A stretch of DNA of 59,587 bases from Candidatus Hydrogenedentota bacterium (GTDB lineage Bacteria > Hydrogenedentota > Hydrogenedentia > Hydrogenedentales > SLHB01), in contig JAIBAQ010000017.1 of NCBI GenBank assembly GCA_019695095.1, positions 1 to 59,587 of the forward strand. The letters run 5' to 3'. The translations under genes were made by a program, and so were the position numbers. Positions 1 to 59,587 of the stretch are shown here, piece by piece; within the stretch, counting starts at the first letter, position 1, and every line of letters starts with the position of its first letter. Below the pieces are notes generated by a model. That model made no database searches and had not been told where the DNA came from. It saw only the letters and a program-made list of their open reading frames with translations.

Positions 1-81
1 GGTTGGACCCTATCGTGCACGCGCCCAAGTTACGAGCATTAAGCAGTGCGTATGGAAGCAAGGCAGGCTCGTCCAACGAAA

Positions 82-190
82 CCCGCCACGTCGGATTTGA
101 CTAGGCCTTCTCATGGAAGCCGCAAAGGCGCAGGGAGCGCACAGCCTGTGCGGGGGTCGCGTGAACCTTGACGGTTCAAGGGTCTCCGTG
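82..190. repeat. Intergenic direct repeat, copy 1
   Basis: This block matches 376-480 closely, with the best-conserved core at 128-184 against 419-475. Each copy contains a GCACAG/CTGTGC-type hairpin followed by a TGAACC-loop-GGTTCA hairpin, so the unit is structured. The stretch around 'CGCAAAGGCGCAGGGAG' resembles a type of short repeat that is common between genes in environmental bacterial genomes. Whether it is transcribed cannot be judged from sequence. Confidence 0.7.
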
Positions 191-375
191 TGGTTCGTTG
201 GTCAGGATTCCTTGATCTACAGATAGGGAGAAGCACGGCACGTATTCGAGTAGACATGGTTCAGTCCTTGTTTGTTGCCTCTATATAGATGGGCGAGTTC
301 GTTGCACTGGGGGAGCAAAATCCTCCGGAGGAGAAGGGGAGACCGTTCGGTTGTTGAGAGTGGCTGGGTCAAGAT

Positions 376-480
376 CCCGCCACAACAAGGAAGAAGACCA
401 TTCCCGCAGAGCCGCCAAGGCGCAGGGAGTGTGCAGCCTGTGCGGGGGTAACGTGAAACTTGACGGTTCAAGGGTCCCCA
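376..480. repeat. Intergenic direct repeat, copy 2
   Basis: Second copy of the unit at 82-190, displaced by about 291-294 bases. The first hairpin is weakened by substitutions, while the second (TGAAAC-loop-GGTTCA) is almost intact. Several changes relative to copy 1 leave the second stem pairable. Confidence 0.7.
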
Positions 481-545
481 TGTTGACCGGTCCGCGTGCC
501 GCGTTTTCGCACGCCCGATGCGCATCAGAAGGTGAATTCGTTTGG

Positions 546-575
546 TTGCATATTCCCGCCGTCGTTTGCTACACT
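546..575 (+). promoter_or_regulatory. Putative sigma-70 promoter for ndk
   Basis: TTGCAT at 546-551 and TACACT at 570-575 are separated by 18 bases. This is the best-looking -35/-10 pair in the stretch before ndk and would give a leader of about 130 bases. It is a pattern match only. Confidence 0.4.
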
Positions 576-712
576 CTTGCGGTTTGCTCTGTCTCTCGCA
601 ACCTGCCCCTCATTCGGGTTCTCACTTGAACGGCCGGAATTTGGGTAGGTCTGTCTTGTTTGACGGACAAGCACAAACCGACAGTCAACGAGTTCTTGGA
701 AGCAGGTACCGA

Positions 713-1168
713 ATGGCAATTGAACGAACGTTTGTGATGATCAAGCCCGACGCAGTCGGTCGCCGTCTTTGCGGCGAGATCATCCGCCGTTATGAGGCGA
801 AGGGCCTCAAGCTTGTCGGCATGAAGATGCAGATCGTTTCGCGCGAGCTCGCGGACAAGCATTATGCCGAGCACCAGGGCAAGAAGTTCTATGACAGTTT
901 GGTGGCGTTTATCACCTCCGGCCCGACCGTTCAGATGGTGTGGGAAGGCGAGAATGCCGTTGCAGTCGTTCGTAAGTTGAACGGGGCCACGAACAGCCAG
1001 GAGGCCGATTTTGGCACCATTCGGGGTGATTTCGGCTTGACGGTGCAGAACAACCTTGTTCACGCGTCGGATTCGCCCGATACGGCGAAGCGTGAGATCG
1101 GCATTTACTTTGCCGAGAACGAATTGTGGGACTATTCGATGCCCGACGGGCATTGGTTGGTGAATTAA
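713..1168 (+). CDS. ndk: Nucleoside diphosphate kinase
   Basis: Transfers the gamma-phosphate of ATP to nucleoside diphosphates through a phosphohistidine and so balances cytoplasmic NTP pools. The 151-residue length is typical. The N-terminal 'TFVMIKPDAV' carries the conserved lysine (K11), and 'NLVHASDS' carries the catalytic histidine (H117) in the NxxH-x-SDS context. The start at 713 gives the usual family N-terminus, and an in-frame start further upstream at 542 would add a tail unrelated to Ndk. A tiny ribosomal-protein gene follows in the same direction. The assignment is firm. Confidence 0.97.
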   Translation: MAIERTFVMIKPDAVGRRLCGEIIRRYEAKGLKLVGMKMQIVSRELADKHYAEHQGKKFYDSLVAFITSGPTVQMVWEGENAVAVVRKLNGATNSQEADFGTIRGDFGLTVQNNLVHASDSPDTAKREIGIYFAENELWDYSMPDGHWLVN

Positions 1169-1237
1169 CGGGGCCGGTGGCGGACCCATGTAGCGCCCGG
1201 TCTCTGAGCCGGGCGTATCGACCAGGGAGATTGGCGC

Positions 1238-1330
1238 ATGGCAGGTGGAAGAAAGGTACGGCGCGCGAAAATTGCGAAGCATAAGCGCAAGAAGCGGCGT
1301 CGCGCCAACCGGCACAAGAACAAGAAGTAG
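1238..1330 (+). CDS. 30-residue AURKAIP1/COX24 (bS22-type) ribosomal protein
   Basis: This small gene starts at an ATG preceded by an AGGGAGA-type ribosome binding site at about 1224-1230. The product is 30 residues, nearly half Lys and Arg, and reads 'MAGGRKVRRAKIAKHKRKKR' followed by a basic RRRANRHKNKK tail. That composition and spacing match the COX24/AURKAIP1 C-terminal domain (PF08213), which includes mycobacterial bS22 and mitochondrial mS38 of the small ribosomal subunit. I infer a ribosome-associated role. It sits between ndk and a DUF1844 gene. Genes this short are easily missed by automatic annotation. Confidence 0.85.
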   Translation: MAGGRKVRRAKIAKHKRKKRRRANRHKNKK

Positions 1331-1534
1331 GCAGTGAGCCTCCGCGTTTTTCGCCGGTACGATTCGTGCCGGCGGGAAGCGATCGCGCACTACACTTTAA
1401 GGTTGTACCAGAGGGATTTCTCACGAACACGCAGTTCGCCGAGAGGTGAGGTGTATTTCGTAGTAACTTCTGCGGACGAAATCGGCGAGTGTTCGCGAGG
1501 TATTCGGAGACGACTGCGCATATTGACGGGTGAT

Positions 1535-1560
1535 TCGGGACGGCGTGCGCGCCGTCCCGA
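1535..1560. other. Perfect 11-bp hairpin upstream of the DUF1844 gene
   Basis: An inverted repeat with arms TCGGGACGGCG and CGCCGTCCCGA surrounds a TGCG loop. It lies 30 bases before the DUF1844 start and has no T-tract, so it is not a standard terminator. It could be a leader structure or a processing site. A second, weaker GC-rich inverted repeat lies at about 1350-1373, just after the bS22-type gene. Confidence 0.55.
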
Positions 1561-1589
1561 GTGCCCGTTCCGCCGAGGAGGTGTGACCG

Positions 1590-2039
1590 ATGGCAGAAGA
1601 CGAACCGAAGATTTTCATCGACGAAGGCTGGAAAGCCCAGGTTCAGCGCGAGAAAGAAGAGGCGCTGAAGCAGAAGGCCGCGCCGGTCGCGGACGAAGAA
1701 GAGCAGCCAGATGCCGAAGACGAGCAGCAGGAGATCGGCGAGATCACCTTTGCGACGCTTGTTGAATCGTTGGCTACGCCTGCTGCCTTCGCGTTGGGGT
1801 TAATCGCCTCGCCCGATTCCCAGAAGATCATGGTCAACCTCGCCGAAGCGAAGTTTCTCATTGACATGCTGCTCGTGCTTCGCACGAAGACGAAGAATAA
1901 TTTGACGTCGGAAGAAGAAGGCGTCTTGACCGAAACGATCGCGGGGTTGCAGCGCGCCTATGTCATGCGCGCTCAGCAGATTCAGGAAGCCGAGCTTAAG
2001 CAGGCCGGCATCAATCTCGGCAAACCCGGCACGAAATAA
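1590..2039 (+). CDS. DUF1844 family protein
   Basis: A 149-residue cytoplasmic protein with no signal peptide or membrane segment. The first ~55 residues are charged and acidic, probably disordered. Residues from about 56 to 135 form the DUF1844 domain (PF08899), recognisable by 'FATLVESLATPAAFALG' and 'KTKNNLTSEEEGVL', with an 'IDMLLVL' helix between them. The biochemical function of the family is unknown. The start is supported by a GAGGAGGTG ribosome binding site. purA follows 76 bases downstream in the same direction, so the two may be co-transcribed. Confidence 0.88.
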   Translation: MAEDEPKIFIDEGWKAQVQREKEEALKQKAAPVADEEEQPDAEDEQQEIGEITFATLVESLATPAAFALGLIASPDSQKIMVNLAEAKFLIDMLLVLRTKTKNNLTSEEEGVLTETIAGLQRAYVMRAQQIQEAELKQAGINLGKPGTK

Positions 2040-2115
2040 GTCCGAAATTCCACACGTGGGGTAGGCCGGACGCTCCGCGCCCGCGCATCTGCTCTGCCTA
2101 AGAGGAGGGAGCGAC

Positions 2116-3405
2116 ATGGCTGGGTATGTCATCGTCGGCATGCAATGGGGCGACGAGGGTAAGGGCAAAATCGTCGACTTCCTCACCGAAAACGCGGATA
2201 TGGTTGTCCGGCACCAAGGCGGCAACAACGCCGGGCATACGGTTGTCGTCAACGGCAAGAAGACCATTCTGCACCTGATTCCCAGCGGGATTCTGCATCC
2301 GGGAAAAGTATGCGTGATCGGAAACGGCACCGTGCTCGATCCGGAAGTTGTCTGCCGGGAGCTTGATAATCTTGCCTCGTCCGGATGCAGTTACGAAGGG
2401 CGTCTGTTCATTTCGTCCGGGGCGCATGTCATCCTTCCGTATCATAAATTGCTCGACGCCGCGCAGGAGAAGTTCCGCGGCTCTCAAAAGATCGGCACCA
2501 CGGGACGCGGTATCGGACCGACCTACGCGGACAAGGCCGACCGGTTTGGCATCCGGTTCGCTGATTTTGTCGATCCCGAGATCTTCCGAAAAAAGCTGAC
2601 TGAAGCCCTGGTTTACAAGAACGCCCTTTTGCAGAACACCTTCAACGAGCAACCGTTGGACGCCGAGCAGGTGTTTGCGCAGTATTCCGTCTATGCCGAA
2701 CGCCTGCGTCCCTTCGTTATCGATGCGGTCACGCTCGTGCACGAAACGCTGGGCGCGAAGAAGCGCGTAGTCTTCGAAGGCGCGCAGGGCTCCATGCTCG
2801 ATATCGACCATGGCACCTTCCCGTATGTGACGAGTTCCACCACGCTCGCCGGCGGCGTCTGCGCGGGAGCCGGGGTCGGCCCGCGCGACGTCAAGGGAGT
2901 CATCGGCATCGTCAAGGCATACAGCACGCGTGTCGGCGAAGGGCCTTTCCCGACCGAGCAGTTGAACGAGACCGGCGAACTGCTGCGCGCGCGTGGCCAG
3001 GAATTTGGCGCGACCACGGGGCGTCCGCGCCGGTGCGGTTGGCTTGACTGCGTTCAACTGAAACGGGCGGTCATGCTGAATGGCACCACCAACGTGGTCA
3101 TCACGAAGCCTGACGTGCTCAGCACCTTGAACCCGCTTCGCATTTGCACTGCCTACGAAATCGACGGCCAGCGCACGACGGTATTTCCGTCGCAGGTGAC
3201 AGTGCTTGCGAAAGTGAAGCCGGTCTACGAGGAACTGCCCGGCTGGACCGAGGATATTTCGCAGTGCCGGACGTGGGACGCATTGCCCGAGAACGCGAAG
3301 CGGTATTTCCGGCGCATTGAGGAATTGATCGGCGTGCCGATTAGCCTCATCAGTGTTGGTCCCGGACGCGACGAGACGATCGCTCACCGCGACCCGTTTT
3401 CGTAG
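2116..3405 (+). CDS. purA: Adenylosuccinate synthase
   Basis: Catalyses the GTP-dependent joining of IMP and aspartate to adenylosuccinate, the first committed step from IMP to AMP. The 429-residue length is standard. Visible motifs are 'QWGDEGKGK' with catalytic Asp13, 'GGNNAGHTV' with catalytic His41, 'GTTGRGIGPTY' in the IMP-binding region and the GTP/purine-site segment 'NVVITKPDVL'. The start has a strong AGGAGGG ribosome binding site. Nothing looks unusual. Confidence 0.98.
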   Translation: MAGYVIVGMQWGDEGKGKIVDFLTENADMVVRHQGGNNAGHTVVVNGKKTILHLIPSGILHPGKVCVIGNGTVLDPEVVCRELDNLASSGCSYEGRLFISSGAHVILPYHKLLDAAQEKFRGSQKIGTTGRGIGPTYADKADRFGIRFADFVDPEIFRKKLTEALVYKNALLQNTFNEQPLDAEQVFAQYSVYAERLRPFVIDAVTLVHETLGAKKRVVFEGAQGSMLDIDHGTFPYVTSSTTLAGGVCAGAGVGPRDVKGVIGIVKAYSTRVGEGPFPTEQLNETGELLRARGQEFGATTGRPRRCGWLDCVQLKRAVMLNGTTNVVITKPDVLSTLNPLRICTAYEIDGQRTTVFPSQVTVLAKVKPVYEELPGWTEDISQCRTWDALPENAKRYFRRIEELIGVPISLISVGPGRDETIAHRDPFS

Positions 3406-3604
3406 GCGACGATTTTCCATCCTTCTTGAGACGCCAATGACACGTGCTGTAATTGGCGCATCGCACAGGTATACACTTTCCGTGGTTCCCGAGTGACTTG
3501 ACGCTGCTCAACCTAGCCTGGACTGGGGGGAGACTAGCTGTTCCGGCGCAGGTTCAAAGTCAAGACTGAACCGGCTGCATTCCGCAGTCTGCAAGGGGAG
3601 AACT

Positions 3605-5989
3605 ATGAATACGCAGCGTCCGAGTATGGCTTTCCTCGCAACATATTGCCTCGTTTTGTGCGGCTTCATCGCTTCGGCCCAAGAGCTATTCCCTTCCGAC
3701 CTGCCATCGAGGGAATGGGTGCATTTTCAGGCTGAAGGCTTTCAGGAACCTGCACTCGGCGTGATCTTTCGGGGTCACGACATTCTCACCAATGGCATGG
3801 CTCTGGGCGGAATTGATACCGGTTGCATTGACTTTGAGAACACCGGGCTTCTGGGGTACATGACCATCTTCAACACTCATGTGCCGAGACGTGGACCCGT
3901 CAACCTTCCTTTCCTGGGGCTGAATGTGGGCGGGCAGACGTGGGTGCTGTGTAACCCACAGCCCAAAGATGGTTGGGGTGGTTCGCAGAAGGGCAAGGAA
4001 GTCATCCCTGTTGATATGGGATTGAAGCTGGAGGGCGTCAAGACAGTGGACGACATTCTGTACTGGGGGCACTATCCCGTCGCAGATGTCGAGTTTAAGA
4101 CAGACGCGCCGGTGCAAGTAGGCATGCGCGCCTGGACTCCATTCCTGCCGGGTGATGTCGTCAATTCCATGGTTCCCGCAATTCTCTTCGAGGTTCGTCT
4201 GCGAAACGCTTCAAGTCAAGCGCAGACAGGCACCATCGCCATTAGTTTTCCAGGACCCACGCCGCAGGAAGCAGGAACAGATGTCTTCACACGAGAGTCT
4301 GTCGCGAACGGTAGTTTTAGCGGGTTGAGCGTCAAAGCACCGCTGGCAAGTTATGTGTTGGGCTCGCTGAATGCAAAGGTTCGAACAGGTGGAGAATTAG
4401 GTGGAAACGTACTGAACTGGACAAGGATCGCTTCTGCCCTTCCCGATACAACCGGCGGGGCATCTGGTAGCTCTGCTGCTGTTGATTTCAGACTGGCCGC
4501 AGGCAAGTCCAAAGTCGTGCGCTTTGTCTTGGCGTGGTCGGCTCCTACCTGGAAGGGTTCCGGTTTCAATTGGGCAGAGGGCAATGTATTCAGACACATG
4601 TACGACAAGTACTATCCCGACGCGGTACAGACAGCGGCCCAAATGGGCAGATCTCACAAGCAATTGCTCTCTCGCACCCTGGCATGGCAGGAAGCAATTT
4701 ACACAGACGATTCGCTGCCCGTCTGGTTGCGCGATGGTTTGGTCAATATTCTGTATTGCATCACCGAGGACGGCTTCTGGGCACAGCGTGACAGCGGCGC
4801 GCTGGCATGGGTGAATGAGGCAGACGGACTTTTCGGTCTGTGCGAATGCCCGCGTGGCTGTCCGCAGATTGAGTGCATTCCATGCAGCTTCTACGGAAGT
4901 CAGCCCCTGGTGTATTTCTTTCCGGAGCTGCAGTTGTCGACCATGCGCGGCTACAAACATTATCAAGGCGAGGATGGACGCCCTGTATGGACGTTTGGTG
5001 CGCCGGTTGACATGATCACGCCGACGTATACGCAATATCAGTCGTCCACAAATGGTGTAAGTCTGCTCGGAGTGGTCGACCGATTCCTGATGTGCTGCGA
5101 CACCGCCGACAAGAAGTATACGAAGGAGTTCTACCCGCTCATTCGCAAGACGATGGAGTACAACGTCAACATCGGCAAGGCCGGGAACCCGAACTACTCG
5201 ATCGGCGAGCAAGTCGTTGCCATGCCGAATATTGAAGGGAATTTGGAGTGGTTCGAGACGCAAGAACCAGGCTGGAACGGCTTGGCTGGTCATATCGCCA
5301 TTCTGCGCTTGGGACAGCTTGCCATCGCGCGTCGTGCTGCCGAGCAGATGGGCGATGCCGATTTCGTGAAGCAGTGTGATGACTGGTCACGCGCGGCCAT
5401 GGAAGCCATCGAAAAGCGCCTGTGGGATTCGCGTGGGTATTATCTCAATTGGCATGAGCCGATCAGCGGGAAGAAGAGCGATCTCATCTTTGGCTATCAA
5501 CTTGACGGCGAATGGGTGCTCGATCACCATGGACTTCCCAGTCCCCTCCCCAAGGAACGCGTTCTTACGATTCTCGACACCATCAAGAAGACCAGCATCG
5601 CCGTCACGAAGTACGGGGCGGTCAACTACACCAATCCCGATGGGACCGTTGCCAATCCTGGCGGCTACGGGTCCTTCAGCTACTTCCCGCCGGAAGCCCT
5701 CATGTTGGCAATGAACTATATGTACGAAGGGCAGACCGCATACGGAATCGAGTTGGCCCGAAAGGTATGGCACAACATGGTTTGCCTGCAAGGTTACATG
5801 TGGGACGTACCCAATATTATGCGCGGCGATGCCGACACCGGCGAACGCACGTTTGGCAACGATTATTACCAGGACATGATGCTGTGGTCAGTGCCTGCAG
5901 CGATTCATGGTCAGGACTTTGCCGGTCCCATGCAGCCGGGGGGGCTGGTTGACCGCGTGTTGAAAGCCGCGGCCGGAAAGTCCAAGTAG
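3605..5989 (+). CDS. Secreted GH116-like (GBA2/DUF608-type) glycoside hydrolase homologue
   Basis: A 794-residue protein with a signal peptide ending near ASA|QE (residue 25). The N-terminal part ('GMALGGIDTGCIDFENTGLLG') fits the GH116 beta-sandwich domain, and the rest fits the DUF608 (alpha/alpha)6 catalytic domain ('GWNGLAGHIAILRLGQLA'). Compared from memory with human GBA2 and the Thermoanaerobacterium enzyme, the nucleophile position seems to be kept (E423 in 'PQIECIPC'). The acid/base motif DQxxGQW reads 'YQLDGEW', so the expected Asp is Tyr631. It may be inactive or use another group such as D634. The upstream 199 bases are gene-free. Substrate unknown. Confidence 0.75.
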   Translation: MNTQRPSMAFLATYCLVLCGFIASAQELFPSDLPSREWVHFQAEGFQEPALGVIFRGHDILTNGMALGGIDTGCIDFENTGLLGYMTIFNTHVPRRGPVNLPFLGLNVGGQTWVLCNPQPKDGWGGSQKGKEVIPVDMGLKLEGVKTVDDILYWGHYPVADVEFKTDAPVQVGMRAWTPFLPGDVVNSMVPAILFEVRLRNASSQAQTGTIAISFPGPTPQEAGTDVFTRESVANGSFSGLSVKAPLASYVLGSLNAKVRTGGELGGNVLNWTRIASALPDTTGGASGSSAAVDFRLAAGKSKVVRFVLAWSAPTWKGSGFNWAEGNVFRHMYDKYYPDAVQTAAQMGRSHKQLLSRTLAWQEAIYTDDSLPVWLRDGLVNILYCITEDGFWAQRDSGALAWVNEADGLFGLCECPRGCPQIECIPCSFYGSQPLVYFFPELQLSTMRGYKHYQGEDGRPVWTFGAPVDMITPTYTQYQSSTNGVSLLGVVDRFLMCCDTADKKYTKEFYPLIRKTMEYNVNIGKAGNPNYSIGEQVVAMPNIEGNLEWFETQEPGWNGLAGHIAILRLGQLAIARRAAEQMGDADFVKQCDDWSRAAMEAIEKRLWDSRGYYLNWHEPISGKKSDLIFGYQLDGEWVLDHHGLPSPLPKERVLTILDTIKKTSIAVTKYGAVNYTNPDGTVANPGGYGSFSYFPPEALMLAMNYMYEGQTAYGIELARKVWHNMVCLQGYMWDVPNIMRGDADTGERTFGNDYYQDMMLWSVPAAIHGQDFAGPMQPGGLVDRVLKAAAGKSK

Positions 5990-6046
5990 GGCAAGCGATT
6001 TTGGAAATACTTTGCCATTGAGCTACCCCGGACATAGAATCGTATC

Positions 6047-6802
6047 ATGAGCACTGGCGAGTTCATGAAACCTCGCGTCGTCACCGTCATTCAGGCGCGC
6101 ATGGGATCCACGCGATTACCCGGCAAGACGCTTATTGACATCGGCGGCACGCCGATGCTCGCGCGGGTGGTGAACCGAGCCAAGCGCGCCACCCTCGTGG
6201 ACGAGACGGTTGTCGCGACGACCCTTTCGGGCTCGGACGACGCCGTGCCGGAGGCGTGCGCAAGATGGGGTGTGCCGTGTTTTCGCGGATCGGTGGATGA
6301 CGTGCTCGACCGATATTTTCAGGCCGCACAAGCCCACCGAGCGGACGCCGTCGTGCGAATTACGGCCGATTGCCCGGTGATCGACCCTGATGTTATCGAC
6401 CACGAAGTCCGTCTCTTTGTGGAGCATCAGCCGGATTATGTTTCCAATGCCGTGGTGGGGCCATTCCCGCGCGGACTCGACGTGGAAGTCTTTTCGATGG
6501 ACGCGTTGACGCGCGCGTGGCGCGAGGCGCGGCCGGGGTTCGAGCGCATCCACGTGACGCCCTACATCTACGATCCCGCCAATGGCTTCGATATTCTCTA
6601 CTCCAGGTGGGACGACGATTATTCCGAGTACCGGTTAACGGTGGATACGGAAAACGACCTTGCGTTGATTCGCGCCATCTACGCCTATTTCGGCAATGCC
6701 GACACGTTCACGTGGCCGGATGTCTTGGCGTTGCTGAAAAGTAACCCGATGCTCGCGATGATCAACGCAACGGAACATCAGAAACCGTTGGAAGCAGGGT
6801 GA
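6047..6802 (+). CDS. SpsF-like cytidylyltransferase-family protein
   Basis: A 251-residue nucleotide-sugar transferase of the cytidylyltransferase family (NeuA/KdsB/SpsF group). The nucleotide-binding signature 'VTVIQARMGSTRLPGK' is at the N-terminus, followed by 'ITADCPVIDPDVID' and a C-terminal 'RLTVDTENDLALI', all typical of SpsF. In Bacillus SpsF belongs to spore-coat polysaccharide synthesis; here the sugar is unknown. The family N-terminus would also fit the second ATG at 6065, and neither start has a strong ribosome binding site. The 3' end overlaps the convergent gene by 25 bases. Confidence 0.85.
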   Translation: MSTGEFMKPRVVTVIQARMGSTRLPGKTLIDIGGTPMLARVVNRAKRATLVDETVVATTLSGSDDAVPEACARWGVPCFRGSVDDVLDRYFQAAQAHRADAVVRITADCPVIDPDVIDHEVRLFVEHQPDYVSNAVVGPFPRGLDVEVFSMDALTRAWREARPGFERIHVTPYIYDPANGFDILYSRWDDDYSEYRLTVDTENDLALIRAIYAYFGNADTFTWPDVLALLKSNPMLAMINATEHQKPLEAG

Positions 6803-7704
6803 GACGAAGGCGAGCCGTTTCGCATCAAATCGTGAAGCGTATCGTCATATGCAAACGGGAACTCCTCCAGCTTGTCCAATTGCTGAAGACCCTCTATGAA
6901 GTCAACGGTCATCGGAAAGCGGCCTGGATAGGGGAGAAACTCCACATGCCCATCCAAGAATAGAACGTGCCCGCCATCACCGTGATTCCAGGGACGTTCA
7001 ATGACGATTGGGATACTCTGCTCCACGTACTGCAAGGCAGCAGGGTTTCCTATCTCATGAATCACGAAACGTCCCACATCTCGCCGAAGCGCCTGATAGA
7101 GATGGCGCTCATGTTCCATTGCTTCCGCTGCGGCGCTGTACACTTTCCGCACGGAACCATGCCTGTTCTCATATTCGGACACGATGCGGCCCCACTCTTT
7201 CTTGCGGGCAGTAACGATTTCGACGCAGTCAGGCCAGACCTCGTTGGCATTAGGTATTGCTTCGCCTTTTGGAATGTGATTCTCGTATTCGCGCAGCCAC
7301 GTCAGTGCGGAACGTTCGTCGACAACAAGGTACCCGAGATACCAGTAGCAGGTGTCATCGATTGGGGGAGTGGGCAATGTCGCGGCCCTCTCGCTCGATG
7401 ACGCACGATCTTTGTGTGCGGGGCAAATGAATAGGCTCGTATCGTTGACATAGTCGGGAAAAAGCCGCTCGGCGTCGCACGTAACGCGACCTGGCGATAG
7501 CGATAGGGATGGATACTCCTCTTTGTGTTCGACGCAATACTCGCGTAGTGCTTTCCCGATTCGAAGCAGATTCTCGGCGCATTGATCCTTTGCGAGGCGT
7601 CGCTGTATTTCAGGCACCTTCTTGACTACCAGCGCAGTTGCAAGCACTGCTGCCGCTAAACAGACCACTCCGATTGCCAGCAGACGTCTGTACCTGGAAT
7701 TCAT
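6778..7704 (-). CDS. Membrane-anchored H-X9-DG (DUF1559-like) protein
   Basis: A 308-residue protein with a short basic N-terminus and one membrane segment (about residues 9-27), followed by an extracytoplasmic region. The C-terminal stretch 'GGHVLFLDGHVEFLPYPG' is the H-X9-DG type seen at the ends of planctomycete-style pseudopilins. The central part has paired cysteines (QCAENLLRIGKAL and FICPAHKD) as in those proteins. The [10 protein letters not shown] prepilin peptidase motif is absent, so processing like a pilin is unlikely. It resembles the true prepilin-type protein at 43852-44790. Function unknown. Confidence 0.7.
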   Translation of the reverse strand: MNSRYRRLLAIGVVCLAAAVLATALVVKKVPEIQRRLAKDQCAENLLRIGKALREYCVEHKEEYPSLSLSPGRVTCDAERLFPDYVNDTSLFICPAHKDRASSSERAATLPTPPIDDTCYWYLGYLVVDERSALTWLREYENHIPKGEAIPNANEVWPDCVEIVTARKKEWGRIVSEYENRHGSVRKVYSAAAEAMEHERHLYQALRRDVGRFVIHEIGNPAALQYVEQSIPIVIERPWNHGDGGHVLFLDGHVEFLPYPGRFPMTVDFIEGLQQLDKLEEFPFAYDDTLHDLMRNGSPSSHPASNGF

Positions 7705-7796
7705 GCGAAGCCCCCCTTCAGGGGAATTCTAGCACGAGACAGCATCAAAGGAACGGTGTTTCGCGCTTTCAGCGCTGTCATAAGGATGGTCTGTTA

Positions 7797-7860
7797 CCTA
7801 GGGCGACGTATTGGATTATGCGCCACTGGCGTGTCGCACTATCCAATACTCTGCCCTAGG
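7797..7860. repeat. 64-bp imperfect palindrome
   Basis: Arms of 20 bases match at 17 positions: CCTAGGGC...GTATTGGAT on the left and ATCCAATAC...GCCCTAGG on the right. The 24-base centre holds a smaller GCCACTGGC hairpin. No T-run follows on either strand, so a terminator is unlikely. A mobile-element relic or REP-like unit fits better. Confidence 0.75.
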
Positions 7861-8339
7861 CTGTTATGTTCTTGCGCCTTGCGGCGCGGAAGAGAAGTGG
7901 CGGATGTGCATGGTGGGGCGAGGCGCATGCACGGTGGGTTGCGGCGATGGAGTGGAGACCTGACGGTTGCATGCCGACAAGTGGATCGGCGGAGTGGTCC
8001 AGCGCGGCGGAACGGGAGACCCTGCCAAAACGGAGGTTGTGAACGGTTGAGAGCAGAGGACGGGGCACGATGCGTGGCCCGAGTGGAGGTCGTCCCGAGT
8101 AGCGCCGCGCTTGCCGAGCGCGGCGTGGTGTAGACCGTAGACTAAGGGTAATGTGTAGTATGAGGTATTCGAGAAGATTGTTGGTTATACGCCGCCGGCC
8201 TCATCGAGGCCGGCGCTACCCCGCAAGCAGTGCTGCGCAGCCGAGGGCGGTTGCGATTCGACACGCGAATCTGTGAGCCGCGGTCGATGACGGCGGCGTG
8301 TTGCTTGCGCCCTGACAGGGCGCTCGTTGGGTGGGGGCG

Positions 8340-8460
8340 GGTACCTGGGGTTACGATTCGCGTTTCAGACGCGAATCTCACCCCAGGCTGGAGTATTTCG
8401 CGCTTGCAGCGCTCCGGAGTATCGAGTCAGGTCAGCGCCGCGAATCTCACCCCAGGTACC
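8340..8460. repeat. 121-bp nested palindrome
   Basis: Perfect 12-base outer arms GGTACCTGGGGT and ACCCCAGGTACC enclose two inner hairpins (ATTCGCGT...ACGCGAAT and GCGCTTGCAGCGC). The phrase 'GCGAATCTCACCCCAGG' also occurs twice as a direct repeat inside it (about 8371 and 8440). It has no coding content. Confidence 0.75.
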
Positions 8461-8484
8461 TATTCGTCACGATCGTTAAATTTT

Positions 8485-8600
8485 GCGAATTTCCCCGTGC
8501 TCCCCGTGGTTTAAAGTCACCCGCGCCGGATTGATCCTTTTTTCGGAGTTCATCGGCGTTCATCCGTGGCTGAGTCTCTTTTGGTTGCGGCTATGCAGCG
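8485..8600 (-). repeat. Dispersed 115-base repeat, copy A (reverse orientation)
   Basis: The reverse complement aligns along its length with 48328-48450, and its outer half with 26112-26168. Shared landmarks are 'TAGCCGAAACCAAA', 'CACGGATGAAC', 'TCAATCCGGCGCG' and 'ACGGGGAAATTCG' (with small changes). It lies only in intergenic DNA. Confidence 0.8.
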
Positions 8601-8670
8601 CCAAGCTGCAATGTTATGCGCCGTTGGCGCTCAAGAGAAGGAATGGCGCTGAGGAGACATCGTATCAAGA

Positions 8671-8719
8671 GGGAGTCGTTTCCTGAAGGAGTTGTTTCAA
8701 GTAGGAGTTGTTTCAAAAG
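8671..8719. repeat. Three-unit short tandem repeat
   Basis: About three 16-17 base units built on GGAGTTGTTTCA occur in a row, the first one diverged (GGAGTCGTTTCCTGAA). It is probably slippage-generated and has no evident function. Confidence 0.55.
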
Positions 8720-8878
8720 GGATTCGTCGCGCCGGATTCCAACGCGTTAACGTTGGTCTCACTTTTTGGACCCACTCGCTTGCTTGCGGCAGGATTGGCG
8801 TGGCTTCACGGCCCGTTTCGTAGTCGGCTGCTCCAATGCTGCGGACTACCTGCGCACAAAGGGCCTCAGTGCACTACG

Positions 8879-9913
8879 TCACTTCTTTTTGCCCGGTTCC
8901 GGGCGCCAGGCGGGTGCGTAGTCGTTGGTTGCGTGGGTAGTGAGCTGGATGACTTGGCCTTCGCCGATCTGCGTTGCGTAGAGGTGTGGTGCGCCGCTGC
9001 GGTTGGATACAAAGGCAACCCATAGGCTGTCTGGCGACCATGTGGGGGCCCAGTTGTCGAATTCAGGTTCGGTTGCGACGTCGTATACGAGTTCGCGAAG
9101 CGGATTGACACGGTACACGCCCCGGCGTCCCTTGCGGAACGACTCGAATGCGACCCATTCCGCGTCGGGCGACCAGACGGGATTCCAGTCCGGCGCACGG
9201 TCGTTGCTCACGTCGATCACGCCGAAATTCACGTCAAACACGCCGCGCTTGGTAATTGCCACGAAGATCTCGCGGTCGCCGCCGTCGTTGGAATCGTAGG
9301 CCACTGCGCCCTTGGAGGGGTACACCGCCGGCGCCCATTCCACATACCTGCCCGTAGAGGCTTCGGTGTCCTTGGCTTCGTCGGTCTTGTCTTGCGTCAC
9401 CCAGTATAAGTCTGTTGTCTGTTTGCCCGGCGCACCGACAATCCCCACGGCAATGAGCTTGTCGCTGGCAAACCAGGCTGGCTTCGTCAGGGATATCGCG
9501 TCGCCGCCCCATTGGGTTTCAACACCGGTTTCCAGCGTGCATACGACGATGCGAGTATTGAATGTGTCGCCGGAGGCGTAGGCAATGCTCATTCCGTCCA
9601 ACGACCATGCCGGGTACCGGTTCCACTCCTGTTTGTGGTCAAGAAACCGGCCGTTCGTGCCATCCGCCTGGACCACGTAGATTCCCAGTCCGCCGCCGGG
9701 GCGTGCCGATTCAAACGCCAGTTGAGTTCCATCGGGCGACCATACGGGTGCGCCGTCGCGCGTGCCCGGGCCGATCCGTCGCACCGTCTTGGCGGGTAAA
9801 TCCAGGATGCAGACACACTGGTCTTCTTGTTCTGTCCCGGTCACAAAGGCAATGGCGCCAGACGGTTCCGCCGCGAGGAGCGCTCCAATCATGAAGGGTA
9901 GTACGGTTAGCAT
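8879..9913 (-). CDS. TolB-like WD40/PD40 beta-propeller protein, exported
   Basis: A 344-residue protein with an N-terminal signal peptide and repeated blades of the TolB/PD40 type: 'PVWSPDGTQLAFES', 'PAWSLDGMSIAYAS', 'PVWSPDAEWVAFES' and 'PTWSPDSLWVAFVS'. Such propellers bind peptides or other ligands in the periplasm. No other Tol-Pal gene is nearby, so it is not a clear TolB orthologue. No strong ribosome binding site is seen before the ATG at 9913, so a start slightly downstream is possible. It stands alone between gene-free stretches. Confidence 0.8.
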   Translation of the reverse strand: MLTVLPFMIGALLAAEPSGAIAFVTGTEQEDQCVCILDLPAKTVRRIGPGTRDGAPVWSPDGTQLAFESARPGGGLGIYVVQADGTNGRFLDHKQEWNRYPAWSLDGMSIAYASGDTFNTRIVVCTLETGVETQWGGDAISLTKPAWFASDKLIAVGIVGAPGKQTTDLYWVTQDKTDEAKDTEASTGRYVEWAPAVYPSKGAVAYDSNDGGDREIFVAITKRGVFDVNFGVIDVSNDRAPDWNPVWSPDAEWVAFESFRKGRRGVYRVNPLRELVYDVATEPEFDNWAPTWSPDSLWVAFVSNRSGAPHLYATQIGEGQVIQLTTHATNDYAPAWRPEPGKKK

Positions 9914-10089
9914 GAGAGGGATTGTAGCATGGTCCGCTCATCGCAGAACAGTGTCCGAATGACGGAATTGCACGATGGCAGGAGGGCCAACTGGGAAGGG
10001 CGAGTGTATTCGGGTCATCCCGGAGTCTTCGGGTGCGGACAAATCGCTTGAATTAAGTTAAGCAAATTTTTATGTTTATTAAGTGCGTA

Positions 10090-10118
10090 TTGACAGCGCA
10101 CGCGAAATTACCTATGAT
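10090..10118 (+). promoter_or_regulatory. Consensus-like sigma-70 promoter for the DUF2089 gene
   Basis: TTGACA at 10090-10095 and TATGAT at 10113-10118 are separated by exactly 17 bases, and the region upstream is AT-rich (about 10050-10085). Transcription would begin near 10125, about 25 bases before the start codon, leaving a very short leader. Confidence 0.75.
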
Positions 10119-10148
10119 GGACCTTAACAAACTTAAAAAATCCTTTAC

Positions 10149-10508
10149 ATGTCTGAAACAATTCCAAGATGGCTCGCTGACCTGTCGGAGGACGAACTCC
10201 TGTTCGTCAAGCGCTTTCTGCTTGCCTCGGGATCCCTCAAGCAATTGGCATCCGAATATGGCGTCTCGTATCCAACCCTTCGTGCGCGCCTGGACCGGCT
10301 CATCGAGAAAGTGCGCGTGCGCGAAAATCCCGAGAACACGGGCACGCTGGATCGGCTGGTGGGTCTGTTGGTGGAAGAAGGAGTGCTTTTGTCGGGTACG
10401 GCCCGAACCATCATCCAGGCGCACAAGCGGGATATGAAATCGGCGATGGAGCGTGTCGACACGGGTTTATCCTACGAGCCGGAGACGGCACCGCCCATCG
10501 AAGCGTAG
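10149..10508 (+). CDS. DUF2089-family small regulator-like protein
   Basis: A 119-residue cytoplasmic protein. 'LSEDELLFVKRFLLASGSLK' followed by 'YGVSYPTLRARLDRLI' is the DUF2089 core, a helix-turn-helix-like segment that suggests DNA binding. The N-terminal zinc ribbon present in many members is absent. The gene has a near-perfect promoter but only a weak ribosome binding site, and stands alone. Regulatory function is inferred from the helix-turn-helix-like pattern. Confidence 0.75.
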   Translation: MSETIPRWLADLSEDELLFVKRFLLASGSLKQLASEYGVSYPTLRARLDRLIEKVRVRENPENTGTLDRLVGLLVEEGVLLSGTARTIIQAHKRDMKSAMERVDTGLSYEPETAPPIEA

Positions 10509-11103
10509 CGAGTACTTGGGGAGGCGTCCTTCTTCCACCGCTCGATTACGTTTCGGAGACTAACGAGGGATTCTTTCCTGGCTGCTATGTTGTACACCAA
10601 AGGTTCGGAAGAGGGCGTCTGGTAGAAGAGGGAATCTGGACATGATTAACAGGATTCACACGATAGGCTCTCCGCGAGTTGCGAGACATGTCATGGTGCA
10701 GGAGTCCTAATCGTGTGAAGCCGTCACTGGTCCAAAGAGGATCTTCGCCTCCTCCGCACTTCTTATCATGCTGAGGCCAACAAGAAACATTCCGTGATAA
10801 GTCATCCTGATTTTGCGGACGGGAGTGACGTGTTTATTTGGAGCGAAGCGAAAGAACTGTCTTGAAGCACGTTGCTGATGCCAGATGCTTCACTGCGTTC
10901 AGCATGACAGATTGGGGGCGGCTGCGTGCCGTTTCCCCGAGACAAGCCCCCCCTCAGGGAGACGGTCATGGGCAGAATGTAATGCAGCTTGACGAGTGCG
11001 GCCCAGAGGGAAGAGCAAAACGACAGCGCCCCCGAACCCTGGCGGATTCGGGGGCGTCGCGATCACTATGCGGCACGTTGCGCGGGTGCGCAACACCGGA
11101 TGG
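10509..11103. other. Gene-free stretch with dispersed-repeat fragments
   Basis: No supported gene. It contains a phrase 'GGACATGATTAACAGGATTC' (10637-10656) of a kind common in bacterial intergenic repeats, the palindromic block at 10763-10910, and an inverted GC-rich segment near the end (about 11020-11060) just past the stop of the reverse-strand oxidoreductase gene. Confidence 0.55.
10763..10910. repeat. REP-like intergenic element
   Basis: Starts with TTATCATGCTGAGG and ends with CACTGCGTTCAGCATGACAG, so its ends are complementary over 'CATGCTGA'. Inside it is 'GGAGCGAAGCGAAAGAACTG'. The pattern (CATGCTGAG...GAGCGAAGCGAA...TTCAGCATGACA) is that of a widely seen palindromic bacterial repeat. 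A shorter relative is at 34785-34824. Confidence 0.6.
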
Positions 11104-12474
11104 TTATACGATCTCCCAGCCCTTGCGGTACTGCTTCGATACGAACTCGTTGGCTTCTGGGCAATTGGTGACCTTCATGTTCGGGCCATCCCATTCCAGC
11201 TTCTTGCCGGTGCGCAGCGCCAGGTTGCCGAGCAGAACGATTTCCGTGAAGGGGCCGGAATAGTCGAAGTTCGAGCACGCGGGCTTGCCGCCTTTGCACG
11301 CCTGAATCCAATCCTTGTAGTGATCTTCTTCCGGGATGCGTTCGAGCGTTGGGGCCGGAGCCTTGTAGTCCTTCATCAAGGAAATCGGGTGCAGGGTGGG
11401 CTTTTCGCCGTAGCAATGCGCCGAAATGGCTCCCTTTTCGCCGATGAACAGCGAACCGTTGTCGCCTTCGCCGAGGACTTCGTCGGCAGGGGTGTTCGCG
11501 GGGCGCGGGGGCATGTTGCCGCCGTCGTGCCAATACAGCGTGAGGGCGGGCATATCGCCGCGGGCCGGGAACTCGTACTTGATGATCGACTTGTTCGGGG
11601 CCTGCTCCTTGGTGATGCCTTCCTGCGACACGACTTCAACGCTGAGCGGATGACCAAGCTTCATGGCCCAGTTTGGCGGATCCATGATATGGCAGGCCAT
11701 ATCGCCGAGCGCGCCGCAGCCGAAATCCCACCAGCCGCGCCATACGAAGGGGTGATAGCAGTTCTTGCCCGTGACCGGGTGCTTGCTGACATAGGGGCGG
11801 TCGGGGGCGGGACCTAGCCACACGTCCCAGTTGAGTTCCTTGGGAGGCGTGTCTTTGATATCGGGACGGTCCAAGCCTTGCGGCCAAATCGGACGGTTGG
11901 TCCAGCAGTGGACTTCTTTGACCTGACCGATAGCGCCCGACCAGATCATTTCGCACAGTTCGCGCACGCCGTTGCCGGAATGGCCCTGGTTACCCATCTG
12001 GGTGGCGACCTTCATCTTGCGGGCGGTCTCGGCCAGCTTGCGGGCTTCCCAAATTGTGTGCGTGAGGGGTTTCTGTACGTAGACGTGTTTCCCGGCCAGC
12101 ATCGCGCCCATCGCAGCGACGGCGTGAAAATGGTCGGGGGTAGACACCGTGCACGCGTCGATGTCTTTTTGCTTCTCGAGCATGACGCGGAAATCCTGGT
12201 AGATCTTCGCATTCGGATGCTTCGCGGCCATTTGGCGTGTCTGGTTGAGGTCGGCATCGCACAGGGCGACGATGTTTTCCGATCCGCATCCGCTCAAATC
12301 GGCAATGCCTTTGCCTCCCGCGCCGATGCCCGCAATGTTTAATTTCTCGTTGGGCGAACGCGTGCTGATTTTGGCCGGGGCCTTGCCCTTTTTGCCCGTG
12401 GTGGCGCATCCGGCGGCGATGGCCGCCGCAGACCCCGCAAGGAACATGCGACGTGAAATCTCTGGCTTCTTCAT
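11104..12474 (-). CDS. Tat-exported Gfo/Idh/MocA family oxidoreductase
   Basis: A 456-residue NAD(P)-dependent oxidoreductase homologue, probably acting on a sugar or cyclitol in the periplasm. The N-terminus has the twin-arginine signature 'SRRMFLAGSAAAIAAGC'; the cysteine could also serve as a lipidation site. The Rossmann fold shows 'NIAGIGAGGKGIADL', and the family signature 'VYVQKPLTHTIWEARKL' contains the conserved Lys-Pro. The ATG at 12474 is chosen because AGAGAGG lies 7 bases before it and the Tat motif follows directly. Cofactor import through Tat is usual for this exported group. Substrate unknown. Confidence 0.9.
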   Translation of the reverse strand: MKKPEISRRMFLAGSAAAIAAGCATTGKKGKAPAKISTRSPNEKLNIAGIGAGGKGIADLSGCGSENIVALCDADLNQTRQMAAKHPNAKIYQDFRVMLEKQKDIDACTVSTPDHFHAVAAMGAMLAGKHVYVQKPLTHTIWEARKLAETARKMKVATQMGNQGHSGNGVRELCEMIWSGAIGQVKEVHCWTNRPIWPQGLDRPDIKDTPPKELNWDVWLGPAPDRPYVSKHPVTGKNCYHPFVWRGWWDFGCGALGDMACHIMDPPNWAMKLGHPLSVEVVSQEGITKEQAPNKSIIKYEFPARGDMPALTLYWHDGGNMPPRPANTPADEVLGEGDNGSLFIGEKGAISAHCYGEKPTLHPISLMKDYKAPAPTLERIPEEDHYKDWIQACKGGKPACSNFDYSGPFTEIVLLGNLALRTGKKLEWDGPNMKVTNCPEANEFVSKQYRKGWEIV

Positions 12475-12729
12475 AGTGGGACCTCTCTTCGTGAACACTG
12501 GAAACGGTTGCGACTAGCCCCGCAGTCGCGGTCGGTGATATCGCGCCTGGGCCGCGGCATGCGCTACAAGGGCAAGACTCACAGGTGCAGGCGGGACGCC
12601 CCCAAACACCCGAAGAAAGAGCATAGACCAATCGGAAGGGATGATCAACGGGGATTTCGAGGGGCGGTAACGGCGTAAATCTCAACGACTATCATTCCGA
12701 CAGCACGTGGCTTTTGCCAATCGGGCCTA

Positions 12730-12885
12730 CTACTTGGACGCCTTCTTAAGAATCTCATCCACTTCGCTGTGGATCTTCTCGCAGATGTCTTTACGGATGT
12801 TCTCGGGGATCTTGTAGTGCTGCGTCTGCTCCAGCAACTCGATGGTTCGCAGCGCGACTTGATACGCGAAATCGTGGACTTTCAT
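12730..12885 (-). CDS. Small hypothetical protein, 51 residues
   Basis: A reverse-strand frame starting 'MKVHDFAYQVALRTIELLEQ' and ending EVDEILKKASK. An AAAAGGAGCAGC ribosome binding site lies just before the ATG. The composition is that of one or two amphipathic helices, soluble, with one cysteine. The gap to the oxidoreductase is 255 bases, and it lies upstream of that gene on the same strand. I recognise no family. The good ribosome binding site and coding-like composition support a real gene. Confidence 0.6.
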   Translation of the reverse strand: MKVHDFAYQVALRTIELLEQTQHYKIPENIRKDICEKIHSEVDEILKKASK

Positions 12886-12898
12886 TGCTGCTCCTTTT

Positions 12899-13027
12899 CA
12901 TCCACAGATGACACAGATTGCCCATCGCGGAATTAGGGACAGACCCGTCTGCGCTCACTTCGCTCGCTTCGCTTGGGTCAGTCCCCGAATTCCGCGTCGT
13001 CGGCGCCATTTGTGTCATCTGTGGATT
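12899..13027. repeat. Long imperfect palindrome between small ORF and dprA
   Basis: The ends ATCCACAGATGACACA and TGTGTCATCTGTGGAT are inverted copies, and inner arms CGCGGAATTAGGGAC and GTCCCCGAATTCCGCG also pair. The centre has CACTTCGCTCGCTTCGCTTGGG-like short repeats. The layout and the 'GGGAC...GACCC' phrase resemble REP/BIME elements. It ends 8 bases before the dprA stop codon, so it could also act as a transcript-end structure for dprA. Confidence 0.65.
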
Positions 13028-13034
13028 CGTGCTT

Positions 13035-13976
13035 TCAGAAGAGTTCGGTCTGCTTGGGCCGGGTTTGCGGAGGTTCGCTCATGAACCGGAGCAGGCGCAT
13101 TGCATCAACATCGCCGTCTTGCGCCAGGGGCAACGCGCCTTCGCGGAACAGGGTTTCTCCCATGCCGCCGTCGTCCGCGCCGGGGTGCACGAGCACGATC
13201 TTCCCCTGCTCCAAGCCACACCGTCCCGCGCGGGCACTTCCTCCGGCCTTGCGCGGTTCAATCACACACACAACATCCGCGAACGCGCTGATTGTCGCGT
13301 TGCGCGTGACGGCATGGACCGTCTGCCACACGGCACTCAGCGGGAATTGGCTGACCAACGTGAGTACGCCGCGCTCCAGCATGTCCGCGACGGCGGGCGC
13401 GGGGTAGTTGAGCATCCCCATCGGCAGCACCATCACGGTTTTGCCGCCCGCTTGAGCGGATTCGTTGTGCGCGATGGTGTCGACGCCTTCCGCGCCTCCG
13501 CTGACGACCGTCACGCCGGCTTCCGCGAACGTACGCGCACACTTGGCGGCGAGCAACGCGCCTTCCGCCGAGACTTTGCGCGCGCCGACCACCGCCGCCG
13601 ACGGCGCGTCCAATTGAGCGATATCACCAAAGCAGAACAAGAACGCAGGCGCGTCGTTGCCGAGACACAGGGTCAATTTCGCGGGGTAGTCATCATCTGT
13701 AGCGAGAAACACGCGGCCTCCGGCGGAGAGAAAGCGCTGCACTTCGCTTTCAACCTTGTCGATCACGGTTTCACTCGTCCGCTGCAAAGCGGAAACAAGC
13801 GTGTCGAAATCGCCGACAGGCAAGCGCTCCAGCAGGCGCTGGGGTTCCAGACGCGTGAGATAAAAAACGGAGACGCCAAGGTGTTGCGCCGCATGCAGCG
13901 CGCGGCGCGCCGTGGCGTTGCCGACGCCGGAGACGTGGCATAGCGCCAACAACGTGGCAACGTCGCGTGTGTTCAT
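13035..13976 (-). CDS. dprA: DNA-processing protein DprA
   Basis: Loads RecA on incoming single-stranded DNA during natural transformation; cytoplasmic. The Rossmann-like core is visible as 'AAVVGARKVSAEGALLA' and 'VVSGGAEGVDTIAH', followed by 'GGKTVMVLPMGMLNYP' and a late 'AVTRNATISAFADVV' segment. An N-terminal helix-hairpin-like part precedes it ('ALCHVSGVGNATARRAL'). The C-terminal winged-helix domain of some DprA proteins is absent. The ATG at 13976 is preferred because GAGGGG lies 5 bases before it; an earlier in-frame ATG (14018) lacks this. The gene is divergent from the amino-sugar operon. Confidence 0.93.
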   Translation of the reverse strand: MNTRDVATLLALCHVSGVGNATARRALHAAQHLGVSVFYLTRLEPQRLLERLPVGDFDTLVSALQRTSETVIDKVESEVQRFLSAGGRVFLATDDDYPAKLTLCLGNDAPAFLFCFGDIAQLDAPSAAVVGARKVSAEGALLAAKCARTFAEAGVTVVSGGAEGVDTIAHNESAQAGGKTVMVLPMGMLNYPAPAVADMLERGVLTLVSQFPLSAVWQTVHAVTRNATISAFADVVCVIEPRKAGGSARAGRCGLEQGKIVLVHPGADDGGMGETLFREGALPLAQDGDVDAMRLLRFMSEPPQTRPKQTELF

Positions 13977-14067
13977 GACTACCCCTCGGACACTTTCTTT
14001 TCGCGGCTTCGCGCTCATGCTACCATGCGCGCGACGTCTGGTACAGGTCGCGGATTGAGGAGCAGCA

Positions 14068-15306
14068 GTGATTCAGTTTCCACGAGAGTTTCTGTGGGGG
14101 GCAACGCTTCCCGGTCACCCAATTGAGGGCGCGAACTTTGCGGCGGATTGGTGGGCCTGGGAACAGCGCCCGGGCCGTATAGCAGACAAGAGCAACTCGC
14201 AAATTGCCGCGGGGCACTACGAGCGGTACGAAAGCGACCTTGATCTTGCGAGGCAACTCTCGATGAAGTCGCTTGTCTTCTCGGTGGAATGGAGCCGTGT
14301 GGAACCGGTTCTCGGCGAGTACGACGACGCGGCCCTGGCTCACTATCGCGACGTGGCGCGCGCCATGAAGCGCAGGCAGACTGAGCCGATCTGTGCGCTG
14401 TGGAATGTAACGCTCCCGAAATGGCTTGCGGATCGGGGTGGTTGGTTGTGCAGTGATGCTCCTCATGCCTTCGCGCGGTATGCCGCGCGCGTGGCAGAGA
14501 AGATTGCGCCGGTGTGCAAACGATGGATTCCGTTGACAACCCCCGTTCACTATGTCCAGCACGCGTATATCGACGGGGCGTGGCCCCCGCAAAAGCGTCG
14601 CAGCGATCTGGGCGTGAAGGCGCTTCGTAACCTCGCGCTTGCGCATCGAAAATCCGCGGATACGATTCGTTCGTTGCAGGGAGACGCGTCCATCGGGGTG
14701 TCTGTCCGAGGCCAACTGCTTGACGTGGCGAATGCGTGGAGTGCTTGGGATGCGCGCGCGGCACGTACCGAAGAGACGTTCGCAAACCATGCTTTTCAGG
14801 GGCTGTTGCGCGAATCCGAATTCGATTTCACGGCGTTGTCGTATGCGGGTGCGATCGACTCGGTGCGTTTTGCGGCGTGGCGGCCATTGCGCCGCTTTCG
14901 GAGAGTGCTTGCGGATGCTTCCGAGTCTTTTCCGGAAGGTTTGTTGCGCCTTATCCGCGAAATGCGCCGCTATCGCAAGCCTGTGCTCATCGCAGGCGTC
15001 GGTACGGCCACGCAAGATGAAGCGGCACGGTGTCAGTTCTTGCTGGAACACGTCTTGCAGACCCACCGCGCGATTGCGGAGGGTTGTGATGTGAGAGGAT
15101 TTGTTTACGGCCCCATGCTGGATGGGTTTGAGTGGCATGCGGGATATACTCAGCGATTGGGGCTTGTGGCCGTGGATCGCGAGACTCTGACGCGCGCCGC
15201 GAACCCGGCTGCGTACCTTCTCAAAGACTTGAGCGATACCAACGGCGTGCGTCGAAGCGCGGTGATGACGTATTGTCCTGGGATGACGGTGGATGGAGCG
15301 GCGTGA
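14068..15306 (+). CDS. GH1-fold protein lacking both catalytic glutamates (pseudoenzyme)
   Basis: A 412-residue cytoplasmic protein that aligns over its length with GH1 beta-glucosidases. Shared landmarks are the N-terminal 'FPREFLWGATLPGHPIEG', 'VFSVEWSRVEPVLGEYD', and the C-terminal 'MLDGFEWHAGYTQRLGLVAV'. The acid/base motif TxNEP reads 'PLTTP' (residues 155-159), and the nucleophile motif I/V-TENG reads 'IAGVG' (308-312). The glycone-binding Gln (QxEG) and His (HWDLP) are also changed. It should not hydrolyse glycosides by the GH1 mechanism. It is the first gene of the operon and overlaps the kinase-etherase start (TGATG), so a linked role in amino-sugar metabolism is inferred. Confidence 0.85.
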   Translation: MIQFPREFLWGATLPGHPIEGANFAADWWAWEQRPGRIADKSNSQIAAGHYERYESDLDLARQLSMKSLVFSVEWSRVEPVLGEYDDAALAHYRDVARAMKRRQTEPICALWNVTLPKWLADRGGWLCSDAPHAFARYAARVAEKIAPVCKRWIPLTTPVHYVQHAYIDGAWPPQKRRSDLGVKALRNLALAHRKSADTIRSLQGDASIGVSVRGQLLDVANAWSAWDARAARTEETFANHAFQGLLRESEFDFTALSYAGAIDSVRFAAWRPLRRFRRVLADASESFPEGLLRLIREMRRYRKPVLIAGVGTATQDEAARCQFLLEHVLQTHRAIAEGCDVRGFVYGPMLDGFEWHAGYTQRLGLVAVDRETLTRAANPAAYLLKDLSDTNGVRRSAVMTYCPGMTVDGAA

Positions 15307-17147
15307 TGACCAGTGCTCATTTGATTCTTGCCATTGACGGCGGCGCAACCCGCACGCGCGTGGGTCTCTATGACAACCACCGCGCACTCGTGACGGAAAC
15401 GTCCGGAGGACCTTCCAATCCGGTGGTGTGCGGCATGGACGCCAGCGTCCGCAACATTACGACGTTGTGCCTTCGCTGCCTGGAAGGGCTCGAAGGCACA
15501 CCGCTGATCGTGGCAGCCGGCATCTCTGGAGCGACGCGTCATCGCGAGCCGATGGCGCAGGCCCTGGCGTCGGCGTTGAATGCGCGCCGCGCTGTGGTGA
15601 CGAATGACCTGTATCCGCTCTTGTTCGCGAACGCGGGCGTGGAACCCGGCGTGGTCGTTATCGCGGGCACCGGTTCCAGTGTCGTGGGGCAGAACGCGGC
15701 GGGCGAAACGCTGATCGTCGGCGGCAAAGGCACGTTGCTGGGCGACGACGGCAGCGGTTACCAGATTGCGGTGACGGCGCTGCGCGGGATCACCCACGCA
15801 CTGGACGTTCTGCAAACGCGTGCGCGTCTCGCGGACGGGTTGGCGAAGGCGGCAGGACTCGATACGTTTGAGGACTTCGTAGTCTGGTCGCACAACGCGA
15901 CCAAAGAGGAGATCGCGCAACTCTCCGAGACGGTGTTGGAGTTCGCCAACAACGGCGATGACTTCGCGTTGAAGTGCCTTGAAAGCCAGGCATCATTGCT
16001 GGCCGGACAAGCTGTGTCTGCGCTCATCCAATTGCACTTGCGACCGGATACCCCCATTTATCTCAGCGGCGGTCTCTTTGAGCATTCGTCGCGGTACCGC
16101 GCGATGTTCGAGCGCGCTTTGCTTCGCCCCGAGACCACGGCGCGACCGGTGTTGGCCGCACTGCGCGGACACCGCGCTGTTGCAGAACTCGCGTTCGCGG
16201 AGACCATTCCGGCGCATCTGCCGTTGGCTGAGGCCGAGGGCCAGCAGGGTGGCGGGGAATCGTTGTCGCCGACGGAAGGACATGCATCGGACGAAGTCAC
16301 GATTGATCGGTTGACGGCGCAGGAAATCGTGAAGCGCATGAACCGCGCGGACGCGTCCGTGGCGGTCGCGGTGAATCGTTGCAGCGACGAGATTGCGCGC
16401 GCCATCGAGTTTGCCGCCGAGGCCATCGCGTCGGGTGGACGTATCATCTACACGGGCGCGGGCACGAGCGGGCGGCTCGGTGTGTTGGACGCATCGGAAT
16501 GCCCGCCGACGTTCGGTGTGCCGCCTGAGCGCGTTGTCGGCATCATGGCGGGCAGTGACCGCGCTTTGCGCGATAGTGTGGAAGGAGCCGAGGACGACGA
16601 AAGTGCGGCGCGAACCGACTTGACGCTGCTGCATCCGCCGCTGGGCGCAAGGGACGTTGTTGTGGGTATTGCGGCGTCGGGCACGACGCCTTACGTCAAA
16701 GCGGGATTACGTCACGCGGCCGCGTGCGGGGCGCGCACGGTGTTGCTGTGCTGCAATCCACGGGCGAAAGACAGCGCCGACTGCGTGATCGCCGTGGACA
16801 CCGGGGCGGAAGTGGTCGCGGGTTCGACGCGCTTAAAAGCCGGCACGGCAACGAAAATGGTCCTCAATATGATTTCCACCGGGGCCATGGCGCTGGCGGG
16901 ATACGTCTATGACGGGCGGATGGTGCGTATGCGGCCCGCCAACTCCAAGCTGCGGCGGCGCGCCGCGCGTATGGTGTCCGCGCTCACGGGACTAACAGAA
17001 GACCTCGCCGCGCGCCGATTGGAAGATGCGGGCGACGATATTGCCGTGGCGGTGCTGATGACACGGCTTGCGCTGGATCGCGAGCAGGCCATCGGCCGGC
17101 TCAATCATGCCCACGGCAACCTCCGCCGCGCACTGGAGGAGTCGTGA
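15306..17147 (+). CDS. murQ: Fused BadF-type amino-sugar kinase and MurNAc-6-P etherase (MurQ)
   Basis: A 613-residue fusion. Residues ~1-300 are a BadF/BadG/N-acetylglucosamine-kinase ATPase: 'LAIDGGATRTRVGLYD', 'VVIAGTGSSVVG', 'GTLLGDDGSGYQI' and 'IYLSGGLFEHSSRY'. Residues ~325-613 are MurQ with 'IIYTGAGTSGRLGVLDASEC', the downstream 'SVEGAEDDE' and 'GSTRLKAGTATKMVLN', so both catalytic glutamates are present. MurQ cleaves the lactyl ether of MurNAc-6-phosphate to GlcNAc-6-phosphate and lactate. The kinase half would supply phosphorylated MurNAc or GlcNAc. The ATG at 15306 overlaps the stop of the GH1-like gene, and an upstream in-frame extension would lie wholly inside that gene. Confidence 0.93.
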   Translation: MTSAHLILAIDGGATRTRVGLYDNHRALVTETSGGPSNPVVCGMDASVRNITTLCLRCLEGLEGTPLIVAAGISGATRHREPMAQALASALNARRAVVTNDLYPLLFANAGVEPGVVVIAGTGSSVVGQNAAGETLIVGGKGTLLGDDGSGYQIAVTALRGITHALDVLQTRARLADGLAKAAGLDTFEDFVVWSHNATKEEIAQLSETVLEFANNGDDFALKCLESQASLLAGQAVSALIQLHLRPDTPIYLSGGLFEHSSRYRAMFERALLRPETTARPVLAALRGHRAVAELAFAETIPAHLPLAEAEGQQGGGESLSPTEGHASDEVTIDRLTAQEIVKRMNRADASVAVAVNRCSDEIARAIEFAAEAIASGGRIIYTGAGTSGRLGVLDASECPPTFGVPPERVVGIMAGSDRALRDSVEGAEDDESAARTDLTLLHPPLGARDVVVGIAASGTTPYVKAGLRHAAACGARTVLLCCNPRAKDSADCVIAVDTGAEVVAGSTRLKAGTATKMVLNMISTGAMALAGYVYDGRMVRMRPANSKLRRRAARMVSALTGLTEDLAARRLEDAGDDIAVAVLMTRLALDREQAIGRLNHAHGNLRRALEES

Positions 17148-17204
17148 CTCTTCACCTCATGACGCCGAATGCCTACCGGCGCGCTCAAACCCGGTGACGC
17201 CGGC

Positions 17205-18899
17205 ATGACTCGAACTTCGCGCCCTTGGTTGGTTTTCTGCGGCCTCGTCTGCGCCGTGCTGGTTTCCACGTGTTCCTGCCGGACGCACCGGAAGACCGAA
17301 CCCAAACCTGCGCCGATACCGCCGCCCGCAGTACGTCCGTCGCCCGAGGTTACGCCTCCCCCTGCGCCGGCACCGGTCGTGCAGCCGGTTCCACAACCTC
17401 CCCCGGCGCCGGCACCCGCACCGAAACCAACGATGGTTTCGTCGAATCCCCCGGTACGGATACGCCTGACGCACGGGATTCGCGAGATCGCGTTTGAGAC
17501 AACGGCGCCGGGCTCCGTTGAGTCGCAAGGCCGGAGAACAGACCTGACTCCGGGCCGGTGGACGCTTCGGTTGACCCAAGCGCGGCCGCCGCGCAGACAG
17601 TTTCACGTGTTCACGAAGACGTTCAAACCGTGGGAAGAGAACGAACTCAAGACCTATGTTTCCGAGTGGAAGTCACGCGGCTATCCCGTCGAAGTGGCTT
17701 CGCTGGGACATCCGATTCAGACTGCAAGCGGGTATGTGCTCGATTGCCGCCAGGAATGGGTGTCGCTTCAACGCTTCTCGTCGGAGGCCGAGGCTGACGC
17801 TTTGCGCAAGCGCCTCGAAGCGCAATCGGTATGGGCATGGATACGTCCCGAAGTGCTGGAAGCGGGCGCAGGAAACGCCACGCTCGTTGGCGGATCTCCC
17901 CAAACCTCGCAGTCCGTTTCGTTGCCGCTTACCGTACATGGAACGCAGCCTGTCCGAGTGAGCGCGGGGTCCAAGAGCGGCGTGTACGCAGGCGATTTGA
18001 GCGTGGGTGTCGGTCCGGATTCGATGTTCGAATTGTTCGAGACGTCTCCCGTGGAGGATTACCTCGCGGGCGTGCTGCCGGCGGAGATGCCCGCGTTGTG
18101 GCCCGTCGAGGCGCTCAAAGCGCAGGCTGTGGCAGCGCGCAGCGACGTGTTGATGCACATGGCCATCAAGCACGTGTTGGAAGGGTTCAACTTCACCGAC
18201 AGCGAAGGCGACCGTGTGTACGGCGGTTTCAGTGGACGCCACCCGAATACCGACGTGGCGGTGCGCGAAACGGCGGGCCGCGTGCTGGCAGCGGCGAACC
18301 GCATTGTGGCGGCGACGTTCAGCGCCAACTGCGGCGGGTATTCCGAGAACAACGAGACCGTCTGGTCGGCTCCAGCCGATCCGGCCCTGCGCGGCGTGCC
18401 GGACTATCCCACTGGAAAGGGTCCAACCGGCGGCCCACTATCCGAGGGCATGGGCAAATGGCTCGGCAGCCCGCCCAAGGCCTATTGCAGCGACGACGCC
18501 GCGAACTTCCGGTGGAGCAAGAAGCTGACAGCCGCGGAGGTCACGCGCCTTGTGAACCAGAAATACCGCGTGGGGACGGTGCGCACGATTGAGGCCGGCG
18601 AGCGGGGCCCGAGTGGACGCCTAAAGTGGGTACGCGTAACGGGTTCGGAGTCCACGGCCACCATACGAAAGGAATTGGCCATACGCCAGGCGTTTGGCGG
18701 TTTGCCAAGCGCCATGTTTATAATTGAATCGACGCCCGGGCCGAACGGTCCGGTTGGCTTTGTGTTTCGTGGCGGCGGACGCGGCCACGGCGTGGGGTTG
18801 TGCCAGCAGGGGGCGCGCGGAATGGCCTTGGCAGGCAAGCGCCACGACGAGATACTCGCGCATTATTTTTCAGGTGCTACCTTGGAGACCCTCGAGTAA
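17205..18899 (+). CDS. SpoIID/LytB-domain protein, exported
   Basis: A 564-residue protein related to SpoIID, a lytic transglycosylase that cuts stripped glycan strands of peptidoglycan. The N-terminus is a hydrophobic export signal with nearby cysteines (possible lipoprotein), followed by a Pro-rich linker (about residues 27-80). A possible SPOR-like segment ('KTYVSEWKSRGYPVEV') precedes the SpoIID domain. That domain contains 'EDYLAGVLPAEMPALWPVEA' with the catalytic-type Glu (about residue 294) and ends in 'GRGHGVGLCQQGARGMA'. The ATG at 17205 places the signal peptide at the start; one at 17169 is also possible. It follows murQ directly in the operon. Confidence 0.85.
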   Translation: MTRTSRPWLVFCGLVCAVLVSTCSCRTHRKTEPKPAPIPPPAVRPSPEVTPPPAPAPVVQPVPQPPPAPAPAPKPTMVSSNPPVRIRLTHGIREIAFETTAPGSVESQGRRTDLTPGRWTLRLTQARPPRRQFHVFTKTFKPWEENELKTYVSEWKSRGYPVEVASLGHPIQTASGYVLDCRQEWVSLQRFSSEAEADALRKRLEAQSVWAWIRPEVLEAGAGNATLVGGSPQTSQSVSLPLTVHGTQPVRVSAGSKSGVYAGDLSVGVGPDSMFELFETSPVEDYLAGVLPAEMPALWPVEALKAQAVAARSDVLMHMAIKHVLEGFNFTDSEGDRVYGGFSGRHPNTDVAVRETAGRVLAAANRIVAATFSANCGGYSENNETVWSAPADPALRGVPDYPTGKGPTGGPLSEGMGKWLGSPPKAYCSDDAANFRWSKKLTAAEVTRLVNQKYRVGTVRTIEAGERGPSGRLKWVRVTGSESTATIRKELAIRQAFGGLPSAMFIIESTPGPNGPVGFVFRGGGRGHGVGLCQQGARGMALAGKRHDEILAHYFSGATLETLE

Positions 18900-18925
18900 C
18901 CGCGGAAAGGAAGAAACAGCCACCT

Positions 18926-20086
18926 ATGTTATTTGAAGGAATCCGCAAAAAGACGACGCGATTCGCCGTCGGGATGACGTGCGGCACCGCGGCCCGGGGA
19001 ATCGACGCCGCACTCGTGCGCATCAAGGGCAGCGGCGATAACCTCCACATCAAATACATCAAGTCGAGGCATTTCCCGTTTGCCCCCGGTCTGCACACGC
19101 GGCTCATCGTGGCGCGAAAAGACGCGCGGGAGCTGGCGCTCCTCAACTTCGAGCTGGGCGAACTGCTGGCCGAAGCCGCGCAAGACATGATCCGCATCGC
19201 GCAGAAAGAATTGTGCGAAGTCGATTTCATCGCCGTAGACGGGTACACCGTGTCACACAATCCGCCGCGCGGCTACGATCTATCCATCGGCACTTTCCAA
19301 GTCGGCGAGCCAGCCATCATCGCCGAGCGCACGCAGCACCCGGTCGTGTCGGACTTTCGGTCACGCGACATGGCGGCGGGAGGACAGGGCGGACCCATCA
19401 GCGCATATGCCGACTGGGCGCTGTTTTCGCGCGAAGACCGAACCGTTGCGCGCCTTCATCTCGGGGGCATCACGAGCATCACGGTGATTCCGCCGAAGTT
19501 CGACGAGATCATCGCGTTCGATGCGGGTCCCGGCATGATCGTGCTCGACGGCGCGGTGCGCCAACTGACCAGTGGCACCCAGGAAATGGACCTCAAGGGT
19601 GCCGCTGCCGTGAAGGGCGTCGTCATCGACGAATTCCTCGAGTTCCTGCTTGATCATCCGTTTTTCGCGAAAGTGCCGCCCAAGACCACGAGCCGCGACG
19701 AGTTCGCGCCGGAGACGTATCTGCGCGATGCCCTTGCGGCGCGGAAGGACCATTCGCTCGACGACCTCATGGCAACGGTTACGGCAGCGGTGAGCTATTG
19801 CCTTGTCCGCGCGTACAACCGCTTCGTCAAACCGCAATTCACCGTATCGCGCGTGATTGTGAGCGGGGGCGGCGTGAAAAACCAGGCGCTCATGCAACGG
19901 CTCAAGAACGGCATGGGCGATGCCGTGCTCCGCGCCAGCGACGAATACGGTTTGCCGGCGGATGCGCTCGACGCCATCGGCGTCGCCGTGCTCGGCAACG
20001 AAACCCTCTGCGGAAAGCCATCCAACGTGCCGCACGCCACCGGCGCGCAACAGTCGGTCACCTTGGGGCGGATTACGCCGGCGTAA
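18926..20086 (+). CDS. Divergent anhydro-N-acetylmuramic acid kinase (AnmK-like)
   Basis: A 386-residue ASKHA kinase of the AnmK family, which opens and phosphorylates anhydroMurNAc to MurNAc-6-phosphate, the substrate of MurQ. 'SDFRSRDMAAGGQGGPISAY' keeps the catalytic Asp of the DFRxxDxAxGGQGAP motif, and 'FDAGPGMIVLDG' and 'VSGGGVKNQALM' fit the family. Several motifs differ: GTSLDGxD reads 'GTAARGID', HGQT reads 'DGYT', GGIAN reads 'GGITS', and GPGN reads 'GPGM'. Substrate preference may therefore differ. The ATG at 18926 follows GGAAAGGAAG and comes 26 bases after the SpoIID gene. It is the last gene of the operon. Confidence 0.85.
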   Translation: MLFEGIRKKTTRFAVGMTCGTAARGIDAALVRIKGSGDNLHIKYIKSRHFPFAPGLHTRLIVARKDARELALLNFELGELLAEAAQDMIRIAQKELCEVDFIAVDGYTVSHNPPRGYDLSIGTFQVGEPAIIAERTQHPVVSDFRSRDMAAGGQGGPISAYADWALFSREDRTVARLHLGGITSITVIPPKFDEIIAFDAGPGMIVLDGAVRQLTSGTQEMDLKGAAAVKGVVIDEFLEFLLDHPFFAKVPPKTTSRDEFAPETYLRDALAARKDHSLDDLMATVTAAVSYCLVRAYNRFVKPQFTVSRVIVSGGGVKNQALMQRLKNGMGDAVLRASDEYGLPADALDAIGVAVLGNETLCGKPSNVPHATGAQQSVTLGRITPA

Positions 20087-20300
20087 GCCAAGACAGTCTG
20101 GCCGCGAAAGAACGCAATGAGCGCACAAGTGAGCCGTCACTCCGAATGATGGTCATTAGCAGAAGTGACCGTGATGAGGGCGGCGTGTAGTAGGCGAGAA
20201 TTCACGTAGGCAATTGCCTGCACGCTCCGTTGTGGCGTGGACTCCCGACCGCGCTACTCTTGCGACCGAGGTCTCCATTCTTCCCAACGTTCTCTGCCGC

Positions 20301-21521
20301 TCACTGAGCCTTCTTGATCATCTCCGATTCATTCAAACGCGTGCAGAGGATGACGTTCAATGCGGTGATGGCGATGAAGAAGATCATGAAGGGGGTCATC
20401 GAGCCGCCGGCGGAGCGGAAGGCGTCCATGCCGTAGATGAAGGCGACGCCGGAGATTTGTCCGGCCAATAGCAGGAGGCCTTGGGAGGTGGATTCGGGGG
20501 CGGGATAGCTGAGTTCGGCACCATACTGAAACCCGATGGGTCCGGCGCTCATGATGAAGAATCCCAAAACAAAACTCGATGCCAACAGCACGGCGAAGTT
20601 GGTGGCGAATGCCAAGCCCGTCAAGCCGGGAATCGTGAATGCGGTGGCCGTTATGAGAAACGGTATGCGTCTGCGTATTTTGTCGGAGATGGGCGGAAGA
20701 ATCGATGCGCCCAGCACGCCGCCGATCATCATCAGCGCTCCGACGGCGCCTGCCTGAGTCGAATCGAGACCTCGAGGACTGAGTATCTGTTCAATCCAGG
20801 TTGTGACGGCATTGAAGATGCCAAGTCCAATCAGAAACATGAGTAGAAGCAACACAACCTGTTTCTGTTTGAACATGTGCTTCAGTCCCGCGATGACAAG
20901 GAAGCGCTCTTCCTGGCCGGGAGGAGACGGCGGAGTCGGCGGCGCTTCTTTGGCAAACACGAGAAACAGTACCGCGCCGACAACGGAAATCACGCCATAA
21001 GTCTTCAGCATGCCGTCGATGCCCCAGGCGTGGGCGAGCAGCGGCGTGGCCGCCATGGCCAAGATGATTCCGATGTATTGCGACAACGCGGCGAGACCGG
21101 TCGCGGTTGCGCGTTGGCTGATTGGAAACCACTTCGCGCTGATGGCCGTGTAGGCGTTGAGTATGAACGGTTGCGCCACGGCAAGGCCGAATTGGCAGAC
21201 GCTTACCATCGCGTAGTTTGCCGCGTATACCCCTTTGAGCAAGCCAAAAATGCCGATGAGCGCCGCCCCCGCACCTACGCCGACACGGATTCCGTAGGTA
21301 TCGATGACGTACGACGCGGGAATGCTGACCGCCAGATACACAAGCATGAAGAGCATCGACAAGAAGCCTATCGACAGCGGCGTCACGGCATAGTACTGGG
21401 CCGCTTCCGTCGTGATGGGCGCCAACGCCACCCAGTGAATCTCAATCACCGCGTTTAGAACGGCGAACACCAGCAGGACGATCCAGCGGTATCCGTAGAC
21501 CTTCGTTGGCGTATTCTCCAT
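20301..21521 (-). CDS. MFS transporter (FLVCR-like)
   Basis: A 406-residue major facilitator superfamily transporter with about twelve hydrophobic helices and a charged central loop (around residues 190-210). The segment 'SIPASYVIDTYGIRVGVG' between helices 2 and 3 is the expected conserved loop, and 'SAKWFPISQRATATGL' is typical of FLVCR/phthalate-like members. Substrate is not recognisable. The ATG at 21521 is preferred because it gives a normal N-terminus right before the first helix; a longer frame would add an unlikely basic tail. It converges on the amino-sugar operon and could supply or export a related compound, but nothing shows this. Confidence 0.8.
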   Translation of the reverse strand: MENTPTKVYGYRWIVLLVFAVLNAVIEIHWVALAPITTEAAQYYAVTPLSIGFLSMLFMLVYLAVSIPASYVIDTYGIRVGVGAGAALIGIFGLLKGVYAANYAMVSVCQFGLAVAQPFILNAYTAISAKWFPISQRATATGLAALSQYIGIILAMAATPLLAHAWGIDGMLKTYGVISVVGAVLFLVFAKEAPPTPPSPPGQEERFLVIAGLKHMFKQKQVVLLLLMFLIGLGIFNAVTTWIEQILSPRGLDSTQAGAVGALMMIGGVLGASILPPISDKIRRRIPFLITATAFTIPGLTGLAFATNFAVLLASSFVLGFFIMSAGPIGFQYGAELSYPAPESTSQGLLLLAGQISGVAFIYGMDAFRSAGGSMTPFMIFFIAITALNVILCTRLNESEMIKKAQ

Positions 21522-21677
21522 GCACCTGTCTTTCTTGTTCCGCCTCTCCGTCGCAATTTGCGGAGAGCGGAAATATTGAAAACGGTTTTGCCGCGACAGA
21601 ACGCAAAGAATACACGGGATGGACGGACGGCGGGTAACGGGGTTTCGCAACCGGGGGTCATTGAGCGATAAAGTCAA

Positions 21678-22673
21678 TCAAGACGATTGCCTCGCTAAGC
21701 GATTTGCGAAGTATTTGCGGGCATAGACCAAATAGCCGAACCATACGAAGTAGACGAGACAAAGAGACAAACTGGCCGCGGGCGTACCCAGCGGAATCTT
21801 CTCCATGAGCGGATCGCCGGGGTACGACGCGGCGAAGACTTCATAGTAGTCCGCAAACGTAGCGCCGCGCGCATATGTGACTGCCTCGGAGAAGAACAGA
21901 ATCAGAGCGAGTATAACTCCGCACCACCAGGCAGACTTGCGTAGCCTGTATGCGCCCCAGGCCACGTATACGCAGATGGAACACACGAATGCAGCAGCAA
22001 CGGCACCGGGGACAGGACCCAGGGCGTGGCCGAAGTAGAATTTAGGAAGCGCCACAATTAAGGAGACCAATACCCCAAACAACTTGTTTGCGGACGCGAC
22101 AAGAATCACCAATACCGGTATTGGGCACTTGTCAGTCCACCGCGCGACCGTGTCTCTCGATTCGCATGTCTGCCTGACATCCTCGCTGCCGTAGAAGTAC
22201 ACGAACGCCATGAAGATAATGATCATGAAGATCTTCATGAGAAGCGCCGCTCCTTTGGGTATGTGCCCAATCGGCACTTCGTCGAAAGTGTCGAGAAAAC
22301 TTGTCAGGTCAGCAAGTCCAGCGACAAGTTCAACCCATGACCAGGCCAGAATGATCGAGCGCGCCCACCGTCGCGCGCACATCGAGCCTATACCGACTAC
22401 AACGAACCAGGCGCAGAGCACAGGACCCAATAACAGGAAGCCGTACAGCCAACGTAAAGCCATTTGGCCAACGGCAGGGCGGTCACCGATCGAAACCCAA
22501 AGCGCGATCACCAGGAAGAAAACGAACATAATTGCGAAAAGGACCCCCGGAATGACAAGCAAGCACCCGAAGACGCTAAGGCCGGTTGAACGGTCTTTGA
22601 ACGATTTCGGGTAAAGGGTTTCCTCGCAATCTGCCTCTTGCGGTTCTATTTCGCTGGACTTCACATCGCACAT
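21678..22673 (-). CDS. Multi-pass membrane protein of unknown function
   Basis: A 331-residue integral membrane protein with about eight hydrophobic helices, for instance 'FGCLLVIPGVLFAIMFVFFL' and 'ALLMKIFMIIIFMAFVYFYG'. The first ~35 residues are hydrophilic. No conserved catalytic or binding motif is recognised. The start at 22673 comes 13 bases after the stop of the zinc-ribbon gene on the same strand, so the two are probably one transcription unit. A longer in-frame extension upstream would overlap that gene and lacks membrane or family character. Confidence 0.65.
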   Translation of the reverse strand: MCDVKSSEIEPQEADCEETLYPKSFKDRSTGLSVFGCLLVIPGVLFAIMFVFFLVIALWVSIGDRPAVGQMALRWLYGFLLLGPVLCAWFVVVGIGSMCARRWARSIILAWSWVELVAGLADLTSFLDTFDEVPIGHIPKGAALLMKIFMIIIFMAFVYFYGSEDVRQTCESRDTVARWTDKCPIPVLVILVASANKLFGVLVSLIVALPKFYFGHALGPVPGAVAAAFVCSICVYVAWGAYRLRKSAWWCGVILALILFFSEAVTYARGATFADYYEVFAASYPGDPLMEKIPLGTPAASLSLCLVYFVWFGYLVYARKYFANRLARQSS

Positions 22674-22686
22674 AGACGAGTACCGT

Positions 22687-23247
22687 TCAATTTCCTTCCC
22701 GCAAGATCTCGCACACCTGACCGCAACTCGGGCATTTCCGGAATTGGGGAATCCTCTCGAGTTGCCAACCATCAGAACAACTCGGGCAGATAACCCAGTC
22801 ATCATCCATGACCGGAGCCACATTTGAAGAAACAGGGATTTCACTTCCAAGACGGGCAGACACACCGAGCCATCCCGGCACTTCTCGCCAGAGAATCTGC
22901 TCAACCAAGAAGTAACCGCCGCAAACACAGAACTCAAGCCTGCCTTTTGTATGAAGCCAATCGCACATGATGTCCTGTCTAGCGACTCCTCCCGAACAGT
23001 CCGCGGCAATAGACATTTCGACAACGTGCAGCAAGATGAACTCGAAGGCCGAAGGCTGCGGCCACATGACCTGCACCAACAGCCGGGCGTTGGGATATGG
23101 ACTCCATTCGAGCTGATGGCGAGCACTCACGAGCGGGATGTATTCGCTGGCGACGACGTGAACTTCTTTCAGAACCGCATCATGATCGATGAAACGTGCT
23201 CGCAAGTCGGCCAACCCTTCGTCCGAGGTTATCAGCGTATAGCCCAT
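22687..23247 (-). CDS. Zinc-ribbon protein of unknown function
   Basis: A 186-residue soluble protein. The last ~35 residues hold a four-cysteine ribbon ('ICPSCSDGW' and 'FRKCPSCGQVCEIL') that probably binds zinc, and another CxC pair ('FCVCGGYF') lies in the middle. The N-terminal part (about residues 1-110) is not recognised. The gene precedes the membrane protein and may act with it. It begins with ATG after an AGGAGAG-type site. Confidence 0.6.
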   Translation of the reverse strand: MGYTLITSDEGLADLRARFIDHDAVLKEVHVVASEYIPLVSARHQLEWSPYPNARLLVQVMWPQPSAFEFILLHVVEMSIAADCSGGVARQDIMCDWLHTKGRLEFCVCGGYFLVEQILWREVPGWLGVSARLGSEIPVSSNVAPVMDDDWVICPSCSDGWQLERIPQFRKCPSCGQVCEILREGN

Positions 23248-23598
23248 CTCTCCTCCTGGCTGGGGCCTTGATCTTACAAGTCCCGACTAGAGCGACTCCG
23301 ATATTTGAACCTTCACTGCTCCTCGATATGCGTACCGTTCGTTCTCTGCCCCGCTCCATTCTTCGTCGCCCCCGCGAAAGCGAGGGTCCATCCTCGCCAT
23401 TCATCGATTTCTATCGGCAAGATGGATTCCCGCCTGCGCGGGAATGACGGTCGTAACGAATTGCTGATTCTTCGAGTGCAGTTTTCGTGATTCCCTCGGT
23501 GCCTATCCCGCTCGTTGGTCGTGTATTCTACGACAACCTATTGTCACACATTAGCACATACAAGCATCGCGTAGACCGAATGGGCAGGGAGTAGCTAG
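23248..23598. other. Gene-free stretch between divergent genes
   Basis: Contains the repeat at 23362-23450 and no supported gene. Promoters for the two divergent flanking genes must lie here, but I see no clear -35/-10 pair. Confidence 0.5.
23362..23450. repeat. dRS3-like palindromic repeat
   Basis: The core 'GATTCCCGCCTGCGCGGGAA' is the ATTCCC-N8-GGGAAT palindrome of Neisseria dRS3-type elements, which also occur widely in other bacteria. It is preceded by an inverted GCGAAAGCGAGGGTCCATC / GATGG segment, together forming a composite element. Confidence 0.6.
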
Positions 23599-24450
23599 AT
23601 GGTCAAAAACAGGAAAGAGATAGCAGGGAAAGGAATACCCGCGTCACGTGTGGCCGCGCTAATTGCCCAAGCTTTGGATGCGAAGGACCCCGAGCGGTGG
23701 GAGATTGTTTGCGAACTGCACAGGGCGGGTTCCAGGAGCGTGTTGGATCACGCTGTCGGGTTGTGTGGCGGCCGCACAACAAATGAGCGTTGCTTGGGAG
23801 CTGACCTGCTCGGACAGCTAGGCGTACCCAAGCGCGTTTTCGCCGATGAGTGCGTTTCGACCCTCTTGGCCATGCTACGCACTGAAAAGAGTCCCTCTGT
23901 CCTCAATTCGGTCGCAGTCGCTCTGGGACATCAGGGCGACGGCCGCGCCGTTCTCCCTCTCGCGAGGCTGAAGACTCACAAGAGCAAGAGAGTGCGGCAG
24001 GGCGTCGCATTTGGCCTTTTGGGACACGAGCATCCTGCGGCCATCAGGTCGCTGTTGTTCCTAATGGACGACCAAGATGCGGGAGTAAGGAACTGGGCAA
24101 CATTTGGCATTGCCAGGCAGGTCGACGCGGACAGTAAACACATTCGCGCGCATTTGTGGCGGCGGCTCTGCGACAGGAATGCCGAGGTGCGCGGCGAAGC
24201 TCTGATGGGGTTGGCAATCCGGCGCGATCCCCGAGTCGCGTCTTGCATATGCCGCGAGTTGAATCAAAAGACCGTGAGTCCTTACACGTTGAATGCAGCA
24301 GCGGAGCTTGGCGATCCCTGCCTCTTTGAAAGCCTGAAACGATCGGATGCGCGCGGCAACGTCACGACAGGAATATGGATGGAATTGAAGGTGGCCCTGC
24401 GGGCATGCCAACCGCAACGAGAATCAGTGCGAGGAGCAGGCAGCGAATAA
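23599..24450 (+). CDS. HEAT-repeat protein
   Basis: A 283-residue cytoplasmic protein made of paired-helix HEAT repeats, seen in 'SVLNSVAVALGHQGDGRAV', 'VRQGVAFGLLGHEHPAAI', 'VRNWATFGIARQVD' and 'VRGEALMGLAIRRDPRV'. Such solenoids bind protein partners, and no catalytic part is seen. The start has a GCAGGGAG ribosome binding site. The neighbours are unrelated, so the partner is unknown. Confidence 0.8.
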   Translation: MVKNRKEIAGKGIPASRVAALIAQALDAKDPERWEIVCELHRAGSRSVLDHAVGLCGGRTTNERCLGADLLGQLGVPKRVFADECVSTLLAMLRTEKSPSVLNSVAVALGHQGDGRAVLPLARLKTHKSKRVRQGVAFGLLGHEHPAAIRSLLFLMDDQDAGVRNWATFGIARQVDADSKHIRAHLWRRLCDRNAEVRGEALMGLAIRRDPRVASCICRELNQKTVSPYTLNAAAELGDPCLFESLKRSDARGNVTTGIWMELKVALRACQPQRESVRGAGSE

Positions 24451-24738
24451 CGTTGCGTGCATCTACTCTGGCAAATGAGATCTGAGATCGCCATTTCGTT
24501 TCCTTCAGCTTCTTTTGCGCCGCGATTTCAGCGAGATTAAAAGGGGCAACGGGAAGGGGAGAAGAGCACGAGGCTGCTTTGCAGGAATGCTCGTCGAGGG
24601 GTATACTAAGTTCGGTGCTGGGAGGCGCCGCATCCGCGAAAGATGGTATCACTCCCGTTCCTCGTTAAAGACATGTAGGTGATTTCCTTTGTGGACTGAT
24701 GCGGATCGTGTCCACGCCAACGCAAAGGAATACCGATC

Positions 24739-25269
24739 ATGGCACGTCCCATTCCATCCGTCGAAGACAGCAAACGCAACGCATCTCTCCTGCTAAAAGA
24801 CTTGAATTCAGGCGTTTTGTCCGTGGCCGAGGCTGCGGCAGAACGGTTGCGCCGGATTGCGCCGTTTCGCGAGCAAAGCGTCGCGCAGGTGTTGGAGGCG
24901 CGCGGCGATATCCAGCATAAGCACGCGTTGACCGTCGTGGCGCGCGAACAGGGGTACGCGGCCTGGAAGAACCTCAAAGATGCGGCGGACGTATTGTGGT
25001 GTCCACCGGGAGCGAGCGCGTTCTGGCACAACTGGTGCAAAACCTATGAAGAGGCGCGCGGATATCTCGAATCGAACGGCGGCTATTTGTTAACGGCCCA
25101 CGGGCGGTGTTTCATCGCCGAACGAGGGTACATCGAGTCGTTGGGGTTGGACCCGGACGATCCACGCTGGGAGAAGGTCGGCTACGACATGAAAGAGCCG
25201 AAGGATCAGGCCGTGTTCGAGGAGTTGACGGCGGAGAGGATGCGCGTGGAGAAGCAGGGAAAAGCCTGA
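24739..25269 (+). CDS. Ankyrin-associated N-terminal-domain protein without ankyrin repeats
   Basis: A 176-residue soluble protein. Its first ~90 residues ('AAERLRRIAPF' followed by 'ALTVVAREQGYAAWKNLK') match the helical segment that commonly precedes ankyrin repeats in bacterial proteins. The rest ('GGYLLTAHGRCFIAERGYIE', 'LGLDPDDPRWEKVGYDM') belongs to a set of unassigned conserved proteins. The gene lies tail-to-tail with a true ankyrin-repeat gene. Function unknown. No strong ribosome binding site is visible (AAAGGAATACCGATC precedes the ATG). Confidence 0.65.
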   Translation: MARPIPSVEDSKRNASLLLKDLNSGVLSVAEAAAERLRRIAPFREQSVAQVLEARGDIQHKHALTVVAREQGYAAWKNLKDAADVLWCPPGASAFWHNWCKTYEEARGYLESNGGYLLTAHGRCFIAERGYIESLGLDPDDPRWEKVGYDMKEPKDQAVFEELTAERMRVEKQGKA

Positions 25270-25409
25270 TGGAAGCGGCGAGAGAAGTAGGGCGCGGAGG
25301 TCACGCATTTTAGATTTTGGATTTTAGATTTTGGATTGAAGATGGGAAGTGCGTGGTCAGGACGCGGGTTTATAGCTGGCAGTTGGAGTGTATGGGGGGG
25401 CGCTGCGTT

Positions 25410-26087
25410 TCAGGCGGTGGTTGGTGCGGCGCGGAGGATGTCCGCGATCTCGTAGCGCTCGAACTTTAACGCGAGGTCGACGGGCATCATGCCTGCGTCG
25501 TCGATGGCCCTCGGATCGGCCTTGTGTTCCAACAGGAGGCGAACTAGGCCCGCATTGGTTCCCGCGGCGGCGACGTGGAGGGGCGTCATGCCATTCGCCT
25601 GACGGGCGGCTACGTTCGCACCGTATTCGAGCAGCACGAGAGCCGGTTCGTAGTGGCCCGCAGCCGACGCCGCGTGAAGCGGCGTGTTGCCGGGCGCGAG
25701 ACTGGTCGAGGCCGAAGCCGCGTCGACGAGCGCTCCCAATTCGATGAGCCGCTGCGTGGTCTCTTTGCGATTGAAGTGTGCGGCCAGATGCAGCGCAGTC
25801 CAGCCATCGCTGGAAATTGCGTCAACGGCTTTTGGGTCGCTCTTGACGATTTCTTCGATGCGGCAGGTTTGGCCCAGCGTTGCGGCTTCGTGGATGCCCA
25901 TTTCCGCGCCGTTCTCGAGGAGAAGCTCGACCATCTCGAGTTGTCCGCGATAGGCAGCGACGATGAGGGGTGTTTCGCCGTGCGCGCTTCGCGTATGGAC
26001 AATAGACGGATTGCGCTGAATCATGTCCAACAAGCGCGGCTTGTCACCGTTGATGATGGCTTGAAAAGGTTCTTCGATTCTGGGCAC
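25410..26087 (-). CDS. Ankyrin-repeat protein
   Basis: A 225-residue soluble protein with about five ankyrin repeats: 'GETPLIVAAYRGQLEMVELL', 'GWTALHLAAHFNRKETTQRL', 'GNTPLHAASAAGHYEPALVL' and 'GMTPLHVAAAGTNAGLVRLL' are clear. It is probably a protein-binding scaffold. I chose the GTG at 26087 because an AAGGAGGG ribosome binding site lies 7 bases before it. A possible TTG start at 26141 would add 18 residues coded largely by a dispersed intergenic repeat and is rejected. Confidence 0.85.
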   Translation of the reverse strand: MPRIEEPFQAIINGDKPRLLDMIQRNPSIVHTRSAHGETPLIVAAYRGQLEMVELLLENGAEMGIHEAATLGQTCRIEEIVKSDPKAVDAISSDGWTALHLAAHFNRKETTQRLIELGALVDAASASTSLAPGNTPLHAASAAGHYEPALVLLEYGANVAARQANGMTPLHVAAAGTNAGLVRLLLEHKADPRAIDDAGMMPVDLALKFERYEIADILRAAPTTA

Positions 26088-26111
26088 TGCGGCGCCCTCC
26101 TTCCGCCCGGA

Positions 26112-26168
26112 GCGGCATAGCCGAAACCAAAAGAGACTCAACCACGGATGAACTCCGATGGAGAAACC
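26112..26168 (+). repeat. Dispersed 115-base repeat, copy B (partial)
   Basis: Matches the 'GCATAGCCGAAACCAAA...CACGGATGAAC' half of copies at 8485-8600 (reverse complement) and 48328-48450, then diverges. It lies directly upstream of the ankyrin gene start codon. Confidence 0.75.
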
Positions 26169-26465
26169 AAATAAACGGCACGGCTCTCTTGGCCGCTAGT
26201 TTCGGACACAACAACTTATAACGCATGCGGCATGAAGATCCGAGAACCCTCTAAAGACTTCTTCAGCTAGTAGTACAGAAGGCCGCCAACTATGCACAGC
26301 GCTCCTACTCGCACGACACGCGACTGTTGAACAACTTACTCCAGTAGCCGCTTGAAAACACGAGACTATTTGACGATCTTGAGGAATAGGGACCCGGAGC
26401 AGCTCCTGTTTGCACCTCATTCTGTACCAGTATGGTTGGGTGTTCGCGAATCTGCAAGTACATGA

Positions 26466-26501
26466 AAGAACAACGCCCCCGGCGTGAACCGGGAGCGTTG
26501 T
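26466..26501 (-). terminator. Rho-independent terminator of the CBM9/serine-hydrolase gene
   Basis: On the reverse strand, ACAACGC-TCCCGG pairs with CCGGGGGCGTTGT across a short loop (one G-T pair), then TTCTTTC follows. It lies 20-60 bases after the stop codon of the gene ending at 26524. Confidence 0.7.
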
Positions 26502-26523
26502 GAGCAGGTAATGTCAACAGCGG

Positions 26524-29082
26524 CTACTTCGCGGGGGTTTCCGCCAGGTTGTCCACGATAGCCTTGATGAACATGGGGTGATATTTCCCGTAGGCCGCGC
26601 CCGCGGTGTTGCGGGTCATGACGATGACGAGATCGTTTTCCGGGTCGATGCGCAGCGTGGCGGCGGATGCGGCTCCGTGGCCAAACGTCTTTTTGCTGAG
26701 GCCCGCATCGGGCATCCAGACGCAGCCCATGCCCCACTCAAGGTCCGTATCGAAGCTCACGAATGGCTTGATCTTTGTGGGCAGGGCTTTCTCGTAGGTC
26801 TGTTCGCTGAAGAAGCGCATGTTACCGTACGCACCTTTGTTCAGCCACAGTTGTCCGAACTTCGCGATGTCCATGGGCACGCTGAAGGTCCGGGCACTGC
26901 CATCGACGGCGTCGGTGTGGGTGCAGCCCAATGGTCCCCAAAGATGATGCATGAAGTATTGGGGCAGGGCTTCGCCGCTGATCGTCTCGATGACCTTTCC
27001 ACCGAGCGCGTAGCCGACGCCGTTGTATCCGTGACGCGTGCCAACTTCGAGGTTCGGATAGTATCCGGCAAGAACCTCTTCGAGGTCGTTCATGTCGTCG
27101 CCCCAATGGTCCATGTACATGCGCGGGGGCTGCAATCCCAGTTGGAATCCGTTCGTGTGGATGTACAGGCTGCGGACCGTGAGCGGAGTCTTTACCTCGA
27201 TCCCGCGAAACGCGGGGAGGAACTTGTCCACGGGGTCTTCAAGGTTAACGAGTCCTTGATCGACCAGCGTCATCATCAAGGTGCCGGATAGGAACTTCGA
27301 GATGGAAGCCATCCAGCTTTTCGTGGTGACGGTCATCGGGTGGCCGAAACGCTGACCGTATGCTTTGTGCATGTAGACGACGCCGTGCCGGGCGAGGCAT
27401 ACCGCGAACGGTTCCTTGCTCTCTTCAGCCCATTGCTGGAGGACAGAATCGATTTGTTGCACCGCGTCAGGCTTCATGCCCGCTTCTTCCGGAGTACCTT
27501 CGCGCAAGACCGGCGCCGGTTCGCCTTCTTTCTGGTAGGGGCAGACGACGTTGTAGGGATAGTAGGGAGCGCCCGGATAGACTTTTTGCTTCAGGCCGAC
27601 CCACCATTGGCGGTCCATCGCAAGGAAATCTTCCGCGACGCCCAGCGGGGCTGGCGCGGGCTTGGTTTCGCTGAGACCGGTTATCAAAGTGGCGGTTAGC
27701 GGATCGGTGTTGAGGTCATCGACGAGCATGGCGCGTTCATACCGGCCGATCGCCTCGGATTGCGCCTCGATGGCTTGCTCGTCGAATCCCATGCTGGGCG
27801 GGAATTCAAGGCCGCCTTTGGGCTGCATGAAGAACCACGCGAAGGTATCGTAGGAATCCGGCGCGTGATACAGCGTCACAAAACGCCGGATCGCGCGGCC
27901 TTCACGCGGATGCACGTCGACGACAGCGCCGTAACGGCCGGGCTCTTCGGCGGTCGTGACCTGGTTGTACTTGGCGTCGTAGAAAGTCGTCTCGATGCGA
28001 TAGGGGCCGATAAGGGCCTCGGCCACGCGCGGATTCTCGAAGTCCACCAGCGGGAAGTAGGACCCTTTGAAGACGGGCGGTTTGAATTTCAGCGGGAGAA
28101 ACATGATGCGTTGCGCACGGGTAATTGTCGCATCGGGCAGCGTGACGGACCCCGCCGCCTTCCCGCCTACATGCACGTTAAATGGTTTGTTGGCGTCGCC
28201 GGGTTGGGGCATCGGGAAATAGATGTCGGCAACGGCGAAATCGCCTTGTCCGGCTAGCGAGGCGTCGGCGACGCGGTCCCTGCCCGATTTCACGGTGACC
28301 GATTTGCCTGTGTTGGACCCAAGCGACACAACGCGCAAATGCGTGCGCGCGCTGTCATCGTATTCGCCGCGGACGCGCGTGCACTCGGGCGCGCTGGCGC
28401 ATTTCGCGAGGCGGATGCGGTGCATCGCGTTCGAGTTTTCGTGTGTGCGTGTCTGCGGATACCAGACGGCCTGGAAGCGGCCTTTAGGCGCGTCGGCATC
28501 GTTGATGAAGATCTGGAAGCCCGTTTCCAGTCCGACACTTGGCGTGATTGCGAGATTCTTCCACGGAAGCAGGATTTCCAGGGTATAGCCATTTGCCGTC
28601 CTCTTGCGGACGGCCTCGTAGGTCAGTTCCGGTTTGGGTTCCATCTTGCGGAAGTCTGAAAGTTTCGCGCGTATTTCGGGGAATTCCGAAGTCACGCCAG
28701 GGCTGACAACGAGTTGGTAGAGATCCTTTGCGCCGCGCTTCGTGGCGGCAAAGACTTCCACGGAGTCTCGGTCGTACAACGCAGACTCGTCCGCGTTCTC
28801 GACAAGGGTGTCGTCCTGCACGGTTACAAGAACGAGAAGTCCGCGTTCATCCCACCCCAGGCGAAACTCGGGTTTGAGGTCGGCGAGAGGGACAAAACGT
28901 CCGTCCTTGTCGAGCATGAGTTCGACTCGGAACCCCGCAGCTTTCCAGTCGGACGGGTCGCCATCGACGGTGATACCCGATAAGGCGGGTACATCGTAAA
29001 GCGGAGTTGTTGGAGTCTCCGCGAATGCGGATAGACATAGAATCGCTAGCGAAACGGCGGATACAACCGACAGAAGGCGCAT
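26524..29082 (-). CDS. Exported CBM9-like domain fused to class C beta-lactamase-type serine hydrolase
   Basis: An 852-residue protein with a signal peptide. Residues ~25-230 resemble the CBM9/DOMON-like carbohydrate-binding fold ('ITVDGDPSDWKAAGF', 'DRDSVEVFAATKRGAKDLY', 'EILLPWKNLAI'). A middle region of ~250 residues is not recognised. The C-terminal ~340 residues form a class C beta-lactamase/penicillin-binding esterase fold with nucleophile S593 and K596 (SxxK), the YxN motif in 'GYNGVGYALGG' and the HxG motif in 'GHGAASA'. This family acts as esterases, peptidases or transesterases as often as beta-lactamases, and resistance should not be assumed. The substrate is probably a surface glycan. 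Confidence 0.8.
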   Translation of the reverse strand: MRLLSVVSAVSLAILCLSAFAETPTTPLYDVPALSGITVDGDPSDWKAAGFRVELMLDKDGRFVPLADLKPEFRLGWDERGLLVLVTVQDDTLVENADESALYDRDSVEVFAATKRGAKDLYQLVVSPGVTSEFPEIRAKLSDFRKMEPKPELTYEAVRKRTANGYTLEILLPWKNLAITPSVGLETGFQIFINDADAPKGRFQAVWYPQTRTHENSNAMHRIRLAKCASAPECTRVRGEYDDSARTHLRVVSLGSNTGKSVTVKSGRDRVADASLAGQGDFAVADIYFPMPQPGDANKPFNVHVGGKAAGSVTLPDATITRAQRIMFLPLKFKPPVFKGSYFPLVDFENPRVAEALIGPYRIETTFYDAKYNQVTTAEEPGRYGAVVDVHPREGRAIRRFVTLYHAPDSYDTFAWFFMQPKGGLEFPPSMGFDEQAIEAQSEAIGRYERAMLVDDLNTDPLTATLITGLSETKPAPAPLGVAEDFLAMDRQWWVGLKQKVYPGAPYYPYNVVCPYQKEGEPAPVLREGTPEEAGMKPDAVQQIDSVLQQWAEESKEPFAVCLARHGVVYMHKAYGQRFGHPMTVTTKSWMASISKFLSGTLMMTLVDQGLVNLEDPVDKFLPAFRGIEVKTPLTVRSLYIHTNGFQLGLQPPRMYMDHWGDDMNDLEEVLAGYYPNLEVGTRHGYNGVGYALGGKVIETISGEALPQYFMHHLWGPLGCTHTDAVDGSARTFSVPMDIAKFGQLWLNKGAYGNMRFFSEQTYEKALPTKIKPFVSFDTDLEWGMGCVWMPDAGLSKKTFGHGAASAATLRIDPENDLVIVMTRNTAGAAYGKYHPMFIKAIVDNLAETPAK

Positions 29083-29381
29083 GTTTGATTCTCCTGTGAC
29101 GCTGACGCGGCATCGTCACGCCATGAAAAGACAGATTCCTGAAGCACTACCCCGCCACCGTGCAGAACTGCAATACCCGTAAGAGTACTCGCACCCTTTA
29201 TGAATGGTCAATGAAGAGCGCGTGTGCAGTATCTGGAATAGCCAGGATGCCCGCAGAAAGCGGATTGCCTGAGGGTTTTCGGCGACACCAGGAACAGATA
29301 CGGGTGGCTCGTTCGTGCGCGCTCGTATCGGTTACAATTATCCTGGACTTGGCAGTAGTCAGTACTCAGGGGTAGTTTCCA

Positions 29382-30281
29382 ATGGCACAAGAAGTCGCTG
29401 CATCCAACACAGAGCATCCCGCGCTGCGCGGGGCGCGTTTTATAGTTGTCGGCGTTCTGATCAATCTGGCGCTTGCAATCATCAAAGGCGTGGCAGGCAT
29501 TCTGGGCAATTCGTACGCATTGATCGCCGACGCGATGGAATCTTCGCTGGATGTGTTTCAATCGATTGTGGTATGGAGTGGATTGCGCATTGCCGCGCGG
29601 CCGCCCGACAAAGACCACCCGTATGGACATGGCAAGGCCGAACCGATTGCGGCGGTGGCGGTGTCAATGGGGCTTTTGTTTGGCGCGCTCGTAATCGCCG
29701 TGCAGAGCATTCGCGAAATCGTGGCTTCCAGCACGTCGCCCGCGCCGTTTACGTTGATCGTGCTGGTGGTTGTGATAGTCGCGAAAGAGACGCTGTTTCG
29801 TGTGATGAGTGGCGTGGGCGCGGCGATTGAGAGCACGGCGGTCCGCTCGGACGCGTGGCACCACCGCAGCGATGCTATTACCTCTGCGGCGGCATTTGTA
29901 GGAATCGGGATTGCCGTGGTTGGCGGCAAGGGCTATGAGAACGCAGACGATTGGGCGGCGTTATTCGCGTGTATGATTATCGCATTCAATGGATTCCGGC
30001 TGCTGAGACCTGCCGTGGGCGAAGTAATGGACGTTGCCCCCGACCCAGCAGTAGAAGCGCAGGTGCGTGAAGTGGCGATGACCGTCGCGGGCGTGCGGTC
30101 ACTTCATGTGTGCTGGGTGCGGAAGATGGGGTTTGAGTATTTTGTTGATTTGCACGTGAAGGTGGATGGCTCCATCACGGTTCACGACGGGCATGATGTG
30201 GCGCATCGCGTAAAGGACGCCGTACGATTCGTGAACCCGCGGATTCGCGATGTTCTGATTCATATCGAGCCGGAGGATTAG
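29382..30281 (+). CDS. Cation diffusion facilitator (CDF) family transporter
   Basis: A 299-residue membrane protein with about six helices and a C-terminal cytoplasmic ferredoxin-like domain. The metal-site motifs are 'ALIADAMESSLDV' in helix 2 and 'HHRSDAITS' in helix 5, with 'HPYGHGKAEP' before helix 3. The typical role is efflux of Zn2+, Fe2+ or Mn2+ in exchange for protons. The ABC operon begins 6 bases after its stop, so it is probably the first gene of that unit. The metal cannot be told from sequence. Confidence 0.92.
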   Translation: MAQEVAASNTEHPALRGARFIVVGVLINLALAIIKGVAGILGNSYALIADAMESSLDVFQSIVVWSGLRIAARPPDKDHPYGHGKAEPIAAVAVSMGLLFGALVIAVQSIREIVASSTSPAPFTLIVLVVVIVAKETLFRVMSGVGAAIESTAVRSDAWHHRSDAITSAAAFVGIGIAVVGGKGYENADDWAALFACMIIAFNGFRLLRPAVGEVMDVAPDPAVEAQVREVAMTVAGVRSLHVCWVRKMGFEYFVDLHVKVDGSITVHDGHDVAHRVKDAVRFVNPRIRDVLIHIEPED

Positions 30282-30287
30282 TCTCAT

Positions 30288-31238
30288 TTGAGCGCTTCGA
30301 CGTTACCCGAGGCAGTAGGCGGCCCTATCGTGCGCATAGCGGGGTTGACTGTGCGTTACGGGGCGCGTGTTGCGCTCAACGACTTCTCGCTGACGGTCGA
30401 CGATGGGGTCGTGGGTTTGCTGGGTCCGAACGGCGCGGGCAAGAGCACGTTGTTGAAGACGTTGCTGGGGTTCTGCAAAGCCGCATCGGGTTCGGCGCAG
30501 GTGTTTGGAATGCCGGTTGAGCGCGACCCTTTGGAAATCCGGCGCCGTGTGGGCTATATGCCGGAGCGCGATGTGTCGTCTCCAAAGCTGAGCGCCGTTT
30601 CGTTTGTAGCCTACTGCGGATGCCTCGCGGGGATGGCGTATAAGGACGCGCTGCAGCGGACGCACGAAGTGCTCAACTACGTCGGCTTTGGCGAAGAGCG
30701 GTATCGCCGCATGGAGACGTATTCAACGGGTATGCGGCAGCGCGCCAAACTTGCGCAGGCCCTCGTGCACGATCCTGAGTTGCTCTTTTTGGATGAACCC
30801 ACCAATGGACTCGATCCCATCGGCCGCATCGCGATGCTGGAACTGATACGCGAGGTGGCAAGAACCCGTCGCATGGCAGTTTTACTGTCGTCCCACCTGT
30901 TGCCGGACGTGGAACATGTCTGTCAGCGCGTCGCGCTTCTCGACCAGGGCAAACTGATTCGCGAAGGAGACATCGCGGCGCTGACGCAGTTTAAATCGCG
31001 GTTGTGGCGGGTGCGCGTCAAGGAACGCGGCGAATCGTTTGCCGCCGTGTTGCGGGCGTCCGGGTTTACGACGGAACGCGAAGAGGACGGCGCGTTGCTG
31101 GTGCATCAGCCCGAGGGAGCCGCGCCGGCGGATGTGTTTCGCGCGGCGCGCGACCACGAAATCCAGATCCGCCACTTTGAGCCGGTCCGGCATCGGCTCG
31201 AAGAGGCGTTTCTATTGGCAGTGTCCGGGGGCGGCTGA
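30288..31238 (+). CDS. ABC transporter ATP-binding protein 1
   Basis: A 316-residue cytoplasmic ATPase. Walker A '[14 protein letters not shown]', signature 'YSTGMRQRAKLAQAL' and Walker B 'LLFLDEPTNGLDP' are complete, followed by the D-loop and H-loop ('LLSSHLLPDVEH'). The C-terminal ~90 residues match exporter-type ATPases of the ABC-2 group. The frame starts with TTG at 30288, with GGAGG about 12 bases upstream, at the end of the CDF gene. Later start codons are possible but would still keep Walker A. It pairs with the permease that starts 2 bases after its stop. Confidence 0.9.
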   Translation: MSASTLPEAVGGPIVRIAGLTVRYGARVALNDFSLTVDDGVVGLLGPNGAGKSTLLKTLLGFCKAASGSAQVFGMPVERDPLEIRRRVGYMPERDVSSPKLSAVSFVAYCGCLAGMAYKDALQRTHEVLNYVGFGEERYRRMETYSTGMRQRAKLAQALVHDPELLFLDEPTNGLDPIGRIAMLELIREVARTRRMAVLLSSHLLPDVEHVCQRVALLDQGKLIREGDIAALTQFKSRLWRVRVKERGESFAAVLRASGFTTEREEDGALLVHQPEGAAPADVFRAARDHEIQIRHFEPVRHRLEEAFLLAVSGGG

Positions 31239-31239
31239 C

Positions 31240-32115
31240 GTGCCGATCTACGAACAAACCTATAAACCCTGGGAGCGCAGCGGCACGGCGCGGAGCCGGT
31301 GGTGGACCGTGGCCGCCCACGAGTTGCGCGTAGCGCGCGCGACACCGCTCTTCCGGCGGCTGCTGTTGCTGTCGCTGTTGCCGTTCATGTTGTACGTGTT
31401 TGTGCTGATGGTCGTTGACTTGATGACGGCGAATCCCAGCCAGTTGCTTCGCACGGCGATACAGGAAATCCGTATCACCAACGTGGATGCGCTGTTCTTT
31501 CGGTTGTACATTTCGCTGACGTTGCCGTTTGTCTTTCTCTTTTGTCTGTATATTGGCGGAGGTTCGATCTGTAACGACTATCGCAATAACTTGCTTGAAG
31601 TGTATTTCGCGAAACCGCTCACGCGGCTGGAGTACTTTTTTGGCAAGTTGGCAGCGGTCTGCTGCGTGCCGTTATTGTTGTCGGCGGGACTGTCGTGGGT
31701 GCTGATTGCGATTCACGTACTGCTGTCGCCCACGGCGGGACTTGTGTTTCTGCGCGAGAACTACTGGGTGCCTTTCGCGTGTCTGGCGTATGCGACTTCC
31801 GTGATTATCCCCTATTCGCTGTTGATCATGGCGTGTTCCTCGATGACCAAGTCAGCGACAGGGGCCTCCATTGTGGCGTGCGCGTTGCTGTTCGTAAACA
31901 GCGCCGTGGGGAACGCGTTGGGCGAGATACTGCGCCGCCCCAATATCCGTTGTCTCAGCCTGACGCGGTGCATGCTGCACCTGAGCGACGAATTGTTCGG
32001 CGGGCGCTCGCGCATTACGGTGCACTGGAGCGTCGTTGTGACGGTCATGGCCGTCTTCTGCGCGATTTGCGCATGGATCGCGTACCGGCGTATTCGCGCG
32101 GTGGAGGTGGGATGA
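31240..32115 (+). CDS. ABC-2-type permease 1
   Basis: A 291-residue membrane protein with about six helices ('LLLLSLLPFMLYVFVLMVV', 'FLFCLYIGGGSICNDYRNN'). The GSICNDYRNN stretch followed by 'LEVYFAKPLTRLEYF' is the loop motif of ABC-2-type exporters. It starts with GTG one base after the ATPase stop, with no separate ribosome binding site, so translation is coupled. An in-frame extension upstream would lie inside the ATPase gene. It would form the membrane part of an export complex. Confidence 0.85.
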   Translation: MPIYEQTYKPWERSGTARSRWWTVAAHELRVARATPLFRRLLLLSLLPFMLYVFVLMVVDLMTANPSQLLRTAIQEIRITNVDALFFRLYISLTLPFVFLFCLYIGGGSICNDYRNNLLEVYFAKPLTRLEYFFGKLAAVCCVPLLLSAGLSWVLIAIHVLLSPTAGLVFLRENYWVPFACLAYATSVIIPYSLLIMACSSMTKSATGASIVACALLFVNSAVGNALGEILRRPNIRCLSLTRCMLHLSDELFGGRSRITVHWSVVVTVMAVFCAICAWIAYRRIRAVEVG

Positions 32116-33038
32116 TGTCCACATCCATATCGTTCGCGGGGGTGTCGGTCTGGTTCGGGGAAGTAGTGGCCTTGAACAAGGTTTCGCTCGAAGTCCAACC
32201 GGGTATTACCGGGCTGCTGGGGCCGAATGGAGCGGGCAAATCCACGTTCATGAGTCTGTGTACCGCGCAGCTTCGCCCGGGTCAAGGGGAAGTGTCCGTA
32301 TTGGGGCAGCCGGTATGGTGCAATTATCCGCTGCTGCGCCGCGTGGGCTATTGTCCGGACCGCGAGAACTACTATGACGACATGACGGGCTTCGAATTCG
32401 TCTACTGGCTGACGCGGTGCGCGGGGCTTTTTCCCAAGGAAGCGCGACGCGCAGCCACGGCAGCCCTGGAGCGCGTCTCCATGACGGACCGCATGCACGA
32501 CCGTATCTCAACGTACAGCCGGGGCATGCGTCAGCGCGTGAAACTGGCGCAGAGTTTTGCGCATGAACCGGACATTCTGTTCCTCGACGAACCGATGACG
32601 GGGCTCGACCCGGTTGGCCGCCTGGCCATTTTCGATCTGATTCGCGAATTGGGCAAGGGCGGCAAGACTGTTGTGGTCGCGAGCCATATCATGTACGAAA
32701 TCGAGAACGTTACATCGAACATCATTCTGTTGAATCAAGGGAAGGTGCTGGCGGTTGGCGACGTGCACGACGTGCGCGCGCTTATCGACGCGCATCCCCA
32801 CAGCGTTTCGGTTCGATGCCGCGATCCGCGCGCGTTGGCGACGCGCATCATTGGATTGCCCAGCCTTGTCACTATCGAGTTCGACGACGAGGTGTCCGGC
32901 CTGACCGTGCGCACACGCGACCCGAATACGTTCTACGCGCACCTTACCGGTCTGCTCGCGGAGAAGGAGCTTGGCGTCGAGAGCGTGCACGCCCCCGACG
33001 ACAACCTCCAATCCGTGTTCGAGTACCTTGTGCCATGA
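32112..33038 (+). CDS. ABC transporter ATP-binding protein 2
   Basis: A 308-residue ATPase with '[15 protein letters not shown]' (Walker A), '[18 protein letters not shown]' (signature) and '[13 protein letters not shown]' (Walker B). The ATG overlaps the preceding permease stop (ATGA), and GGAGGTGG lies upstream. It is the second ATPase of a duplicated ATPase-permease pair. The two ATPases are related but distinct, which suggests either a heteromeric exporter or two exporters made together. Confidence 0.9.
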
Positions 33039-33877
33039 ACGAAGACAAGCGGATTCCCAGCGGCCATTTCTGGAACGTGTTTGCGGCGGTGGCCGCATTC
33101 ACGACGTATCTTTTCGCGCGGCGCAAGCGCACTTGGCTGATGGCCGGGCTCATGCTTGTTCCGATGACACTGCCTTTTCTCGCCGCGTGGCTCGATACAT
33201 CCGCGATGCGGATGGGGCCGCGATTGCTGGTGGCCCTCGTAGAGTATCTATATCTGTTCACGCTGGCCCCTCTGACCGCGCTGTTCTTTGCGGGAACGTT
33301 GCTGAGCGAAGAAGTCGAGGGCCATACCTTCCCGTTGTTGTTGTCGCGTCCCGCGCCGCGGGGAGCCATCGTGCTCGGCAAGTTCGCGGCCTATTTCCTG
33401 GTGTCATTCGCGTTGCTTGCGCCCGCCACGGCGGCATTCATGGGCGCGGGCGCCTATGCGTTGCGCGTGGCCGATCCGGCGGCGGCGTTCGCGTTGCTTC
33501 CCCGGTACCTGACGTTGATTGCGATGGCGCTGCTTTCGTATGGCGCGCTGTGCCTGTTTGTGAGCACGATTGCGTCGCGCCCCGTCATCGTGTCCGCGAT
33601 CTTCCTGTTCGGATGGGAGAAAGCGGTCGTCGCCATACCCGGATACGCGGACTTTCTGACGTTCGAGAAATACATCCGGCGGCTCACGCCGGATGTGCCG
33701 TTCAAGCGCCTGGAATTGGGCAAACTGGAGTTGCCGGTGGAGTTGTTGCGAAGTGTGTATCCCGTCGGGGCGGGAGCTTCGCTGGTGGTACTGGTGGGGG
33801 TGACGCTGGTGCTGCTGGCGCTGGCGTGTACGGCCGTGCGAAAGCGGCAATACGCCGCGCACGGCGACGGCACGTAG
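33035..33877 (+). CDS. ABC-2-type permease 2
   Basis: A 280-residue membrane protein with about six helices, including 'LMAGLMLVPMTLPFLAAWL'. The loop after helix 2 reads 'GTLLSEEVEGHTFPLLLSRP', matching the conserved exporter segment of ABC-2 permeases. Its ATG overlaps the ATPase 2 stop by 4 bases (ATGA), so translation is coupled. It closes a run of four overlapping or adjacent genes. Substrate unknown. Confidence 0.85.
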   Translation: MNEDKRIPSGHFWNVFAAVAAFTTYLFARRKRTWLMAGLMLVPMTLPFLAAWLDTSAMRMGPRLLVALVEYLYLFTLAPLTALFFAGTLLSEEVEGHTFPLLLSRPAPRGAIVLGKFAAYFLVSFALLAPATAAFMGAGAYALRVADPAAAFALLPRYLTLIAMALLSYGALCLFVSTIASRPVIVSAIFLFGWEKAVVAIPGYADFLTFEKYIRRLTPDVPFKRLELGKLELPVELLRSVYPVGAGASLVVLVGVTLVLLALACTAVRKRQYAAHGDGT

Positions 33878-33919
33878 GAAGACCCGCAAGCTGAGACGGA
33901 TTGCGAACGGAGGGGTAAC

Positions 33920-34693
33920 GTGGGGGCGCAGGTCGTAGCCGATGTCGTCTACGGACACAAAGATGGTCTCGCGCTGACGCTGGATGTATACGCGCCGGAT
34001 GTTGAGGCGAATGGCGCGGGAGTCCTGTTTGTCGTGAGTTCGGGTTGGGTGTCGGAGTGGCAACCGCCCGAAGTGATGGCGGCGTGGTTCGAGCGACTGC
34101 TGAAGAGAGGCTTTACCGTCTTCGCGGTGAGGCATGGGAGTTGTCCGCGGTACTCGGTGACCGATGCGCTGGCCGATGTGCGGCGCGCGGCGCGGTTCGT
34201 TCGGCTGCACGCCGGCGAGTACGGTGTGGACCCTGGCCGAATTGGCGCGACAAGCTACAGTGCGGGCGCGCACTTGTCGTTGATGACGGCGTTGACGGCG
34301 GACGAGGGAGAGCCCGACGCGGAAGACCCCGTCGAGCGTTACGGCAATCGTATCGCGGCGGTGGCCGCGTTTTGTCCGCCGGTCGATTTCACCGGTGAGA
34401 TTCCAGAAGTGCAGCGTAACGTGCCGCTGGGCGAACTTGATGCGCTCGCACTGTCACCGATTTATCAAATCCATGCAGGTGCGCCGCCGATTCTGCTCTT
34501 GGTGGGGGATACAGACGAGTTTTGCCCAGGGGTGGTGCGCATGCACGAGTCTCTGAAGCGAGCTGGCGTGCCTGCGGAGTTGCGTGTGTTCGAAGGCGGG
34601 GATCACGCGTTCTCCAATCCCGACCACAAGCGCGACGCGGAGGAGGCGATGGCGGCGTGGTTCGAGAGATGGCTGGCCGTGACACGGCCCTGA
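33920..34693 (+). CDS. Alpha/beta hydrolase (esterase-like)
   Basis: A 257-residue alpha/beta hydrolase of the acetyl-esterase/BD-FAE type. The nucleophile elbow reads 'GATSYSAGAHLSLM' with Ser114, where the usual first glycine is Ser. The acid Asp is in 'VGDTDEFCPG' and the His in 'GGDHAFSNP', so the triad is intact. The GTG start at 33920 is preceded by CGGAGGGG. No signal peptide is seen, so the product is probably cytoplasmic. It follows the ABC operon by 42 bases and may be its last gene. Confidence 0.85.
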   Translation: MGAQVVADVVYGHKDGLALTLDVYAPDVEANGAGVLFVVSSGWVSEWQPPEVMAAWFERLLKRGFTVFAVRHGSCPRYSVTDALADVRRAARFVRLHAGEYGVDPGRIGATSYSAGAHLSLMTALTADEGEPDAEDPVERYGNRIAAVAAFCPPVDFTGEIPEVQRNVPLGELDALALSPIYQIHAGAPPILLLVGDTDEFCPGVVRMHESLKRAGVPAELRVFEGGDHAFSNPDHKRDAEEAMAAWFERWLAVTRP

Positions 34694-34784
34694 ATGCGGA
34701 CGCCATGCGCGGCTACTGGCTAAGCCAATCTCTGCGAGTCGATTCCAGCGACGTCACCAAAGATGCAATTGCTTTCCAATCGTA

Positions 34785-34824
34785 TTGTCATTCCAGATCC
34801 CTCGCTCCGCTCGGGATGACTGGG
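34785..34824. repeat. Short REP-like repeat
   Basis: 'TTGTCATTCCAGATCC' and 'CTCGCTCCGCTCGGGATGAC' form an inverted GTCAT...ATGAC element of the same type as the element at 10763-10910. Confidence 0.5.
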
Positions 34825-34867
34825 CCGTGAGCGGTTTAAGTCCTTTGTGCGTGATGAAAGGTCGAAC

Positions 34868-36253
34868 ATGAAGTCTCTAAAGCACTCGAAGATTCTCTCT
34901 ACTTGCGTAGTCATTGTTGCCTTCATGCTGCTACAGGCTATCGTCCTCGCCCAGGAGGCGCCAAAGCCCAGGAAAATCGCGGTTTTCGGGTCGTCGGTGG
35001 CGCACGGTTCGGTCGATCATGAAAACAAGGGCGGGTATGCCGGGCGCTTGGGAGAGTTGCTGAAGCCGCGCGGATGGGAAGTGGTCAACGTGTCGCGGGG
35101 CGGCGACAACACGATCAAGATTGCGCCGCGATTCGAGACGGACCTATTGCCGCAACATGCGGGCTATGTCGTGATCGCGCTGTCGTTATCGAATGAAGGT
35201 ATTTCGAAGCAAGCCGACAAGGCGTATCGCGATGGCATCTACGAGCAATGGCGAACTGGAGTGCTGGCTCTTGTGAAACGCTGCCGCGATGCGGGGATGA
35301 CCGTCGTGGTCGCCAACTGTTATGCGCGTAGCGAATGGTCGGATGACCCGCAACTCTATGACTACACGAAACGTATGGACGTGGAGATTAGCCGGTGGGA
35401 CGTGCCGAGCATTAACCTGCTGGGCGCGGTGGATGATGGGCGCTGCGCGTGGGTGAACGGTTTGTACGCGGACGGCGGACATCCAAACGGTTCGGGCCAT
35501 CAGGAAATGTGCTACACCATCGTGCCGAGCCTGTTCGAGGCGCTTGAAGCGGGTAAACCGACGCCAGCGAAGGATACGTCTGGGCGGTATGCGCATGTGA
35601 CCGGCAATACGGATTCGGGCGCTGCATTGTCGTTCGTTCCAGCCGATACGATGCATTCATTCGCGATAAGCTTCTGGGTGCGGCTGAAGAGTGTGGGCGC
35701 AATCGCGGCGGTGTCGGGAAAGGCGGCCGCGACGCGCAAGGAGCCGTGGGCGCGCGGTGACAAGACAATCGAAGTCATGCACGTGGAGCCCAGCAAGGAC
35801 AAGGCCGTGATGACGGTTGCCTATCGTGACGGAAAACTTGCTTATACCGGGCCGGGCGGCGAGGCGAAATCGGGGGCGATTAGTGAAGACGACACGTGGC
35901 ATCACGTCGTGGTGTCGCACGGGTGTGCGCGCGGGCTGACACAGTTCTACGTGGACGGCGCGATGGTGGGCGAAGTGAGCGAACGGGTCATCCCGGATGC
36001 GTTTTACCTCGGTGGGGGTGCGACTACGGGAGATGTGGCCGAAGCGGACCTGAGAGAGTGGTGCGTCTACCGGTCGGCATTGAACGACGAATCGGTACGG
36101 TTTATCCACGAAGGCGGCGTGTTTCAGTCGAGCCTGGAGGTCTTTGCGCCACTTGCGGACAACGTGTTTCTGGATGGCGCCCAGGTGGAGAATCGCGCGC
36201 AAAGCATGTCGCAGGTGAAGGTTGTGGGCGTAGGTATAAGCTCTCAAAAATGA
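34868..36253 (+). CDS. Exported SGNH-type hydrolase with C-terminal LamG-like domain
   Basis: A 461-residue protein with a signal peptide. Residues ~35-235 are an SGNH/GDSL-type fold: 'KIAVFGSSVAHGSVD' carries the nucleophile Ser43 (the GDS is GSS here), and 'YADGGHPNGSGH' carries the Asp/His pair. The remaining ~210 residues form a concanavalin/LamG-like domain ('SFAISFWVRLK', 'DTWHHVVVSHG', 'LTQFYVDGAMVG', 'DLREWCVYRSAL'). The role is probably esterase action on a glycan, with the LamG part binding carbohydrate. The ATG at 34868 is preceded by GAAAGGTC. A common planctomycete-type architecture. Confidence 0.82.
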   Translation: MKSLKHSKILSTCVVIVAFMLLQAIVLAQEAPKPRKIAVFGSSVAHGSVDHENKGGYAGRLGELLKPRGWEVVNVSRGGDNTIKIAPRFETDLLPQHAGYVVIALSLSNEGISKQADKAYRDGIYEQWRTGVLALVKRCRDAGMTVVVANCYARSEWSDDPQLYDYTKRMDVEISRWDVPSINLLGAVDDGRCAWVNGLYADGGHPNGSGHQEMCYTIVPSLFEALEAGKPTPAKDTSGRYAHVTGNTDSGAALSFVPADTMHSFAISFWVRLKSVGAIAAVSGKAAATRKEPWARGDKTIEVMHVEPSKDKAVMTVAYRDGKLAYTGPGGEAKSGAISEDDTWHHVVVSHGCARGLTQFYVDGAMVGEVSERVIPDAFYLGGGATTGDVAEADLREWCVYRSALNDESVRFIHEGGVFQSSLEVFAPLADNVFLDGAQVENRAQSMSQVKVVGVGISSQK

Positions 36254-36271
36254 GTGGTTACACCATGCAAT

Positions 36272-36691
36272 ATGAATATCTTATTTGAAATACTGGGTTC
36301 CCGCATTCGGGCTGAGGTTTTCCGGCTTTTGTTTGCGGGGCCGTCGATGGAATTGCACGTTAGGGAGATTCAACGCCGGACGGGGTTTAGCGACCGGGCT
36401 ATTCGTGAGGAATTTGCCAAACTCGTACGCTGGGATTTGGTGGAGGCCCGGCGAGATGGCAATCGTCTGTACTACCGGGCATGACAGGATCATCCCCTGT
36501 TTCCGGAAATCCGCAGTATGACGCTCAAGACCTCGGGGTTGGTGGACATTTTGAAGGAGCATCTCGATTCCGAGGCGATTCAGGTTGCGTTTGTTTTTGG
36601 ATCGGTGGCGCAAGGCAGGGAGCGCGCGGAAAGCGATATTGACCTTATGGTGATCGGCTCCAATCGAGTTCGTCGAGTAGCTCCGGGATGA
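36272..36691 (+). pseudogene. Broken helix-turn-helix/nucleotidyltransferase gene
   Basis: Residues 1-70 are a winged-helix domain ('HVREIQRRTGFSDRAIREEF', 'VEARRDGNRLYYRA'). An in-frame TGA (36482-36484) follows, and the same frame continues with 'QDHPLFPEIRSMTLK' and the minimal nucleotidyltransferase signature 'GSVAQGRERAESDIDLMV'. Intact relatives join these parts as one HTH-MNT protein, and their residue at the TGA would be an Asn-type codon. The end is also damaged: a likely extra A near 36660 shifts the frame, and the shifted frame has another stop. Other genes here use TGA as an ordinary stop. The upstream ATG gives the family N-terminus. Confidence 0.8.
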
Positions 36692-36873
36692 TGTTAGGCG
36701 TTGGTTGAAGGAAAACCACTCGGATTTCGTCTAAGCACACGTAGTATGCAATTTCTCGTGATTGTGTAGTTCGTAGAGGGGGATTCGCAGAATCGCGCGA
36801 AGAATTGCACCGCTGTAAGCGAGAGGTATAGGCTCAATGTCCCACAATCAACCACACGGAGGGGATATACATC

Positions 36874-37677
36874 ATGATTTCACGACGCAATTTTCTGGCG
36901 GGTAGTTTGGCGGCGGTGCCGGCAGTCGGTTTGTTGAGCCGTATTGCCGGGGCGCAGGCCGGTGGATTCCGGATTGGTTGCCAGAGTTACAGCTTCCGCA
37001 AGTTTCCGTATGAAGTGGCGATTGCGAAGCTGAAGGAGCTTGGGCTTACCGAAATGGAATTCTGCGCGGTTCATTTCAAGCCGGACGCGGGCGATCCGGC
37101 CTTCGCAAAGGTGAAGGAGACAATTGCGGCTTCGGGCATCAAAGTATCGGCCTATGGCGTGGAAGGGTTCTCCAAAGACGCGGCCGCGAACCGGAAGAAG
37201 TTCGAGTTTGCCAAGGCGCTGGGCATCGAGATCCTTTCGGCGGATCCGTCGCCGGATTCCTTCGACAATCTCGATGAATTGTGCAAGGAATTCAACATCA
37301 AGATTGCGATTCACAACCACGGTCCGAAGGCTAGCTACGACAAAGTCGCGGACACGCTGAAGGCGGTGGAAGGGCATTCGCCGTTGATTGGCGCGTGCGT
37401 GGATACGGGGCACGCGATCCGCTCGGGCGAGAAGCCGCACGAGGTCATCAAGGCGTTGGGCGCGCGCGTGCACTCGCTCCATCTGAAAGACTGGAAGCTA
37501 GGCGGCAAAGAACAAATTATCGGCAAAGGCGACCTCGATTTGGCGGCCGTGGTGAAGGAACTCAAGGCCATCAACTTTGCCGGTCCGATTTCGATGGAGT
37601 ACGAAGAGAGCGAAGACAACCCCGTGCCCGACATGAAAGTCGGACTTGCCAACTGGAATAAGGCGGCATCGGTGTAG
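36874..37677 (+). CDS. Tat-exported sugar phosphate isomerase/epimerase-like protein
   Basis: A 267-residue TIM-barrel protein of the xylose-isomerase-like (AP endonuclease 2) superfamily. The Tat signature is 'SRRNFLAGSLAAVPAVG', with cleavage likely near GAQA. Metal-binding landmarks include 'LTEMEFCAVHF', 'IAIHNHGPKA', 'GACVDTGHA' and 'HLKDWKL', with a late 'GPISMEYEE'. It probably isomerises or epimerises a sugar in the periplasm, alongside the Gfo/Idh/MocA protein type seen at 11104-12474. The start has a CGGAGGGG ribosome binding site. A strong terminator follows. Confidence 0.88.
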   Translation: MISRRNFLAGSLAAVPAVGLLSRIAGAQAGGFRIGCQSYSFRKFPYEVAIAKLKELGLTEMEFCAVHFKPDAGDPAFAKVKETIAASGIKVSAYGVEGFSKDAAANRKKFEFAKALGIEILSADPSPDSFDNLDELCKEFNIKIAIHNHGPKASYDKVADTLKAVEGHSPLIGACVDTGHAIRSGEKPHEVIKALGARVHSLHLKDWKLGGKEQIIGKGDLDLAAVVKELKAINFAGPISMEYEESEDNPVPDMKVGLANWNKAASV

Positions 37678-37747
37678 AAGTCTAGGTGTGCGCGTGTGTA
37701 GATAGCGATCCGGCGTAGACTTCAAGCGGTTCTTGAACGATGTATTT

Positions 37748-37791
37748 GGGCAGGTGTTCCCATCGCGGGAGACCTGCCCAAAACTTTTTTT
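37748..37791 (+). terminator. Rho-independent terminator before the rRNA operon
   Basis: GGGCAGGT (37748-37755) pairs with ACCTGCCC (37772-37779), with a further TCCC/GGGA inner stem, and an AAAAC and seven T follow. It isolates the isomerase gene from the rRNA promoter 10 bases downstream. Confidence 0.9.
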
Positions 37792-37801
37792 AAAATAAGT
37801 G

Positions 37802-37830
37802 TTGACATCGGGGGGTCCATATGGTACATT
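37802..37830 (+). promoter_or_regulatory. rRNA promoter P1
   Basis: TTGACA (37802-37807) and TACATT (37825-37830) with a 17-base spacer. AT-rich DNA (TTTAAAATAAGTG) lies immediately upstream, which could serve as an UP element, although the terminator T-run overlaps it. Confidence 0.75.
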
Positions 37831-37923
37831 ACCGGTCCCTCGTGACCACGGCGGTGGTGCGGTGGTCAAAGAACCTACCACATAGGACTTTACGGGCTAG
37901 TACCGTGTGTGTGGAGAAGGTGG

Positions 37924-37952
37924 TTGACAAACGCCTCTCCGGGTGGTAAGAT
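37924..37952 (+). promoter_or_regulatory. rRNA promoter P2
   Basis: TTGACA (37924-37929) and TAAGAT (37947-37952) with exactly 17 bases between them, 122 bases after P1. Tandem promoters are usual for bacterial rRNA operons. Confidence 0.8.
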
Positions 37953-38303
37953 ACGGGGCTGGAAAGGGTGCGCAGCAGCGACTCCCCGGTACAGCAAAGG
38001 GTGGCAACCTGAGGCCCAGGGTTAGCTGGCGAAGGGACGCTTCGCGTCTTTCGCAGCAAGCCATGAGCTAGGGGCATTTTTTGTGCCTCGGCAGGCCTCG
38101 ACGCCAAGAGCTCTTTGAAAGTTGAATACGATGCATGTCGAAAAGACATGGCCATGTGCAAAACAATGGATGCCAATAGGTTAACGCCTTGGCATCCGCC
38201 CAAATTGGCGGTTGTCGAAAGACAACTTGCCACACAATTCTGAATTCCGAAAGGGAATCAGACTCACTCAATGCAGAACAGCTTCGGCTGGACTGTTAGA
38301 GTT
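37953..38303 (+). promoter_or_regulatory. rRNA leader with boxA-like site and RNase III stem arm
   Basis: A boxA-like 'GCTCTTTGAAAGTTGAAT' stretch at about 38109-38126 is mirrored before 23S by 'GTTCTTTGACAGTTGAAT' (about 40269-40286), as expected for antitermination. TGAATACGATGCATG at 38123-38137 is perfectly complementary to 39926-39940 after 16S, forming the processing stem that brackets 16S. No gene is present. Confidence 0.75.
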
Positions 38304-39863
<1,560 letters not shown>

Positions 39864-39982
39864 AGTAGAACAGCGCACGCTCTACGGAGTGCTGCGCAGG
39901 TCGAACACAGGTTAGTGTCGTAAGGCATGCATCGTATTCAGCGTTCAGGGAGTTTCTTGGCGCCTGAAGCGCTTTCGGGCGT

Positions 39983-40059
<77 letters not shown>

Positions 40060-40115
40060 TATGTGAACAGTTGAACGCGCGCACACGCCGGATTCCGGCG
40101 GCCGTGCCTGCCGCT

Positions 40116-40191
40116 GGGGATGTAGCTCAGTTGGGAGAGCGCCGGCTTTGCAAGCCGGAGGTCGTCGGTTCGATCCCGATCATCTCCACCA
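40116..40191 (+). tRNA. tRNA-Ala (TGC anticodon)
   Basis: 76 bases with acceptor stem GGGGATG/CATCTCC (one G-T pair), anticodon TGC in loop TTTGCAA, and an encoded CCA end. It follows tRNA-Ile in the spacer. Confidence 0.97.
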
Positions 40192-40392
40192 TTGTGTGGA
40201 GGGCCGGTTCGGCGGCGTGAAGGTGCGTTATAGGTTTTGCGCAAGTCGCTATGTGCGTCCTGCGTGATGTTCTTTGACAGTTGAATGCAAGGGTAGCCAG
40301 CAATGACTACCGAACGAGTGCCTTTAGAATGCTATTTTGCTGTATGCCTGGCGCAAGCCGCAAGGTTTGCGTCGCGTTACAGTTCGAGTTTT

Positions 40393-43402
<3,010 letters not shown>

Positions 43403-43559
43403 TAACTATTGTCTTTCGCGCCGGCGTTTCGCAAAAGGCGCTCCGAGCGTGAAAGACGCTATCATTAATGAAGACACTCGTCGCGTAGCGCATACTGCGC
43501 ACCCTTGCGTTCTCTGTCACTGATTTTCAGTGTGTCCGGCTCTGCCGGACCACTAAAGT

Positions 43560-43677
<118 letters not shown>

Positions 43678-43687
43678 TCATTTACTA

Positions 43688-43728
43688 AGAGGCCCTTCAG
43701 GCGTCAAACCCTGAAGGGCCTCTTGCTT
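43688..43728 (+). terminator. rRNA operon terminator
   Basis: A 14-base perfect hairpin (AGAGGCCCTTCAGG / CCTGAAGGGCCTCT) with an 8-base loop, followed by TGCTTTAT. It lies 11 bases after the 5S end. Confidence 0.92.
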
Positions 43729-43851
43729 TATGGCTGAACCTCCCCGCGTTCGAAGCGCCATCTGGCGCACAGGTAGGCCCGTCGCCTCGATATTTTCTTG
43801 ATCCATTCGTTTCCAAGAGCGCATCTATAGATGTTCGGGGGAGAACGGAAG

Positions 43852-44790
43852 ATGCGTTTACGACGTGGTTTCACCCTTATCGAACTCCTGGTTGTCATCG
43901 CCATTCTGACCATTCTGGCCGCACTTCTTCTCAGCGCCCTGGCGCGGGCCAGGGAGGCGGGAAGGCGCGCCATCTGCGTCAACAACCTCAGGCAGATGGG
44001 TCTAGCCTTGAAGATGTATGCAGGGGAAGCGCCCGGAGGCAAGTATCCACCCAACACCTATTGCTACGGGGACGACACGGGTCCGAACTCTTCTCCAGAT
44101 TTCGATTTCTTTTTCCAGGGGAACACCATGTATCCCGAGTATATTAATGAGGCAGATATCTTGTTCTGTCCATCCAACGCGAATTTCGCTTACGACACGA
44201 CGGCCGGGGTATTTAACTGCAAGAACGATCGGACGTCCATCTGCCCGTGCCGTTTTGGCCGCCGCTCGTATATTTACCTCGGCTGGGTATCCACCTCCGA
44301 AATGCTTGTACCTCCCGCAACAGACCCAAACTCCCCCTACTTGGGATTTGCCGACTTCAAGCCGTCCGTCATGGACCTGTTTAATAATCTCCTCATGTCA
44401 TTGCCCGTTCCCACGGTTGAAGCCCATAGCGCATCCGTAGACCGGGACATTCCGTACAGCGAATACAACGCGAGCGACCCGTACGTCTTGTACCGCACCA
44501 GAGAAGGAATCGAGCGATTCTTCGTGACCGACATCAATGATCCCGCAGCCTCCGCCATGGCGCAGACCACAATTGCTGTCATGTTCGACGAAATCGGGAC
44601 CCATGCGCCGAGCCACGCCCATTTCTTCAATCACGTCCCCGGCGGCGCGAATGTCCTGTTTATGGATGGACATGTCGAATACATCACGTACCCCGGGAAG
44701 TGGCCCGTGACTTCAGCGACCTGCCTTTTCATGGGCTTCTTCAATCCGCTGTGGGAACGCTTTGCTCAATCCGGTCACCCTTATCCGTAG
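43852..44790 (+). CDS. Type II/IV prepilin-like protein (DUF1559-type)
   Basis: A 312-residue pseudopilin. It has the prepilin peptidase motif '[17 protein letters not shown]' at the N-terminus, so cleavage before Phe and N-methylation are expected, then one helix to about residue 28. The C-terminal H-X9-DG signature is '[20 protein letters not shown]', typical of planctomycete-style pseudopilins. Paired cysteines lie in the middle. It is probably part of a secretion or appendage machine, but no partner gene is nearby. The ATG at 43852 is chosen for the GGGGGAG ribosome binding site at 43837. It resembles the shorter-anchored protein at 6778-7704. Confidence 0.9.
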
Positions 44791-44889
44791 CTCCGACAGA
44801 GCATCTAGAATCTAAGGCTTGGTTCCCATTTTCCAGAGCACAAACGATCCCTGGCATCGACACGAGCGACTGCCTCAGGCAACGCCCTG

Positions 44890-44944
44890 CTAGATATTTT
44901 TACAATCTACCTTGCAATACTATCTAGCTTGTGTTAGAATCTAG
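44890..44944 (+). promoter_or_regulatory. padR promoter with CTAG boxes
   Basis: TTGCAA (44912-44917) and TAGAAT (44935-44940) are 17 bases apart. CTAGATA (44890-44896) and TATCTAG (44921-44927) form a perfect 7-base inverted repeat spanning the -35, and a third ATCTAG lies at 44939-44944 over the end of the -10. The CTAG centres are spaced about 34 and 17 bases. I infer operators for autoregulation by the PadR protein encoded downstream. Confidence 0.65.
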
Positions 44945-44961
44945 TAGTTGGAGTTACCACC

Positions 44962-45315
44962 ATGAACGCAGAATTCAGCGTAGACAACTGGGCCACACAA
45001 CTCCGTAAGGGGTTGCTGGAGCTGTGCATACTCAACATCGTCGCCCAGGAAGAGGTCTACGGATACGATTTGGTAAAGCGGCTGACGGAACTGCCGGGTC
45101 TTGGAATTGCGGAAGGGTCCATCTATCCCCTTTTGTCCCGCATGCGCAAAGTGGGACTTCTCACTGCGCGGCTGGAGGAGTCTCCTTCGGGTCCCGCGCG
45201 CAAGTACTACGCGCTGACGCCGGAGGGCCGGCTGTGTTGGGAGCGGATGAATGGACACTGGGACAACTTAGCACGGGGGATACAAGGACTACGGAACGGA
45301 GGCGGTAAATCATGA
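44962..45315 (+). CDS. PadR-family transcriptional regulator
   Basis: A 117-residue winged-helix regulator. 'KGLLELCILNIVAQEEVYGY', 'EGSIYPLLSRMRKVGLL' and 'ARKYYALTPEG' are the standard PadR helix-turn-helix, wing and following strand. PadR proteins usually repress until a ligand or stress signal releases them. The ATG follows GTTGGAG. The stop overlaps the start of the next gene (ATGA), as in many PadR-HAAS pairs, so the two act together. Confidence 0.93.
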   Translation: MNAEFSVDNWATQLRKGLLELCILNIVAQEEVYGYDLVKRLTELPGLGIAEGSIYPLLSRMRKVGLLTARLEESPSGPARKYYALTPEGRLCWERMNGHWDNLARGIQGLRNGGGKS

Positions 45316-46811
45316 AAACTTGGACAGAAGATGCCACCGCGCACATGGAGCGCTACCTTCGCCAGGTTCGAGTGTTGCTGGAAGGCGGCGGAGCAGACGC
45401 CCACGAAGTCGTGGAAGACCTTAGAAACCATATTTTGCAGCAAGGGGAAGTGTCGGCGCAGATAGCCATCGCCACCGACGAGGCCAAACGTATTCTCGCG
45501 CAAGTCGGCGCACCTGACGAAGTTGCCCAGTTGTGGACGCAGATGGGCGTGGGTTCAGAAGGCGAAGGATGGTCCGAGGCGAACTCAAGCCGGCCATCGG
45601 GGCAGCCTGGCAGTCGCAAGCGGTGGGTCATACTTGGGGTGGTTGCTGTTGGCCTGCTTGTTTTGTTTCCTTTAACGCTGATTCTCCTGTGGTTCGGCGT
45701 CCGCGTCGCTTCGTACCGTCCTCCTGAAACGCAGGTTGCCCAGGATGGCTATTCCGAAGCGCTGTATGAACTACCGTCGGGGTGGTTTCAGGCAGGATCG
45801 AATCGAGACGGGTATGAAACGGGAACCGCGCGGGGTGTCGCGGGAATTCCGGGAGACGCTTATTTCATGCGGTCGAAAGTCGCCAATCCGCCGGGTTTTT
45901 CGACCGTCATGCGCGAAATGCCCGCAGACGCGTATCGTGGTAAGTGGATTACCCTGGATGGCACCATCAAGACAGAGATGAACCCTGGCAAAGCTCAGAT
46001 GTGGCTTCGGATTGACGGGCCGAGCAACACGACACTTGGCTTTGACAATATGAACAACCGTCCGATCGATGGGAGGACGGACGCGTCTCCCTATGCGATT
46101 TCGTTGCAGGTGCCCCAGGAAGCGGTTCGAGTCGCTTACGGAGTGCTTGCGACTGGTGCGGGAACAACGTGGTTTGGCCCGCTTGCATTGACCGCGACGG
46201 ACGGAGAACAGGCGGCAACTCGGCGGCGCATGGAGGATCATGCCGCAGAGCAGGTGGGCATACTGCCCTCAGGCTGGATCCAAGTAGGCTCGAACATCCC
46301 CGGATATGAAAGCGGGACGGCCCGAGCCGTCGACGGGATTTCAGGCGATGCCATCTTCATGCGGTCGAAGGTTGCCAATCCGGAGGGATTCTCAACCGTG
46401 ATGAAGGAGATTCCAGCCGGTGCGCTCCGTGGTAAGCGCGTGACTTTGACCGGCAGCATCAAGACAGCAATGAATCCCGGCAAGGCACAGATGTGGATGC
46501 GAATCGACGGCGCAGATAACGCAGTCCTGGGTTTTGACAACATGGATGATCGGCCTATCGTCGGCACAAAGGCGGCGGCACTGTGTACAATATCGCTGGA
46601 TGTACCGCAGGAAGCGGTCAGAATTTCGTACGGTGTCCTGGCGAGTGGGTCGGGGACGACGTGGTTCAGTCCGTTGGAGCTTGCAGCAGGGGCGGCGTCC
46701 CAAAGTGAGCCTGCGTCCGGGACGCCTTCGGGCCTATCTCGTGACGCGCACTGGAGCAATCGAGCGTCGGCGAAATTTGCTCGGGTTCAAGACGTTGAGG
46801 CTAAGCCATGA
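45312..46811 (+). CDS. HAAS-domain membrane protein with tandem duplicated extracytoplasmic domain
   Basis: A 499-residue protein. Residues ~1-80 are an N-terminal cytoplasmic HAAS/DUF1700-like helical segment ('EVVEDLRNHILQQGEVSAQI') of the type paired with PadR. One membrane helix spans ~104-130 ('VILGVVAVGLLVLFPLTLIL'). Then come two copies of a ~150-residue beta-rich domain at ~155-300 and ~325-470. Both contain 'FMRSKVANP', 'NPGKAQMW', 'LGFDNM' and 'VPQEAVR'. The copies are similar even at DNA level, so the duplication is fairly recent. The domain resembles one found beside regulators, but I cannot name a ligand. It probably senses an extracytoplasmic signal for PadR. Confidence 0.75.
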   Translation: MKTWTEDATAHMERYLRQVRVLLEGGGADAHEVVEDLRNHILQQGEVSAQIAIATDEAKRILAQVGAPDEVAQLWTQMGVGSEGEGWSEANSSRPSGQPGSRKRWVILGVVAVGLLVLFPLTLILLWFGVRVASYRPPETQVAQDGYSEALYELPSGWFQAGSNRDGYETGTARGVAGIPGDAYFMRSKVANPPGFSTVMREMPADAYRGKWITLDGTIKTEMNPGKAQMWLRIDGPSNTTLGFDNMNNRPIDGRTDASPYAISLQVPQEAVRVAYGVLATGAGTTWFGPLALTATDGEQAATRRRMEDHAAEQVGILPSGWIQVGSNIPGYESGTARAVDGISGDAIFMRSKVANPEGFSTVMKEIPAGALRGKRVTLTGSIKTAMNPGKAQMWMRIDGADNAVLGFDNMDDRPIVGTKAAALCTISLDVPQEAVRISYGVLASGSGTTWFSPLELAAGAASQSEPASGTPSGLSRDAHWSNRASAKFARVQDVEAKP

Positions 46812-46937
46812 GGAATTCTAGCGAGTTCACTCGGCTTGCGAAGAGCCGCCTTGTCCATGGCTGCGGGTCCCGCAAGCACAATGGCTATGACATAGGTCTG
46901 TGTGTACGCGAGAAATCCGGACTGTGAGGGACTGTCA

Positions 46938-48308
46938 GTGAGGAGCATTTCCTTTTCGCGGCGGCGTTTCCTGGGCGTAACGGCAGGCGGATGCATTTCA
47001 TTGGCGTTGGGGAAGCGCGCAGACGCGTCGCGCGTTCCCAACGTTATCTTTGCCTTCAGCGACGAGCACCGGTGGCAGTCCATGCCATTCACGGAAATGC
47101 CGGAAGTCCGTGCGCCGAACATGGAGCGCATCGCCCGCGAAGGCACGGAGTTTACGCACTGCATCAGCAATTACCCCGTGTGCACGCCCTATCGAGCCAT
47201 GTTATTGACGGGACGATGGCCGTACCGAACAGGAATGATCGACAACAACCTGCAGCTCCGCCCCGAAGAAGAGACGATTGCGAAGGCGTTCAAGGCCGCG
47301 GGTTATCGGACCGGCTACATTGGAAAGTGGCATTTGGGTGGGCTCCGCGCGGAGCCATTTGGATTTGACACGTCATTGATTTGGACGGGCAGCAAAGGCC
47401 ATAGCCAAAGCAAGTGCCACGTCGCCGACGGTCCACCGGTTGAGATGAAGGGATATGCGCCGCCCCTGATGACGGACCAAGCTCTCACGTTCATGGACCA
47501 GGAGCGCGACAAGCCCTTCTTCTTGATGCTTTCGTGGATTCCACCGCATTCACCGTTCCGCGATGTGCCGGATGAATTCAAGGCGATGTATCCCAAGGGA
47601 TCGTTGCCGCGCCGGCCGAATGTGCCTGAGGCCATCGCCAAGGAAGGTGTGGAAGGTCCTATCTGGGGCAATAACGGCTGGGAAGATTTCCAGGGTTATA
47701 ACGCGCATATCACGGCGATTGACCGCGAGTTGGGACGTCTGTTGGAGGCGCTGGAAAAGAAGGGCCTTGCGGACAACACGATATTGGTCTACTCATCCGA
47801 TCACGGGAGCATGTTCGGGTCGCACGGTGTGGGGAGCAAGCGGCAACCCTACGAGGAATCCATACGCGTGCCGTTTCTCGTTCGCGCACCGGGCCGTGTC
47901 CCGGCGGGGAAGAAAGTAGATGCGCTGTTCGGGGCCATCGACATCATGCCCACGCTGTGTGGCATGGCAGGAGTAGACGCACCGACCGGACTGGATGGGC
48001 AGGATTTCTCTCCGTGGATGCGTGGCGAATCCGGCCCCGACCCCGAATCGGCGTTTATCATGCACATTTCGAAGAAGAACGCCTCGGGCGGCGACGAACA
48101 CCCCGCGCCGTTGTTCCGTGGACTCCGTACCAAGCAGCACACCTTCGCGGTGCTCGGGGAAGGCGGCGGGCTGTTGTTCGACAACACGGCAGATCCCTAT
48201 CAGATGAAGAATCTCTTTGGCGATCCTGCACATGAACCGAAACGCGAGCAGTTGAAGGGTATGCTACGCGACTGGTTGGCACGGGCTGTCGACCCCTACG
48301 AGCTCTGA
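46938..48308 (+). CDS. Tat-exported sulfatase
   Basis: A 456-residue type I sulfatase that removes sulfate esters, probably from a sulfated polysaccharide. 'SFSRRRFLGVTAGG' is a Tat motif, so it is exported folded. The active-site motif CxPxR is 'CTPYRAMLLTGRWPYRTG' with Cys82, to be converted to formylglycine by an FGE or anSME enzyme not seen here. Metal-ligand segments include 'AFSDEHR' and 'SSDHGSMFGSHG'. The GTG at 46938 is preferred because GAGGG lies 7 bases upstream and the Tat motif follows; a GTG at 46902 is possible. Substrate unknown. Confidence 0.9.
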   Translation: MRSISFSRRRFLGVTAGGCISLALGKRADASRVPNVIFAFSDEHRWQSMPFTEMPEVRAPNMERIAREGTEFTHCISNYPVCTPYRAMLLTGRWPYRTGMIDNNLQLRPEEETIAKAFKAAGYRTGYIGKWHLGGLRAEPFGFDTSLIWTGSKGHSQSKCHVADGPPVEMKGYAPPLMTDQALTFMDQERDKPFFLMLSWIPPHSPFRDVPDEFKAMYPKGSLPRRPNVPEAIAKEGVEGPIWGNNGWEDFQGYNAHITAIDRELGRLLEALEKKGLADNTILVYSSDHGSMFGSHGVGSKRQPYEESIRVPFLVRAPGRVPAGKKVDALFGAIDIMPTLCGMAGVDAPTGLDGQDFSPWMRGESGPDPESAFIMHISKKNASGGDEHPAPLFRGLRTKQHTFAVLGEGGGLLFDNTADPYQMKNLFGDPAHEPKREQLKGMLRDWLARAVDPYEL

Positions 48309-48929
48309 CCCCGATTTCACACAGCGCAGCCTAGCCGAAACCAAATTGTCTCAACCACCGATGAACACCGATGCACGCCGAAAAGAGTTCAATCCGGCGC
48401 GTGCCGTTTCAAACCACGGGGAACACTGGGAGCACGGGGAAATTCGTGAAGCTTACACAGACCCTATCGGATGGTAGTACGAAAAGAAGGACAAATCGAA
48501 CGCGAATGATATCCGACCTGGGCGAGCACCAGAGCCACAGAGAATTGCGCCTGATTCCCTGCCTTAATAAAGCGGAAGAGCGCCAAACTGGAAGACAACT
48601 TCTGCGAAAAGAAACACAGAAAGTGCCCGGTTGTAGTAGGAACACACTTGAACCTCTCTCGTAACCCGTGTGATTGCGAGACTTGCGGCGAAAAACAAAG
48701 CGGTCCTCCAAGAACAAGGTGTGTTCGCGAGAAATCCTCAAGGAATAACCTCAACGTCGTGCCTGCGAGCGATTTGCATCGGAGTTCAATCGCGCCCATC
48801 TACATTGCGGACTAGACGGGCCTGCCGCGTGGTCCTTGCGATGATCACCTCTTTTGCTTTTCGGCATATTCCATGGCTATAATCCGCGTTTACTTAGCAA
48901 GGGCACCATCTCGGAAGAAAGAAACCAGC
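48309..48929. other. Gene-free stretch between sulfatase and DAHP synthase
   Basis: Contains dispersed-repeat copy C and no supported gene; short frames on both strands show no ribosome binding sites or family motifs. A likely promoter for the DAHP synthase gene must lie here but is not clear. Confidence 0.5.
48328..48450 (+). repeat. Dispersed 115-base repeat, copy C
   Basis: Full-length copy of the repeat seen at 8485-8600 (inverted) and partly at 26112-26168. Shared landmarks include TAGCCGAAACCAAA, the 'CCACCGATGAACACCGATG' phrase, TTCAATCCGGCGCG and 'CACGGGGAAATTCG'. Confidence 0.8.
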
Positions 48930-49943
48930 ATGATCATCGTGATGTCTACGCACAACCGTGCGGAAGTTGAAGACGTTATCAAGAAAGTTGAAGAGTTCGG
49001 CTATAAGGCCCACGTAATCGAAGGCGTCGAGCGCACCGTGATCGGCGCAGTGGGCGACGAGCGCACCAAAGCACGACTCCAATCGCTGGAATCCATGCCC
49101 GGCGTCGAGAGCGTCGTGCCCATTTTGAAGCCGTATAAGCTTGCGAGCCGCGAACTCAAGCATGAGGACAGCGCAATTGAGGTGGGGCCTGTAACCATAG
49201 GTCCCGGAAAGTTTTGCGTGATGGCGGGCCCGTGTTCCGTGGAGACGCGCGAGCAGATACTCGAGACGGCCCATGCGGTCAAGTCGGCCGGCGCGCACAT
49301 CCTGCGCGGCGGTGCATACAAGCCGCGCACTTCGCCGTACGCCTTCCAAGGATTGGAGGAGGAAGGTCTTCAGCTTCTCGCGGAAGCGCGCAAGGAAACC
49401 GGCTTGCCCTTTATCACGGAAGTGATGACGCCCGAGCAGGTTCCCATTGTGGAAGAGTACACCGATATTCTGCAGGTCGGCGCTCGCAACATGCAGAATT
49501 TCGGATTGTTGAAGGCCGTCGGCCGCACGAAGAAGCCCGTGTTCTTGAAGCGCGGGATGATGTCGACCATCAATGAACTACTGATGTCGGCGGAATATGT
49601 GATGTCCGAAGGAAACACGCAGGTCATCTTGTGCGAACGCGGTATCCGCACGTTCGAGACTGAGACGCGCAACACCTTCGACATCGCCGCGATTCCGGTA
49701 CTTCGGAAGCATACGCATTTGCCGATATTTGCCGATCCGAGTCACGCGACCGGGCACTGGGATCTGGTGATTCCGATGGCGATGGCAGCCGTTGCGGCCG
49801 GAGCCGACGGGATCATGGTTGAGGTGCATCCGCGACCCGTCGAGGCGTTCTCCGACGGAAGCCAGTCGCTGAAACCGAAGCGATTCCAGGAAATGATGGA
49901 TGCGATTAAGCCGCTGCTTTCGGTGGTAGGCAGAACGTTTTAG
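48930..49943 (+). CDS. aroF: 3-deoxy-7-phosphoheptulonate synthase (type I-beta)
   Basis: Condenses phosphoenolpyruvate with erythrose 4-phosphate, the first step of the shikimate pathway. At 337 residues it matches the Thermotoga-type enzyme, with an N-terminal regulatory ferredoxin-like domain (~1-75, '[20 protein letters not shown]'). The catalytic barrel shows '[14 protein letters not shown]', '[17 protein letters not shown]', '[18 protein letters not shown]', '[10 protein letters not shown]' and 'FADPSHATG'. The ATG at 48930 is chosen because it gives the family N-terminus and follows GGAAGAAAG. A strong hairpin follows the stop. Confidence 0.96.
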
Positions 49944-49946
49944 TCC

Positions 49947-49990
49947 GCATGGTGTACCGGCGCGATCAGGCGCCGGTACACCATGCTTTC
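49947..49990 (+). terminator. Terminator hairpin after the DAHP synthase gene
   Basis: A perfect 17-base stem (GCATGGTGTACCGGCGC / GCGCCGGTACACCATGC) with a 6-base loop is followed by a short TTTC. The T-run is weak, so it may be bidirectional or Rho-assisted, but the position 3 bases after the stop fits a terminator. Confidence 0.65.
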
Positions 49991-50131
49991 GTGTAAGACT
50001 TTGGGGTTCCACCATGAGGATTTCTCGCGACCCCTTTGTTTATGGGGGTGCGGGCATTTCGCTGCAACCGGCAAATTGCCCAGTTGCAGTGGGTTCTAGC
50101 GCGAACTCGCGAGAAATTCGGGGTAGCCGGC

Positions 50132-50728
50132 ATGACGGAAGAGATCGTCGAACAACAAGACCAGGAAGAAGAGGTCGAACTCGAAGCGGTTGAGTCGTTA
50201 AGCCGCGACGAGTCTCGCCAGACCTTGCACGCGCTGCTGTTTGTCAGCGACCGCCCGATGAGCGCGGAGCGTCTGGCCGAAGCGCTGGGCGATACCGATC
50301 GTGAAATGGTGGTGACGCTTCTCGATGAATTGCGCAAAGAGATCGAGATGTCGTACGCGCCGTATACGTTGAAGGAAATCGCCGGCGGCTATCAACTCAC
50401 CACAAAGGCAGAGTACGCGCCGTACATCCGGCGCCTGTTCCAGCTAAAGAAGCGCAACCGGCTATCGAAGGCCGTGCTCGAAACGCTGGCGATTGTCGCG
50501 TACAAACAGCCTGTCACACGCGGAGAGGTCGAAGCCATTCGAGGCGTGAGTGTGTCACATGCGTTCGATATTCTGCAGGAGAAGCGGTTGATCAAAGTCG
50601 CGGGAGTTGCGGAGGCGCCGGGACGCCCCAAGATCTATCGAACGACGGACGAGTTCCTTGTTCATTTCGGCATCAAGAGCCTGAAAGAGTTGCCGACGAT
50701 CGAGGAACTTCGGGAAACGGCTCCGTAG
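50132..50728 (+). CDS. scpB: Chromosome segregation/condensation protein ScpB
   Basis: A 198-residue partner of SMC-ScpA in the condensin complex. Two winged-helix domains are visible, with 'LKEIAGGYQLTTKAEYAPYI', 'LSKAVLETLAIVAYKQPVTR' and the C-terminal 'RPKIYRTTDEFLVHFGI'. The acidic N-terminal ~25 residues are extra. The ATG at 50132 is preferred, with GGGG upstream. rluB follows by 16 bases, a common pairing. scpA is not next to it; the gene upstream is the DAHP synthase gene. Confidence 0.95.
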   Translation: MTEEIVEQQDQEEEVELEAVESLSRDESRQTLHALLFVSDRPMSAERLAEALGDTDREMVVTLLDELRKEIEMSYAPYTLKEIAGGYQLTTKAEYAPYIRRLFQLKKRNRLSKAVLETLAIVAYKQPVTRGEVEAIRGVSVSHAFDILQEKRLIKVAGVAEAPGRPKIYRTTDEFLVHFGIKSLKELPTIEELRETAP

Positions 50729-50744
50729 CTGGCCGGGGCGCGCA

Positions 50745-51467
50745 ATGAGACTGCAACAATACTTGGCGATATGCGGGGTGGCTTCGCGGCGCGCGTCGGA
50801 GAAGCTCATCTCCGATGGCCGGATCGCGGTAAACGGTCATCGCGCCGAACTGGGGCAGAGCATCGACCCTGACAGCGACCACGTGACGTTCGACGGGCGT
50901 GTCATCGCAGCGGAATCGAAGGTTTATATCCTGCTGAACAAACCGCGCGGTATTGTCACGAGCGTCAAGGATACGCACCATCGCAAGACCGTCGTGGACT
51001 GCGTCCATGGGGTCAATGCGCGATTGTTTCCCGTGGGCCGGCTCGATATGGACGTCGAGGGCGCGCTAATTCTCACGAATGACGGCGATCTCGCCTACAA
51101 GCTCATGCACCCCAAGTTTGAAGTGGAGAAGGTGTACATCGCGTGGGTGCGCGGCACTGTGAGCAGCGAGACGATCAAACGCCTCGAAAAGGGCGTGCAC
51201 CTTGACGACGGTATGACGGCTCCGGCCAAGGCAGCGATACTCTCATCGGGCCGCGGCGCAACTCTACTTCAACTTACACTCCATGAAGGCCGCAATCGTG
51301 AAGTGAAGCGCATGTGCGAGAAGGTCGGTCATCCCGTGCTCGAACTAAAGCGCGCAGCGATTGGTCCCCTGCAGATCAATGGCCTTAAGCCCGGCGAGTG
51401 GCGGCATCTGAAGGGCGAAGAACTCGACCGGCTGCTCAAGCTGGGAGAAAAGAAGCCGCACCGATAG
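50745..51467 (+). CDS. rluB: 23S rRNA pseudouridine synthase RluB-type
   Basis: A 240-residue RsuA/RluB/RluE/RluF family enzyme that isomerises uridine to pseudouridine in 23S rRNA. An S4 RNA-binding domain is at ~1-60 ('MRLQQYLAICGVASRRASEK'), and the catalytic part has 'FPVGRLDMDVEGALILTNDG' with the Asp in GRLD. The C-terminal 'HEGRNREVKRMCEKVGH' segment is typical. Position next to scpB favours RluB over RsuA, but the exact target base is not certain. Confidence 0.92.
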   Translation: MRLQQYLAICGVASRRASEKLISDGRIAVNGHRAELGQSIDPDSDHVTFDGRVIAAESKVYILLNKPRGIVTSVKDTHHRKTVVDCVHGVNARLFPVGRLDMDVEGALILTNDGDLAYKLMHPKFEVEKVYIAWVRGTVSSETIKRLEKGVHLDDGMTAPAKAAILSSGRGATLLQLTLHEGRNREVKRMCEKVGHPVLELKRAAIGPLQINGLKPGEWRHLKGEELDRLLKLGEKKPHR

Positions 51468-51676
51468 AGCGCGTGGCAGACAACCTGCATGTCGTGTCGG
51501 TCGCACAAAAGGCAGGAACGCAAAGAAGCCTGCTACCATCAGTATAACCACCCAGCATCCATTCCAATCTCAAGATTGTTGTCTCGTTCTAGGTGAATTG
51601 TCTCGTGGTGAAACGGAATTGGACGTCGTGACCGGCAATTGAAGGTGCAAGCTGGTCTGGAGTGCCTTGCGCCGGG

Positions 51677-52294
51677 CTACGAGACCGGAGACCCCCATGC
51701 TTTGCCGTCGACCATCATTTGGACGGCGGAGCCATCATAGACGATGGAAAACGAGCGGTGCACCTGCGGGCCGAAGAGGTAACTGTACTTGGAGACTATG
51801 TCTTCGGGATTGTCGCTGTCGCGGTATTCTTCTTGGAAGGCCAGGTGTTTTGGCATCTCGTAGGCATGGCTGCTAATCGCGTTCAGCGTGCGAACTTGAT
51901 ACGCGAGATCCTTGTTTTCATTGATCAACTCCGCGATGCGGTCCGTGTCGTTGCGGTCACCGGTGACGGAGATGACGCCGGTATTGTCGTCTACCTTGAT
52001 GGTGATGGGCGGGTCTTTCTCAAAACCGTTCTCGCGGAAGAAATCTCCCAGTTTGGACGCGAGATCGGCAGATAATGCCTGGACGCTTTTGGCTGTGGGC
52101 AGAATGAGCGGTTGACTCGCCAGCAACTGAGAGGCGCCGGAAAATTCCACCGTGTCCGGCGTTAATTCGGAGTCGTTCAGCATCTGGGTAAGGCTATTTG
52201 TGAAGGACCCACTGTATTGTGCGTTTGCGGGTTTCTTTGACACCGATGAACGGTAAGCGTAGGCGCTCTGAGAATCGGAAATGCGCGATATCAC
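51677..52294 (-). CDS. Hypothetical protein, 205 residues
   Basis: A soluble protein starting with GTG, preceded by AAAGGAG at 7 bases. The first ~75 residues are Ser/Thr/Gln-rich and look disordered. The middle ('DPPITIKVDDNTGVISVTGD') reads as a beta-rich conserved-looking core, followed by a helix ('RIAELINENKDLAYQVRTLN'). The end ('YDGSAVQMMVDGKAW') is well conserved in style. No family is recognised and the neighbours give no clue. It faces the rluB gene and is separated from the toxin-antitoxin-like pair by about 145 bases. Confidence 0.6.
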   Translation of the reverse strand: MISRISDSQSAYAYRSSVSKKPANAQYSGSFTNSLTQMLNDSELTPDTVEFSGASQLLASQPLILPTAKSVQALSADLASKLGDFFRENGFEKDPPITIKVDDNTGVISVTGDRNDTDRIAELINENKDLAYQVRTLNAISSHAYEMPKHLAFQEEYRDSDNPEDIVSKYSYLFGPQVHRSFSIVYDGSAVQMMVDGKAWGSPVS

Positions 52295-52438
52295 GTGATA
52301 CTCCTTTCGTGTATGGCGGATCTATGGATACTAGCCGGGCGATCAAGGAGCAAGAGAGGTGCCAAGGCCGAGCAGAGGTGATTCCGAGCACGGGTATGCA
52401 TTGAAAAGGCACAGGGTGAGTATTATTCTTGAATAGTC

Positions 52439-52765
52439 ATGAGACTGGCATTGAAAACAGATAAATTGCCGCTGCAAGTGGGCAAAGATGGTGTTGTGCG
52501 CGTTGCTAATACTCGCATAACCCTTGATGTCTTCGTAGCAGCATTCGAAAACGGGGCAACAGCAGAGGAAATTGCGCAGCAGTATCCTTCCTTGAATCTA
52601 GCCGATGTTTATGCGGTTATCGCTTACTATCTTCGCCAGCGGGCGGCGGTCACCGAGTACTTGCGCGGACGCCAAGTAGTTGCGGCGTCAATTCGGCAGG
52701 AAAATGAAGTGCGATTCAATCCGCGCGCAATACGTAAGCGCCTATTGGCGCGCCGCACTCAATGA
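52439..52765 (+). CDS. DUF433-family antitoxin-like protein
   Basis: A 108-residue protein containing the DUF433 helix-turn-helix domain: 'VVRVANTRITLDVFVAAFEN' and 'IAQQYPSLNLADVYAVIAYY'. DUF433 proteins commonly act as VapB-like antitoxins beside DUF5615 partners, and this one is followed 18 bases later by such a gene. The C-terminal ~35 residues are basic and may bind the partner. Confidence 0.85.
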   Translation: MRLALKTDKLPLQVGKDGVVRVANTRITLDVFVAAFENGATAEEIAQQYPSLNLADVYAVIAYYLRQRAAVTEYLRGRQVVAASIRQENEVRFNPRAIRKRLLARRTQ

Positions 52766-52783
52766 ACCCTCGCGGAGATTGAT

Positions 52784-53137
52784 ATGCTCCGCTTCGCTGC
52801 TGACGAGAACTTCAACAACAACATCATCCGTGCGCTTGTGCGTCGTCGGCCTGTGCTAGACATCGTACGTGCCCAGGATGCGGGTCTTTCTGGGGCCGAC
52901 GATCCAACGATCCTAGAGTGGGCGGCACGCGAATCACGCATACTGCTAACGCATGATGCGAGTACAATTACACGTTACGCCTATGAACGAGTTGTCGGTA
53001 AACGTTCCATGCCCGGGGTATTTGAGGTCGGCGCGAATGCGCTCTTCGGTGCTGTAGTCGAAGACATTCTCCTCATGGATGAATGCGCTGAGCCGGGAGA
53101 GTGGGAGGGGCAGATTTTGTACCTCCCGTTGCCCTAA
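52784..53137 (+). CDS. DUF5615-family PIN-like toxin
   Basis: A 117-residue protein with the PIN-like acidic positions of DUF5615: 'FAADENFNNNIIRALVRR' carries the first Asp and Glu, and 'ILEWAARESRILLTHDASTI' carries the Glu and Asp. This group is thought to be a ribonuclease toxin type paired with DUF433. It shares an operon with it here. Function is inferred from the pairing. Confidence 0.82.
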   Translation: MLRFAADENFNNNIIRALVRRRPVLDIVRAQDAGLSGADDPTILEWAARESRILLTHDASTITRYAYERVVGKRSMPGVFEVGANALFGAVVEDILLMDECAEPGEWEGQILYLPLP

Positions 53138-53211
53138 CGCCAGTCGCAAGCTCGCGCGGTATAATATGAAGACAGACCCAGGCTGCGGCGCCGGTCTGCC
53201 AAGGGGGATTC

Positions 53212-54192
53212 ATGAGAGTTGTTTATCGTGGCGTGGCCGGCACGGTGCTAGCTATAGCACTGATATTCTCAGCGGGGTGTCCAACAGATGGAGGCACTCC
53301 CACGACACAGTACCGGCAGGACATGCGGGACCTGGTTGAGGACATCAGCGCCTACGCACGCACGCTCAAATCCGGATTTCTTGTTGTGCCGCAGAACGGC
53401 CTCGAACTGCTCACGACCAACGGCGAAGCAGACGGCCCGCTGGACGACGATTACATCTATGCCATCAACGGCGTGGGGCAAGAGCATCCGTTTTACGGAC
53501 AGGACACGTTCAACTTTGCGACGAATGCGAACGACAGGGACTATTATCTGGAGTTCTTGGATCGCGCGGAATCGGCAGGCTTGCAGGCAATCGTGACCGA
53601 CTATTGCGTCACGAATTCGTACGTTCTCAATGCATACAACCAATGTACGGTACGGGGGTATCTCAGCTTTTCCAGTACTTATGACCTCGACTCCATTCCG
53701 TCATACCCTGATGACCCGTTCGCGGAAAACGACGACGACGTGGAGTCGCTGGGCGATGCGAAGAACTTCCTGTATTTGATCAACGGCGACAACTATGCGT
53801 CGCGGACAAGTTTCGTCAGCGCGCTCGCCGCAACGAACTACGATGTGCTGATCATCGACCCGTATCAAGACGGAGAAGCATTCACGGCGACGCAGATCAA
53901 CACGTTGAAGGTCAAGGCGAACGGCGGAATGCGGCTTGTCCTGGCGTATCTGAATATTGGCGCCGCGGAGAACTGGCGATACTATTGGCAGCCGGGCTGG
54001 CGAGTGGGAAGTCCGTCGTGGATTGCCGGCGCATACGACGGTTGGCCCGGTGAGTATTGGGTCAAGTATTGGGATCCTGCTTGGCAGTCGATTCTCTACG
54101 GCAACGATTCAAGCTACGTTAAACGGATTGTCGACGCGGGATTTGACGGAGTCTATCTGGACAATATCCTTGCGTTTGAGTATTTCGAGTAG
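53212..54192 (+). CDS. GH114-like (TM1410/MJ1477-type) lipoprotein
   Basis: A 326-residue exported protein. The lipobox 'LIFSAGC' (Cys at about residue 23) indicates a lipid-anchored product. The rest fits the MJ1477/TM1410 TIM-barrel family related to GH114 endo-alpha-1,4-polygalactosaminidases: 'SGFLVVPQNGLELLTTNG', 'NYDVLIIDPYQDG', 'RLVLAYLNIGAAENWRYYW' and the final 'AGFDGVYLDNILAFEYF'. Asp and Glu candidates for catalysis lie in the 'IIDPY' and 'YLDN' positions. The substrate is probably an amino-sugar polymer but is not shown. The start has GGGGG-type upstream sequence. Confidence 0.8.
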   Translation: MRVVYRGVAGTVLAIALIFSAGCPTDGGTPTTQYRQDMRDLVEDISAYARTLKSGFLVVPQNGLELLTTNGEADGPLDDDYIYAINGVGQEHPFYGQDTFNFATNANDRDYYLEFLDRAESAGLQAIVTDYCVTNSYVLNAYNQCTVRGYLSFSSTYDLDSIPSYPDDPFAENDDDVESLGDAKNFLYLINGDNYASRTSFVSALAATNYDVLIIDPYQDGEAFTATQINTLKVKANGGMRLVLAYLNIGAAENWRYYWQPGWRVGSPSWIAGAYDGWPGEYWVKYWDPAWQSILYGNDSSYVKRIVDAGFDGVYLDNILAFEYFE

Positions 54193-54260
54193 GCGGTGCG
54201 CACACGAAGTAACTGGTGTCGCCCAGCGCCGGTAGCGTCAAGCCATCCTTGCGGCTGTGA

Positions 54261-55787
54261 CTACGAGATCTTCTTAACGCGATAGATGTAGAGCGGGGCA
54301 AATCCAGGGAATTCCTTGCGCTCGATTTCGTAGTTCCTGCCTTCCAGTAATTGGTCGATATGCTTCGCGCTTACGCGGATTGAGGGCGACAAGATTCTGG
54401 AGACAATAAGCCAGACTGTCTTGCCGGTTTCAATTTCCTCAATGACTTTGCCTTCATAGTCCATGCTGAGAATAAAGCGACTCGGATCGAGTTTCGAGTA
54501 GTAGGTAAACGGCGCAACGCAACGCTTCCCCGTGAACACGATTCTGTCGTCGGGCGCAATGCGGGACTCGAGATACGCGACCCCGGAAGCAGAGTCGATG
54601 CGGAGGGGGCGGTCGAAGCTCAGGACGTTGCATACCGTCATGAGGATGAAGAAGGTGCACGCGAGCATCCGCCGCGTAGGCGTCTTTAGAGTGGTAACGC
54701 AACCCGCCATCATGAGGAACATGGGGAAGGCTTGGTAGCCCAGATAGCGCTCCGACAGGCACGGGCGGACGGTGTAAGACAGGACGAGCAATGTCACAAC
54801 GGGCACGATCAACCAGGAAATGAGGAGTATGGCGGCGGGTCGGTTGTATGTGGGTGCCTGGCTATTCTCGCGGGAGAGAACGATGTTCTTGCGTCGAACG
54901 ACAAAGACGATGCATGCGAGAATAAATGCGGCCCCCACTATGTGCAGATAGGGTATGCCGAGCAACTGATAACGTACCGGGTCGCCAAGACTGAACTTGG
55001 TCCCCGGGAACACGTACAGGTAGCAGCCGAGGACGTGCCCGATGCCGGGGGGCTGAATCCACCCGAGGTGCCGGTCGACGGCGCTCGTGTCGATCGAACT
55101 CACCCACATGGCGAGCAAGAGCAGGGCGGGTACATGTGCGAGTGACCACAAGACCACGGGGATGACGCGCCGCCGTTGAAGCAAAAGATAAGCGATGCCT
55201 TGAGCAACCACTACTGAGAGAGCGAGCAGGTGCGTAAAGAAGAGGGCGCAATTAAAGGCGATATTCAGTACCCACCACAGGGGTTTTCGTTCTGTATAAG
55301 CGAGGTAGAACGTGTACATGGCCGCCAGCGCGAGCAGGAACGTTAGCGCATACATGCGGATTTCCTGCGATTGATAGAGCATGGTTTTTGAGAATGCTCC
55401 GAAAAGAAGCGTCAACAGTCCGCCTGCGGGTCCGAACAGCCGCCGCCCGAATACGTACAGAAGAACGAGCGTCGTCATCCCAAAGGCGAGAGAAACGGCG
55501 CGCAGCGCCAAAATGGAGTGCCCCGTCGCCCACGCGGTGTAGTACTCAATCACGAAGTAGAGGGGTACGATTGCCGGATCGATTTCGACTTGTGTTTTGA
55601 AGTAGTCGGCGATCGTGGGAGAGTGGAGATAGAGAACACTCGTAGCCTCGTCGTGCCAAAGCGATTCGCCGGAGATTCCGTACAGACGATACGCAAGCGC
55701 GGAGAGCATGAGAAGAACGACAAGGGTCCAATGATATAAAGACTCTTTTCGCGCGATAGTCCGAGCTTCATCGTCCATAGTCCGCAT
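54261..55787 (-). CDS. Membrane glycosyltransferase, GT39/ArnT-like (1)
   Basis: A 508-residue polytopic membrane protein with about ten or more helices. The first loop after helix 1 has 'RLYGISGESLWHDEATS', the Asp-Glu type catalytic loop of dolichol/undecaprenyl-phosphate-sugar-dependent mannosyltransferase-like (PMT_2) enzymes. 'QSQEIRMYALTFLLALAAMY' is shared with the next gene. It would transfer a sugar from a lipid carrier to a periplasmic acceptor. It is a paralogue of its neighbour at 55804-57363 on the same strand. Confidence 0.85.
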   Translation of the reverse strand: MRTMDDEARTIARKESLYHWTLVVLLMLSALAYRLYGISGESLWHDEATSVLYLHSPTIADYFKTQVEIDPAIVPLYFVIEYYTAWATGHSILALRAVSLAFGMTTLVLLYVFGRRLFGPAGGLLTLLFGAFSKTMLYQSQEIRMYALTFLLALAAMYTFYLAYTERKPLWWVLNIAFNCALFFTHLLALSVVVAQGIAYLLLQRRRVIPVVLWSLAHVPALLLLAMWVSSIDTSAVDRHLGWIQPPGIGHVLGCYLYVFPGTKFSLGDPVRYQLLGIPYLHIVGAAFILACIVFVVRRKNIVLSRENSQAPTYNRPAAILLISWLIVPVVTLLVLSYTVRPCLSERYLGYQAFPMFLMMAGCVTTLKTPTRRMLACTFFILMTVCNVLSFDRPLRIDSASGVAYLESRIAPDDRIVFTGKRCVAPFTYYSKLDPSRFILSMDYEGKVIEEIETGKTVWLIVSRILSPSIRVSAKHIDQLLEGRNYEIERKEFPGFAPLYIYRVKKIS

Positions 55788-55803
55788 CTCCTGTCCGTCG
55801 TGC

Positions 55804-57363
55804 TTAATCCTCGTACGGCATTACTCTGTAGACCGCCAAAGGCACCATCCCGTCAATGATGAAGCAGTCGTGTTTGTACCCTAGACGCTGCACTTTATCG
55901 TCAAAGTCCACCGTTGAGGTGGACTTATAGACTGGGATGATGACCCACGAACTGGTGCCGCTCTCGACGCACGACAGCGTGCCGTCCAGGTATTGTGGCC
56001 CGCTTCGCATATTCATGTTCGATAAGACTCCGCCGATCTTAAGGACTGCGGTCCCAACCTCGTGGTCCGTGAACACGAAGTCTCCTGGCTTCCCGTATGC
56101 GTCAATAATTCGAGCCGCGGTCTTCATGTCCGAGCGCAAGGGGCGTTTCAGGTCTGTGAGCTGAAGCAGAAGCGGGGCCAGAAGCAATGCAATGGCGAGC
56201 ACGCGGATGATGCCTTTTGGAGTGACAGCGGCTCCTGCGCCCGCCAGGATGCAGAATGCGAATGCCGGGTAGAAGACATAGCGGTTGACGAAGTACGGTT
56301 TCACTTCATGCGAAATAATAAACAGGACGAATGGCGGGACCAAGAACACGATAAAGAGAAAGAGCAGGGGAACGGGAGCATACCCGGGACAAGCCCGCAG
56401 AGAGCGTGGCAAGGCGACGCGTGAGCGAAACGTGAGCATCCATGGGCCTTCACCGGCGGGATGAAATTTTGTTTTCACGCGATGACGGAATACCCAAACG
56501 AGGAGCCATAGGGATGCTGCAATCATGAAGGCGCCGGGGAGCGCGTGGGTGCGCAACCCGAGCAGGTGAGGCCGGGTGCATTCCATCATGAAGTTGGAAG
56601 AGCCTGAACAGAAGTAGAAATAGTGTACGAATAGACTCCACCAAGTTGGCGAGGATATCCAGTTGACCGCAACATTCATTCTCCGGAGGTCGTCGTCAGA
56701 CAGCCACAGCCCCAGCAGGAGCAGAAACGGGGCGTGTCCCAATGTCCACACAAAGGCGCGGCGGAATGGCCTTGGTCGAGTGAACAGCAGGATAAACAGT
56801 CCTTCAGTGAACAACAGGATGCAGCCCCACAGGTGTGTCCAGACGATGGCGGCGTTTACCAGCACATTGACGATCCATAGCGAACGCCGTTTCGAGTTGT
56901 GCGCAGCGATGAAGGTCAGCAGAGAGAGTTGGGCAAGAGGCAAGAAAAGCGCATACATGCGTATTTCTTGCGAGTAGTATACGTGCACCCTTGAAATCGC
57001 CAGCAGAGCCGCGGCAACTAACCCCGCGGTTCCTCCGAACAAATAACGTCCTGTCGCATACACAAGTCCTATGGTAATCAGCGAGAGCGCAACAGAGAGT
57101 ATACGTACGGCGACAATGTTGCCGCCGGCCAGTCTCGCGCACAGGTATTCGAGGGTGAAGTATGCTGGGACTACGGTCGGGTCGTTGTCGCGCAGTTCCT
57201 TGAAGAATTCGCCGAGTGTAGGTTGATCGAGTGAGGCCGTGCTGACAACTTCGTCATACCATACCGATTCGTCTTCAATGCGGTAGAGCCGAAGAGCGGC
57301 AGCAATACACAGGATAGCAATGAGGAACGCAACCTCCCATTGCTTACTGGACAACTTGGCCAT
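55804..57363 (-). CDS. Membrane glycosyltransferase, GT39/ArnT-like (2)
   Basis: A 519-residue polytopic membrane protein paralogous to the 54261-55787 product. The first periplasmic loop reads 'RLYRIEDESVWYDEVVST', with the Asp-Glu pair, and 'YYSQEIRMYALFLPLAQLSL' is nearly the same in both. About eleven helices are seen. The ATG at 57363 starts directly before helix 1 and has GGAGG just upstream; a longer frame reaching 57495 would overlap the helicase gene and is not family-like. The two genes are 16 bases apart, so they are probably co-transcribed. Confidence 0.85.
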   Translation of the reverse strand: MAKLSSKQWEVAFLIAILCIAAALRLYRIEDESVWYDEVVSTASLDQPTLGEFFKELRDNDPTVVPAYFTLEYLCARLAGGNIVAVRILSVALSLITIGLVYATGRYLFGGTAGLVAAALLAISRVHVYYSQEIRMYALFLPLAQLSLLTFIAAHNSKRRSLWIVNVLVNAAIVWTHLWGCILLFTEGLFILLFTRPRPFRRAFVWTLGHAPFLLLLGLWLSDDDLRRMNVAVNWISSPTWWSLFVHYFYFCSGSSNFMMECTRPHLLGLRTHALPGAFMIAASLWLLVWVFRHRVKTKFHPAGEGPWMLTFRSRVALPRSLRACPGYAPVPLLFLFIVFLVPPFVLFIISHEVKPYFVNRYVFYPAFAFCILAGAGAAVTPKGIIRVLAIALLLAPLLLQLTDLKRPLRSDMKTAARIIDAYGKPGDFVFTDHEVGTAVLKIGGVLSNMNMRSGPQYLDGTLSCVESGTSSWVIIPVYKSTSTVDFDDKVQRLGYKHDCFIIDGMVPLAVYRVMPYED

Positions 57364-57418
57364 ACACCTCCACGCGCACGTCCTCCCGGATGGACTGTAC
57401 GCCGCCGCAAATTTCGGG

Positions 57419-58627
57419 TTATCTGCGCCGCAGCAATGAACGGCCGGGGCGTCTCTTTGGCGCGCGAGCCGACGTCTGTTCCTCCTTCGGAACAAAGAGA
57501 GACAGGACTGGCGGCGCCTTTTCCCATTCCTGGCGAGGGAGACGGCGCCCCAGGGCGCGCTCGATGGTCTCGAGGGCGAGGTGTTCGGAAGGCGACACGA
57601 ACGTTATGGCATCGCCCTCGGCGCTTGCGCGGGCCGTGCGGCCGATACGGTGGAGATAATCTTCCGCGGTAGGCGGTATATCGTAATTGACGACGTGCGA
57701 AATTCCTTCAACGTCGAGTCCGCGAGCGGCCACGTCCGTCGCCACGAGGATTTTGTAACGGCCATTTCGGAAACCTTCCAGCGCTTGTTCGCGCTGCTTC
57801 TGGCTCAAATCGCCGTGAATCGCCGCAGCTTTGAACCCTGCCTTGCGGAGTGTGGTTGCCAGGCGGTCGGTGCGGCTCTTGGTCCTCAGGAAAATGACCG
57901 CCGAATTGATTTCCTGCTTACGGAGGATTTCTATCAGGAGTCCCGATTTGTCCTCCGACATCACAGGGTACAAGAGTTGTCGAACGCTTTCTACCGGCTT
58001 TGAGATGGATCCCACGTTGATTCGCTCGGGATCGTGCATCATTTCGCTGGTAAGGCGCGCGATTTCATCGGGGAAGGTTGCCGAAAACATCATGGTCTGA
58101 CGTTCCTTGGGCAGCTTGCGGAGGATGGACCGGATATCCGGAAGAAATCCCATGTCGAGCATGCGGTCGGCTTCGTCCAGAACAAGGATGCTGAGGTCTT
58201 TGAAATTGATGTTGCCCCGGTTCATATGGTCCAGCAGCCGGCCCGGCGTGGCCACGATGACAGCCCTTCCGCGGCGCAGGTCTTCGGCCTGGCGTTGAAG
58301 ACCGACGCCGCCGTATAAGACGATGCTCTTGATTTGTACGGCCTTACCCACTTCCTCAATCACGCGTTGCACTTGCACGGCCAGTTCTCGCGTGGGCGTC
58401 AGCACGAGCATCATATTGCGCGTCAACTTCGTCGCGCCCAGCCGCGTCAGGCTTGGAAGCGTAAACGCCAGCGTCTTGCCAGTCCCGGTTTGAGCTACGG
58501 CGACAAGGTCCTTGCCTGTCAAGGCGACAGGAATGGCTTGTGCCTGAACCGGAGTAGGTGTGGTTATGTTCTGTTCGTGCAGGACGCGCAGGCATCGCGG
58601 GTCCAGACCGAACACGGAAAACGGCAT
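57419..58627 (-). CDS. DEAD-box RNA helicase
   Basis: A 402-residue ATP-dependent RNA helicase. It has the full motif set: Q-motif 'TTPTPVQAQAIP', Walker A 'AQTGTGKT', 'PTRELA', DEAD, SAT, 'VATDVAARGLDVEGI' and 'HRIGRTARA'. A short basic tail of about 45 residues follows the core, as in RhlE-type helicases. The ATG at 58627 is preceded by GAGAGGAG. Its role is probably ribosome assembly or RNA turnover. RhlE is the nearest guess but is not certain. Confidence 0.93.
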   Translation of the reverse strand: MPFSVFGLDPRCLRVLHEQNITTPTPVQAQAIPVALTGKDLVAVAQTGTGKTLAFTLPSLTRLGATKLTRNMMLVLTPTRELAVQVQRVIEEVGKAVQIKSIVLYGGVGLQRQAEDLRRGRAVIVATPGRLLDHMNRGNINFKDLSILVLDEADRMLDMGFLPDIRSILRKLPKERQTMMFSATFPDEIARLTSEMMHDPERINVGSISKPVESVRQLLYPVMSEDKSGLLIEILRKQEINSAVIFLRTKSRTDRLATTLRKAGFKAAAIHGDLSQKQREQALEGFRNGRYKILVATDVAARGLDVEGISHVVNYDIPPTAEDYLHRIGRTARASAEGDAITFVSPSEHLALETIERALGRRLPRQEWEKAPPVLSLFVPKEEQTSARAPKRRPGRSLLRRR

Positions 58628-58916
58628 GAAAGTCTCCTCTCGACAGTCAGGTTGTGGCGCGGACAAATCGCAGGCAGGCAGAACAGCCATACCCCGTCTT
58701 TACGCAGTGGGCGCCCGGAAATAGAAGCCATCATCGCCCACACGGTTGAGCCGGGACGCCCCACGGCGCCATTTCGAGACAGCAGTATACGGCGAGCAGG
58801 GGACAAGATGCACATTGCCTATCAGAGTGTGCGTATTCCCCGTGTCAAGGGACAGGCCCACTTGACTCTCTTTCGGACCACGACGAAGCGAGCCGGAAAG
58901 TCCAGCATTCAGACGT
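58628..58916. other. Intergenic stretch before the helicase gene
   Basis: 289 bases with no supported gene. It should contain the helicase promoter and the end of the aminotransferase unit, but I see no clear pattern. Confidence 0.4.
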
Positions 58917-59587
58917 TCATTTCCCGCCCTGCGCAAACACCTCCTGCGCGGCCGCGACCGCGACACCGGTCCGAATCGGCGCGCCCATGGCACTGAGAGT
59001 GGATTCCATGGCGCTCAGGCAGAGCAGCACGTTTTTCATGCAGGAGGATTGCCCCATCAAGCCGACACGCCAGATCTTGCCGGCCATTGCGCCGAGGCCT
59101 GCGCCGATCTCGAGGCTGTAGTCCCGCAACAATCGCGCGCGGACTTGGGCCTCGTCGACGCCCTCGGGGACACTGATTGCATTGAGCTGAGGCAGCCGGT
59201 CGTTTTCGGGTACGACAAAAGACAGGCCCATCGCCTCAAAACCGGCGCGCAGCGCGCGATGGTTGTGCGCGTGTCGCGACCAAGCACGCTCAATGCCTTC
59301 CTCTTTGAGCATGACCAAGGATTCGTGTAGCGCATACAGCAAGTTAATCGGTGCGGTGTGGTGGTAGGTGCGCTTTGCTTCGCCGCCCCAATACGACATA
59401 ACGAGTTGCAGGTCCAGAAACCAGCTTTGAACCTTGGTTTTGCGCGTACGGATCACATTCGCCGCGCGTTCATTGAAGCTGACCGGCGAAAGGCCAGGGG
59501 GGCAAGAGAGGCATTTTTGCGTACCGGAGTAAATTGCGTCGATACCCCATTCATCGACCTTTACGGGTGTGCCACCCAAGGATGTCA
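58917..59587 (-). CDS. Class V aminotransferase (alanine-glyoxylate/serine-pyruvate type), partial
   Basis: The C-terminal ~223 residues of a PLP-dependent class V aminotransferase; the N-terminal part lies outside the window. The reading frame is open to the last base on this strand. 'YSGTQKCLSCPPGLSPVSF' has the PLP lysine and the usual following Pro-Gly. 'TYHHTAPINLLYALHESL' and 'WRVGLMGQSSCMKNV' match alanine-glyoxylate and serine-pyruvate aminotransferases. Its role may be glyoxylate or serine metabolism. The ATG-like codon at the window edge is not the true start. Confidence 0.9.
   Translation of the reverse strand, partial: TSLGGTPVKVDEWGIDAIYSGTQKCLSCPPGLSPVSFNERAANVIRTRKTKVQSWFLDLQLVMSYWGGEAKRTYHHTAPINLLYALHESLVMLKEEGIERAWSRHAHNHRALRAGFEAMGLSFVVPENDRLPQLNAISVPEGVDEAQVRARLLRDYSLEIGAGLGAMAGKIWRVGLMGQSSCMKNVLLCLSAMESTLSAMGAPIRTGVAVAAAQEVFAQGGK

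Follow-up and report, generated by a model that had tools for sequence, protein, structure and literature searches.

What is a GH1-fold protein without catalytic glutamates doing in an operon of peptidoglycan amino-sugar genes? The question is raised by a locus of a Candidatus Hydrogenedentota bacterium, found within a window of 59,587 nucleotides (contig JAIBAQ010000017.1), which is the whole stretch of DNA that was analysed. Four co-directional genes on the + strand, between positions 14068 and 20086, encode a GH1-fold protein, a fusion of a BadF-type kinase with MurQ, a SpoIID/LytB protein, and a homologue of AnmK. The reading favored here, with moderate confidence, is that they form a salvage operon for peptidoglycan amino sugars in which the GH1 protein acts by binding and the AnmK homologue is likely non-catalytic too.

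Organization of the Locus

The initial annotation described four same-strand genes with overlapping or very short junctions and named their products as a GH1-fold protein, a kinase–MurQ fusion, a SpoIID/LytB-type protein, and a divergent AnmK. The layout is present at that place and on that strand, and profile matches agree with the identities of all four products. The stop codon of the GH1 gene and the start of the kinase gene overlap in the sequence TGATG (15304–15308). The gap between MurQ and the SpoIID gene is 21 bp, or 57 bp with a possible alternative SpoIID start at 17205. The AnmK homologue likely starts at the ATG at 18926, 26 bp past the SpoIID gene; the mechanical open reading frame start is 18800.

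The operon is flanked by dprA (13035–14018, − strand; PF02481, 6e-38), which is divergent from it, stands outside the pathway, and adjoins the operon in many of the relatives whose neighborhoods were read. On the far side is a convergent gene for an MFS transporter (20301–21677, − strand). A Gfo/Idh/MocA oxidoreductase with a TAT-type signal is also encoded near the operon, at 11104–12498 (− strand).

The GH1-Fold Protein

The first gene (14068–15306, + strand) has a GTG start and encodes 412 amino acids. Membership of GH1 by descent and fold is supported by the PF00232 profile (E = 2e-56) and by a Foldseek match to the Pyrococcus horikoshii enzyme 1vff (E = 2e-35). This is the best match of the AF2 model (TMq 0.89), which has a mean pLDDT of 91.8. 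The (beta/alpha)8 fold is that of GH1 beta-glycosidases such as 1vff and Thermotoga maritima TmGH1 (TMq 0.86–0.89), and a DWWxxEQ loop is common to the window protein, 1vff, and the outgroup GH1s. No signal peptide is visible in the protein.

Alignment with intact GH1s places Thr158 (14539–14541, + strand) at the acid/base position, in place of the Glu of the NEP motif, and Gly310 (14995–14997, + strand) at the nucleophile position, in place of the Glu of the TENG motif. Both residues that mark an active retaining GH1 are therefore missing, as the initial annotation had claimed, and the nucleophile Glu is found in no member of the clade to which the protein belongs. The surroundings have changed with them. 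Over 13 active-site and −1-subsite columns, conservation is 0.58 in the clade versus 0.95 in intact GH1s, and over all columns it is 0.56 in the clade versus 0.53 in the outgroup. The equivalents of Q20, H121, N165, Y295, and W398 are not conserved within the clade; E405/W406-type residues are mostly retained. Relocated catalytic carboxylates were considered and rejected. The acids conserved in the clade are mostly structural positions common to ordinary GH1s, leaving no candidate for relocated catalysis. At the level of sequence, the lack of nucleophile and acid/base, the eroded −1 subsite, and the absence of a substitute conserved carboxylate make it probable that the window protein has lost glycoside hydrolysis. 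Residues conserved specifically in the clade are R34, P155, W227, and G261. SGR_2426, a full-length match in the PDB, is an active beta-1,2-glucosidase and gives no help as a guide to function.

Loss of the Glutamates and Selection on the Clade

A tree of 54 sequences was built from 28 Hydrogenedentota clade members and 26 outgroup or paralogous GH1s. Relatives with named sources assign the host of the window protein to Candidatus Hydrogenedentota, an uncultured phylum. The Hydrogenedentota relatives form a single clade (n = 28; SH-aLRT 100, a quick-tree value like all branch support here). Both glutamates are kept in all 26 outgroup and paralogous sequences, which come from Omnitrophota, CPR bacteria, Chloroflexota, and others. 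For the nucleophile Glu, presence changes once on the tree, and none of the clade members has it. For the acid/base Glu, presence changes seven times, and 15 of 29 aligned clade members keep it, L124 and L134 among them. Since about half still have this residue, some relatives of the window protein could retain chemistry.

The genes are nonetheless preserved. Pairwise dN/dS in the clade is 0.11–0.16, 39 columns are invariant among 20 sequences, and reading frames are intact and full-length in divergent members. Low dN/dS and intact frames rule out a pseudogene, and together with the intact fold (pLDDT 92) they indicate a maintained pseudoenzyme. At the threshold chosen for a phylum search, 35 of 68 genomes had GH1 matches; about 31 of the 35 were judged by score to carry clade members, the remainder having ordinary GH1s or doubtful partial matches. 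The protein is thus not essential to the pathway, being absent from about half of the genomes of the phylum. Hydrogenedentota-type GH1s also occur in assemblies labeled Nitrospiraceae (L127) and Rhodothermaeota (L130), which are probably mislabeled or misbinned.

Gene Neighborhood in Relatives

The relatives are draft metagenome-assembled genomes with contig ends, and the four-gene order was searched in them. It recurs in many genera, and the complete order of GH1, kinase–MurQ, SpoIID, and AnmK is present in several families of Hydrogenedentota. Related genomes thus keep the order, and the nucleophile Glu is retained in none of them, an outcome that favors the initial annotation. Most clade members directly precede a gene for the kinase (with or without MurQ), SpoIID, or MurQ. 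GH1 is followed by the kinase or kinase–MurQ gene in G000, G002, G004, G005, G006, G008, G010, G012, G018, G019, G020, G023, G026, G034, and G037, and at loci L126 and L131–L134. In G030 it is followed by MurQ. The kinase is not the unique partner, because no kinase adjoins GH1 in G001 and G015, where SpoIID and AnmK follow it. GH1 lies outside any visible operon in G033, G039, G022, and, for one of its two copies, G001.

In G007, G009, G017, G021, G025, and G032, dprA is directly beside kinase–MurQ with no GH1 gene between them, which makes GH1 an accessory of a core unit. Genus g3 has three genomes (L036, L037, L038) in which the GH1–kinase pair is kept and the kinase is unfused; no match to MurQ was found anywhere in these drafts.

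None of the operon genes was found near outgroup GH1s in the flanking DNA that was read, which extended up to 8 kb on each side (L138, L140–L146, L148–L160, L162–L164). Nucleophile loss and entry into the operon are therefore placed on the same branch. As a single event, this is an association without independent replicates.

The Kinase–MurQ Fusion and the SpoIID Protein

The second reading frame runs from GTG 15303 or ATG 15306 to 17147. Its N-terminal half (15303–16247, + strand) is a BadF/BcrAD-type amino-sugar kinase domain resembling MurNAc/GlcNAc kinases, with a PF01869 match (8e-24), phosphate loops, and the catalytic Asp. A PDB match is the MurNAc/GlcNAc kinase 8zo3 (4e-17), and the match to NCBIfam NagK (1e-22) scores 80.7 bits, below the 370-bit equivalog cutoff. 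The C-terminal half (16263–17147, + strand, to the stop codon) is a MurQ, or MurNAc-6-P etherase, domain with the conserved Glu-bearing motifs (TIGR00274, 2e-98; 329 bits against a cutoff of 302). The fusion is not unique to Hydrogenedentota. Full-length fusions of this kind, with 36–37% identity, occur in two Chloroflexota genomes (G081:C67:53356-55188, L170; G082:C27:99272-101101, L169), and in Thermomicrobium the kinase and MurQ genes are adjacent.

The third gene (17169–18899, + strand) encodes a SpoIID/LytB-type protein (TIGR02669, 7e-50) with an N-terminal membrane or lipoprotein signal and a Pro-rich linker, and is matched by SpoIID structures in the PDB. The Glu of the AEMP motif is invariant in 16 of 16 aligned orthologues. 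Residues of about 142–231 (17592–17861, + strand) form a SPOR-like domain, recognized by strand and helix order in the AF2 model and by a Foldseek match to the CwlC SPOR domain 1x60 (probability 1.00, E = 0.034). The Pfam SPOR profile PF05036 gives E = 0.17, below cutoff, with weak matches in 5 of the 16 orthologues. The motifs of the kinase, MurQ, and SpoIID are intact across relatives.

The AnmK Homologue

The last gene (18926–20086, + strand) encodes a degenerate AnmK homologue that is probably a pseudokinase. It matches the family over its full length (PF03702, 3e-74, 250 bits) and reaches no NCBIfam AnmK equivalog cutoff. Residues were compared by alignment with levoglucosan kinase (LGK). 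An Arg (18995–18997, + strand) replaces the Asp of the GTSxDG loop, aligned to LGK Asp26, which we take to be the ATP-loop Asp. The Glu of the AREA motif, aligned to LGK Glu362, is changed to Asp. The Asp of FDAGPG, aligned to LGK Asp212 and P. aeruginosa Asp182 and presumably the general base, is retained.

These changes define a group, which had escaped the initial annotation. In the operon-type AnmKs, the loop Asp is absent from 17 of 17 sequences. Asp occupies the AREA position in 13 of them, Ala in two, and Gly and Glu in one each; 10 keep the general-base Asp of FDxGPG and 7 lack it. Among the other 28 AnmK copies, the loop Asp is kept by 26 (the rest being one Glu and one truncation), the AREA Glu by 27, and the general base by every one. 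One change on the AnmK tree accounts for where the loop Asp is present. Degenerate and canonical copies coexist in nine genomes, including that of the window, and probably in a tenth (G021). The canonical copy of the window's own genome (L098, C135:15704-16780) is cut by a contig end. AnmK is canonical in families other than that of the window, for example in G039, G030, G025, G032, and G031. The sole AnmK of the genus g3 relatives is of the degenerate type. The dN/dS of this type is 0.03–0.09.

With both the ATP-loop Asp and the conserved Glu changed, the operon copy of AnmK probably does not serve as the anhMurNAc kinase of this pathway; judged by these residues, it is most likely a non-catalytic paralogue. 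The kept general base makes a changed activity possible, and the protein might instead be an active kinase with another substrate or cofactor. The general base in 10 of the 17 members, the window protein among them, speaks for an active kinase, as do the recurrence of the same Glu-to-Asp replacement in 13, which could be functional, and genome G006, which is listed as 100% complete and has only the degenerate type. Loss of the loop Asp throughout the group and of the general base in seven members make this alternative somewhat unlikely, and a non-catalytic paralogue is preferred.

Proposed Pathway and Role of the GH1 Protein

In the proposed pathway, the membrane-anchored SpoIID protein with its SPOR-like domain would cleave glycan strands outside the membrane. 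The fusion would act in the cytoplasm; from the families of its two halves, the kinase is predicted to phosphorylate MurNAc or GlcNAc, and MurQ to convert MurNAc-6-P to GlcNAc-6-P and lactate. Published activities of the SpoIID, kinase, and MurQ families fit salvage (PMC6635528, PMC5790795, PMC5061867). SpoIID proteins, known as lytic transglycosylases or muramidases, cleave glycan strands; sacculi yield anhydro products, and with the Waddlia protein denuded strands yield reducing ends (PMC6635528). In Tannerella forsythia, the MurNAc kinase and MurQ of murTKQ process reducing MurNAc without AnmK (PMC5790795), which would fit an AnmK released from catalysis. The turnover pathway that the initial annotation suggested fits SpoIID, the kinase, and MurQ, whose motifs are intact; its assignment of anhMurNAc recycling to this AnmK is probably wrong.

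The GH1 protein would have been recruited to the operon on the branch where its nucleophile was lost. It and the AnmK homologue are still preserved by selection despite their lost catalytic residues, and so are probably helpers, scaffolds, regulators, or sensors rather than catalysts. Binding, as a scaffold or allosteric regulator, is the most likely mode of action of the GH1 protein. The amino-sugar kinase is the first candidate partner, because it is the commonest neighbor, its gene overlaps that of GH1, and the three genomes of genus g3 with no MurQ match retain the pair. The conservation of this unusual first component bears out one part of the initial annotation; the other, that it perhaps acts in sensing, is for cell-wall sugars weakened by the drift of its −1 subsite residues.

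Such a sensor would be a lectin-like pseudoglycosidase whose GH1 pocket purely binds muropeptide sugars and reports to the kinase. It is unlikely, even though the gene lies in a sugar operon, E405/W406-type residues are mostly kept, and natural pseudoglycosidases often retain binding (PMC7828330). A conserved sugar ligand would forbid the drift seen at most other −1 subsite residues unless the ligand or its pose varies. The drift of the pocket speaks more for contacts with proteins than for simple sensing of sugars.

It is less probable still that the GH1 protein remains an enzyme, cleaving N-acetylated sugars such as GlcNAc-anhMurNAc with the 2-acetamido group of the substrate in place of the nucleophile and so performing the NagZ step. 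Such a mechanism does not need the residue that was lost, about half of the clade keeps the acid/base Glu, and the operon encodes no further glycosidase that could act on the disaccharide. However, Thr occupies the acid/base position of the window protein, the −1 subsite equivalents have drifted, the conserved acids are mostly those of ordinary GH1s, and three GH3 proteins of the same genome are alternative candidates for the step. One of the three (L167:415-2745, C52) is fused to three LysM-like repeats and is a possible wall-bound beta-N-acetylglucosaminidase. That GH1 and AnmK are decaying passengers of little or no function, kept only by linkage, would suit their drifting catalytic residues and the patchy occurrence of GH1 but is scarcely credible given the low dN/dS of both, the full-length frames, the invariant columns, and the confident fold.

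A role in binding thus remains the preferred reading. Its broader form, which is possible but doubtful, is a phylum-wide regulatory module of a GH1 pseudoglycosidase, joined in one family by an AnmK-derived pseudokinase, jointly binding intermediates of cell-wall sugars and controlling the MurNAc kinase–etherase and the cleavage of glycan strands.

Relation to Known Systems

Unlike GH1 beta-glycosidases, the clade lacks the nucleophile throughout, has lost the acid/base repeatedly, has an eroded −1 subsite, and belongs to a peptidoglycan-sugar operon. Alpha- and beta-Klotho, one precedent for the proposed role, are GH1-fold pseudoglycosidases that serve as binding partners (PMC7828330). Both they and the clade are non-catalytic GH1 folds, but Klothos are parts of animal receptors and differ in lineage, partners, and compartment. 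The fusion resembles MurK/MurQ salvage, in which a BadF-family MurNAc kinase is coupled to the etherase, as in T. forsythia murTKQ and with Clostridium acetobutylicum MurK (PMC5790795); here the two are one polypeptide and the operon has no transporter.

The SpoIID proteins of Bacillus subtilis and Waddlia chondrophila share the SpoIID/LytB domain and AEMP motif, whereas the present protein adds the SPOR-like N-terminal domain, the Pro-rich tether, and coupling to sugar-salvage genes. The degenerate LytM factors EnvC, NlpD, and DipM, another precedent, are dead hydrolases that regulate lytic transglycosylases and amidases (PMC10336132). Their fold is unrelated and they act outside the membrane, in contrast to a GH1-like protein with no visible export signal.

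Significance

For these Hydrogenedentota loci, the annotations "beta-glucosidase" and "AnmK" are probably wrong. No bacterial clade of GH1 pseudoenzymes was found described in the literature searched, where the known cases are the animal Klothos. A GH1 pseudoenzyme maintained across the phylum and tied to peptidoglycan salvage offers a testable case of metabolic enzymes turning into regulators. The paralogous AnmK with damaged ATP residues, accompanied in several genomes by a canonical AnmK elsewhere, is part of the same case. If true, the phylum-wide module would parallel the repurposing of Klothos, in bacteria and within primary metabolism.
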